Shown: positions 1 to 64,000 of the stretch, piece after piece
Position numbering within the stretch: position 1 is the first letter of the stretch
How the letters are laid out: each line of letters begins with the position of its first letter
NCBI RefSeq assembly: GCF_021134715.1
Contig: NC_060020.1
Span: 4,898,001-4,962,000, forward strand
Source of the DNA: Daphnia pulex
Taxonomy: Eukaryota > Arthropoda > Branchiopoda > Diplostraca > Daphniidae
Reading direction: 5' to 3'
DNA: 64,000 nucleotides
Translations under genes and position numbers: made by a program
Notes under the pieces: generated by a model
The model's database searches: none
Seen by the model: the letters and a program-made list of their open reading frames with translations, nothing else
What the model was told of the DNA's origin: nothing

Positions 1-3000
1 AATTTTCTTCCACGGACAGGCGTTTAGCTATGTTGACATTGTGTCGCACTGTCATTTTCGCTCGTCCCGTCCTCGGTTCTACTCCGTCATCGACCAGGGG
101 ATCCAGCCAGTAAACAAACCATCATTTCCACCCGTTCACACGCTTGTACCAATATAAGAATAGAGAGATTCTTATTCAGTTTGGGCTAAACCATTTCGCC
201 TCGACTGATTGCAATCGCCCGTTTTCATGTGATTGGATCGAACAAATGAATTAAGAGCAGCAAATGAAAGTGTTGGAGGGGAGAGACAAATACGTCCTGG
301 CGTAGAGGTGAATGAAGCCCCCCGTGTCAAGTGAGGTTAGCACGTGGCTTGAACCGCTTTGAGAGAAAACAGAAGATGCAAGAGACGACTGGGATGGAGA
401 ATAAGGGGGGAGTGAGAATGAACGAAGGGTCAGCCGCCGTCTGTTGGCGTCGGCCGGCGGGCGCGGGCACTCACTTTTATAGGCCGTCCGTGGATTTTTA
501 TCTTTTCAAAATATTAATGTTCCCATATGTATAGCCCATAGAAAAGTGTTGGGTCCTGTTTCTAAAAACCTCTTTTGTTATTCTTTCGAGATTGGTGTAG
601 ACCGCCAAGTCCCGATACGGAAAGACTTTTTGAGAAGCTTTTACTTTCCGCTTTTTACTAAATCCACCTGAAAATAATATTTTATAAAATTTTACAGCGA
701 AGAAACTTTTAATATTCATTTCAAAATTTTACATTTTTAAATGATGGCAAGGTTTTAATAAGGAAAAGGGGGGTTAACATATTTTGGCCAGGAGCCGTGA
801 TAGAGTATTTCAACTATTTGAATAATTTGACGATTTATCGTGTCCTCGGAGCTGTACACAGTTGGAGCGCAAGGTTTGAATTATGTTGACGGCACGCCAA
901 AAGGTGCTGAATAACTCCTTCCGTCTCCCTTTGCTCTTCCCCCCTTTTTCCTTCTTCTCCGGTACTCCGGAAGGTTCTATATCTCTGCTTTCGTTCCAGC
1001 CAGTTGTTTCATATTTCAAAAATGATTTCTTCCCAGAGCCCACCTACCCCCACCATACATAACGAGCCTTTTCGCTACATTATCATTTAGCAATATATTA
1101 TTCTCATAACGATTTGGTGCGCTCGGCTAATTTAGACGCGGTTGGGATGTGTGCAGCGCATAGTCTCAGGGATTTTTAAACTGATGCAAAGCAGACTCAT
1201 CTTCTTTTTTGTTGTTATGTTTTCTACACACGAATAACACAACAAACTCCGCCAAGTTATTCCACGACGGATGTGCTGCTGGAGGATTCATGAAGTGTTG
1301 CTACTCGAATTGCAATAACTGAAACGGTTTACTAATTATTCGTTGTGTGCGAAAATGTTTTTGGCACGGACATTCGACGCCATCGCGGGCGATGACCTAT
1401 GTAGGCCCATGTTGTTACACCAGCTCTCCTTTTTCCTGTGGGCTTTTCTTTTTCTTTTACCCCTCGATGTGTGTGTATACATAACGCGATGCGCGATCTG
1501 TGTTTATCTTAATTATCTAAACATTTACCCAGGCTACCAACTTTTTTTTTCCCCTCTTCCTTTTTTCTTTTTTGAAAAAATAATAAAAAAAAAAGACTGG
1601 ACGGATTGGGGGGACGTGTCTGACCGTTTATGACGCCTTTGGTGTTCTGGCATTTTACGAATTGTATATATTAGACTCACAGACACAAACTGGACAGAAC
1701 TCAAATGACTTGATTTAAAAACACAAATGTAATATGAATAATATTCCATTTCACTGGAAACATTGTCCGGACCACCGAGATCATTTCAGATAATAATTAT
1801 AGGCTCTTTTAATTATTCAATATCCTCCAATCGTACACGCCATTTGGATTTAGACATTATACAAAGTTGATGTTTTGATATGGCCTATCCATGCGATGGG
1901 ATCAGGGCCAGCACGTAATTAGTGTTGCATTCTGTTGTTCTTATTGATAAACAAGCGGATGAGATCCTACAAGACGAGGCCCACCAACAGTTTGTGCAGT
2001 TTGTGTACACAAGCCCTCGTCGACTCGGTCTAGAAAAATGAGAAAAAAAGTTATTATTATTGTTGTCAGTAATTTGAGTCGGAGGGGGCTCGCGCAGCGA
2101 AAAAAAGAAAGAAAGAAGGGTCGCGTGATGACCGTGGCTGGATGGAAAAACTGCAGACTGGAATGCTTCTCTTTTCTTGTGGAGGATGATGGACCTGCTG
2201 GTAAGACGGCGGCAGCGGGTCGTGACAAATGACTGGCGCCCGTTACGGCGCCATATTTAAAACAAGAAAAAGAAAAATCTGGATATAGAAATAAAATAAA
2301 CACTCGCGCTCATCTTTATTTTACTACTACTCTAGCGCTGGCCGTGATACAATTTGGCCAGGACATTAACGATGACTTCACGCCGGTGGAATTTTTTCGA
2401 GTTTTCTTTTGCGGAAAAATTGTCTGATGGACAGATGACGCAGGATCGAGGCTCATTTTCACATCATCGTCCTAATCTCGACGGTTTCTTAGACTCTTAA
2501 TTGCCCAATCCTCCGTGTCTTACGTCCGCTGCGGCGTGTATAGAGTGTCACCAGAGATATAATATCAAGGGAGACGCGATGACTGAGAAGAAGCAACTTT
2601 TTTTTCTCACGCCGCCGCCGTCGTCGTGAGAGACTGTCGGCGCGCCGCGCATCATTTCGCGTCCGCGAGAGACATACAGAACTGCCACTTGCTCTCGTAC
2701 TTTTTTTCTCGCGGATGTACGTAAATAAATAGAAGAATATATCCTTTCAGACCTGTAACATGTAAGGCCACTTAGCAGTCAATTAGAGCTGCCCTGTATT
2801 TACGCTGAATGGCAAAACTGGGGGAGACCCCTGCATGCATACATATTCCTCGCCCACCCTCGTCATTTATTCTTTTTGGTCTCTAGCGCAGAAAAAAGAA
2901 AAGGAGCGCAACTCTGAGCGTCTCAGATATCCGGGGCCCATCAACTCGTCCTCTTGTCTCCGTCTCGCTGTCTCAGACTCGCAATGCTGCCATCAGCATC

Positions 3001-3912
3001 AGTGAACTTGCGCCCGTTTATAAATTTAGGGTCTCGACTTGTTGCGATGGGTTTTCGACGCCGCAAAAAGATGTGCCAAGTCTTTCCAAACGCCACCAGC
3101 GCTATATAGCATGTGATGACTAAGGTTGTTGTATATATCTGACGAAAATTCTACATGAATTACTGGGATTGCTTTTTTGTTTTGACTGATGCTCTATCGT
3201 GAACATTTTTTTATTGGCAGTTTGGCACCGAGGCGGCTGATAATTTAAGTTTACGAATTTGTCTGAAATCATTCCGAAAGTCCTGAAACAATAAATCAGT
3301 TTCGAGAGCAATTAAAATCTATATCGACTTATCGTGTGCGAGAGAGAGGATTCTCCGTATCACGTACACACGAGGCACTTGAACCGTTTTCTTTCCTTCC
3401 ATTTTTTCCTCTGTGAAAACTGAGCCTTTTCTCTCTCCCTTTTGCTGTCTTTCTCTCTACATTTTATTGTATATATAACGAAAAAAAGTTAAGTCTATAT
3501 AGGGTTTCAAGGTGAAGCGAGCGGGAGTGTTTCAAGAGGCTCCCCCGCCATGTGTTTTGCGTCACCGTTAAATGAAGCTCTCTTTGTGAGCTGCATCTCG
3601 ACAGTCTTGATCTGATTGCGACCAATCTTTGGAATCCACCTGGCCCTGGTTCTCGTCTCGGCCTTTTCATTCACCAATAGCCGGGCCCCTATAATAAGAA
3701 CAAGTTTCGCACAATAAAGATCGATTTAAACTCAAACGCAAGATTTTAGTCTTGTTATAAGAATCAAGGCTAATTGAATTATTAGATTGACATTAGACCT
3801 CGGAGTCGGGGAGCGGCGGAGGTCACAAAAGGGAAAAAGTAAAAGATGGAAACACGCCACTAAAACACCACAGCCAAAAAAGAGCGATATTCTTCTTCAA
3901 ATTCACATAGAT

Positions 3913-4075
3913 CACTTGCGTCTTTGCTGACGCTCTCAAGTGCTGCTTTTCTCTTCTTTTTTTTTCGAATTCTCGGTTGCGCCAAAGGGAATAAACCCCC
4001 ACATATCTTACATAAGCTGCTCGGTCCACTTGAGTTGACTCGGATTGCACATCTACGCATAAATCAAAACACTTG
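3913..4075. promoter_or_regulatory. Cluster of Tinman/Nkx2-5-like sites upstream of Hand
   Basis: Within about 160 bp there are CACTTG at 3913, TCAAGTG at 3936, CCACTTGA at 4026 (the reverse complement is TCAAGTGG, the full Tinman/Nkx2-5 consensus) and CACTTG at 4070. A further CACTTGA lies at about 3376. In Drosophila the cardiac hand enhancer is activated by Tinman together with GATA factors, so a cluster 0.8 kb upstream of a Hand gene is a reasonable enhancer candidate. The words are short and enhancer activity is inference. Confidence 0.28.
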
Positions 4076-4433
4076 CCGATGCATTTTGTTTTAGTCCAGT
4101 TCCATTTCACGATTAATCTCAAATAATCTTTTATGATTTTTAAAATATTTTTCAGGCAAAGCGATACATGGGATAACACCATCGGTGGTGAGCGTCTGTA
4201 CGCCAGTAGCCCAGTAATGAGGTAAAAATTCTTTTTAGACATTATTGTTCATTTCAAAATCATTTAAAATTATTCTACGTCGGGGGAGAATAAATTCACT
4301 TTAAATTTTCTCTCCGAAATGAACTTGATGTATTATTATTCTCTGTTACAGTTTATTTTGCTTAATGATGGGGCAGACCAGACTTGCAGGCTGATTTTTG
4401 GGAAATTATGTTATTTAACATCGCCGCTTCGCG

Positions 4434-4573
4434 ATTGGCTGGTGTGGCGACCGTGCTTTAATGACGAAGGCCCACATCCCATTGGAGCTCCGCCTCGAAG
4501 GGCCGGCGTTTTCCAGCCAGCCCGGTATCCTCTAGCTCCTCCCACTGCCACCATTCCTGTCGTCCTTTTAAAG
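4434..4573 (+). promoter_or_regulatory. Candidate Hand proximal promoter
   Basis: Two inverted CCAAT boxes (ATTGG at 4434 and 4481) lie in a GC-richer block, followed by a TATA-like TTTTAAAG at 4566. The Hand start codon is 230 bp further on, leaving room for a 5' leader. No clear initiator sits at the right distance from the TTTTAAAG, so the exact start of transcription is not resolved. Confidence 0.3.
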
Positions 4574-4802
4574 AGAGATCATCGTGTCGTCCAAGAGAGC
4601 CGTGAAGCAAAACTAACGTGCCGAGCCTGCCATTCGGTCACATCAGCTTAGAATTCAACCAGACAACAACTGTTTAGATTATAAACAGCGCAGCTTTTGT
4701 CAAAAGTGGGCTCAAGAACACCACCACCTCAAAAGTTGCATCATCTCTTCCAAGTCACCGCGAAACGTAATTCCACAAATCTCTTAAAGTCTGTACTGTA
4801 CC

Positions 4803-6209
4803 ATGAGTTTAGTGAGCGCCTACCCGTCGGCCTATGCCAGCAACCCTGTCGATATCAACAGCTCCGTTACATCATCCGTCGCCGCTTCCAACAGCAGCAA
4901 CAACAGCTTTTACAGTCATCCTCATCACCACCAAAGTTCATCGGCAGGTGACTACTCTGGCGGACAGCACCAGAATTTTTTCCCGTCAGCCGGCTGGACT
5001 TGGAACGGTAATACCAATCCGTCGGTCGCTGATTTCCAGCCGCCGGCTTCACTCGCCCAGCAGCACTCGCCTTCGCTGAGTTGCTACTCCTCGTCGGCTC
5101 CCAGTCCCGACTACTACGTCTACCAGCAGTCGCAACAGCAACAGCAACAACACCATCATCATCCGTACGAAACGACTTCGGCAGTGTCGTCGGTCGACTA
5201 TCATCCGCTGCACCATCCGTCGACGGTTGCAGCTCCGCGCGTCATCCGCGTGGTTAAGCGACGCAACACGGCCAACAAGAAAGAACGCCGGCGGACCATG
5301 TCGATCAACAACGCCTTCTCGGAACTGCGGGATTGCATTCCGAACGTGCCGGCCGACACCAAACTGTCCAAGATCAAAACCCTTCGTTTGGCTACATCTT
5401 ACATTTCGTATTTGATGGCCGTCCTGGAAGCCGGCCCTGAAACCGACATTCCTTTCCGCGCTGAGCTCGGGAGGCAGAGCAAAAGCGAAAAAGCGGCAGC
5501 TCAACAACAGCAGCAACAACAGCAACTACAGCTGCAACATCAACAGCAACACCAGCAGCAACAATTTAGTGTCAACATCCATCACAAAGAACAGGTAAAC
5601 GTTGATTTCAATTGACATCATGGCGTTTTGTTTGTAAATTTTTTCTTGTTAGGACTTAATGTTTCGTTTGCTAGCCTATATACTGCAGTATATTGAACAC
5701 ATTATATGGCAGATAAAATATTGATGTAGGTTTTCCTGGGTCTGTGGACAGTTGATGATGGGTTAGTTGTATAGGCCGTGTTATTATTGTAGTGAAACAG
5801 CAAATAAGAGCTTCTGGCTTCCTCTTGACCCTTTTGAACTTCGCTTGCCACACGACCTACCAACCTTGTGAACTCATGACCCTCGAAAAACACGGGCGGC
5901 CCTACGCCGAGCTTCGCTCGCTTCTCATTCCAATGATTGATTTTACTTTATTCCGCTGAAAGAGATTTCCTTTTGAGAAAAATAGCAAAGTGCGAAATGC
6001 CTATATTCAACTAATAGAATTAACCAATGCCGTTACTATCATCTATAATGAATTGCTTACTATTTTCTTTCTTTCTGTACGTGAAACAGCCGAAGGAGGA
6101 GGAGCCTAATTTGAACGGCACGTTGCTCTGCCCGTCGAATGGAGACAAGCGAAGCAAAGGACGAACGGGATGGCCGCACCACGTCTGGGCCCTTGAGCTG
6201 AAACAATAA
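4803..6209 (+). CDS. Hand: Hand, class II bHLH transcription factor
   Basis: Two exons, 4803-5594 and 6090-6209, joined in phase 0 (AACAG|gtaaac, gaaacag|CCG), give a 303-aa protein. The N-terminal half is rich in Ser, His and Tyr with Gln/His runs. The bHLH domain spans about residues 149-205: the basic stretch RRNTANKKERRRT, then the helix-loop-helix with DCIPNVPADTKLSKIKTL, which is diagnostic of the HAND family. A CAG/CAA-coded Gln-rich tract (about residues 229-256) follows. Exon 2 ends with KGRTGWPHHVWALELKQ, the HAND-specific C-terminus also found in vertebrates, which confirms both the family and the splice. Hand proteins dimerise with E proteins in the nucleus and direct heart, haematopoietic and visceral mesoderm development. 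The start codon context is ACCATGA and no in-frame ATG lies upstream before a stop. Length is typical, allowing for the Gln expansion. Confidence 0.97.
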
Positions 6210-7350
6210 AAAAACATATTAGTAATAACTGACGTTGATGGCCATGTTGTAACTTTACGTCGACGTTTGGAATCAAGTTCACCTCCCAGTATTGATGACT
6301 CGATGTATTATATTCTCCCGTCTATGAACATGAGTTTGTTTTATAGTTCGTAACTTGTTAGACTTGTATAGTAAATATCAGTGTAAGAGAGAAAACAAAA
6401 AGCAATGAAGAGAATTTCTGTGGGCTTTTTTTTTTCTAGAACAAATGTATTAGTGTTTAATTGCATTTTATGCACGCATTGTGTCTGGTCGTGTGTTAAA
6501 AGCTGTTTGTAAGAATAAAAAAAAAGTTTCAATTTTGAAGTTTAAAGAAATTACTCTTTCAAATCTACTAACATAGTAGGCCTATGGGGAGGTCGTACAG
6601 ATTCCCTTTTTGATCCTGTACTACCAGCAATTGTAATGTTAGCGGTAATCTAGTATTCATTTAGCATCCAAGTCTGAGCACATTTAAATTATTACAATTA
6701 GACCTGAATCGAAACAGTCTATTGTTTAATAACAAAATACAGTACATAGATCTTTCCGTTGAATTAATATTTAAAGAGTGATGTGTTGGTAAACATAAAG
6801 TCAAACCAATCCTCCATTGCTAGACAGCGATTAGTAAATTACGAGGTAAAAATGGATCGTGTATCTCAATTAAAAATAGTAAAATGATATTCGTTGTGAG
6901 AAGATCGTTATTTGAAATTTGCGGGTGTTTGGAGCACACTGATTGGTCGAGATTCTCCAAGGGGCGGAGTTATTTTCCAAAGTGGTTTTTGTTATTTATT
7001 TTTTTACGAGAAAACTCATTTCAGCTCTGGGGATGGTGTGGGGTTTTTATTTTATCTTAATTAGGTTACAATTTATGTAGCTAACTAAGCAAATGTTACA
7101 GCAATTTACTCAATGTGGTAAAACGGACATAAAATTAAAATTGTCATTGTATTCACAGGTTTCTACCACACGGTCCAGGTAATTTTCATGATCAACCCCG
7201 ATTAAATGATCCTTAGTACATTGAATGATATTGATGGATCAATCAATCAAAGTAAATCGGTAAAAATTCCAACTTATTTCGTTCAATTATCTCACACCAG
7301 ATGTCTCAAGCTAGCCGTAATTGTCGCCAACTATCGCAGTCTTCCGACAG
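6210..7350. other. Intergenic: Hand 3' region and NDUFA9 upstream region
   Basis: AT-rich, with no supportable coding exon. Several AATAAA-like words follow the Hand stop codon. At 6931-6978 there is a compact block with an inverted CCAAT box (GATTGGTCG) and a GC box (GGGGCGGAG), which could be a promoter element, but it is about 400 bp from the NDUFA9 start. I see no RNA gene here. Confidence 0.4.
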
Positions 7351-7404
7351 ATGGTGATTGTTAGTGAAAATGGCCTCCCTAAAAATATGCTCGCAGAGCT
7401 CTAA
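7351..7404 (+). other. Possible uORF overlapping the NDUFA9 start
   Basis: An ATG at 7351 opens a 17-codon frame that runs out of frame across the NDUFA9 ATG (7370) and stops at 7402-7404 inside exon 1. It matters only if the transcript starts upstream of 7351, which I cannot determine. If it does, NDUFA9 translation would depend on leaky scanning. Confidence 0.3.
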
Positions 7405-8956
7405 ACAATGTAAGAATTAAATTAAACAAATAACATTTATTGAACTTGTAGATGAACAACTTTATATTTTAAAGGGGCGAGCTTGTCGTCGATTGTGTTC
7501 ACACCCACGGCGTCGTACAGCACCGAAGTAAACATCAACTCTCGGATGTCGGCCTTTCGAAGAGGAACTGGAGGAAGATCTAGCTTTAACGGAGTTGTAG
7601 CTACTGTTTTTGGAGCTAATGGTCATCTAGGTTCTGTTGTCTGCAATAAGTTGGGTAACACAGGCACCCAGCTAGTGCTACCTTACAGAGGTGATTTCTA
7701 CGATGTTGCACCACTGAAGATGTGTGGAGACTTGGGCCAGGTCTACTTTACACCTTACAACCTTAAGGATGAGAATAGTATCAGGAAAGCTTTGAAGCAT
7801 TCCAATCTTGTCATCAATGTGGTTGGCAGGGAATGGGAGACTCGAAATTTTTCATTTGAGGACATCTATGTGAAAGGCAAATTATTCTATTCAACCGCTT
7901 CTTAATGTTCTTATATATCTTAACCAGTAAAATTCATTTTATAGGTCCAAGAACTATTGCACGCATTGCTAAGGAATGTGGGGTTGAAAGAATGATCCAT
8001 GTCTCAGCTTTAAATGCAACTGAGAAACCTGAACCTCTTATGCTTAAAGAAGGTTCAAAGTTTTTGTCTGCTAAATGGAGAGGTTAGAAACTATAAATTT
8101 TTTCGGAATACAGAGAAATCATTTTCAATTTAACTAACAGGTGAACTAGCCGTTCGTGAGGAATTTCCCGAAGCAGTTATTTTCCGACCGTCGGATATCT
8201 ATGGTTCAGAGGATCGATTCGTTACTTATTATGCTGCATTTTGGCGCCGTCAAGGTGCAGGTATGCCGCTGTGGAAAAAGGGAGAACATACCATCAAGCA
8301 ACCCGTATGTGTTGGGGACGTAGCTCAGGGAATTTTGAATGCTGCCAGAAACATTGATACCAATGGGCAAATTTATCAAGCTATTGGGTATATATGTATT
8401 ACTTACCCCAGTATTGTATTTGTTTCTTCTTTCGCTAACGTTGTATAATTTTCACAGGCCTAAGCGATACCAACTTGGAGAGCTAGTTGATTATTTTTTC
8501 CGTGTTATGCGTAAGGATAAAGAATGGGGCTATTACCGTTACGATTTGCGTTATGCCCCTCTGTTCTGGTTAAAAGTAAGTATTATAAAAACCTTAGTTT
8601 AATTTTGAACTTTTACTGAATTATTTATTGGCACGATACTTTAGGTCAATTTAACAGCAAAACTTCCAGGATGGCCTATCGCAAACCTTGGATGGGAAAA
8701 ACTTGAACGAGTAAGATTCTTTTGAAATATTTTGATATTAAATCCCATGCATTACCTCATATGTGTTTGTGTTAACTAGGATCACGTTACCGATTGTGTT
8801 GACAATTCCCTGCCGACACTGGAAGACTTAGGAGTTACTTTGACGCGAATTGAGGAGAGAGCCCCTTGGTTGTTGAAAATGTATCGTGCCCATAATTATT
8901 ACGACGAGGAATTGGGAGAATTTGAAAAACCTGCCCCCCCTCCTATTGTTGCCTAA
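7370..8956 (+). CDS. NDUFA9: NADH dehydrogenase 1 alpha subcomplex subunit 9
   Basis: Seven coding exons (7370-7409, 7475-7876, 7945-8082, 8141-8387, 8458-8575, 8645-8710, 8780-8956) give 395 aa, close to the 377 aa of the human protein. The N-terminus (MASLKICSQSSKQW) is short, basic and Ser-rich, as expected for mitochondrial import. A Rossmann motif FGANGHLGSVV follows at about residue 50. Then come RNFSFEDIYVKGPRTIA and FRPSDIYGSEDRF, typical of this atypical short-chain dehydrogenase family. The C-terminal exon carries LPTLEDLGV. NDUFA9 is an accessory subunit of respiratory complex I that binds NADPH near the Q-module junction. The intron after exon 2 (7877-7944) begins with GC rather than GT (AAAG|GCAAAT); only this site keeps frame and family alignment. 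It is convergent with ARL1, with 480 bp between stop codons. Confidence 0.95.
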
Positions 8957-9435
8957 TCTAAAGGCTCTAATAGTCACCCTGTTGGCTATCGTGTACATTT
9001 TTTTTTCATCCGAGTTGTTCAAACAGGTAGTCTATAAACTGAAGAAAGGCCAAAATTCAAACATTTATTTTTGTTTCCATTAGCATGTACATAATTTATT
9101 CAAGCATGATTTCGTAGGGATCTTCAGGTTGCCAAAAGATTTTTTTGCACAAACCAGAAAAAAACAAATTACTCTTTTGAACTGGATCTATATTAGAGGT
9201 TGAGGATGGATAGAAATGGAACATGATGAGAACACATTGACTCTCACAAACTTCAAGATGAACAATAAGGATTCAATCATCTCTGAAAATGTAATTTAGC
9301 ACACAAACATGCTCGCAAATTCGAGGCCCACCACCCGCTAATGGTGAAGAGGCGAACAAACCGTTTTAAAAAGTAACAACTAAGAGAAAATTAGGGAACC
9401 AAAGCATTTACATGGTAGAGAAAAAGCGAAGAGCG
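8957..9435. other. Convergent 3' regions of NDUFA9 and ARL1
   Basis: Non-coding, AT-rich spacer between two stop codons that face each other. It should hold both 3' untranslated regions. I see no further gene. Confidence 0.5.
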
Positions 9436-10247
<812 letters not shown>

Positions 10248-10849
10248 CGCACAGGCTTCTGAATGTAGTAATTTAAACAAAAACAAGAAGGAATTAGGAA
10301 GAACTTGAATTTGACAGTTCTTAAAAGTCCGACTCTATTCAATGAGTGATACGGTGACGTTGGCAACTTAGCAGTTCGTTCAAACTCCCCGTAAGGCTAC
10401 GTTGTCAGTAAAACTCGGGTCGAGGCTCGGAGGAGAACTAAAACTCGGGATTCAGGAATGGATTTGGAAGTCACCATTTTGTCGTCTGCACATCAATATT
10501 ATGAAAATTTCCCCGCGAGTTTTGACCGTACGGAACGCCGACTGAAAGTAAAACGGTAAAACCATGCACCACGTTTATATGATACGAAACTACGAGCCAA
10601 CGAGCAGAGATATACATATAGTCAACATCACTAACATGTTCATGTTCCATCATGTTTGTACAAAATAATTTCGAAAGAAGCAGGGAGTTAACTGAATAAT
10701 GTAAACTGATCGTAAAAGCAGTTCTTTTCCACTCCAAATTAACGGGGAAGTCAGAAATCTAATCAAATTGATGTCAGGATTGTCAGCTCAGTAATTGAGA
10801 AGCTATCGTTAATTCCAGTGAAGTTTCGTTAAAAATTTAAAAAAGATTG
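10248..10849. other. ARL1 upstream region
   Basis: No gene is seen. A CRE-like GTGACGTTGGC near 10351 and the following GC-richer block are plausible ARL1 promoter elements. The rest is unremarkable single-copy-looking DNA. Confidence 0.4.
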
Positions 10850-10902
10850 TTGTTTGCGACACTAGATGGCGAAATGTGTTGTTTTTCTCGTGTCGCAAAC
10901 AA
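10850..10902. repeat. 13-bp perfect inverted repeat around a CTCF-like site
   Basis: TTGTTTGCGACAC (10850-10862) and its exact reverse complement GTGTCGCAAACAA (10890-10902) flank a 27-nt loop. The loop starts with TAGATGGCGAAA, so ACACTAGATGGCGA straddling the left arm resembles the CTCF consensus. It lies between ARL1 and the unassigned 11-14 kb region. Confidence 0.6.
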
Positions 10903-10961
10903 ATGCAAATGCCGCTCAAAGTTGTTTATATTTGTTCAATATTCTTTGTTTTTAATTTTTT

Positions 10962-11306
10962 ATGGACCAAATTCAACCCCAAAATGATGTGAAGGTAAAT
11001 TTCTAACTTTCTTAAGCACCATTTTTTTTTACCCTTTAATACACCCATCTATGTATGTTACAATTCTATTCTACATAATTAATGTGTGCAATGCCTGTCA
11101 TCTCATCAAGGTTGCATTAGCATTAATAGATCAATGGGATCATTGGCATTTCAAATTTTTACATAAAGTTGCTGAATAGACAATACTCTTTTTGAGCTAA
11201 GGATTCTCATTGCATTCTTGACTAAATATTTTCATAAAATTTATCTAGCTGACATTTTCAGGGTGCAGGCCGCAGGGTGCCTGTGACAATAGGGATACAA
11301 TGGTGA
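10962..11306 (+). other. Tiny spliced open frame of unknown nature
   Basis: ATG at 10962 opens 11 codons ending at a good donor (GTGAAG|gtaaat, exon end 10994). An acceptor ttttcag at 11261 joins in phase 0 to GGTGCAGGCCGC and a further 14 codons before TGA (11304-11306). The resulting 25-residue peptide matches no family I know. It may be the start of a decayed gene, a spliced non-coding RNA, or chance. Confidence 0.2.
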
Positions 11307-11837
11307 ATGGTCCAATACAGTAAGCCAAGCTGAAAAATCAATCTAAAAAACAAAGGAAATTTTATGGCATGGTTTCTTTGTTTAATTGTTTTCACTGGTT
11401 TTAACGGACATAATATGTAAGCAAGTCTGGAAGAGTAGACTGATCACATGGGATGACTGATATCTCATCATCATCATTGTTTATTGTTACACACATCTCT
11501 GTATTTTACTATTCCTAGATGATCTTTGTGTGATTTGTTGTCCCATCAGATTATATTAATGGAGCATGGAAATTCCCAATTTTCACACAAGCCTCATCTG
11601 AATATTTTGTATTACCACAGCTTTAGCTGTTCAGCTACAGACATAAACTTTTCAGCCCAATATATGGGATGAATGCAAAAGGTAAACACCATAACATAAT
11701 TATTTTGATACTAAGCACATTGATGACAATAAACTCGATGATTTAATATTTTTTAGTTTTATTTTACAGGTTCTCTCTTGACTCTCATTAATTGATACTT
11801 TTTTCAAGCAGTTCATGATAAAGATAATATAGTATTA

Positions 11838-11951
11838 ATCCGTTGGCTGCTACCATGAATTTTCCTCTTTGACTTTCTTAGAACGGGTCCGCTCTTGATT
11901 TGAGGTATTGCTTGGTGTCGCTACAATCTTCTTTGATATTTTTGGTACCTC
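11838..11951 (+). repeat. Dispersed repeat, copy A
   Basis: About 115 bp that recurs in inverse orientation at 19919-20034. The shared core includes CTTAGAACGG, CTCTTGATTTGAG and GGTATTGCTTGGTGTCGCTA. The copies differ by a 5-nt indel (TTGAG) and a few substitutions. No coding potential or terminal inverted repeats are visible, so it is probably a fragment of an interspersed element. Confidence 0.85.
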
Positions 11952-12159
11952 AAGTAACATCCATTCTCATTCCAGGTTAATCCTGCGCCGCTTTTCAATT
12001 ACTGAATTCATTGGTGGAACCTGACGACAAATCTGCAACCACTGACTGACGTGCTGTCATTCAGCAATACCGCCACTTGCAGAGTTGAAAAAAAATTATT
12101 CTAAAAAGTAGAATTTCCGCTAACTTTTTACTTGAATTCAATAGAAATGACGATTTACC

Positions 12160-12760
12160 ACAGTCGTTATGAAGTGCATCAATTTCCCAACGTACTCAAC
12201 ATCACAAAGATGTAATGCTCTCTATCAATCCTACTATATACACTCGCCAGAAATGTTCAGTTGGTTTGTTTCTTTTCCCTATCCAGAATCCCATCATCAG
12301 ATTGAAGAAGGTAATAAGTTTATAGCTGTTTCTCCAATAATTGGACAAGATGTTTAATTTTCTTCGTTTTAAAGGGATACTTTCTAGAGATTCATTTTTT
12401 GCTTTGCGTCGATCGCACTCACGTCTGGTAGGCCTACGAATGGTTTGTGACGAAACCTCTTTCCAGTGCCGATCAGTGTTCACAAACTGTTGGATCGATC
12501 GCACAAAATGTAACTAAAGGACAAATGCAATCACACTACCCGACCATGAAAGAAAGTAATACAAACATGTCACTATACCCGACCTTCCATCAAATAAACT
12601 GCTGCTGCAGTTTAGAAAATCTGAAAACCTGGAGCCTTGGATTACCGTAAGATGAAATAGGCCTGCCAAGCCCCGTCAATTTGAACGTATGGAAGTTTTG
12701 GCCACGACTGAATTTGAAAAGGCTCTTTGTCAACAAGAAAAAACCATCTGATCCAAAAAA
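12160..12760 (+). other. Region with short unassigned open frames
   Basis: Several short plus-strand frames look more protein-like than chance but are broken. One runs from an ATG at 12147 (MTIYHSRYEVHQFPN) to a stop at 12213; one covers 12169-12357; and one follows a possible acceptor near 12660 (PAKPRQFERMEVLATTEF), with a stop soon after. I recognise no family. They could be remnants of a decayed gene of which the 12833-13099 frame is a better-preserved part. Confidence 0.2.
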
Positions 12761-12832
12761 AATTTAGGCAAGTTGTTCCCACAATATAGTAGACAAAAGA
12801 ACGTAAAGAACTAATAGTTTGTTGTAATTTAG

Positions 12833-13099
12833 GCAACAGAAAATCTCATATGGAATTTTGCTAGACATACCTTTCAGACGGTCGTCAATATTGAGGAAGA
12901 AAAAGAATCTAAACCCGAAGTAGAGGCAGAAGAGGATTATCCTACTACTGTTATACCAAAAGCCAACGGAATTTATTCCACGCGCTCCAAGACGGCATTA
13001 TTATGGTGTGCCCTTGTTGACTTACTAAAGGTACTAAGTGGAATCATCAAGGAGGAAAGCAGTAGTACCTCCACCAAATTAAAATCTCCTTTATACTAA
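12833..13099 (+). other. Possible orphan exon or gene remnant, 88 codons
   Basis: After an acceptor (taatttag at 12825-12832) a frame stays open for 88 codons to TAA at 13097-13099. It has no ATG at its start, and it could instead splice out at AAG|gtacta (13030). The product begins ATENLIWNFARHTFQ, then has an acidic stretch (IEEEKESKPEVEAEEDY) and a hydrophobic patch (TALLWCALVDLLK). I do not recognise it. Upstream short frames (12160-12760) may belong to the same remnant. Confidence 0.3.
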
Positions 13100-15480
13100 T
13101 TGACGTCATTTTCCAAGTTAGGCACACATGTCCGACAACAGACCTATGTAGACCAGTATAGGAGCAATCCACTTGCTGTCAGTAAGAAACAGGCGTCAGG
13201 AAAAAGAGACAGTTAAATGTTACTTGTCGCTCAAGTTCTCCATTATCTAACCTTTATCACCTCCATTATACCAATGACGTAAAGCACAGGTAATAAGAAA
13301 CATTTTTATTCCTTTTTGATTCCATAGGTAATGAGCATTTGATTTTCTTTCAACAGATTTAGAAACACAAAAGTGTTGAAATTCGTTTTAACGGTCGTTC
13401 CACCGTATCACAAAGTGAAGCATCTAGCCCGATGTCGCTCAAGATTTCCAACACGGTCCCAAGAATAACTCGCCTGCTTGGATCTATTCATTGGCTAGAC
13501 CTCTGATTCTGGTTGGATGTTTCGTTTTTTTTTTTCGAACAAACGGCCTCAAATCGTTGAGAGAATTCTCTGTAAGTGTGAACCGTCCATGCGTGTCCCG
13601 CTGAGAAGAAATGGCAACCAGCGGCCAACCAAAAAGCCCACAACATGAGCATAGATGGTAAAAACCGGTAAAAACCGTCAGGGATGTCGCCCGTCACAGA
13701 GGAGTGAAGATAGCTTGGAACTTAAGTACGACAAAGCATTACCACGAGAGGAACGAAAAAGCTGCTGCAAGACGGGTAAGGCCACCTTATCTTTCTCGAC
13801 TTAAGGACACACTTTAAGGGACTTTGGGATGTGGAGCCTTGAAAGAGTTAAAAAGTCTGAAAAGCTAACTAAAAACTTTGTCTATTCGTGTCATAGGGAA
13901 AGCTGCTGGAGTAATCTGGTGTTTATGCTCATTTGATTCATTTCGTGCCAGCTAGTGAAAGCCGAAAGGCTCAAGGCATGTCGAATTCAAGTTGAGCTGC
14001 TGCGTGCTGTCTGGAAGCAAGCAATCCAGCCGTTGCGTTCAGTCATTTGAACAGGAATCTAATGACTGTCAATAGGTGGCTGTCAATAGGTGGCTGAAAT
14101 GATGTCCACCAGGTAGCGCGAGTGTGTTCAGCACTGATGCAGAGCGGCCATTTTGTTGCAAGACGCAGTAGAGATGGGTTGTTGGTCGTGACGTTTCTCA
14201 CGATGAAAATTAAAAGGTATTCAATTCATTGTTAAGTTCCTATTGTTATTGAATTAAAAATGTTGATGTATAAATTTACAGTGATTTAGCATGTAGAAAC
14301 CACTTTGCCAAACCATTCAACTCAGACTTGGGAAGTGCCTGTACATTGCCGAAATGGCGTGCCTAGTGTGTCTCGCTGCCTGTTCTTAGGCGTACGTCTA
14401 AACCCATGCAACAGCTAAAAGTAATTATTTTGATCAAATGTCTTTCAAAAGTACTACAGATCTAGTTAACATGACTAGAGATTAGACCAATTTGCTCTGC
14501 TACGATAGAAATTTTGAATCACATTTTAAAGTTATTTTGTTGGACTGCGTAGTTTTCTGTTACTCTTTGTATTCTTCTGTTATAATGAGTGTGTACACAG
14601 TTGTGTTTCTTGAAATTAATTTTCTTTTCTGAAATAGGTATAACAAACACTTCTATAACGCTGTTGGTTACCTTGTTGCAGCCAAATGGGGAAAGGTGTG
14701 ACAAAGACCGTTATATGCAGCATGAGGTTGCAGTGTGATCCAGAAGTAGCTGTGTTGGACCTGAAATTGCTGTGCTGTTGTAGCTGAGCTGTTCCATCTG
14801 GGTTCCTGACTTGCAAATTTTTGTGTTGTTGCTTGCCTGCCAGTATTTTGTGTTGTGACTTCAAATAGTTTGATCTGTCGTCTTTTGAGTTTTCATTCAA
14901 TCATGCAGTATACGACTGAGGCAACCTGATCAATGTCAGGTTTGACACAGTTGAGAACTGCTAGATAAAACAAGCTTTCTGCGCCAAACAAATAATAATT
15001 TGCATATAACTTGCATCATATTATTATCGCGGTAGAGAAAGCGACAGGCCCCCCCCCCTGGGGGCCACAGGAAAAATATGAAATCAAATATAAATTTTGT
15101 ATAAACTTTTGTTATGAATAAACTTTGTATATAATAAAATTTTCGAATAAAATATTTTCGCGACAATTTTTTAAGAATTTCGTGTAAGGGGAATTTTTTT
15201 AAATTTTTTTTCAAAAACAAAAGTCTGGACTTAGCAGAAATAATGGCAGTGGACTTTGGATTTTCAATAGAAAAATATTGTTGTTGGACTTTGAATTTTA
15301 ATGATAGAAAAAATAAAAGGAAGAGAGTTTAAATATTATTAAATTGTAAAAATAATAAGTTTGAATTTTTATTGTTGTATTTTACAAGATAATGATTTGT
15401 AAGTTTACATGGCACTCAGAAATATTTTCTCACATCACGAAATGATCAGCAGGAGGAAAGGTACTTCAGGAGAAAATAGA
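13100..15480. other. Non-coding stretch
   Basis: No convincing gene. The stretch contains a 14-bp perfect tandem duplication at 14067-14094 and a C9/G5 dyad at about 15051-15065. Open frames are short and low-complexity. Confidence 0.4.
14067..14094 (+). repeat. Perfect tandem duplication of a 14-mer
   Basis: TGTCAATAGGTGGC occurs twice head to tail. Each copy contains CAATAGGTGGC, which fits the CTCF half-consensus (AGGTGGC). Function is inference. Confidence 0.8.
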
Positions 15481-16373
15481 CATAGACGTGATTTATCGAT
15501 CAATCTTGTATTTCAGCAATCTTTCAACACATCCAGTGAAATACTTCAGAACTTCGATAGGTCGGAGCAACATAAGTAGTGGTGACAAAATCAGAAGAAT
15601 TGCTGGTGTAATACAAATGAACTTCAGATGGTAGTAGTTTGGAGCAGGATAATACTTAAATTCCTCGATGTAGTATACCAGGCAGCGTACATGGTTGTGT
15701 AACAGACGACTTCTTCGGTGTAGTACTTGGGGGCTGCGGTGTTGTAGCTAGGTGTAGCGTAGGTCGGTGTAGTAGACTGGAGCATCAGTGTAGTAATACT
15801 TGGCCGCCTCAGTTCTTGTTGAGTAGCTCGGGACAGAGTAGTACTTTGCCTCTTCGGTGTAGGATTCGATTGTTTTGGTGGAGTTATCAGCAGGAGCTTC
15901 GGTGTAGCAGCTGGGAACAGAGAAGTAGTTAGTAGCGTCGGTGCAGTAAGTAGCTGAGAACAGAGTTATACTTGGGAGCCTCGGTGTAGTCGGATGGGGC
16001 GGCATGCGCTGTCATGTAGTACTCCGTGGCCTTGGTGGTGTAGTTGCTCGGGGCAGCGTAAGTTGTGGTATAAAACTCCGGTGCTTTAGTGGTGTAGTAC
16101 TTGAAGACCTCGGTGCAGGAACTCGTCGTTGCGTAAGTTGTGTAGGAAGGCGGCGGCGATGTGGTTTGATATCCGCCATACCCAGAGACTTCGGTACACC
16201 AGTGGTCGATCCAGCCAGCAACGATACAACACCCAACAGCAGCACGACACCATAGTTAACTAGACAATTAATAAATTTAAACATAAATATTAAATAATAA
16301 CAGGCATATTAGCAACTAGAAAAAAAAAAAGATTGATACAAAACTCAAAGTAAAAAACTTAATAGTTGCCCAT
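15480..16373 (-). pseudogene. Tyrosine-rich repeat protein gene, degenerate copy 2
   Basis: The start is ATG at 16371-16373 with a 4-nt first exon (ATGG|gcaact, a GC donor). Exon 2 begins at 16259 and encodes a clean signal peptide (MVNYGVVLLLGVVSLLAGS). After GVPKSLG the frame slips by one base relative to the body, which continues as YGGYQTTSPPPSYTTYATT and repeats of the type YYTTKAPEFYTTTYAAPS. Further frameshifts split the repeats around 15750-16005, and repeat-like sequence runs on to about 15500. Proteins of this sort (signal peptide plus Tyr/Thr/Ala/Pro repeats) look like secreted structural or cuticle components, which is inference. Several independent frame breaks make it a likely pseudogene. 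The 5' leader is homologous to copy 1, so the pair arose by tandem duplication. Confidence 0.6.
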
Positions 16374-16394
16374 AATTCCGAACTGGTTACACGA

Positions 16395-16957
16395 TGAGGA
16401 ATGCAGTTGGTGACAGACAGGGCTCTGCAGTTCGGGGACGACTCCTCATACGCACAGACATACTTCAGGACGTAGGTGTAGTAGTTCGGGGCAGCGTAGG
16501 TTGTAGTGTAATACTTGAGCGATCCGGTGTTGTAGTAACGCGGGGCCTCGGTGTAGTAGGAAGGGGCAGCATATATAGACGTGTAGTATTCCGGCGCCTT
16601 AGTGATGTAACTCGGGGCAGTTATACTTCGGGATTCGGTGTAGCAGCTCGTGGCATCATAAATTGTGGTGTAACACTCTTGAGCCTTGGTGGTGTAGGAA
16701 CCGGTTGTTGCGTATGTTTTTGTTGCGTAGTAAGGCGGCAGCATTGCGGTTTGACATTCGCCATACCCCAGGAGACATTGGTACACCAATGGTCGACCCA
16801 CCAATCAACGATACAACACCCAACAGCATACGACGACTTAGATAACTACACAGTAAAAAAATTCAAACATTAATATTAAATATTAACAGGCATATCAACA
16901 GATAGAAACAATAGAATTGATACACAACTTAATGTAAAAGACAGAATATTTACCCAT
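16395..16957 (-). pseudogene. Tyrosine-rich repeat protein gene, degenerate copy 1
   Basis: This is the upstream member of the tandem pair. ATG is at 16955-16957 with a 4-nt first exon (ATGG|gtaaat) and acceptor at 16846. Joining them gives a stop at codon 4 (ATG GTT ATC TAA), so the signal peptide cannot be made. The body frame (LGYGECQTAMLPPYYATKTY, then repeats such as YITKAPEYYTSIYAAPSYYT) is open for over 120 codons. It is offset by one base from the signal-peptide frame at the same GVP..S..LG segment where copy 2 is also broken. The 3' end runs directly into the leader of copy 2, so the terminal repeats are probably lost. The TATA promoter in front is intact. Confidence 0.6.
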
Positions 16958-17036
16958 GGTTGCGAACTGGCAATACGGTGAAGAAGGCAGATGGTGAGTG
17001 CGCTGTAGTTGTTGCCGTGTCGAAGATGCTCTCTCG

Positions 17037-17072
17037 ACTGATTTCCCTTCGCCTTTTCTCTCGCCTTTTATA
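17037..17072 (-). promoter_or_regulatory. TATA box and initiator of tyrosine-rich copy 1
   Basis: On the minus strand TATAAAAG (17065-17072) is followed by the arthropod initiator TCAGT (17037-17041), with its A 33 nt downstream of the first T of the TATA box. That is textbook spacing. The predicted leader is about 80 nt to the ATG at 16957. Copy 2 keeps the leader but not this promoter. Confidence 0.7.
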
Positions 17073-17169
17073 CGATTTTTTTCTCACCCTCACCTTTAAA
17101 GCCTTGCGGGTGTTGTACCTGTTTGATAATGTTGCAAAACGTCCGTCCTCACCCATCCTCTACACCATT

Positions 17170-18330
17170 GCATGACACGTATTTATGTAAAGATCTCCGT
17201 GACCTTCGAGTATGTTTTACTGGCCTTTCCTTCTGCAGGTTGATGTGGCTGGGGGTGGGTCTACAACAACCAAAATCAAAATGAATACTAAGTTAAATGG
17301 TAATGGCTTAAAACTATACCAATTGACATTGGAGTCATTTGACTCGTTTCTTCGTCGAATGAATAAATCTTCCATTTCGAACCGTTTGAAGGACAGTCGG
17401 CTTTTTTGAAAATATTCCTACCCAATCTTATCCAAGTTTCGAACACATGATCAATCCATATTCATTTCATGATGTGCACACAGTTGAGCCTTGTTAGAAA
17501 CCTCTTTTCTCTGTCAATAAGTTCTCAAAAGTTTCAAAAAGTCACATGAAAACCGTCTGAACTATTAACTGATTTAGAAACCGAAAGTAGATTTAAACGT
17601 AAATTATCAAAAATCTAACAAATGAGTTTTGTAGCTAGATAACTTACGGTCAAATTTCACCCCAAATAATCTAACAATAACTCCAATAAATGAATTTAGA
17701 AATAAGGAAAATAAAAGTAACTAAAACTGGTGCTTTTGGCAGCTGAAAAACGATCGAAGATGGCCTTAGATTGACGCCATACAGCTTCAAAAAGAAGACA
17801 TCCCTGTTCTAGCTCATCCACACTGAATTGAAATAACAACAAAAAAAAAGACAAATGAAAAATACTCGATACTCACAACATATTCTCCTGACTAAAATCG
17901 TGATCTCGTCGTCCTCAAGAAACTCCCTGCTGCATTGAGAGCTGGCCTGGGGTAGTTCAAGTTGGCTGCGAATGATGCTTATCGGGTTCGGGTAGCTGGA
18001 GCAGGCTCAACTCCCCCATTCCTCGGAGCGACGAAAGGATGGCAGCATATACTGCTGACTTGCATTTTCATCCGGTGTTACCAATGGATTCAGTCATTGA
18101 ATATAGCGGCGCAAGACAAGACCCTTCCAGGTTCGCCCTCGGGTATTAACGGGCAAGATATCAGTTAAAAGCTTTTGCTTATAGTTTCAAAACAATTAAA
18201 ATGTAGGAATTTCGTAAGATTTTGTTTATTGTAATTTCCTGGATTTTTTTGCTGTATCATTTACGAAATAAAATAATAAACAATGTAAATTCTTGAGTTA
18301 AACTCAGACAGTGGCCCAATTTCTCCATCA
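17170..18330. other. Non-coding stretch
   Basis: No supportable gene. Short plus-strand frames (17212-17409, 17962-18168) have no recognisable domain or splice structure. Confidence 0.4.
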
Positions 18331-18348
18331 CAAGGGCTGAGGTAAAAA

Positions 18349-18489
18349 GGCAACAGTTCAGGGTACAACATCGAGGCAACAGTTCAGGTTATAAGATCGA
18401 AGCCATATTTTAGGAAAAAAGTTTGAGGCAAGGCAACAATTCAGGGAAACAGATGGAGGCAACAATTCGAGAAAAAAGATGGAGGCAAT
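18349..18489. repeat. Degenerate tandem repeat, unit about 26 nt
   Basis: About five imperfect units built on GGCAACAGTTCAGGG followed by an A-rich half and ATCGA or ATGGA, starting at 18349, 18375, about 18401, 18431 and 18458. Unit lengths vary. No coding role is apparent; it looks like an ageing minisatellite. Confidence 0.75.
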
Positions 18490-18558
18490 TAGCTGCAGTC
18501 GATGTTTAAGGACGTCAAGTAATTAAGATCTTCAGACAATCAGTAAAAAAGGATTTGT

Positions 18559-18762
18559 TTACTGATTGTCTTTAAGCCACTCCCTCAGCTCCCTTTCATC
18601 AGGTATATCCGGGTTGATCTAAAGAGAATACACAAGAAAAAAAAATCCCGATGAAAAAAACTGCTGGAGAAATATTATTGAGTTTAAACTTACCATGATT
18701 ACCGAATCATCGAAGGAGTCTAGGAATATTTCTCCACTATCGCGTGTTGGGGAAAATGCCAT
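18559..18762 (-). CDS. Small spliced open frame, 42 aa, unknown
   Basis: Exon 18694-18762 starts with ATG (MAFSPTRDSGEIFLD) and ends GTAATCATG|gtaagt. A 75-nt intron ends in tattctctttag. Exon 18559-18618 continues in phase 0 (INPDIPDERELREWLKDNQ) to TAA. The donor, pyrimidine-rich acceptor and intron length are all typical of real introns here. The peptide is acidic and hydrophilic with no family I recognise. It sits immediately downstream of, and in a different frame from, the VPS33A fragment on the same strand. It may be the real 3' end of a larger chimeric transcript rather than an independent gene. Confidence 0.35.
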
Positions 18763-18767
18763 ATAAA

Positions 18768-19489
18768 CTTTGGAGGGACATTAACCCATGAGCAATTTGA
18801 TGAGAGAGCAACCCATGAGAATAAATTTGAAGAAATTGATGACAAGCAATCCCTTTCAAAGTTTGGCTCATAAATAAATACCTTGAAAACATTATCGAGT
18901 TCCATTGAAATGACATCACGATCTAGTGGGAAAAAATCAACAGGCAGTTCATCAATAGAAGTAAGAGTTCCATACACTCCTTTGTCCTAAATGAAGTAAT
19001 AATTTTGTCAACAATTTCTTCTTCGCTGATTTAAGTAACTTTAACCAACCTTGAGCCGCTGTTCACATACTGCACTTCGTCGGGAGACAAAAATTAACTG
19101 ATATTCCTTACTAGCAGAATGTCCTTGGCTTTTTCGCTGAAATGTAAATTAACTTATTGTTGACTATTTAAAGTTAAAATATGTAGATTATTCATACCTG
19201 TGCAAGTTATCGGCAATACAATCCATCAGCTCAACTTCAGGTCTTGTGATGAACAGTATATTTTTAACAGATATGGAAGGCAAGCGCCCAGGTTTTAACT
19301 GGAACATTTTTACAACATCTAGTTCCTTAAGAAAACTGTATTCTGCCACCAAACCAATGGGGCCAGTGAATTGTTCATCCCAAAATATTGCCTAGCATAA
19401 TTGATGAATTTACGTACATTTCTTAAATGGAATAGCACACACCAAAATACCTTTGTTCCACTGAACTTCTCTAAAAGAGAAACAATATC
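18768..19489 (-). pseudogene. VPS33A: VPS33A fragment lacking both ends
   Basis: Four spliced exons (19451-19489, 19198-19391, 19050-19128, 18882-18986) join in frame to encode about 139 residues of an N-terminal Sec1/Munc18 domain. Landmarks are [49 protein letters not shown] and FPLDRDVISMELDNVFK, all matching VPS33A, the SM protein of the HOPS/CORVET tethering complexes. The next exon is recognisable (SHQIAHGLMSLQSLYG) but out of frame, with an apparent internal duplication and an early stop. The first about 20 residues and the last about 430 of the roughly 600-aa protein are absent. Retained introns show it arose from genomic DNA, not from mRNA. Confidence 0.75.
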
Positions 19490-19799
19490 CTGTAACAATA
19501 ACAAAACTGTTGACGAAATTTATTTTTACTGAACAAGACATCAACAGACTGTCAACAGACAACCTAATGGATTTTGTGGTTGTCCTAAGTCACAAAAAGC
19601 TAATGACTAAATCCGCATAAAAATTAATAAAATTTAGTATTACCAAATGAAGCGAAACTTACCTAAGCGCTGAGATAAATTACTGTAAGTTTACACAAAA
19701 AGTTTGAAGAAAATCGATGCAGTAGTTTAGTTTTCTATAAATTTATTCTGATTCTGAATTAAAGGTTCTGGAAGCCTGGCTCAGAACAGCGTTCACTCC

Positions 19800-19850
19800 C
19801 CCACATCCCCCCCCCACTCCTACACACACACACACACACCCGCATTTACT
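19800..19850 (+). repeat. C-run and (AC)n microsatellite
   Basis: A run of nine C residues is followed by an alternating CA tract of about 18 nt. It is a simple-sequence repeat with no other content. Confidence 0.8.
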
Positions 19851-19918
19851 TTAATGCCTTCTGGTAGTACAAGTACTACCCTCAGGGATAAACCTGATAT
19901 GAGAATGGGTGTTACTTT

Positions 19919-20034
19919 AGATACCAAAAATATCAAAGAAGATTGTAGCGACACCAAGCAATACCTCAACTCAAATCAAGAGCGGGTCCGTTCTAAGAAA
20001 GTCAAAGAGGAAAATTCATCAAGGTAGCAGCCAA
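19919..20034 (-). repeat. Dispersed repeat, copy B
   Basis: Inverse-orientation partner of 11838-11951, with a 5-nt insertion relative to copy A. It lies just upstream of the VPS33A fragment, so the repeat may mark a rearrangement breakpoint. Confidence 0.85.
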
Positions 20035-20637
20035 TGGATCAACAAACAAAGAACTTAGTGGACCATGTTGCCCTTAGCCCTTTTTTTTTCTTGGAAAGAA
20101 AACTAGGTGGTTCTTTATTCACTATTAAGCAAAATCTAAATTTAAAAAAATAAAATAAATTAAATTGCTGTCAATTGAAGATCATGATGAATTCTCAAAA
20201 TTCTATGTAAAACAACTTACAGATCATCTGTGACGATAAAAAATAATAAAGAATCTTGGTTTTCACCAGCAGTGTCATGCGTGACATACTGACATGACAG
20301 ATAAAAATAAGACGTTCTGACCTGCGGGTAATCGGGTCAGGAAGAAAAAAAATGGAAACCCCACCAGCTCGTTAAAATCTTGTCCGACTCCCACCTTCTT
20401 CGGGCCAAATCCACTTGCAGAACCGTAGGGGAGGCACTAATAAGAGGCACTTTCCTGTAATCTTTAACAACTAACGGATAATGGTGATAAGAATAAATGA
20501 TAAGAACCATGAAAATGAGAAAATCAAAAGAAAATAACAGATTATTACGCTTGAAAGCTTAAACCAATCTATCACTCGCCGAATTTTATTCGAAATTTCG
20601 CAGCATTAAATTGAACAATGACAATAAGTAAGGAATA

Positions 20638-22338
20638 TTAGGAATCAGCAATTAGTTCATCCCAATCAGGTAAACAGACAGTTTTGTATTTGATTGGTCC
20701 TAGTGCTCTCATTTTGCCGGTCTTATCTTCTGCATCAACCTCAACGGAAATCAAATCCTATGGCAGATATATAAACGTTTATGCAAGTGTCAGACGAAAA
20801 TTTTTGAAAATCATAGAACTACCTGTAAGTAAGACACTTGGGTAGCGCTATCCAACACAAAAGAATGTTCTCCCATTTGCAAAGTTATCTTCCCTGATTT
20901 ATGGATGCGTAGAGTTCCTAATCGACCTTCAGGAATATCTTCAAAAACACTTTCTTTATCAGGTTTTGCTTCAGAAATGGAGTGATCAACGACTTTCTCT
21001 TGAATTGCAGTCCCGGGTTCGTTTTTAACTTGAGGACGTTCCTTATCCGATTTCAGGCTTGGCAGCACATCTGGTAACTTCAATCAAAATAGAATTGCAC
21101 GATTAGACGACCAACTACCCGGCGATAATGTCATATGTCAACTTACCTGAATGAACAGTAATTCACCCTCATTTTGGAAAATGTGTTCTCCTGTGACTTG
21201 AGAAGGTTTCAGACGTCGCTGGTAAGAAGATGCTTTAGGAGTCGGAATTGGTTTTTTCTCATCCTTCTCTTGCTTGACTAATGTAAATTTCAATATTATT
21301 TTTTTAGTTTGTGTGCAAAAAGATTTAAACTTTCTGAAAAATATACACATACTGGTGACCCCTCCTTCTACTGTGATGGCTGGTTTGCTTTCAGATTTTA
21401 TACCAATATCGTCAACTTCTTCCTTTACACTTGCATCTAAATAATTATAAAAACAAAAACAACCACATTAAATGTACCATTCCTTTACTGCTACTCAGTT
21501 ATGCATACCTAAACTTGATTTTGGTAGTTGGATGGGCTGCATTACCACATTATTGTAAAAACCATCACCCAGTTCAGAATCATCCAAGAAATCATCTCTT
21601 AGCAATGCACTCAGAGCAGCGTCTTCCTCTTCCTTGTTCACTTTGGTGTTCTGTTTGAATTCAATTAAACTTACTGGTTATTTTTTTTTGTCTTTTGTTA
21701 AAAATTGAACTTGTATTCTACCTGAGTGTTCAGTCGTGGTTTTTCCAACCCACCAGAAGAGCCTCCACCTTCTCTGTCAGCATATGCTGATGATGAACTT
21801 CTCATTTTTGGATTCGAATCACATACTCCTTGTCCAAAAAGTGCTCCTTCGCTCTTAAAGAATAGAATGTAATAGTTGAAGGATATTAGACATATTATTA
21901 GCATAACAATACAAAAAAATTAGTACTTGAACCCATTCCTTTCCTCTGCCTCTTCCTCTTCCCCGGTTATCATCTCTTCTACCACCTCGCCCTCTGCCAT
22001 TACTAGAAGATTCTGCAGAGTTGTCAACATTCAAAGGTGCCTCCAGAGTTTTTGTGCGCCTAACTGGGATTGTCGGTTTGAATTCCTTCTTTGGTTTTGC
22101 AGCCCCTGACACAGAATTTAAATTTGGTCTGGAACTCCCACCTAGGCTAAGATCCCTTTCCCCACGCAAAGAAGGTAGTCTAAAAATTATTAGTATTTTA
22201 ATAATCAATAATAAAAATTTTTATTGCACAATCGTTAGTTCATTACCTCCCTGATCTATTGGCATTTAAAGGCGATGTCGCTGCTTTGAGAGCGAGTTTT
22301 TTTACGAGATCTGATGGATTTCCTCCTGAACCGCTCAT
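20638..22338 (-). CDS. POLR3D: RNA polymerase III subunit RPC4
   Basis: Eight exons (22247-22338, 21927-22179, 21722-21853, 21509-21650, 21353-21436, 21147-21277, 20823-21077, 20638-20757) give 402 aa, near the 398 aa of human POLR3D. The N-terminal half is low-complexity and basic, with an Arg/Gly tract (GRGRGGRRDDNRGRGRGRGK). The middle is acidic (NKEEEDAALSALLRDDF). The C-terminal RPC4 domain holds GRLGTLRIHKSGKITLQMG, SYLQDLISVEVDAED and GKMRALGPIKYKTVCLPDW, the conserved end of the family. RPC4 pairs with RPC5 (POLR3E) in a TFIIF-like subcomplex that supports initiation, termination and reinitiation on tRNA, 5S and other short genes. Its start codon is only 166 bp from the end of the mobile element at 22504, which must overlap or abut its promoter. 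Confidence 0.95.
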
Positions 22339-22529
22339 TTTCAATTTTCACTTTTTACTTCACAAAATCGTGTTTTACAATTTTGTCTTTGCTAAACAAC
22401 AAAGCATTATTATTATCTAAACAACACTGTCGACTGTCGCACTCTGCTCGTCCTCGTCTGCTGTCGCGATTTTTGAGCCTACAGACGAACTTTCGCGACA
22501 ACTGTAGTATAGTCAAATTGGCGATTTGA

Positions 22530-23648
22530 CCCCAAACAAATTATTACCTGAATTTTTGTTCGTGAGCACTGTGTGTACTATAAAAATGTAGTTATTTTTA
22601 AAATACTAGTTAAAACTATCGTGTAGAACATGTATAAATCGTGATTTGAAATTTTATTTCCCGTGTAAATATTCTTTCTTGTTGAAATAAACCATTTAAA
22701 AAAATATTAAATTTTAGAAAATCTTTCATTCTATAAGTACCCAACTTTTTGTGCAGTTATAACGAGATTTAGTATTTTAAAAAAAATTAAACGTAAAACC
22801 CAATTTTTTTCCCCCGCGAAAAAGTGTTTCCGTATTTAACACAGCCGCTTATGGGAAAATGGGTTTTTTTAAAAACAGTATTTACATGACATCTTAGCAC
22901 ATAGAAATCCCCCCTTGGGTTCATTTTATAGCTAAAGAGTCATTCTATCTTATTCATTTATATTTATTCAAAAGGGGACATTCGTTTAGAAGTTATAACC
23001 GATATTCTAGGCCCTAATTTTGCATATTTTCCAAGTGTTTTGCATTAGTGAGTAACACACCCGCTTGGAGTGCAGCCCCTTCTAGCGGAGAGCGGCTGTG
23101 CTAATCACCACCAAGCGGGTGTGTTACTCACTAATGCAAAACACTTGGAAAATATGCAAAATTAGGGCCTAGAATATCGGTTATAACTTCTAAACGAATG
23201 TCCCCTTTTGAATAAATATAAATGAATAAGATAGAATGACTCTTTAGCTATAAAATGAACCCAAGGAAGGATTTCTATGTGCTAAGATGTCATGTAAATA
23301 CTGTTTAAAAAAAAACCCATTTTCCCATAAGCGGCTGTGTTAAATACGGAAACACTTTTTCGCGGGGGAAAATATTGGGTTTTACGTTTAATTTTTTTTT
23401 AAATACTAAATATCGTTATAACTGCACAAAAAGTTGGGTACTTATAGAATGAAAGATTTTCTAAAATTTAATATTTTTTTAAATGGTTTATTTCAACAAG
23501 AAAGGATATTTACACGGGAAATAACATTTCAAATCACGATTTATACATGTTCTACACGATAGTTTTAACTAGTATTTTAAAAATAACTACATTTTTATAG
23601 TACACACAGTGCTCACGAACAAAAATTCAGGTAATAATTTGTTTGGGG
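22530..23648. repeat. 1.1-kb near-perfect palindrome (foldback)
   Basis: The arms are 22530-23068 and 23111-23648 (539 and 538 nt), with a 42-nt spacer. They are near-identical, with only small indels and substitutions. The outer ends are CCCCAAACAAATTATTACC and its complement. The arms have no coding potential. The right TIR of the surrounding element carries, at the equivalent place, only a short interrupted dyad (CCC-AAAAAGT-GGG). So the palindrome was either inserted into the left TIR or amplified from such a seed. Transcription across it would give a very long hairpin RNA. Confidence 0.93.
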
Positions 23649-23810
23649 TATGGGGCTCTTCGGGATCTGTTTTATTTAGCCGATTTATCTGGCAACGCAG
23701 CATGGCTCTAGACTTATTTCGAACAATAATGTAATGTCAAAAAATTTTGCTTCTGCATCCCAACAACAAGGCTCTACTAATTTGACAAAAGTGTTTCTTC
23801 TGTGTTGAAA
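23649..23810 (+). repeat. Left inner terminal inverted repeat
   Basis: Reverse-complement match to 25272-25437. It contains GGGCTCTTCGGGATCTG and CTGGCAACGCAGCATGGC in both copies. It forms the 5' flank of the SWIM-like gene, as its partner does for the THAP gene, so the two genes may share promoter sequence. Confidence 0.85.
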
Positions 23811-23835
23811 AATGTGTTTAATGTTTTGAAATATT

Positions 23836-24411
23836 ATGTCTTTATCGAATTATGTTAGTGGGCTTTCAGTAGAAGCCAAAGAAAAATACCTTGATAAATT
23901 GGATATTCTTCAGTGTGATTGCCCTTACAGTTTATCTAAAGATTTGTGGAAACAAGGACTTCAGTGTTGCACAATTATTCCCAAAATAGATCATGGGGAT
24001 ATATTCGCCTACTTAGTTTTCTCCAGAAGTATTATAGATGTGGAGAAAACAAAGAGAGCCTTCAAAGGTCTCAAAGCTGAGTCAAAACAAGCAGTGAACG
24101 ATGGCTGGCTGAAACAATTTATGGCAATGTGTTTGTCATCTGGAGTGGTTTTAGTTAAAGCTAAGGTAACCCCTCAAAGTTGTTTATTATTGACATGAAT
24201 TATATTTTCTGTTCTAATTCACAATTAGGTAACTCCATCTCAAGCTATCAGCAAAACTCCTCACTCACCATGGGCTGCATTAGGTGTTGATGGCTGTGTA
24301 ATATACGCTCATTGTATGGTAATGCTTAATGAAATTTGGGAAAATAAACCAAGAAATTTAAGAATGAGGCCAATGACACTTTATTTCAATCAATCTACAT
24401 ACAAAACTTAA
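23836..24411 (+). CDS. SWIM/YqaJ-type protein, N-terminal part only
   Basis: Exons 23836-24165 and 24229-24411 join in phase 0 (GCTAAG|gtaacc, aattag|GTA) and give 170 aa. The segment KAKVTPSQAISKTPHSPWAA and the following DGCVIYAHCM resemble the region before the SWIM zinc finger in a family of invertebrate proteins that carry SWIM plus a YqaJ-like exonuclease domain. From memory, that family continues with a Cys-Met-Ala-Gly-Leu-Gly motif. Here the reading stops matching at CATTGTATG|gtaatg, a plausible exon end. It then runs 32 more codons to TAA, overlapping the THAP gene stop. So the zinc finger and nuclease part are missing, and the gene is probably a deletion remnant. The family assignment is moderately confident. 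Confidence 0.5.
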
Positions 24412-25248
24412 ACTGAAGCAATTCAACTTGCTTTGTTAACTGAGACACTTGCTCGATCAATCGTAGACGCTGTAATTCTCCTTCGAGATTATCGTCCAGG
24501 TTAGTTGTTGAATTGCTAACTTGTGATGTTGTTAAGCACTCCACAGCAGGAATTGGTATAGGCCTACAGTTAATCTCGTTTCCTTGTAGTAATGCTATTA
24601 AAATTGGAAAAAAGCATTAGGCAAGCAATAAGAAATAAACAAAAATGTAATTACTTTACCACTCTGTGAAGTACTTTCATGGCATAATGAATCTAGATGT
24701 AATGTAGTCTCCGATGGGTTCTCATTGCTGGGAAGTTCACATTCTATGGTTGTGTGTAAACTCTCTTCGCAATTACTTGGAATGCTGTGTTGATCAAGCT
24801 CATCTAATACTTGAAAATGAAATGCTTAACATTGACAAACAGACTTGTAAATTTGTAGTTTGAATATTACCAATCGGCAAAGAATGATCCTGAATTTCAG
24901 AAAGTAGAGGTGAGTCTATTAATTCTAGTGGCTCATCCCCTAACAACAATGATGGCACAAAATCTGGATGCCTCGGGTAGATATCTTTTGCAGGTTTCCC
25001 TAATATAGCACAACAGAGTATGTATTAGCAATAAATAGCAATAACTAGCTTGATAGAATTATACCTCCATAGAAATGCTTTGAGCATATCCAGATTTTAT
25101 TGATTTTGGTATGACGATTAGCTTTTCTACGTTTAATCTTAATCTTGTCAAGCCAAAGCTGACGACGAACACTGTTTTCTGGCAAAGAATACAATTTGAC
25201 ACCATCACTGATCTTACGTCCACACTTAGCAACATTACAAATTCTCAT
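24395..25248 (-). CDS. THAP-domain DNA-binding protein
   Basis: Four exons (25065-25248, 24871-24999, 24660-24803, 24395-24594) join in frame for 218 aa. Residues 1 to about 80 form a THAP zinc finger of the C2CH type: MRICNVAKCG, LYSLPENSVRRQLWLDKI, IWICSKHFYGGKPAKD and HPDFVPSLLLG supply Cys4, Cys9, Cys54 and His57 plus the terminal proline-containing motif. An acidic Ser/Glu-rich middle follows. The C-terminus (ELQRLRLIEQVSQLTKQVELLQF) is a short coiled coil, as in many THAP proteins. The start is ATG at 25246-25248; an upstream frame extension uses only a TTG. THAP domains bind DNA and are used by P-element-type and other transposases. No catalytic domain is present, so this would be the DNA-binding partner or a regulator. 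The intact frame suggests recent activity or selection. Confidence 0.85.
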
Positions 25249-25271
25249 TTCAGTTAACAATCGAAAGAAAA

Positions 25272-25465
25272 TTTCAACACACAAGAAACACTTTAGTCAA
25301 AACAGTAGAGCCTTGCTGTTTGGATTCAGAAGCAAAAATTTTTGACATTACATTATTGTTCTAAATAAGTCTAGAGCCATGCTGCGTTGCCAGATAAATC
25401 GGCTAAATAAAACAGATCCCGAAGAGCCCTATACCCACTTTTTGGGCACAATTTGACTATACTAC
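25272..25465 (-). repeat. Right terminal inverted repeat
   Basis: It includes the outermost 17 bp (25449-25465), the short dyad CCCAAAAAGTGGG just inside it on the minus strand, and the about 165 bp shared with 23649-23810. It leads directly into the THAP gene. Confidence 0.85.
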
Positions 25466-26164
25466 TGGGCAGTGTTGCCAATTTATGAAACTGAGTGGCT
25501 TAAAAAAATCGTCGTTGTGTGTCCAAGATTTGTCCAAGCACTCCCAAGCAGGACCAAAGGTGGTAGACGGTAGACCTTTTGGCAATTCAGTCAATGCCAA
25601 ATGCTGAGCATAGCTTACTTTTACTTAATTTAGTATGTAATTAATTATGTATGCATTTTTTTAAAATAATCGATTATGACGATAGGTTACCGATATTGCC
25701 ATCTAGTAGTCAGAATATAACTATGGTCCCCAGCTCGATTAAGGCAAAAGCGCTCGCGCAAATTGAAAAACAATAATTACACTAGCGAAAAAATCATTCT
25801 TAAGAACTAATAAAATATCAGCTATTGTCATAACTCCGCAAATATTGTAAATTTATCGTCGAAGATTTGTAATGTTGATAAGCCAAAAAAATTTTTTTAG
25901 GCAGTCAACAAAATTAATAATTTGAGACATGTGAGCTGCTTCGCGAATACGCTTTGTTTGGCGGCGATTCATGTAGAGAAATTCACTTTTATTAATGTAA
26001 AAAAAAATAATAATAAAATAAGCGGAACATAAATGAAGCAAAGGAATGGTTCTTTAATCGTAGCAAATCTTAGAAACAAGTATGAAAATACTGTGCTCCA
26101 AGCAAATTTACTACCATCAGTCACTAATAATACGAGATGCAACTTTGCTCAGCGATGTGTCTGA
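25466..26164. other. Spacer between the element and the DOCK gene end
   Basis: No gene seen. At about 25690 the minus strand reads CTACTAGATGGCAA, a CTCF-like word. A-rich tracts near 26000 may belong to the DOCK 3' untranslated region. Confidence 0.4.
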
Positions 26165-29100
26165 TCATCTGCGATTACGCCGATTTCGAGTAGTATGTCC
26201 GTTAGGAGAAGAAGGATCTATGTTAATGAGCGGAGCGAGACGCTCTGTAAATCGCCGATAATTCCTTTCCAATTCTTTTTGATAATCCAGTTGGTCCGGG
26301 CCAATTAGATTCTTGTTTCGTCTTAAAGCGTCGTTACATCTAGTTAATAGTAAAAAAAAATTGTAGTAACACAATTTAGTAACGCAAAAAAGAAAAGAAA
26401 AACCTTTTGGAAAAATCTTTGAAACAAAGGCGCAATTTGAGTTGGAATTTGTCTGATGTCTTTTCGGGATCCGCCAAATCAGAGAGGAAAACACTGGCTA
26501 CTTCCAAAGGTCCTTGATTAACTGTGGTTCCTACAAAATACAAAGATTTTAAGCATAGAGCACATAAACCACGAATGTAACACACTTACCGATACAACCC
26601 TGCAAAACCATTTGTAAGATTTTAGGGTCGGGTGGTTCCTGAATGGTCGCCAATGCGAGTTCAGTTGTTTTCTTCTGTATATCTTCAATAGCAACTTCAA
26701 TGGGCGTCAGTACCACCTGCAATTTCATACTACATTACAAATTGCACAAATAGGTAGTAAAAATATAAGTTAGACTATACCTGACGACGTTCAGCAACTT
26801 GTATGCGCGTTTTAACGTAAGGAAAATGATTCGCAGTAGTAAGCACAGTTTTGCGCTTGTACTGCTCATGCAGTTCACCGTGAGCTCGCCCATCAGGTGT
26901 AAATGGAGTAGCATACATGAACCGCTCTGTGTAAATTTGAAAACATTAACTTCTGTCCAACAAATGGATCAACAATATAAATTGTTTACTAATATTGAAG
27001 TTCCGTTCAAAAACCGTCAAGCGGTGTCGTAGTTCAGATACATCGAAGTAAGGCTCAACGTAAGTAATCTGAATGTAAGCTCGTTCAGTATTCAGTTTCG
27101 TCACATCTACTAGATTCGAATCTTTAATCATAACCACAGCGGCCGCACCGAATCGCTCACAGTAAAAATTCTGGTAACACAAAGTAATTTAGTATAATCT
27201 AGTGGCACCGAAGTTTCGATGAAATACCTCAAGACGATGCGAAATCTCAGGGAGTTTGGTTAATGTTGGTTCCTTATAGATGAACTCTTCTCCATCTAAA
27301 TCTCCGAACTTTGGTCCGTAAAAACCAACTCGAAAGTAGGTGCCAAACATTCGTTTTCCATGTTGTTGCTCAATTCGGGTAAACGCGTCACTAAGTTTTC
27401 TAGAATAACGTTACAGATATTACACCATATGGAAATGAACATAAACAATAATCGAGTTAATCATACCCATGAATATTTGCTAGCTTCTTGAAATCACGGT
27501 GAGCTTCTGCGATAGGCGTTAGGATTTTATACACTTCATTCATTGCTTCAAACATACCACCCTGAAATAACATGGATTTAAGTTTTAGCCAAATAAAATA
27601 ACGCAGTAAAAATCTTACAAGTTGGAATGAACTGGCCGACTGTTCTAGAAGACCGATGAGCCCATTTTCGGTGAAGTATTTTCCCGTGCAGAATCCTTCT
27701 TCGTCGGGACAGAGAACGTCATCCGATACGGCACTTTCCTCGACAGCGTTAGCCGAAAGACGCTCAAACGGCATAGCTCCAACAGGCAAATACTTTTGAT
27801 CTTCAAGCATACAAAGATACTCGGACACCAGAGCCGCGCTATGGACGAGACACATGGCCGCTTCGGCGTGATTTCCTCGCTGTGACAAAAGTTAAATATA
27901 GCAGTAATAAACAGCGAACATTCTCGTCCCCAAAATTGTTACCTCTGAATGCTTCTGAGCCATGTTGGCTAACCAGGTTAGTCTAAGATCCGGAGAGTTT
28001 TGATAGCCTTTTGCAATACGATACATGAGGTCGAGAAGCATTTCTGGATCTTCTTGAAACTCTTTCATTTTCACCGTATCTGACAAAATCATGTGCAAAT
28101 TGAAGACCAAATCTTGAACCTTCAATACAAAAGTGCGATAAAAATCCGTCAATTTTTGAAATGTGTTGAGTAAGATACCTGTTCGGGGAAAGTAGTATCC
28201 TGCAATTCAGTGTCTTCCTCAGCGTATACCAAAATGGTTTTCAAAGAACGTCTAAGAGCTTCTTCGTTGAATTGCGCACTAGTTCCAACTAATGAACTCA
28301 GCGACATTGTAACCTGCATTTTTACTCGGGCAAAGTTCTGCATAGAAAATAATAAAGTCATACAAACAATAACGAAAAGAAAAAGGTTATCATGTAAAAT
28401 GACTCACGTTTCCTATCTCAAAGTTCTGTCGCATCAGGAGATACAACGACGCAGACGCTTGAGAACGAATGCTGCTGATGCTGTTGCTGCAATGTCGCAA
28501 AAGGCGCAAACACAAGTCAGCACACAATTCAGTTTCTTCGTCAAACAGCAGACCTGGGAACTAGTAGTTTATAAAAATAATGTAAAAATAAAACAGTTGC
28601 AACAGATGGCAAGTATGCAAAAGTGTTCGGATAAAAGGTACAGGGATGACTAAAACTCGAGTCAATTTTACCGCCCAATTTTGAATACTACAAAATGTTT
28701 AATATGCCTACCGCTAGATGGCTTTAAGTTAAAAGTTAAATTCGACACAAAATTGCAACAAAATCAGATAATTTACAAAACAAAAATATATAAGGTTTTT
28801 GTCGTAAAATCTGATAAATGAGCTGTAGATTACTTGAGTCCTTGCAGCAGTTTCATGAAGTAATAGCAGCTTCAAAAAAAGAACAATGGCAAAACACATC
28901 AATAATGTCATGTTAAGATTGTCAGTCACGTTTTCCCACAATGTCCCCAGTATAAATAGCGTATTCGGTGACCACAGATAATGTCTTGTCAGCCTTCTCA
29001 ACTCGAACTCATACGGATCACTTGTTGATCAACACATTCGGGAGGAAAGTCCCCGGACCCAGGCCAGAAAGTGGCACTCATGAGACTAGCAACCTGCCTC

Positions 29101-32100
29101 TAGCAGATTATATAGGCCAAGAAGAACCCTGTGTTCTAGCTTGTCTGCGGGCCAGGCGATCGTCAGAGCGTAGAAATAGAAGGAGTTGATCATTCAACTA
29201 ACACAACGGGGCTCATTCGACAAGAACATTTTTTCTTTAAATTTCCTTGAAAATTTCATTGTAAGATGGACCTATCTTCATTCTTCACATATTTATGGTT
29301 TTAAGAATAAAATATATACCTTGTACACGAGCGCTCGCTGAGTCGCAAATGCATTTTGTAGTAGCGCAGTACTCTGGCAGCATCCGAGGACATGGAGTAA
29401 AACACGGAGTGCTACTGGTAGCAGCATTTGCAAGTTATCGTGTTGGGAAACAACCTGTGTAAGGAATTGCCAGATGTAATGAATCGAGAATAATACTTTG
29501 AAATCAAGTAATACCTGCACTATTAGCTCCAGCATATCCAGAATTGTAAGGCTAGTTTGCGTTGAAAGATTGCCCTCAATGTAGGCGTCCAACTCAACGT
29601 CTACCCGAGGTTTTTCTCCTGCTTCATTGGTCGACCGATAAACTGCTGTGTCTTTGCGCCACCGTAGAGTTTGTCGGTCAGGTGGTACACCCAAGGAAGA
29701 ATTAGGCGACGGATTTCGTTCTTTAAACAATAGAGGATTAAAGAAAAAGGTTATTTACAGAGCTTAGAAAGATGAAAAATAAGCAAAAGAATTAGTATTT
29801 CATAGCAATAGCAATACAGTTTTAGCAGCTATAATCATGCATATCAAACAATCAAGGCAAAGCATGCCAGCTATCTTCGTTATTTTCACGGTTAGTTTTC
29901 AGCCTTCGTCGCAAAACTTTCAAAACGTGTGCAGTGTGCAAAAAGCAGACGACTGCCCCACCTGGAGTGGGTTGTGTATGGGCAATTGACGCAATTCCTG
30001 TGTAGAATTGCGAATTTCCCACTACGCTGCCGCTACCATTTACCGCTGCTCCTCCAACTTTCGTTCAAAGTAAAACGTTCGTAAAAATAAAATTAAAAAA
30101 AAACACACACATTTTTAACAAAACCAAAAAAATATACAGCCAACTAATCCCGTGTCTTAACTCATACAAAGTAAAAACTTTGCTTTTAGATCGAACTTAA
30201 AACTTTTTACTTAGACCTCAATAAGAGAGTAGGTTCTAGAAAATGTAAGTAATTATTTATTTTTGTGATTAATTACCGCGACGGCGTAGGATGAGATCAG
30301 AGCGTGCAGATCCTTGACCAAGAATCAGGTCCTCCAAGCGTGACTTAACATTCTCTGTAGTTCGCCCACCTCGCTGTTGAATGCAACGACGTATTCCGCG
30401 CTTGCCACGGTACTCAAATCCAGATACGCATATAAACAAGAGCTCTAGAAGGCGGTGGAGCTTTGCAGGATTTAATTCAGACCACCAGTTTTTCAACGGT
30501 GCTTCCTCGACGTGACGCATAACCCACAATGAGCAGATTAATAGATGACGGGTTGTTTCTGCGTTTACTTTCCCTTTAATCTACAACAAATAATTTTTTT
30601 AAAGAAATTGCAGGAGAAAATAACTTGTTTACCTGATCTACCGGAATTCCTGCAATAGCTTGTGCAACGGCAGGATTGACTGTTGAAGAATCTTGTTCTT
30701 CATTACTTCCTTCGACCAGAGGCCTCCCTGTTTGTTCCAGAAAAAGAAAAACAGATGTTTTATTTAGACTACTTAATTTGAATAGACGAATTTGTATGGT
30801 GCGAAACCAAATGAAGCTGTGCATTCCTTAAACAACAGCTCATCCCCGAACGACCTTAATGTTAATGTAGCGCTTTGATTCATCTCTGCCTCATGACAGC
30901 TCTTGCTTTGTGACAGGTTATGAGAATTCGTCGCATAAATCTACAGGATTCAAACAAGAATGTGATTATACCTTTGGTCTCTGAATTCCAGTCAAACAGA
31001 TGGGGTAGCGCTTCAAGAAGTACACCAATCAAAGGTAGATACAAAGTGGCAACTCGTGCTTTACAGCTGGCATCCGAATATCTTGGATCCCAGTCGTGAC
31101 TGGTCAGTAAATTCCTTACTAAATTTGCCGCACGTGCATGAAGCGCAGGACTCCTACAATACGAGTGACAATAAATGAAATTAAGCAATTAAGAGATCGG
31201 GACATGTTTGTTAAAATACTTACTGTAAGTCAAAGACGGCTGCCAGTTCAGATAGAACCAAGCCAATTAGAAAATGCTGTTGACGAAATTCGCCAGTTAG
31301 CTCGGCAAAGCGCGCCGAGCTAGAAACGCCGACCAACGTAGAAACAAAAGAAGATTGACTGTTTGATGAGGATACAGACGGTGAAGGCGACGGCGATGAA
31401 GCAGTTGAGCTGCATAAAGGCGTTGAGTAAGGCAGATTAAGAGCCACGAAGTGTTCATGTGAACATATCACGCGCAAAAAGTCCAACTGCGCACAAACAT
31501 CTGTTAGACACGTTTCAATTGTTAATACTAACAATACAAATACCTTTAAACTGGTGATGTGAGGAATTTCATTCTAAATAAAGAATGGTATGGTTATAAT
31601 CTAATACAATATTTAAAAAATACAAATTCATTACCGGGTAAAGTGCCTTGTCTTCTGCTAGCGTGCGAATGTAGCAACGAATCAGAGAAAAAACAAAACC
31701 GCGGTCCATGACGGAAAGAAGGTCATGAAGAAAGAAGGACAGATGGATGTTCAAAGATAAAGCGCTCTGATAAAATCAAATTGAATTAATAAAAAACAGA
31801 AACTGTGTTAAAGATTAAGTCTTTACTTTTGATTCTCCACCATCACGTCGCTGTCTTGATAAAATTTCGACTGTGACAAGCGAAACCAATCGCCCTATGT
31901 CTTCCAAGAAACGTTCCGGAAATCTTTGTTTCCGAGGAGAATCTAGTTTTTGACTTGAACCCAAGTACTCCACCATACTTTTTACCATCAACTCAAAAAA
32001 GAACCTGCATGTTTAGAGTAAAAAATGTAATTTGGGTCACTCAAACGTTACTTCTAAAAATCTTACCATGCATTGGAAAATACAGCATCTCGAGAAGTGT

Positions 32101-35100
32101 TTGTAGACATGGCCCACAATAGAGCAATTTCTTCGTGTAGGAGTTTACGCAGACTGGGCCTGGACGTTGTTGGGGATTCTACTCCCCCTCTCGAGTTACT
32201 ATTCCTTTCAGCTCCTTTTAGACAGCTATTTATTTCTGCATCCAGCCCTAGATTATCCGCGTTCAAATGAACCTCTGGTTGACTTGTTCTTCTGTGTTGT
32301 TTCCGTTGAGGAGGTATGGAGAGCGGACGATGCTGTGCTGGTCCGTAGGCGCGACTTTCTTGAGGAACACATGCTTGGAAATGGACATAAGTAGCTAAAA
32401 GACTATTTCTTCCGTGTAGATCATTTAAATGGTCAAGAATTTCCTGAAATTGTAAAACTCCTATCAAATATTGTACAAATATAAATGTTTCTTGTACTTA
32501 CAGTGAATGTTCCAACGATTGAAACAAGACAATCAAACGCTACACTTGTGCATTTGAGAAGCTGACCATTCAATAACGGAGGAGAGACAATAAGTCCTAT
32601 CAATTTTTCAAGAATCAACGGAAGAAACTTGACCATTTGCTCGGTTTTTGAGTTGGTCAGATCGCCAATACTAGATATTTTAAAATATTATTGTGAGTTG
32701 TTGATAAACATTCACATTAATTTTCCAACCTCTGTTTCAAACTAGACTCCATATTAGCTTCCCCGATATGGGGAACGATGCGATTCTCTTCCAAAGCAGA
32801 ACAAATATTCAAAAAGCGATCCAAATGGCGATCCTGAACAACGACAACGATGTAATGTAGACGGCACAACACAAATAATAAATAAAACTATGATAAATAC
32901 CAGAGTGTGAACCGATGTAATGGCTTCGATTACAATATTGAATATTCCCTTGTGGTTATCTACCCAGCGTGTCCCAGGTAACATCACTTCTGGATTGATA
33001 TAAAGGTAGTTTGGTGGTGGAGGATCTAACATTACCGGAAGAGAGAATTCTCCCGTTTGTAGGCTACCATCTTTCAGCATTGGTAACCACTAAATAAGCA
33101 AGAAAAAGCCAAATATTGTTCAACGGAATCTCGAAGTATTAAAATTTGTTGCATGTGTTTTTGTTTACCGAATATCCAACAACAGTTTCGACAGCCGTCT
33201 GTTCCACTTTTCGCTGACAAGAAACATGATAAAAGGTGAACAATAAATGATGGCAGTCTTTTAAGTTTGCAGGTAGTTTGATTTTAACTTCATCGTAAAA
33301 ATCAGGGCACCTGAAAACCAAAGGAAATAACATATAAGTAAAATTGGAATTGATTGGTTCTAGATTTTTAGTACTTATTGTGATAAGTGACGGCAGTAAA
33401 GTAGTCAGAAGAAAACTCGGCGCATGACGATTTACCAAAAATGACAGGCATCGCATGAGTTTCTTGTTCCCCACACATAAACTGTATCCTTACTGAGATA
33501 TTTCGAGCTGATCCTGTGCCAAACATCAAATACATTATGAGAAACTGATACATCTAGAAGGGAAGATTATTTACCTCTATTTGCAAAATTCAAATTTTTT
33601 GGATAAACATACAGCAAATTTCGGTAAGTATAAAAAGGCGTGTAGACCTCCCTGGGAGGGAATTCAATTAGCTCTTTGGTAGGCCTTATTTTGTCATCTA
33701 TTACGTAAAAGTGGAAAGAGATCATAATTGCAATAAATATGGAATAAAGAGAGCGTATATTACCAGGATATGGGTGTAGTTTAGCTAACTCTGGAGTCAA
33801 AGAGCATTTATTTTCTTCGGGACAAGGGGAAACTTCAAGTTTCAACGTGCCGGGTATACATTTCAATCTTTTAAGTGCATTGTTAGATCTTCTTAATTCG
33901 TGAAGGTATTTGTAAAGATCGTCGTCTCTGAGGCGTTCTCCCTCCTATTAAAAGAAACAATTAAATATTGTCACAGAAAACATTTATATTCAGATAAAAA
34001 TGCTCTCGAACTTGTTTAAAAAAACTGGAAACGGTTAGCGTGACGGGTCGGAAGTTATCTAGACTCGATCCTATTTCATCTCCCATAGAAGACCAGCTGC
34101 TTCGTTTGTCATGGGATCCGCCAGTACCACGCCTTTCCAGAGATCCGCGTCGCGACCAGGACCCCGATCCTGTGTCAACACCAGTTTTTCTCCGGAATTG
34201 ATCAAAACTACTAGTGCTACTTTTGCGATCTATTTGTTTTTTTTTTTGTTTGTTGGATTTTTTTTTTCACGTACAACAGAAAAATTGTAAAAAATGTTCT
34301 TTACTAACTACCTATTTTTCTTAATCTTACCTAAACTATTTGCTCCCAAGGGAAGGCCTGCTTCATTCGGAGCACTCTCTCGTTCGTTTGTTTTATCTTT
34401 TTCACGATCGATGTTACTAGCTCCATGGAGTATGCTGTGCAAATGAATGCCAGTCCAAGCAAAGGGCATTCTATACCTTCCAAGTCTTTCGCAGCAAGCT
34501 ACGGCATTCGCTTTGACCTTTTCCCGATTCTGTTAACCAACATCGCAATTTAATTCTAATAATATTCAAAGAAAACAAAATAATAATATTTGTTTGTATA
34601 CCTTATCATCTTTGATGTATGGTTCAGTGCATTCGTTTATATCACCCTGAAGAACTTTTTCCAGTTTAACCACAAGAAACAGATCCGTCGAAGGATATGT
34701 TGTACTGAATGTACAAGAACGACTCAAAGTACTAACATCCTGATTTTTAATATGTAAAATGAATAGGGTATTTAATTTTAACATCAAATTAATCAATAGT
34801 ACTTACTTGGAAAGGAATATGAGTAGCCAACATGTGCTTGATTGAGTCCGAGTTCAAATCAAAATAGAAGTTTTCCGATATTTTCTTCTTTTCTTTGGCA
34901 TCGTACAAAGCCATCGATGCATAAATTGGTTCGATCTCCAGTTCAAGCCTTGAGTTTAGGTACAATAAAATGCACGCATAATTACATAATCGGTTTTGCA
35001 AACACTTGTGCTTATTCTTACTGAAGTTGAGTGCATTTGACTAAAATTCGATGGCCCAAATGTTCAATCGGCATATCAGGTTGACAGCGTCTTTCGATAA

Positions 35101-36181
35101 TATCTTCGTCGTCTTGAGGTGGGTATAATGCAAATAGCGTATCCTGTATTTTAAAATTTATAGAGTATAAATGTTTGCTATTCGCAAGGAAATTAAGAAA
35201 GGCTTACCAATTGCAACTCATTTCGTCGAATTTTGTTAACGTTATCTATTACGTCAGGAGCCAGACGGTCTAGTAATCCTGGAAGAGGAGGATCACTAGC
35301 CGTTTGTCGTAGATCAAAAGTTGCCCAACTGCCGCGCGGTGTGTCCGACACAGAGCTCGAGCTACGAATGGAATTAGCCTGCAGATTAATAAATTAAACG
35401 TTAAAAAAGTGAAGAATTCTAAAATCATGTGAAAAAAACCGGTACTTTTGTTGAAACTGGGTCGATTACAGCAGTGCTTTCATTTTCATTGTTGAAGTTG
35501 ACATCATTTTCGTCATCTATTTCGAATTCTTGACGAGGAGTAGCCGCTAATGCATTAAGGCGACTAGCAGATTGACGAGCAAGACTTCCACTGCTGAAAT
35601 CTTGATATCTATGCTGAACAACAAGCCATGGTGAAGTATAACAACGAACACAATCTCGTACATGAGAGTTCAATGATTCCCTGAAAAATGTCATTCATTA
35701 GTTCTGATTTTTTTTGTTCCTTATGTCATGTTTGGTCATATACAATGGTTCAGGAGGAGTTATTGGTTGCAAAGTACGCCATGGTCTTGGTAGTAGATGG
35801 AGCTGTAAGTCATCTAGTGGAAAACTAAGGAGGAGTTTCAATGGATCTCTGTCACTCGCAGTAGCATGTTCATTCATGACATCCTCGTAATCCAATGGTT
35901 CTAAAGCTTCATTCCATGTGAAGGATTGAGCACTCTGTATACTACCAGCATATGATACAGTTCGACTTGTTTGATAGCCATCACTCATCTGACTAGCTGA
36001 AGACATTGCTCTCCGTACTTCAGATGCATGCTGCCTGATTAAGGACAATTAATAGATATATTGAAAATGTTTTTATTGCTAGAAAAAAAGGAAAACAGTA
36101 TATTAAAAATTAATACCTATGTAGTCTTTGAACAAACGGTCGTTGCCCGATAGGATTTGAAGCTTGTGAGGGCATAGACAT
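26165..36181 (-). CDS. Zir: DOCK6/7/8-type guanine nucleotide exchange factor (Zir)
   Basis: A very large multi-exon gene; the start is ATG at 36179-36181 ([20 protein letters not shown]) and the stop at 26165-26167. In order I see the N-terminal DOCK-C region ([31 protein letters not shown]), [20 protein letters not shown], and the DHR-1 lipid-binding domain around 32.9-33.9 kb ([58 protein letters not shown]). A middle helical scaffold follows ([17 protein letters not shown]-like, [17 protein letters not shown]). The DHR-2 catalytic domain lies at about 26.2-28.2 kb ([66 protein letters not shown]). These match vertebrate DOCK7 closely; Drosophila Zir is the single DOCK-C member. DHR-2 activates Rac and/or Cdc42. 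Exon edges were fixed for only a part of the gene. An antisense RNase MRP RNA gene and a cassette exon lie within it. Confidence 0.93.
28951..28959 (+). promoter_or_regulatory. TATA box of the RNase MRP RNA gene
   Basis: TATAAATAG starts 29 nt before the predicted RNA 5' end (about 28980). This is the usual position for the TATA element of type-3 RNA polymerase III promoters (U6, 7SK, RNase MRP and P RNAs). A proximal sequence element should lie about 25 nt further upstream; I cannot identify it because its arthropod consensus is loose. Confidence 0.7.
28980..29228 (+). ncRNA. RMRP: RNase MRP RNA
   Basis: About 249 nt. Conserved region I reads GAGGAAAGTCCCCGGACC (29042-29059), of which GGAAAGTCCCCGGACC is the same as in human RMRP. 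Conserved region V reads ACACAACGGGGCTCATTCG (29201-29219), and human RMRP has the same ACGGGGCTCATTC. These two pair as helix P4 with the characteristic bulged U (AG-U-CCCCG with CGGGGCU). The 5' end TGTCTTGTC pairs with the 3' end GACAAGAAC to close P1. A TATA box lies upstream and a T6 run follows, as expected for RNA polymerase III. RNase MRP is an essential ribonucleoprotein that cleaves pre-rRNA in the nucleolus. The gene sits in an intron (about 28556-29326) of the DOCK gene in antisense orientation. The CCCCGG/CGGGGC version of P4 and the flanking words favour MRP over RNase P RNA. Confidence 0.88.
29229..29234 (+). terminator. RNA polymerase III T6 terminator
   Basis: Six T residues directly follow the closing P1 strand of the RNase MRP RNA. 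Confidence 0.75.
29962..30057 (-). CDS. Zir: Symmetric cassette exon of the DOCK gene
   Basis: A 96-nt (32-codon) exon with phase 1 on both sides, between the exon ending LILRRR (donor CGCG|gtaatt, about 30277) and the exon beginning [11 protein letters not shown] (about 29719). It encodes [20 protein letters not shown] and [13 protein letters not shown]. The donor is CCAG|gtgggg. The acceptor (gaacgaaag) has a poor pyrimidine tract, as expected for an optional exon. Either inclusion or skipping keeps frame, and vertebrate DOCK7 has no counterpart. The Gly/Ser/Ala-rich composition suggests a flexible insert. Confidence 0.6.
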
Positions 36182-36347
36182 GTTGAATCAAAAGTCTGCA
36201 GTTTAGAGTTTAAGAAACACAATCTCCAGCAAAATAGACATAGTAAAAATATAATTAGTATATTGGAATGTCTGACAAATTTCGAAAAACTCGCCGTAAC
36301 AGTAAGCGATTTGTTTATTTTTTGGTCTTCGTTATCTGTCACTAACA

Positions 36348-36400
36348 TATCGATTAAAATTTCATCGATGATTTAAGTATTGATATATAATTTAATCGAT
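36348..36400. promoter_or_regulatory. Three ATCGAT (DRE-like) motifs upstream of the DOCK gene
   Basis: ATCGAT occurs at 36349, 36364 and 36395, within 52 bp and about 170-220 bp upstream of the DOCK start codon. The first sits in TATCGAT, seven of the eight bases of the DREF element TATCGATA, a common promoter motif of arthropod housekeeping genes. It is probably part of the DOCK promoter. Confidence 0.4.
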
Positions 36401-36599
36401 TGTTTTGTTAGAAAAGTATGAAAATTCCCGCTTTTTTTTTAATCTGCAAACTTCAAAATGGTAGAACTGGGACACTTGATTTGTTTAATGAAACACATGT
36501 AATGCATATCCTACATATCTATGAATTTTTTTTCTTGTCCAAAATACAAAACATGATACACACTGAACTTAAATTTAGCATTTTTTCAGTTAGCAATCG

Positions 36600-38151
36600 T
36601 CAATTCGCTTCAGCACTGGGAAACAGCCGTTCATATTTCTCCAGATGAGACTTTGAACATTTGGAAAAGGCACTTTTCTGAATTAAAAGGGGAAAGTCTT
36701 TGCCACTAAGACAGACACGATTCCGAACGTCGGCAACTTCAGCAACTAGTTCTTTCCAGCAGAACGTGTTGGCACCATTTGGTCGAACGGACATTTTTTG
36801 TGCTATGAAAGAAGCAAAACAGAAACCTGTCATAAAAGCGTCATGTCCTGCGCGATGTCCTTTGAAGCGTTCTTGGCGCGAAGACCTGGTGATATTGATG
36901 ACATTTTCTACTTCAGTGCGTGCAATGTTGTTATCATCCTTTCTTTTTCGTTTCTTAGCTTTCTTTTGGTCTTCAAGTAAAACAGCTCGATACACGTCGT
37001 GGGATTTCTTGCAATTTGACTCACTGTTACAGAAGCCATGATTCTACAAGAATTACACAAAACAATAAATATAACATTAAAGTGATTTTAGGTTCAAATT
37101 GATAGGCACCTACTATGTAATTTGAACAAATTTCCAAGTCTTCTTCATTCTGCAAACGCGGAGAACAGTCCCAGAAGTCAATAAAATCTGATTCTATTAA
37201 TGTGTGGTTGCAAATGACATGTGCACGACTAGAATTCTTCAAATTCATGTTTTTTAATTGACTGAAAATATGAAACGTATTATAGGTAAAGGTTAAGATA
37301 GGCATATGTTTTTGCTCTTACTGGCTGCGGAATATGTATTCCAAAAAGGATGCATTCGTTCTAACGGAAAATTCCGCGACAAATTTTGTATCAAAGATAC
37401 CATTGGGAAACATTACCTCCAAATCAGCCAGAAAGGAAGAAAGTTTCGGAGGTAAATCTGCATAAAGATTTTGATAGAGAAAAACCAAATCTACAAGGCC
37501 ATTATGAAGAACAAGAGGAACTTTGGCTGAAATAACCACAGCAAATAGATCTCTTAGGTCCCAAGTTGCTTTCTTTGCTTTTCCCTGAAAAAAATACAAT
37601 GTTAATAATTTGTGTTAATGATTCAGAGAACTTAAGTAGCAATTATTTTACCTTCCCAGCTCTATCATTTCCTCTGTAATAAGGGATCCCTTGAGAATAT
37701 TGCTTGTGGAAATCAAATCCATGAGTAACAAGAAACTGAAGTGCAGAAGGTTCAACTACATAATCTTCTGAGCATAATGCCATGAGATTGAAAGTTTGAA
37801 CACTGAAATTCAAATTTTTTGAAGATTCATCATTTTCAGTGCTTGACAGTTTGAAACAGCTGAGACCTAATGAAATAATAGAGCGTGTTTTGGCTACTTC
37901 ACATATGTTTATGTATCGGTCATCAACTGCTTGAGAGTTTATCAATTTTCTGCTCCCCAGGCCACTCAATTCCTAATGAAACAAACAAGAGTGAATTAAG
38001 GAAAGAAATATAGGTTAATTTTAGGTTATTCATTTACACAGTCTAGAGAAATGAAAGATGAATTTTGTATTGAACACACAAGACTTGGCCAGATAAACTG
38101 CAAGTTATCTTTGTGAACATCAAGCACTGACACCAAGAAATCTTGATCCAT
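36600..38151 (-). CDS. TOE1: TOE1, DEDD-family 3' exonuclease
   Basis: Five exons (38038-38151, 37652-37972, 37322-37584, 37114-37261, 36600-37043) give 429 aa. It is a CAF1/Pop2-type deadenylase: [15 protein letters not shown] (catalytic Asp and Glu of motif I), [39 protein letters not shown] (motif II Asp) and [17 protein letters not shown] (motif III). A CCCH zinc finger ([20 protein letters not shown]) is followed by a basic stretch ([11 protein letters not shown]) that fits a nuclear localisation signal, the same order as in human TOE1. TOE1 trims and de-adenylates the 3' ends of snRNA precursors in Cajal bodies. The start chosen is [16 protein letters not shown]; upstream sense codons exist but without ATG. 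All catalytic acidic residues are visible. Confidence 0.93.
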
Positions 38152-39886
38152 ATCAAATACGTAGGTTGAAAGTGGAACAATATCTAAAAAAGCTACGGCT
38201 GTCTTTCGAATGAAAATAAAATGTGGCAAAATGCAGAGTCAAGAGCAAGACAACTTTCAAAAACTTGAAATCTAAATAAACAGCAGACGACTCCTTATTA
38301 AACCTGCATTCCGCGCAACTTGTAAAAATACTTCAAATACAGCGCTTGAATGGTTTATTTCAATTTAAATTAAATTGTTTTTTTTACGCTTTTTCTTGGA
38401 CTATGGTCGAAACTTAAAAAAAAAATATTCAAAATGAATGAAAATTCTAGAAAAGTTTTTAAGAATTTCACAGTTTGAAGAGTTCGACATTTTTGAGATG
38501 CAAGAATTAGTAGTTCAGTAACCCTGTACAGGAGAGCAGAATGCGGCAGAATGTTATATTTAAAAATCTTTTAAAGTAAAGGTTGAATTGGCTATTTACC
38601 TGGTGTGCAAAACAAATGGAGTTCAATTAAGAAATCACCTGACTAACCTGCATTTCTTTTTTGTGCCGATGACTTAAAGATTGAGGGAACAACACGAATC
38701 GCGCGCATATCATTCAAGCGTCTTGTTCCAGTCGTTCTATTCTATTTTGTATATGTCTGATCCTATCAAGAGTTTCCGCGTTTTCGATTGCAATATAGGA
38801 TATACGGCGGTGGACATGCAATCAGAGTTGCATGTTCCCAGTGAACAGAAGACAGCACGACGATCTATGTGTGTACTGATCATACGACCTCAGCAACGTA
38901 CCAGTTTAGTTTGTTGTGGCTTGCCAGTGAGTATGCGACTACCATAGCTCGCGTGGCTAACTGCAGAAAGGCATATATATTGGCGAATAGTTGTCTGTTG
39001 TCCTTCCCTAAGTTCAGTACGCGTTTCATGGGTCGCCACTGTTGTCGTCCTGCGATCAGTTATCAGATCATACCGCAGTTTGTCCAAATCTATTGTTATA
39101 GCGATAATACTCGATTGATTTCCTCGGATTTCCTGATATTCTGAACATTGTTTAAACACCGCCGTGTGAGTAATTCGCTTATTAGAATGGAGATTTTTCC
39201 AGAGATATAAACAATTGCAGTCCATTTTCTTCCTTGTTCATCAAGTGATCACTCGATTCTGTCAATACAAAGTGCCATTAGCCCTGTTTCCCTATTACCC
39301 TTTTTCCGCATTTCGTATGTGAGGAATTTAACTGTACTCAGCCTGCGTACTTTTCACAGTTCTAAACAGTATAAAGTGATGTGATAGTTAAGGGTCTAGC
39401 AGTAGAATCAGTGTGAACAATTGAATTAAGCTTACGTAACTATTTAAAAAAGAATTCATCAGTTTAGCGATGACACGTGGAAGGAATAGCTTAATTATCC
39501 ATTACAACGCTTGCCAGTCCATAATTAAAACTTTCGCACTGTTTGCTTCTTGAACTAGATTCGTTTTAATTCCTTTGAAAACTGTTAATTAGTTTGCCGT
39601 TTAAATTCATTGTTTAGTCGGTTCTTTACAAATAGCCAGACAACGAATCATGTGTGCTGCTTTCTTCAATCAATTCTTACTTTTAAGGTAATGAGTCACC
39701 CCGCATAGTAGTGTCGCACTGTAACCAAGGCGACCGATGGGCATCGATATACACTGGCAGCTCGACGATCGAACGAGAGCGTCAGAATTATTCCAGAGCC
39801 CACGCAATATTGTTATATAGATATAAAAATAGACAAAGGTAGAAAAGAAATACTAAAGGACGGTAGCTAACAAGAACTCCATCACC
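38152..39886. other. Divergent intergenic region, TOE1 and the Slob-like gene
   Basis: No coding exon supported. An A/T block TATATAGATATAAAAATAG (about 39815-39833) sits 55-70 nt upstream of the Slob-like ATG and could act as its TATA element. Otherwise nothing recognisable. Confidence 0.4.
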
Positions 39887-42800
39887 ATGTTGAAGTTGAA
39901 CCTTTACTCCAAAAACAAGAGCCTTCAGGATGATGTCAAGTCGGAAGTGACTGGCCATGATCGATTCGGCCATGTCGGAGTCCATCGCTCAGCCAAAAGT
40001 TCCTCGATGGCGAATTCTTTTACTCCGTCTCCGAAATGGCGGATTCAAAAAGAAGCCTTACTTAGACAGCAACGCCAGGCTGAACGATGGCGGCGATCTT
40101 CTGGGTTAAGAGGCGACGGCTACGGGCCCATCAACTCTCAACAACCGTCGTCGGCGAGAACCATCAAAGAGGAGAATGAATACTCGAGCGAATCGCAAAT
40201 AAAAGTTAACTCGAGATCCTCCTTTTTTGGACTCAGTTGGGCACGACAACTTCTTCAGCATTTGCTGGCTTGCCGCTCAGAAGGCTGTCCCAATCAAACA
40301 GAGGAGTCGCCTGAATATCTGATTCCATGGTAAGTCCGAGAATAACGTTTATCATTTCATTATACATGTTAAATGTTGGTATACTTCATTCTGCATTTAT
40401 GGAATCTATTCGAGAACCTCCATTAAGGCGATAAGATTTTATTAGCTTTATGAAAAGTACATCCAGATTCGTCGATTTGATAGGAATGTACTTAGAAAAC
40501 CTGGAGAAAAAATACAACGCGAAAAAAACGAATTCCTTCGTTTAAGGAAATTCTGACCGATAATAAAAATGTTAACAGCGCAGAGTATTTTCACTAGTTT
40601 TCCTTTTGCGGCTTGTGAGCAAACAAGCAGAATTATGATCTAATTAGTTCTAGTCGTTTTCGTCATTTGGCTTCTTATTTTGATGGTGATTGATTAATCC
40701 AGTTACAATATGCGACGGATGCAAATGGTTGCTTCGAAACTAAACTATCGTCACAATCAAAACGAAGGTCTGATTTTTATAACCTCGGAGGAGATTCACG
40801 TGGCACAGCGTATGTGCCATAGCTTATATTTAGATATTCATGTTTCTAGCGAGTCGTGATTTGGTTTCTTTAGTCAAAACCTGTGCGTCACAGAAGATGT
40901 AGGAAAATCACGAATCTCTACCAAAGCTTTCGTACGAGGCTGCATAATCAGGCCAAGTTAAATAGAGATTAGCGAATGAATGAGGAAGCCCAAATCTGGT
41001 TTTCTGCTGTACACCTATTCGTCTTTAGCGAATCAACGCGAGTTGACGACGTCTCTGGTGTGCGTCCGCTTCCTATATAAACTGATTACACTGTGTTTCT
41101 TTTGATAATCGATTTAGAGACCTCTCCCCATCACCGTTATAGGCGGTGAGCAACAAGAAACATATTGCCGAATCACGTCCGACGGATCTTTATAATAATC
41201 GATTTCAGTTCCACAAAGACATCGTGTATCATGCAATAAAGGCAAGGTATAATATGCTATATTTTGCTTAGTGTCGCTACAAGCCCCACAGTCTGGCCCC
41301 TGCCGTCAACGAATACAAAATGAGCAATTTCCGGTGCTCCGTTTATGTACAACTATCTACGTGCGGGTTAAAAAAATGTCGATAACAATTTTTCTAGCCG
41401 CGTACATGGTTAACAAAATTTCACCATTGTTGGCTATACAGGAAGGTTACAGGGTTCGCATTAGTTTAGATGTACTGATGCCATTCTCAGGTTGAAAAAT
41501 AAGAACGAAAGATTTCTATCAAATAATTAATAGCGCAATTAACTTGGCATCTCGGCATACTTCATATTCCACCGACGCCCAACGTGATGATCTTTCCTTA
41601 TAAGGTCAACGAGCCTATAAGTTACAGGAGTAAACAATTCTCGAGGATCGATTACTTATTATTGCAGTGGGAAAAACACACAAGAGCGAGCCGCGTTTTG
41701 TTGACACTGGATTAGCTTTCCCGAAGATGTTATACAATACGCGTCGAAGAACGCCTCTTATTATCATCGCCAGCTACCATGGCAACTTTGTTCGTGATTT
41801 GCGCTTGTGCTGCTGAGACTGCACTGATGCTGTCTACTGAATAAAGAGTCCGCTTTCCTCTCGATTCGTTCATTGACTGATGTCAGTTAGGCACACGTAT
41901 TATGCGAATATCGACCAGACATATGATTTTTGCTGTGTGATTTTCTGGTCTTTCAATGGAAGATTTCGTTGGTTATCGAGGCTTTTATCAAAGCGCACAA
42001 AGGGTTTCTATCGACGAACATTTGTTTATTCAGGCGACAACTTCTACCTTTGCACAAATGTTGCTTATACGTATAACCGAAAAGAGATTGCGTATATAGA
42101 CGCTTAGTTGTACTCCTTATATCACACTCGTTCACACCTGTCGCCAGGGGTGCGCAATTGATCCGATGAAAGATTTGGCTAAAATATGTAAAAGTTTAAA
42201 TGTTAGCAAGATCAAACCCAAACATTCAGCTAGACTCCCGATTGCCGTATTTGTTTGTTTTGTTTCCTTGGCCTTATAGTGCGAGATAATGAAGGATTAA
42301 GTGGAAGTATCTAGACTCATTTTTACGCTAGTAATACAGTCGCCAAGTCTCGCCTGAGAATACATACGTTACCTTCTCATCATGCAGCAGCAGGGTAGTA
42401 ACTGAATTTCTATGGTTTGCTGACGGCCAATGAAGCCCTACCATGCAGTCTTTGCCTTAGGGAACAATACGATAATGAGAGGTGACAGAATACGGCTAGA
42501 CTCTAAATAAATATGCATGCAAATCAATATTTTGTCTACAACGCAACCGACTTAGTTGGCTGCTTGTCACATTGTAACTTTGCTGCGTCCCACACCCGGT
42601 TTACGCCCGTTCAACCAACTGCTTTGTGTAGACGATTTTTCAATCTATATCCTATATACAGTGTGTACCTTGTGAAACATATTGGAACACCGCCGTGAAA
42701 ATGTCCTGAAGGGTACACCTCTTCGGTGCACCTCCAGCAACCTGCGCAAGTCATTTGAGAAGCTAGTCGACCGCGTCAGACCCTATACAGCTGTGCCGCT

Positions 42801-45800
42801 GTTGCGTACAGCCAATGGGTCTCAAAACTCTCAAGTATCTTTAGTAACAGACTGGGCTCTGACCTGGTCGGTTCTTCGTCTTGTGTCGCCTCATGTTGTG
42901 TTGCTCTAAATGGATTGAGCTCGACAATTTTGTTGTTTTTTTATAAATTAACAACTGGTGTGAGTGCATCGCCAGCAATCAGCTCTGCCTGATTTGAATC
43001 GCAAGGAATTTCGGGAGTTTTCCCGACTTTTTTTGTTTTGTTTTGCAGTTGAAGTGATCGCGGCTCCGAGCCGCAACATAATAGCCGCAACATGTTTAAC
43101 ATGTACCGAAGGCGTTTTTATAACGCCAAGGCGTCGGCTATGAACGGCGGCAGCTCCGAAGAACTCGGCCATGATCGCTTCAACTACATGAATCCCAATG
43201 TCAATTACGACAAGTGGCCACGGCGGCTGCGGCCCAAGAAGAATTCACTCAAAGTCGAGTTGGAGGCCCCCGAGAGTCCGCACATGCCCGAGGCGGATGG
43301 AAGCGGTCGGGAATCATCCACATTCGCAGAGGTGCGCCACTGCAACGGATCGCTACGTGAACATCAGCGATTATTGAACCTGCGCTCCAGTCGTCATAAG
43401 TGTAGTCCACGATGCAGAGTTAAAGTACATAACCGCTTAATTCTGGCCTACCCTCCCCCCCCTCTAGTCCACACTGAATTTCTGTTTATTTTTTAACGAA
43501 AACAAAATGAGACATTTCTCTTCAAAGCCGTTCTCTTATTATATTGTTTGGATTATACTCTAAAGTAAAATAGTGTTGATTACAGAGTAATTAGATTAAT
43601 CAGGGCTTGCCTTATCGTAAACCAATTACGAGATGTTTCTTATTTTTAATTTTAAATCATTTAATCATGTTGTGATCAATAATTTATTACTAGAATAACA
43701 AAAAGGGATAGCCGTCATTTTTTGTTATTCAATACCGTGAGGGATTGGCGGCATAGGATCGCAAGCGAGGCAAACAAATTATAATGCACTTTAAGATCAG
43801 ATAAGTCTATAACCAAACAGATTATGCAATCGTGTTTTACTTACACACTTTATCCGGAAAAATATAGCTACCACTGATAGCACTTGAGTAGTAGGCTACT
43901 CGAAACTCATAAACTGTTATTCGTCTATTATTATCTGGGAATCTATTTTTATGTCGAAAAATCTGGTGGTGCATTCGCATAGATTAGCTGAGTTAAGGAT
44001 TTTATGGCATCCACGTCACCCTTTTATTCATTAATGAGGAAAAAAATTATCGTTGATGTCGGCCTTTTGCTGTTAACAGAAAATGGTCATCAAGAAATGG
44101 ATCGATATAGGATAATTTCAAAAACCATTGGCTAGCACATTTGTTGGGAGGCTTCTACCGTTTCATAAGCAAGTTAGTAACAATACAAAAATTGCTAAAG
44201 AAAAAAATGCAGCAATCAATCAATGGATTAAAATTAGTCTTTTACTAATTGATTGATCACAGCACAGCAGAAATGGTAGAAAATGTTCAATAGGCACGAA
44301 CTTCCAAAACGAAATTTTGTGGAGAACTACATTCCCTATATTGTAATCTATATATGGCGGAACTAGGTCCAGAAGGTTATATGTACAACATCCCACGTGA
44401 AATCGCATCAGCGCATTTAAATGGTACAGCAATATAGTTAAGGGGTTAAGAGGATGAAAAACGGTATTGAATTTTTAAATTTAAATATTCATCTAAGTAT
44501 ACTATTTCCAATTTTAATTTCAAAATGAACTTTATACGCCCGACCATGAGTCATGTTACGAACGAAAACTACTATAACCGTTTTGAATGATTTAAGAATG
44601 CAAAGAGAATAATTTTAGATTTATTTAAGCAATTTAGTAGGAGAAGCTTTCAAGAATCAAGTCTCCGAATGAACACAATTTTATGCCGACTCAACTTCAG
44701 TGGATTCCCTTTGAACTCCCGACTTGCATTTTCTGATTCATTAACGCGCTAATATTCTCTTAAAATGTCAAATTGGACGCATAACGACGACGACGACAGA
44801 GCCCCAAATCGTCGACACAGAATTTGAGTACGGAGGCCTTGGTCAAGGTCTTCGCTTGCCTAGGTGTTCAGGAGAGCGGGGCAGCCGGCTGCAACGGTTC
44901 ATCGGCGGCCGCCTCCACTTCCAGTGGCTGTGTCATCGACCGCGACAAGCTCAAAGGATGCCAACTCAAACGCCCAAAAAGGCTCAGCGTCTTCTCATCG
45001 TCTCTGTCCTCCATCAGGTAGGCTGCTATGGCCACGATCGAATAAGCAAAAGTGTTTTTCAATAAAAAAAAAGACAAAAAACAATGGTCAGGTCTATACC
45101 ATCAAGCCAATCAAAAATATAGCCCCCAACAGTGCAGCTAGACTGGCTTGGTTGATTATCAAATTTGGGTTCGCTTTCAGCGGAATTTTTTTTCTTGTTG
45201 GTCCGTCGGTTTTGATCTGTTGCAACTAAATATCCCCCCCCCCATTCCATCTCTTAATCGGGGAAAAGGTTAAAGAGTGTCCTACATGAAAGAGAAATAA
45301 AATCAATACGTGCTGCTACATGTACCAACTTCCCCCGGGATGGAGTACGGAGCGAGCGATTCGCTCTGTGCTGTCCATCAAAGAAACGCATTACTTATTG
45401 ATATTTTCAATACCTCCGAGCATTATATTTCCATTATTGATACTCTCCTCCCCAATTCGGTTAGGTTAAAGATCAAACTGTATTTTTAATATTCTCCGTC
45501 AGCTTTTAACAATTTTTCTTTTATTCCGCCTTTCTCCGTGTCCAGTCTCATTTTCCAGCCCTATTTAATAGCAACAACAACCACCTAATGTTTTGGCCAC
45601 TGGACAAAATTTAGGTCAAAACTTGGAACATAACGTACGTTGTTCGCGTCTTATTATATACTTGGAAGAGTGAAACCCTGCTGCTTGTTGTGACTTTGAT
45701 TCACCCATTTCGAAAAGGCAGCCTGAAAATAATCCTGTCTGGACGTCTGTGGACGGGTGACGTCGATTCGGAAAGACGTCACGACGAGTGGATTCGCAAT

Positions 45801-48800
45801 CGTCCTCCCACATTTCTGGTGTACAGGAATGTGAGCGTTTCGTTATTAATGATCATGCGTGATCAGCTTTCACGACAGATATCGTGCGAAGATGCTCGAC
45901 ATTGCGCCGTACAGTTGGTGACATCACGAGCACACCTTTTCAATACGACGAACCCATGCACCGCTGGCCGATGCTGCGTTCACATGCTACACATGTATAA
46001 TAGATGAACATTTTTGTAGAGCCCGTACCCCACCGATATAATCATATCGGCGGGGTAGACCCATCAGGGACCTATATAGGTCCGTATGGGCGTGCCGTGT
46101 TTTGTGGATAACATTTCCATCGATCGCGGGGACTCTTTTGCCTTATACTTTTTCATATTGTATCTCACATCAGTTTATTTTTTTCCCCCTTGTCGACCAC
46201 CGAACGAAATCCAACTAGTAACTGCGAGCGTGCCTCGGAAAGTTGGACGAAGGCCGAATAAGAGCAGAGTCTGGCGATTGAAGGATGCCAATATCTGGGT
46301 CTCTGCTTTGTACATTGTGTTGTATACAATAATTCGGCATGTATCATTCAAGAGTTTGTTTGCAAACGTTCGTACATAGAGACTAGCGAATCTGCAAATC
46401 GGGTACCCATATGACTGCACGACTGCTGTGAGGTAAAAGCTTGAGAAACCCTTTCCGACTGGGTAGATATAACATATCACCTAGACGACCGTGGAACGAG
46501 GCCCTACAAACGTATACACCCAACGCATTCCCCCCCCCAGGATATTGATGTTGACATAGACCTCTTGGGCGAATTGTAACGAGATTAACTGGAATATGTT
46601 CCCTGAAAAATCTGTCTTCGCCATTTGGCAATTATCAAGTCGTTTCTACAGTGCTGCGTTTGTTTTATGCGCAGAAACGGACAGGAAAAGCATCTTGATG
46701 TTGGCCGTCTCTAGTCGAATGGGACCTACAGTTGGCCAGCAGGCCATATGTAGGCATATAGCAGTCACCAGTGCTTAGCACGTGCTCAGCAGCATTGAAC
46801 CCATAGAAAATTACGTGAGTGAGTTAACGTTTTGATAACCGAGGCACGCTAACTTGCCACTAATGAATTAGTTGCCAAGCCAGTGAGATCTGCCAGTGCC
46901 AGACGTCTATACTGTCTGCTCGGATACTCTTTGGCTCCTGTTCATTCTGCTCAACTGTAAGTCGGAGTGCTTCACGCAAGCGAGGGAGAGAGAATTGATA
47001 TTGCAACATTAGGGAAACCAAAACAAGTTGAGAAATAAAAAGAATGAGGTTGTCGTTAGTTGTTACCGTCTCTTGGCGAAATAAGAGAGAGAGAGAAGGG
47101 CAAGAGCGTACGTATATGAAATCCATACAGTATAATAACGAGTTATGATATATGTAGCATTGTAAGGGGGGAAAACGCAACGTGTGAGCTTCTTCGGATT
47201 CTATTAGACTACACGACTCATTGGTTTAAGCCTATTGGACACGGCACGAGATAAAAACGCGTAGAAAAAAGGCGCTAAGGAAATTACTGAATGTCTTCAA
47301 CGATACTCGAAGCCTGAAACCCGTTGTTGAGACTTGAGAGGCGTTGGCCCTTAATGTAGTGTAGTTCAAATTCCTCGCAAAACTTCTCACAAAGTTGTGA
47401 GGTACAAAACAAGCTTGATCTGAAGTCGTTCTTCAAATGAGTTATTTAAAAAAAAACCTGACTGAGTCAATAAAAACGGCAAGAGAAAAAAGTTCAATCG
47501 CCTAGCTGAGAAGTAATCGTAGCCTACTCTGTACTGTCTAACGATTTATAAACAACGCCACCAAAGAGACAAAAAGAAAGAATAGAGATACATTGTTCCT
47601 ACCTTTATGCCCGGGAAATCCGGCCAGGCATCCAAAAGTGATCCATCCGTAGAATAGTTGAAATGGAAGGAAAGGCTACTTATCACCAGGCTGGATAGGA
47701 AAAAGGGCGTCCTCGTGAATACACCCAAACTCACATGGGTGTACACGAGGACAAAAAGGGATTGAAAGAAAGGGGAAGAAGAGATCCATTAGTCGACTGA
47801 CATCATCGGTAGTTTCTCCAGTCAAACGGGATCCTGTTTATCTGTACAAAAAAACAAAAACAAAATGGGTTACGATAAAAAATATTGACAGAAACACCAA
47901 GTAAGAAAAAGTTGAAAATGAGACAGTGGGCAAACCCTTATTGTTAATAAGCAGGAGAATTTAAGGTTGGCATGTAATATGCTGCAACATGCAAGTCATC
48001 TATCATTGAAATATCTCACAGGTATGATTACCCAAGCGTAACATCTTGCAAACAAACTGCCATGCATCAACAGGGGGCTTGTACATGATAAATGCTAAGT
48101 CTGGAACTCACACATTTGGAACAGGTTTAAGGTTTAAGGTCTTCTATTTAAGCTCCCAATCATTCTATTTGCATCCTTAGTTTTATTTACCTGCTAAACA
48201 GCATGGAGTGTGTATTGAGCGATTCTATGAAGAGACACGACCAGAGCTGACACGACGTCGACGACCACATTTTACTAGTGTCATTTCTTGTGCTATTTTT
48301 CGTGCAGCCACGTTTCCAAAAAAATATCGTTTGGTTCACCATAGTTATCAGTATCATTCCCTAATCACTCAATCACTTCACCTCTTTTTCGAAACTTAAA
48401 AAAATGTAAGCAGACGACACTAATCCTTTCCCGGCAAAATTTAAGATATCGATAGAAATTAAAAATCGACCCCCCTAAATTCAAACCGATCAACAATGAT
48501 AAAAGCGGTTTTCTCACCCGCGCTCGTCATCCGCTCAACAGATCAGGATAATTTTATTATCCATAATAAATAATTACTTTTAGAACGCCACAATAAGACC
48601 CTTAACTTTTCATTGACTTAGCCTATAGGATATAATAATATTTATTGAATTCGCGAATTGAAACTTGTGAGTTTCTCAAACTTTCGACTTGCTACTATAG
48701 TCTAATTAAACAATAATGTGAGTGTCTTTTTTTTAATTAATTGCTGCTGAGCAGTCCGTCATTCTCTAACACAGGCTTTTCATGGCCTTTTGTGCCACAC

Positions 48801-51800
48801 CCATAGGTTAGTAGACTTCATTGGTTTGTTAAAGTTTGTCAAGTTGTCTGAGAATTCAAGCTGCAACTCTACACATACGTACCACAGACGCTTCGAGTTA
48901 AATCACTTGATTTTAAATGTAACGATGCCTGCCTATCACATTTCCGTTAGTGATTTTGGATAATTAGTTTTGTTAAGTTTTCCAAGTTAACATATTTTAT
49001 TCTTACGTGCATCATTTTCCCCCTTTATTGAAGGAAAATAATTAATTTGATGTATTATACTTCTTACTTGTGTCGCCGTTAAACGAAATCATCCTTTGAT
49101 AGCTCTTATCTGTATTGGGTTCACTTACCTTGCTGAGATCCTGTTTGATATGGATCACCTCATTAGAATCGGCGCTAACAATCGACAGGTCGGAATAATA
49201 TGGGCACAGCAAGGAAAGCAACTCATCGTTGTCTTCAAACGAAGCTAATGTCCTCCCATTCACCAACATTTCGGCTCCTCCACTACATGTATATATGTTT
49301 CCGCTTTTTAAAAGAAATCCGATATTCCGCATTATTCCAATATAGCCGGGCTGTCGCGTCGAGCCGCTCTTGATTCTTCTCCAGGAAAACGGAAAAAGAA
49401 TAAGAGACAAAAGAAAGTCACAAAATAAAAAGGAGATGGCGTAGGAGTGGATCAGGAATCGGTGCATATAAGAGAAGAATTTCTCATGTATATATTCTAC
49501 GGGGGGGATCATGTGGGATTCCCCTAAGATTCCCCCGTCCGTCGGTAACAGGGGGAGAGAAGCTTTGCAATAGCTCGGCGGTGGCATAAGATGCGCACAG
49601 TATACGGTATATTGCAGTCAAATAGAGAAAAATGAGAGAGAAGGAGGAGGGATATGTATAGGATACGATGCTGGCACAGAGATCAGACGAAATAGGTTTT
49701 CTTTTTCAAGATCAGCTCTAGTGTGTATATAGATTACAACCCGCTAGACGCACTGTTCTACAGATCCTTTGGCTGGAGTGTTTTCCAGAATCATTGGTCT
49801 TGAAACGTTAGCAAACTCGCAATTTTGAAGGACTCTTACGCTAGCTGTGTATGCATAGATCAATATGTATAGTGCTATAAGAGACATGACATAACGGATA
49901 GGGAAACGCCAACTTTTGATGTAATCCAGCTGCCAATGAGAAATAAAAGCGGCCGGAGTTGGGATGATTCCCAGCAGACCCCCCCGCCAGTGTAATTTGT
50001 AACTAAAAGTCTGCAGAGAGCTGTCAGAACTTGTCCGAGCTTAAGGTATGGATCCAGTGTAGTGTATACTTACCGTGCCATTATCGCCGTCTGCTGACTG
50101 CGTCTGCTGAATATACTTATGTCCGGGCTATTCGACTTGCCCTTCCCGGTCTTAACCTGCTGTGGGGGGTAAAAAAAAAATCCGACAGAAAGATCAATCG
50201 CCATCAATAAACACTTAGTGAATGCGGAGAGATAAATAAGAGATGAATGGACGCTACTATCCATGGCTCCATCACTCTGTATTGCGTGCGCTGCGATAAA
50301 GAGAAACAGTAGCAAACAATAAACGCGCTGTACAACAATAAAAAGGGGTTTGTAAGGCGAGAGCAAACATTTGTTACATGATGTAATACGTGCGTCAGAC
50401 CAGCAGAAATTTAAGTGTTATGGATTTGATGGGCAATTGCATCCTTGTGCACTTAACACCGCTTACGGGTGTAGTACACAAGTTTGTGCGAAGCTTTCGC
50501 TCCCTTAGCAACGGTCCATCAACTCGGTCATCACAAAAACTAAACGAAACGAAAAAGAAAAGGAGCGAAAGAAAAAAGTTACTCGCTCTCGCTCATTAAA
50601 GATCTCTCCAACATGCTCGTCCGTTTCTTCTTATTTTCTTCCCATTTGCTCGGTTACACCGTGCTGTGAGATCGCGGGAAAATGGGAACTACTTGTGATC
50701 TTTTCGTTGGAATCAAAGTAGATTATTATACGCAATTGGATGATTCATCTCTCTTTTTTTTTAATTTTTTAAGGTATTCGTCCCGGACGAAAGATTGCAG
50801 CAGCAACGGGTCGACGGGAGTCGGCAGTGTGCTGGACGGTGAAGAAATGGTGGGCATCCCGGGCGGGTCTAGCGGAAGCGGAGCGATGAGCGGCGGTGCG
50901 GAATGCATTGAGCTCCTGGAACTGGAACGGAGGATGCCGAGAGCCCGAGGATCGGACATTAGAGAACTGGCGACCAACATCTGCCGTCAATACATTCGCT
51001 CCTCGTCGCGTTATCACCTGCTCGATCACTTGAAGGACATTGGTAAGTTGGCTCGGACAGCGCAGTTGCCATGGCGATGATCGACTCAGTCAAAAAGTCA
51101 TTGTACACTTTTTGTTTCACTATAGACCCAGCAGCCGTATATAACCTTTGCGATATAATGAATGATAAATAACGCTAAAGTATTCAATGTACTATTCCAC
51201 TTTATAAAACGTTGTTGCTCCATCAGTGAGTTTGACATTTAGTCATTTAGGAAAGGCCATGGGAGAAACGGATCTTGGCCGTTGGGTTCTTGCAGTAAAA
51301 CTGTCAGCACCTTCCGTGACTTGGCGGGAGTGACTGCTGGTCACTCGACGGCTCGATCGATCGATCGATATAATTCAATTTCCATTTTTAAATAAATAAG
51401 TATACTAGGTATGCTATGAAAATAGGATACGTAATTCTTTATTATATTGAATTATAAAGGTAATCTAGTTTACGATTAATTCCTATAATTAGACAGTCAA
51501 ACTGTTTGGTTCTGTTAAAAAAAATTTTAAAACATAATAGTACTTATCCTGAGATATATTTATCAAACTGTACATATTTATAGCGTACAATTGATCCCAT
51601 CGAAAATACGGTTTGTGCGCTAAGATGGGAGCCGAAGTGGCTCTGTTTATAGGCTTACACACAAAGATCCCGGCCATCATTTCACCCAGGGGCATGTAAT
51701 CAAAGCTCCTCGATTGAAAACACTCGGCTCGTCCTAGGCAACATGGAGTAACGCTGCATATTATAGACTAGCTATATATATTGCTTTAGACCAGATGAAA

Positions 51801-54800
51801 GCTTGGATGAAAGCAACCTGTTCTGAATTGGCTGCTGCAACCTTCAAACGTCTGTATATGCGGCCTCTATACTTACTACGATGATGTTTGGGGAACGAAC
51901 CTTTTGATACTAAAACTAACGTCATTGGGGGCTGATATTTTTACCCCGAAAAGAGTCTTACAAGTAATCTTCGCCATACTTTTATGTTTCAATCGTTCAT
52001 AATAACCTTGATCAGATAGGCCGACATCGTTACGGTTTATTTTTTATATCTTCGTCTGTTTTTACGCCTTGGCATCTAGGCTACTGTGATAACGTTAATA
52101 GCATCATATCATTTTATCCCACTATTTTTGTAAATGGTATCATTTATGCAGTGTAAAGAGAGATACTTATTATTATATATTCTGGATTACATAAGGAAAT
52201 TTAAGGGTGACTGGGGATCACTTCGCCCAATGTAATTCTATTATTTGGCATGGTTGGCCCACTGATGCGCTACTTATTACGTGAATCACTAAACCCGTCG
52301 AATTTTCTTGTTTCCAAATTTCTGCTTCGTTTCCGTTCCTCACGGAGAAAAAGAAAAAGGCGTTGTACACGAGAAAGGGAAATAATATTACTTGCTCTTG
52401 TCTTTTATTCTCTGCTCCCATTTCTCGGTATTTAAAAATTAGATTATACACGTCCTTTTATATAAGAAATGGAAGAAGTAGAGAGTCTTTTGGTTGTTGG
52501 GCACAAAATTCGAGTCGCTACATTCTATTACACGGTTCACAGGATCGAGAATCGACAAGCAGTGGTTCATGATTCGAGACTCTTCCCTGAAAACCGAGCG
52601 ACTCTTGACTATTGTCCCGCTGAGTGGGTCACCGGCTTACGGCTGCGAAGTGACAACGACCGATGCGGACGCCACGCGCAACGCTCTCATCGATCTCTTC
52701 ACGGCTCTCCAACACCCGTAAGTGATTGTTGCATCTATTCTTTCAACAAAAAAGAAAAACAAAAAAAAAATCTGTCTAGACGCTGTAGATAGAATATAGC
52801 TCACAGTTTTGGGCAGCTCAGTTTAATCATCAGCTCATAATAAAGTTCCAGTTTCTCATATCAAGTGACACATTTTTTTTCTTTTCTTTTCTCCGGAACG
52901 ATGAAATACGGACCCTGCGGAATTCCCCGGACGATGAATATATAGATACATCTATCCAGTTTTAGACGTGGATTTCGTCTACGGCGCCGTGGCGTCATCG
53001 AATTCACCTTTCTGTGAAGAGGCTAAACCTGTCCTTGTAACCGTCTTTCCTTTCAATACCAAAGGATCGCTCAAGGATCTCATCTACAGAGTAAGACTCT
53101 CTCCCAGCACTGCTGCTCACGCGGTGTATTATAGTCCCATTAACTACTTGATATGATCTCCTGATTGTCTTCACTGACAGAGGATTCATTACGCAACCCA
53201 CTGAAAGCAACTATAACTACGTACTAATTATAAGCCCATGCGTCAATCAAATTGTCTGAATTGCATGTCTTTGATTGCAGGCTCTTTTTTTCTCAACTTT
53301 CTATTAGTTAAATCATTAATTGCAGTCATTGATGTTGGGATTTAACAGAGCCGCTGGCAGGACGATTGGGACCAAAAGTATTGCCAACGCTCCGAGGGTC
53401 TACCTCTGCTTCAAGTCCAACGACTGGGACGCCAAATCCTGGAGGCCCTTCTCTTTCTACAAGAAAGAGGTTTCCCACCGTTCGGCCACCTGCATTCCGG
53501 CAACGTTATCATCCAAAACGGTGTCGCCAGGTACTCATATACACACTACCCTAATTACCTACGTTGTATTGCATCACACCTATCAGCAGACGATACAACC
53601 CTCCCAAATGGGCGGATGCGTCCGTACCTCCGTACCTTGAAACTTTTAGTGCTGCAAAAATCTGTGGAACCAACACGAAAACAGACAACAACAAAAAGTT
53701 AACGTTTAGCATTTGAGTCTATACGACATCATGCGTCAGTAGACGATGGTCACTTTGAGTCTGCCAAATAATCTGTCGCACCCAACTGACTTTTGTGATC
53801 CAATTTGTCGAATCCCTCCTCCCACCTTTTGCCTTTGTCCTTCTCCCGACTGGCCGCCATAATATAGGTTCTATCCGTTTCTCATTTCTTCACCCATCGG
53901 ACGCTAAATAAGACTCGACTGTATAGCGCTGCTGCATCCCGCGTGACGAAACCTTAGCGCTTCTATATTCATTATACGTCTGTTAACGAATGAACGCGCG
54001 CTAGCAGAACTTATATAGGCTGAGATAACAAAGAACAAAATCAATATATCTTATAACCTAAGAAAAAGAAACAAACCAAAAACACAAAAACAAAAAATGA
54101 AAAAAAATGACAGGTTGACGGGCTTCGAGAACACCCTACTAGGATTTTCGTCGCGGATCCATCCGATGGTCAAGAGCATCCTGCCCGCGACTCCGGCTGT
54201 CAGCATCGACACCATCTGTTTTGGTACTATAGACTTGATTTTACCGTGTGTGTAACAAACGTTTCGGTTGTTGTCTGATTGTTCGATTCAATTTGAGAAT
54301 CCGCTGTTCTTCACTTTTCTCAATGAGAAAATTGTATCGGGTTTTAATTGATTCCTGTATAGATCAAAAGACTTGTTATAATGGGGGGTATATACCGGAG
54401 ACACCAGCATTGGGAACATGCGCTTCTGGTCGGTCGTCCCTTTTGTTCGTTTTTCAATCGAGTAAATATGGCGTGACGTGGCTAAACTCTCTGGGGGGAT
54501 TCACAGAACACGGCGCCGCCGTCTCTTAGAACTGTGCCATTACCCGCTCCCGATAGCTGGGGTCCCAGGCACCGACGTCATTCTCTCCCGCGTACATGTG
54601 ATCTATATACACTATATATGCCATTCGATCTTGTTGCTGGCTTGCCGGCTCGCCCATTGGCCGCGCAATAACCAGTCCGGGCTAGACTCCAGCACTTACT
54701 CACTCTATATATATACATATAGTAGCGAATTATATCGCCTATATATTTCTAAATGCATCTACCGTAGTAGGTACGCATACCAGATGGAAGCCACCATTAG

Positions 54801-57800
54801 AAGGATTATCGCCCTAGTCTTATGAATATGTATAAATGGCACGTCGCATCAGCTTACTTTCAATATTACAGTTGACAGCAGCTCCCTCCCCGGAGATATT
54901 GCGCTTAGAAGTATTAAGAGATGAGTAATGAGTAAGTATATACACACAAAGGATGTAAAAGAAAAAGAAAAGAAAATGAGGGAAAAGAAGGACAGCACAT
55001 GAACCTATACCAGAGAAATAAGACTATAGTTAGCCGGTGTGTGTGTATACACTGACCTGGATCTACATTCGACAACCAACTGTCGATAAATCGATAGATA
55101 GACGAGCTATCTCATTTGGGTCGGGTTCTTTTCTTTTTATTATTATTATACGTTATAGCATCAAGACACTCAAACCAGTCATAACCAACAGCCTATTGAT
55201 TTCTTTTTCGTTGATGTCTGGGTGGCGACGCGTTTCTCGGCGATGATAATATCTTTTATTATTCAAATGAATTCTTAATAACTCTTTTTTTTTCTTTCTG
55301 TCTGGGCTGACAAATTGAACAAATAGGGCACGTCCTATTTGAAATGTGCAGCGGATACGAGTTATACGCACCGAAACCGACGGCCAGACATTTGGAGGAT
55401 TTACATTCCTACCCTCAGGTACGATTTTCTCGATTATTTGAATAACAAAGTGAAAACGGGGAAAAATAAAAGTTTATAAATGATGCGCAATAAAATAAAA
55501 TAAAATAAAAACGCGTTCGGGTCGCCTTGTGATGGGAGACTCTATCGCGTCTGATGGATTCATGTACTTTGGGTGTGGACCGCAGGTTATCGAAGTCCTG
55601 GATTACATTTTCAACAACCCCAGCGAGGAGTACCCAACGATCGCGAGCCTAGCCATTCTCGAGTTCTTCCGCAACATCGATCTCCGAGAAATGAGATGCT
55701 CGACGGTCATTCTCTCTTCTCTTACGCACCTGATCGAACCCATTCAAGCTTTGGTTCAGCGTGTCTAATCTATATTTATTGAAACGAGCGGGCAATAACT
55801 TGATGATTGCCAGACCATTAACGCAGTTTCCAAAAATTGTTTTGTCATATATATACTATTTAGATATTGTTTTCTTGCAAAAAAACAAAAAACAAACAAA
55901 TTATAACCTACGGAAAGTTAAAACAAAAAAAAATAGAACCAAAAGAAACAGCGAAAACAATTCCTCAATCAGTATTATCAATTGATTACGTACGTAATTA
56001 ATGACCATGTCTCTTGCTTACTCGCGCCTACTAATATAGATTGGAAACACATGCTATCATCAATTATGTTATTCTCCCCGAATTTTTCCGTCGTCATTGA
56101 ATTTTAAAAAAAGTCCAGTAGATTTTTCTCGTAAATTTGTAGAATTGGCAAAAGTGATTATTATTATTGTTCATTCGTCTGTTATTTTCGAACAAATAAA
56201 TTCCGTTCATTAGTTTTGACCATTTATTATATGGCAGATGTTGATAGAATACTCCACAACATTTTCTTCCTTTTTCTTAAAAAAAAACTAAAAATTATTT
56301 CAAGTCATCTATTAATGTAAGAATTTATTATTTGAATTCCATGCAGATTTACTACAACGCCAAATTAACCAGCGCTGCCTTGAGTCTTCTGGATCAGGTA
56401 TACTATATTATACATAAATATAAACATTCCGGATGACGTGTGGGCTGGCGTGTTGTATCAGCACGCCAGTCTAATTGGATTGAGGGCGGCTTTTTATTTT
56501 CATTGTTTATGACATTGCAGGTGCAGCAAAAACGACGCAGGTAAATATGATGCCGCGCCGACGTATACCATACGTAATGCACGATAAAGAATTCCGGAAT
56601 CCAGATGAATATAAACAACGCCAGGGGTCTACGAGTGGGGGCGGGAATCGTGAAATAAGACATTGTGGCTTCAATTTTCATTCCGGTCCCCCTCTTATTC
56701 ACGCAATCCATTTGCTGCTGCTGTTGCCAAAGTGTTTATTATATATAAACAGCTTAATAGTCTCAGCAGATAGTCTAGCGATGCGGTTTGCGTGTCTACC
56801 TAATGAAAAACGTTAAGGCCGCAACTTAGTGCGTTCGTGTGTCGGATGCATGTCCGCTGTAACGTAGACGTGACACGGAAGGATGTGACAACTTCGGACC
56901 CGGAGTTTAGTTATTAGAGGGGAGGGGGCGGAAAAGGGGGTTGCGTTTTGCAATCACACAACAACAAATAACCAAGCGCAACGGCTAAATACGATAGGGT
57001 ATTTTGTTCGATTGCGATCCGGTGGTGAATGTGTACATTTACTAGACTTTGATTCATTCTTGGCGTTTAACTCGTTATGTACTCTACGGCTGGGACTTGG
57101 GAGGGGGAGTTGATACGTAATTTGCTAATATCTGATGTGATTAACACACAAAACAAAAAATAAAAGGAAAGAGAAGCCCGCATCGAAGCAGCTGAAACGC
57201 CATCAATATCCTCCGTCGCCGTCGTCGAAATTGGATTTAATTTCATCGACAGCGGAAGCTTCCAGCAGCAGCAGGAGGTAACCACATTTCCAGTCTTCTA
57301 TTTTAAGAATGCAATCCGTAATTTAGCAATAAGAGAGAGAAAAGAAAGGGAATGCGTGACCGGTGCATATCTAAAAGAATCGATGGCACGACCTTTCACG
57401 CACGACCCACGATACGACATCTTTCTCTGACGGTCTCTCCGGCGATCCTTGTGGAAGACACAAGGTGACGTCACTATCACGAAATAAACAGAGAGTGCCA
57501 TATATATTACGTCATCACACGCGAATTGGAGAAAGTATATATACACGCAAAGCCAAAAATGATGTTCGTGACCCACGTCAGTTGCGATTTGTCAATTCAT
57601 CGTTTTCCCTTTCCTTTTCTTTATTAAATATTTCCCAATTGAATCATTCTAACTTTAATTCTAAACATAATTTGTTTCGCCCCCCACCCTTCAGGCAGGC
57701 TCAAGTCCATTCCGTGGGAAATGAAAATCCGCCGAAGGAAGTTCAACCGGACGAGGAAAACGAAATCGAATTAACAAATTCACCGCAACAACACAAAATG

Positions 57801-59550
57801 CCGCCGCTATTGTTGAATCGAAAAAGTCATAACGAACAGAAATTAGAAGTAAATCAGAAAGAAGAGGCCAACACAAATTCCAGGAGCGATCTGCCCCGTT
57901 CGGAGAGCATACGATCCAACCTGACGTTGAACCTGGGCAACAGCTCCCAAAGTGGACAACAGCCGAATAAGGTCCGCAGTCGGCCCACCATCACTACCAG
58001 CCGGACGACGCCATCGCTGTCGATGATATCCTCTCTCATTTCACTCGAAGCTTTCCGCGCAAATAAGGAGAAGCGACAACAGTCAAGTGGCACCTTCAGC
58101 GCCAACGTCCAAGCACAAGTACGTACTGTACATGTGTACAAATCCTATTTATGAAATTTTCTACATTTTTCATTTCATTTTTTCCCCCTCTGATTGCCGT
58201 ACATACGTCACACGATAGAGCGCAATCCAATATTCTTACATTTTATCGTCTGGTGTGTTTGACTTCATTTGTTGTACCCCTTGCTGGGTTCGCTTGGCCG
58301 CCGGACGCGACAGTTTCAATCAATGAGCAAGTGACGCCTGAGACATCAGAGAAGAAGACATAAGAAATATCGCCGTCAAATTGGATTTAACCCTATATAG
58401 GAAACACAGCAGCGCCGCACATAAGAAGATTACAATTGACAATCGAATAATCAAAGGATATGGGCAGGGCCAGCAGCACTGAGGATGTAAAATAACTTGC
58501 TGTTCAAAACGCGAACTCAAAAGTTGGCCGGATTGAAGGAAACTGACAGTGTGCGCTGCTGTCCGCTGTTGTCCAAGAATGTTCTATTGAAAACAGTCGC
58601 CCGGTTATATATCGAAGCATTATTATATTGTCTGCATATAGACAAGGGCAGCACACAAGCTGCTGGATCTGAGCAAGAGAGATAAAAGCCTCATTCTCGC
58701 GCCCAGTATATCTGGTTATATTCAGTTTAGTCAAACCAGGAGGCACTCTACTGTTCTATCCTCTTTCCCGTTTTAAAATTAAATATTCAAACTATGTTAG
58801 AAAGGCTGAATGAAAATCTATAGCTCTGACGCAGTGGCAGCAGGTTCCGAGTTGATTCCTGAAACCATTCTTAGTTCTCTCTCATGTGGCGGACGGAAAT
58901 TTAGAAGACTTGAGTCGAATCCCACAGCGCCATGAAACAGAAAACAAAAGGAGAAATTGAGAATCCAGTGATTTTTAATTCCGCATGGATACAACAAGGA
59001 AAGGCGGATGTAGTAAAACGCCAAGTGTTTCGTTAGGAGAATCTCCAGGTGCGAGGAGAGCAGACCGATACTGGGAAATTGACTGACGTATCGTCACGAC
59101 GACCGTTTCGCAGAATGCGAAGGAGGGGGGGGGGGGATTGTCGTGAAAGCGAAAGGAATCCCGAACCTCCAGGAAATCCCAATTCCATCATTTCCCACGC
59201 GACTTCCTGCACTGCGCTGAGACAATGTTCTCCGCGCATCGATTAAAGCGGAAGCAAAAAACAACAACCCTTTTGAAAGTCTTTACATAATTCCGAGATA
59301 ATTAAATTTTTTAAATATTTACGTGTGATAATATTCTCGCCTTCTCATTTCGTTTTTTTCTAAATGATTTAATATTTTTTAAATTTTTTATTTTCAGAAG
59401 AATTTCTATGAGAGCAATGACTCGTTTCAAACGCCGCTCGAGTCACCTTGTGCCGAGCCCGAAAACTACTTCAACGGTGAATCGGCAGAGCAGCAGCCTT
59501 TGTTGGTGCTAACTTCGCCAGACAATGAGGCTTTGTCCATCGAAGATTGA
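39887..59550 (+). CDS. Slob: Slowpoke-binding-protein-like pseudokinase
   Basis: Coding exons: 39887-40329 (first exon A), about 44829-45017, 50774-51042, 52543-52717, 52946-53090, 53361-53530, 54114-54223, 55327-55418, 55586-55705, 56347-56397, 57177-57277, 57695-58118, 59398-59550; about 813 aa. The core is the Slob/PXK-type kinase-like fold: RIDKQWFMIRDSS, PYIYPVLDVDFVYG, FPFNTKGSLKDLIYR, EGLPLLQVQRLGRQILEAL, FGHLHSGNVIIQNGVARLTG, GHVLFEMCSGYEL, QVIEVLDYIFNNPSEEYP and FFRNIDLREMR. The catalytic-loop HRD is replaced by HLHSGN, so kinase activity is doubtful. In Drosophila, Slob binds Slowpoke K+ channels and 14-3-3. N- and C-terminal parts are Ser/Gln-rich and disordered. Weak points: the 55705 donor (ACG|gtcatt) and the start of the second exon, where acceptors at 44800, 44821 and 44829 are all possible. 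Confidence 0.88.
43092..43418 (+). CDS. Slob: Alternative first coding exon B of the Slob-like gene
   Basis: ATG at 43092 opens a frame beginning MFNMYRRRFYNAKASAMNGG. It shares the motif LGHDRFNYMNPN with exon A (TGHDRFGHVGVH), so the two first exons look like diverged duplicates serving two promoters. Possible donors are CATAA|gtgtag (43399, phase 2) and AGA|gttaaa (43418, phase 0); neither is strong. The preceding pyrimidine-rich tract and leader (42990-43091) fit a separate transcription start. Confidence 0.6.
46026..46057. repeat. Compact 14-bp hairpin
   Basis: TACCCC-a-CCGATAT, a 4-nt loop, then ATATCGG-c-GGGGTA: thirteen pairs and one A/C mismatch. It lies in an intron of the Slob-like gene. 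It is unlike anything nearby and too short for a normal pre-miRNA. Confidence 0.8.
47709..47752. repeat. 17-bp hairpin with a 2-nt bulge
   Basis: GTCCTCGTG-aa-TACACCCA, an 8-nt loop, then TGGGTGTACACGAGGAC. The stem is perfect apart from the AA bulge. It lies in the same intron. Confidence 0.8.
49129..50159 (-). CDS. Candidate nested antisense gene (two exons seen)
   Basis: On the minus strand, exon 50074-50159 has an excellent acceptor (T10 tract, accccccacag) and donor (CACG|gtaagt). It encodes QVKTGKGKSNSPDISIFSRR and SQQTAIMAR. The next exon, 49129-49378, has a pyrimidine-rich acceptor (ttttcctggag) and a consensus donor (AGCAAG|gtaagt). It fits the phase-2 junction and reads RIKSGSTRQPGYIGIMRN, GGAEMLVNGRTLASFEDNDE and SNEVIHIKQDLSK. 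A second acceptor at 49288 keeps the same phase. Both exons lie in the 5.7-kb intron of the Slob-like gene. I do not recognise the protein, and I could not place its first and last exons. Possible later exons are near 47590-47690 and 46860-46960. Confidence 0.4.
56521..56540 (+). other. Possible 20-nt microexon of the Slob-like gene
   Basis: GTGCAGCAAAAACGACGCAG has a good acceptor (gacattgcag) and donor (gtaaat). It would extend LSLLDQ with VQQKRR, which resembles the family sequence. Being 20 nt, it shifts frame into the next exon and meets a stop after about six codons. Skipping it (56397 to 57177) keeps the long C-terminal frame. Confidence 0.4.
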
Positions 59551-59934
59551 GTCCATTTGCCAATAATAGCTAGCTTAATCTTTCACAATGTTAACGAATT
59601 TTTTTGAAAATAAAAAAAAAAATAAATATATTAAACTAAACCCATTTTCTACTAGCACTTAAATAGCGCGCTTCATTTTTACAGTCTTAACTATAAATTT
59701 CTACGAATTTCTATTGCAAATTTAAAGTAATCAGTTTTTCGATTTTTCATAAGATAAATAGTATCGCATTTGTATAATGGACATTCGATATCTTCAAGTC
59801 GCATCCGTTGCCTTTCAGGATGTCGAAAGCGCAAGTCGTGATCAACTTTATATCCATAACACCGAATCTCTAGTCAGCATTCCACAGAGTTCATTCCGAA
59901 TTCCAAACTTCAAAGACAAATTCAAATGTCGTCC

Positions 59935-60025
59935 CAGCGTTATTCGCCTAGCTGAGCCCAGCGCTATTCAATGATCGTTGACTTCAAATCCATGTCCCAT
60001 AAATTTTCAAACGGAATATTTTCTA
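59935..60025 (+). repeat. Diverged direct repeat, copy 1
   Basis: It shares GTCCCAGCGTT, CCCAGCGC-ATT-AA and GATCGTTGA-CTCAAA with 60669-60755 in the same order and orientation. There are several substitutions and small indels between the two copies. Confidence 0.65.
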
Positions 60026-60668
60026 ACCAAACACTTAACATTTTCTAGGATTCAAATGTTACACAGTAAAAAGGGTGGATTAGCTATCGGCTATCCCCTA
60101 TCAGTTTAATCATGGCTTTAAAAATTTGGCTGTAAATGGTTTTGCAAGTAATAAGCGAGTCAAACTGAAGGACAGCAGAGAAAAAAAGAAAAAGCGCAGT
60201 TGTTTGTCAATTAGGGCTTTATGCAGAGTGCTACTCACACACGATGCGTATCAAATAGATTGCATATGGGCGACAACCCTTGTGCCGGAAACGAGATGTC
60301 TTATCGTTCATAGTACGTCACTACATTAGACAGCAAAGCAATGGGCTCATAGACGAACAGACAACATAAATCCGGATGCCCATTCACTTCCGGTAGAATT
60401 TGCTACTTGTTCATTTCTACTGGGATTAGTGAGATATTTTAATCCGACAATAGTCGTCTTTGTACGTTTCTGTTGTTTCTGTTAAACTAGAACATGTATA
60501 GTTGAATAAAGACGTCGCAACGATGCGGTTTGGAATTTTTTATAGATGATTGGGCGGGTGGCGGATGTTGATGGTGCGCTATGTATTTATCGCGTCCATA
60601 TATTCACTACTATATTACATAATAATCGATCTACGTTTATCTCCTTTATCCACCCAAATGAAATCGCT

Positions 60669-60755
60669 CCTGTCCCAGCGTTGGGTTAGCATTACCCAGC
60701 GCAATTGAACGATCGTTGAACTCAAACTCATAAAATATCCGATGGAATATGGATA
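60669..60755 (+). repeat. Diverged direct repeat, copy 2
   Basis: Partner of 59935-60025, 0.73 kb downstream. No coding potential or inverted ends are seen. Confidence 0.65.
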
Positions 60756-61141
60756 GGCTGTATGCATTGCAACGTTATGGGGTGCCCAACCAAAAATGAA
60801 AAAAAAAAATTTTCGTTCCACTATGCGCAAAACTGCAACAGCTTTTTACTTTGGAAAATATTAAAGTAAAAATACTCTTTTAAGATTTAAGGTTTTATTT
60901 TTTTAAGTTTTCTTATTGTTAATCAAGTTTTTTCCACTATGCGTGTGAATTCGTAGTTATATTACCAACAGCGAACATGAACATATGTATTTCCTCTAGC
61001 AGGTGCAATCACACAGTTGACTGCCTGTCTTCCACGCTTTTGTTCGTTTTCCTATTTTCATTTCTATTTGGATACATACTGTGCACGTATGTGTAATCGC
61101 ATCAGCAAGCGTTATTTAATTTATTCTTCAACACAGCAGTC

Positions 61142-61167
61142 GAATAGAATAGAATAGAATAGAATAG
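61142..61167 (+). repeat. (GAATA)n microsatellite
   Basis: Five tandem copies of a pentanucleotide, GAATA. Simple sequence. Confidence 0.9.
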
Positions 61168-64000
61168 TATACAGCGCACGGCAATTTTTCTTTCGAATAA
61201 ACACACTGAAACCTGCAGGTGGCAAATAAGATTGCGCATCGTTACTGCTTCGTTTATTTTTTACAGACGAATAGTAGAATTATTTGTGCTACCAATCGCG
61301 TGCCTCCCGTATCTGCAGGTCCACATCTCTAAGGTTTCCGACAATACTCATTTGCCTGTGATATATTACCATTCTTTGTTTGATGTTGTTAAAACGACGA
61401 CGGAAAAGCGTTACGCAATATTAGATAACGGTAAAAAGTGATTGACTCGATATACGCTCGTCATCTATCTGTCCACTTTGTTTGTTTTTTTGGGGTGTAT
61501 AGCATCCAGCAGCAGTCACGGAATCCAATTAGTGGCCACCATTTCCCACGAAATGCATTAAAAAAAACAGCGGATGAATCAGAAAAAAAAGAACCAATTC
61601 TTCTAAAGTTCTGATGTAAACGTCGGCTATTTACGAACTTTAAACGTCGCCAATTAACTTTGAAATTTGTGTCCACCATGGAAATTGCATCTTTGATTAT
61701 ATGTGTGAGCTGCTATCTGACAAAAGCAACCTACTTTGCGAGCGGCTAACCGACAGGATTCTGGTCTTTTACACTTTGCCTTATAGTCGACCAATTGAGG
61801 AGAGCCATTCTTTCCGGTGTTCTGATCTTCCCATCTGCTGGCCGTTCCCCAGCACTGCATCCTCATACCCAGAATACAAAAGAAGAAAGCCAGATTATCT
61901 GTTAAGAGCTTTTAGAAATTGCGTAAACCCGTCCCGTACAGCAGAGAGACTAAAATTTGAATACCGGTAATTTAATCTACCTAATATGCTGGGATCTAGT
62001 CGATACCATTTTCAAATTGATGTTAAAATTGAAATCAACTTTTAGCGAATTTTAATAAATTGTTTAGTCCAATTTTTATGGGTAATTTTCTTTCTTCTAT
62101 TACGTATACTATACGTGCTCACTAGAGCAGACAAACGTGATTCCCTTTATCCGATATGTCGAAACCGGAAGAACAAAAAAGGAAAATTTTGGAGACTTCC
62201 TCAAAGACTTTATAACCTACTGCTGAATGTTTTTGTATCAAATGGTTATGTACACGGGGGGAAATATACATCAGCAAGAGACTTCACAGTCCAACAGTTT
62301 CATTCTTGGAGTCAGTTGGTTGTTTTTCGTTGCGTCTGATCGCGTTCCAGCTGCTCCGGTTCCATATAAAGCACTAGAGCGGACGCTGGACTAATACAAA
62401 GTCTGACCTTCTAATGTATGCCAGCAATGTAAGCGGTTCCGCAATGATAAACTCTCCTGAATGATATAACATATCCATTCTATACTTAACAATTTTGTAA
62501 GTATCGTTTGGTTGTTTGTCTTTCATCGCGCTTGTTTTTTTGTTAATTTCTATGTACTTATGGTTTTATCGTTGACGATGGCTGTTAAATACTCAAACAG
62601 AATGTGTGTTAAATATTATCAGAGATATACCGTACAGACTCCCCGGAGTTGGAATCACGCGGAGTTGCTGTGTGTGTGTACTGTGCATTTGGTATGCCGC
62701 CCTTGCCGTCGGACGCTGGAAGACTTCCTGGTTGGTCATTAAACCATCTGATCCGGCGCCACCGGAATCGACCAGCTCGTTGAGTCGTCTCATATCCTGT
62801 CCGTTGACTTCCTTGTGCAATATAATTTCTGCATTCTTTTTCCTTATTCTTTCCTTTTTATTCTGTATTTGTTTTCGGTCACAAGATTCCGCCATTGTTA
62901 GACGTACACATGCATTCATCGCAGGCTTATAAAAATTCAGATTCCTTTTCTTCTTTGTTGTTCGTGTGGGCATCAAAAGTTTAACTCTCCCGTCTTCCGT
63001 GAGTGCAGCCGAGAGAAGGAGAGAGATAACAATGAGCGGACACATGAACTGGTTCCGTCCCGTAGTCTTTTCACGTCCCAGTCACACACAAACACCTTCT
63101 TCCGCCCAGCAGCATATAGCGCTGGCCGCCTTTCGACAGCTTGCGTGTATGACTGCTTATCAGACGTCTATCATAATACTAGAACCTTTTCCATCTATTG
63201 TGTCATGCCTTGACTGGAAAGCCTTCAACCTTCCATCCTCCTGAGAAATCCAGATGTTGAAACCTTAGGAAAAAGAATGGGAAAGTGTTTTTTTTTGTAC
63301 CTCTTCTTATAATATTCTTGAATCGCTACTTTTCATTTCATCCTTCAAAGTAAAAAAAAGAAAAGAAACAATAATGCAGTGTGGGCATCACGGGCTTTTG
63401 CTTCTCTTATTTTGATATTCGACTTCTCCTTTTCAAGAAAGATTCCCCTTTCGCTTCAACTGTGACTCTACATCTTTCGTATTTTCTATAAGCGAATAAT
63501 GGCGTCGTTCGGATTGAGACAAGGAAGCGAGAAGGAACTACTATTGAAAGAAAAATAGTCGTATAATAAAAAATAGAAAGGAAAGGATAACAGAAACTAA
63601 ATTCCCGAGAAGTGCTCACGAACCATACGGCCATAGATAAGAAGGAACAACAATAAGGCACACCACATGTACACACCCACGAAAAAGCGAAAATATACAA
63701 GCGGGTGCACACGATACCGGAACAGCTGCCAGTTGAATCAAGTCGTCGTCAAGGACACATTGCTCCCGCCGTTTCTTCGGGCTTGAATCACTCGAGGAAC
63801 CAAAAAAATGTATAATAGAATTTTTAAAGAAAAATAAAAGGGCAAACGAAAACAATTACCGAATAACAAAGGACCGTACTGCTGCTGGCGGACGCGGAAG
63901 CCAGCAGCTCCAGCAATCTCTTTTTGGCCCTCGTCCGATTATTTTCTATTGTCCGCCCAAGATTTAATATTGCACTCGCACAATGATTTCGGGAGAGATG

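Follow-up and report, generated by a model that had tools for sequence, protein, structure and literature searches.

A 64,000-nucleotide stretch of Daphnia pulex DNA, here called the window, contains two nested elements at 22504-25465. An inner unit carrying a THAP gene is inserted into an unrelated foldback element. We consider it very probable that this unit derives by internal deletion from an ISL2EU-group transposon (Harbinger-like; PHIS superfamily) and is non-autonomous. The region comprises the following features, with the evidence for each in brackets.

22505..23649, no strand: left and middle portions of the outer foldback element (inverted repeats, relatives, empty site).
23650..23651, no strand: AT target-site duplication, left copy (flank reading, empty site).
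23652..25430, no strand: inner element, very probably an internally deleted non-autonomous ISL2EU-type transposon, 1,779 bp (AT flanks, empty site).
23652..23810, plus strand: left terminal inverted repeat (TIR) of the inner element (inverted pair 94% complementary, matches to the 194-bp query).
23836..24316, plus strand: gene for a YqaJ-domain protein, 5' portion comprising exon 1, an intron and the beginning of exon 2 (continuation in the C8 copy).
24330..24405, no strand: 76-bp stretch between deletion junctions, found downstream of the YqaJ domain in the C8 copy (95% to C8:4714071-4714146).
24395..25248, minus strand: THAP gene, four hand-spliced exons encoding about 218-220 aa with a THAP domain and a tail (ORFs, Pfam, copy alignment).
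25272..25430, minus strand: right TIR of the inner element (inverted pair, matches to the 194-bp query, AT flanks).
25431..25432, no strand: AT target-site duplication, right copy (flank reading, empty site).
25433..25464, no strand: right end of the outer foldback element, split off by the inner insertion (empty site, alignment to the C9 copy).

Repeat finding in the window returned a perfect 17-bp inverted pair (22504-22520 / 25449-25465), a 165-bp inverted pair at 94% (23646-23810 / 25272-25436) and a long near-palindrome that separates the left members of these two pairs. Both inverted repeats from which the original prediction had drawn a single unit are present, but they bound two nested elements. 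We searched the genome (133 Mb, 13 contigs, window copy included) for relatives of the 194-bp right repeat. Its 63 scored matches are a lower bound, as 40 of 142 candidates were scored, and none extends beyond query position 170 except at the repeat's own place. This repeat had been drawn out to 25465; its bases past 25430 are part of the duplication and of the outer element. A single unit spanning 22504-25465 is ruled out by these matches, the AT flanks and the empty site. Because the empty site is kept in a foldback copy on C9 and further relatives span it, the 17-bp "outer ends" are assigned to the foldback element; they are not part of the THAP-bearing inner element.

The empty-site query consisted of the window flanks joined with one AT (73 bases). 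At L043, the foldback copy on C9, 72 of the 73 bases aligned, all identical, giving a paralogous empty site with a single AT. Read from this empty site, as had been proposed, the duplication is AT. The site is also spanned without insertion in L042, L046, L049, L050, L057 and L058, at 81-96% identity. Loci L001-L038 were sorted into 19 distinct insertions, five of them with only one recognised end. Eleven of the 14 two-ended insertions measure 224-266 bp; the other three are the window copy and its C9 and C10 counterparts. Read by eye, AT is present on both sides of all 14, outside termini of the form R-GGGCTC...GAGCCC-Y. A 3-bp TAT duplication would fit 10 of the 14 sites; AT is the sole reading that fits every one. 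The flanks, also read by eye, are T|AT|A in 10 cases, T|AT|T in two, and A|AT|T and A|AT|A in one each. The TIRs start with GG at 7/14 left and 3/14 right ends and with AG at the remainder (by eye).

The outer element is about 1.18 kb long, almost wholly inverted repeat, with ends TAGTATAGTCAAATTG, and its relatives are many and diverged. In being almost entirely inverted repeat it resembles non-coding elements of the foldback type. Repeat finding places its arms at 22529-22814/23364-23649 (98%) and 22776-23068/23111-23403 (95%), and the left arm has 38 matches in the genome, the window's own two included. The TA at the element's ends may be a duplication. The foldback copy on C9 with the empty site lies at C9:6706853-6708955 and aligns to the outer element, minus the inner one, in pieces that are 95-100% identical. 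This sister is 2.1 kb long, has an additional internal inverted section and contains no stop-to-stop frame over 60 codons.

Two genes face each other within the inner element. The THAP gene is present, as originally predicted, and lies on the minus strand; its first two exons, joined by hand, match the Pfam THAP domain above the cut-off (E 2.7e-9, 38.1 bits against 23.9). The tail of the protein looks coiled-coil-like. The acceptor AG first chosen for the third exon occurs in the window copy only and gives about 220 residues; a later AG, common to all four aligned copies, would yield a product of 218.

The plus-strand gene had been described as truncated and SWIM/YqaJ-like. Pfam finds neither YqaJ nor SWIM families in the window ORFs; one of the two plus-strand ORFs has a sub-threshold CATSPERE match, the other none. 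It is a copy on C8 that ties the gene to YqaJ. From C8:4711902 onward, this copy carries on a single strand the left TIR, a first exon matching that of the window gene (93% at the amino acid level, with two stops) and then a YqaJ domain, decayed and with one stop, that scores above the Pfam cut-off (33.5 bits against 22). Since the shared first exon and this domain lie on one strand in the C8 copy, the window gene is read as a truncated YqaJ-protein gene. The YqaJ part of the description thus stands, and the SWIM part has no Pfam match. Further along, the C8 copy gives way to sequence that looks retrotransposon-like.

As had been noted, the two genes face each other and overlap at their stops: the last plus-strand ORF (stop 24409-24411) shares 17 bp with the last minus-strand ORF (stop 24395-24397). 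This overlap was created at a deletion junction near 24405, which cuts the THAP gene; to the left of the junction the sister copies on C9 and C10 hold other sequence. The alignments thus resolve the window copy into three pieces: the left end together with the first part of the YqaJ gene, a 76-bp piece from the middle, and the THAP part with the right end.

Mobility and the existence of relatives, both anticipated, are borne out by the AT flanks, the empty site and the sister copies on C9 and C10, each about 1.87 kb long, which share their ends with the window copy. A 28-bp end pattern with at most 3 mismatches occurs 62 + 61 times genome-wide, and a reversed control 0 + 0 times. Among 100 ends listed of these 123, 66 form 33 pairs, of which 30 measure 206-266 bp and three are larger, at 1,777, 1,863 and 1,870 bp. 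No pair reaches 3 kb. In the same set, 34 ends, including that of the C8 copy, are without a partner within 12 kb. The second end of a complete element might fall among the 23 remaining ends or be more diverged.

The short pairs make up a MITE family whose ends are those of the inner element (e.g. L012, L021, L026), in which 19 of the 30 pairs are exactly 265 bp long. This uniformity may reflect a recent burst moved in trans. Divergence among the longer copies is uneven, in a mosaic pattern. Between the window and C9 copies, the left coding part has 3 differences over 500 aligned sites and the right half 33 over 850. The left TIR of the C10 copy differs from that of the window at 10 of 165 sites and resembles the right-TIR version, as if through gene conversion.

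A THAP-only protein could bind the TIRs without cutting and so act as a repressor of transposition, in the manner of the 207-aa KP product of Drosophila P elements. According to PMC7776569, small P elements are often able to encode such repressors. The KP derivative of the P element serves here as a comparison of working principle: it is internally deleted, and its remaining frame holds the THAP part of the transposase. The window copy has an open THAP frame of about 220 aa, the TIRs and the THAP region are kept in three copies of about 1.8 kb, and in a half-copy on C11, which diverges after the third exon, THAP exons 1-3 are open too. However, the frame is broken in both sisters, by a frameshift on C9 and two in-frame stops on C10, and is thus open in one of three copies. 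A maintained THAP-only gene is unsupported for this reason. KP also belongs to another superfamily with a different duplication length, and a repressor role for the window protein is putative. We regard the KP-like explanation as improbable, and a slightly smaller probability still attaches to the product being a working trans-repressor of an ISL2EU transposase, which would be KP-like self-regulation outside the P superfamily. If the inner unit is the ISL2EU derivative that we favor, repression of this kind would be compatible with it as an added function, possible but unsupported.

The original prediction proposed that two genes work together in one element, THAP providing recognition and the YqaJ protein doing the cutting, with no catalytic domain on the THAP side. 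The two genes do face each other between the TIRs, and a DDE gene was not found in the exact family of the window. The rest of the genome argues against it. Pfam places YqaJ at 11 positions (22/22 candidates scored), DDE_Tnp_4 at at least 148 (150/207 scored) and THAP at at least 137 (150/181 scored). A DDE_Tnp_4 place lies within 5 kb of 7 of the 11 YqaJ places and faces it in each case; none was found in another orientation, and the other four have none nearby. The chance that any DDE place falls within 5 kb of a random point is about 1%. In C10:4989601-4994572, the one relative read in all its parts, THAP, HTH_Tnp_4 and DDE_Tnp_4 lie on one strand with YqaJ facing them, and in a second relative, L059, DDE faces YqaJ. 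On this arrangement the cutting need not come from the YqaJ protein. We consider the proposed division of labor highly improbable, the published ISL2EU elements having a DDE transposase as well (PMC4482050). As DDE faces YqaJ in these relatives, and THAP, HTH and DDE share a strand in the first of them, the most fitting reading of the window THAP protein is a transposase N-terminus that has lost its catalytic half.

The relatives with facing DDE and YqaJ are distant from the window family: tblastn of the window proteins against C10:4989601-4994572 and L059 gave nothing significant. The segment L059:739-1014 holds a C-x-C...C-x-H-like stretch that resembles a SWIM motif, but it matches no Pfam family, and the SWIM label is putative. 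The N-terminal exon matches 20 places in the genome. Six of these have a facing DDE within 5 kb (one of them also has a DDE in another orientation), one has only a non-facing DDE, and the remaining 13, among which are the window copy and both its sisters, lack a DDE at that distance. Of the DDE_Tnp_4 places scored, none lies near the C4, C8, C9, C10 or C11 copies of the window family, and with 100 of the 123 ends listed neither a complete copy of the exact family nor its DDE part was found in the genome. The search for longer copies thus yielded the decayed YqaJ domain on C8, but no complete element. Full copies with a known transposase, which had been named as a possible refutation, exist as distant relatives and were not found in the exact family.

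Pairing of THAP with YqaJ, thought not to be a standard layout, is published for ISL2EU. According to PMC4482050, elements of this group average about 4.8 kb, have TIRs of 6-259 bp that usually start with GG, and produce AT duplications within A|AT|T; one ORF contains DDE, HTH and THAP, and most candidates have a second ORF with YqaJ. PMC9179366 gives the two-ORF layout likewise, with HTH or THAP, and states that, to its authors' knowledge, no ISL2EU activity has been proven. Measured against these descriptions, the window family shares with ISL2EU (PHIS, for PIF/Harbinger-ISL2EU-Spy) the THAP domain, the YqaJ gene, the AT duplication and the TIR length, its TIRs of about 160 bp falling within the reported range. 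Differences can also be observed. The window copy lacks the DDE half and the YqaJ domain and measures 1.8 kb against about 4.8 kb. The A|AT|T flank is seen at 1 of 14 sites; it is reported as conserved and not as the sole definition of the group. TIR starts are mixed GG/AG where GG is usual. The YqaJ domain of the second ORF is present, in decayed form, in the C8 copy and absent from the window copy. Of the first ORF the window family contains THAP, and no DDE was found in its copies; THAP, HTH and DDE occur together on one strand in a distant relative. A P/Galileo-type element, which the THAP domain and long TIRs would suggest (Galileo has a THAP transposase and long TIRs; PMC3688188), is refuted by the duplication length, AT here against the 8 bp given for P-like elements, from a zebrafish element, in PMC7776569; the YqaJ partner in the C8 copy also speaks against this identity, to which we give virtually no probability.

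The ancestor of the inner unit would have had two facing genes: from the right end a transposase with THAP and DDE domains, and from the left end a YqaJ-domain protein. Through internal deletions the DDE half and the YqaJ domain would have been lost, so that what is left is the start of the YqaJ protein and, on the transposase side, an N-terminus with THAP alone. With its TIRs retained, the copy would have been mobilised in trans by transposase made elsewhere, and it inserted into the foldback element with a 2-bp AT duplication. The nested insertion, the AT flanks, the sister copies, the YqaJ domain on C8 and the facing DDE/YqaJ pairs elsewhere in the genome are observed, and the DDE half of the window's exact family and its movement in trans are the steps that we infer.

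The apparently new gene pairing looks like the outcome of internal deletion in an element of known kind. This removes an apparent new transposon layout, as THAP plus YqaJ fits the documented ISL2EU layout after such a deletion, and the empty site provides a clean example of an ISL2EU-group insertion.
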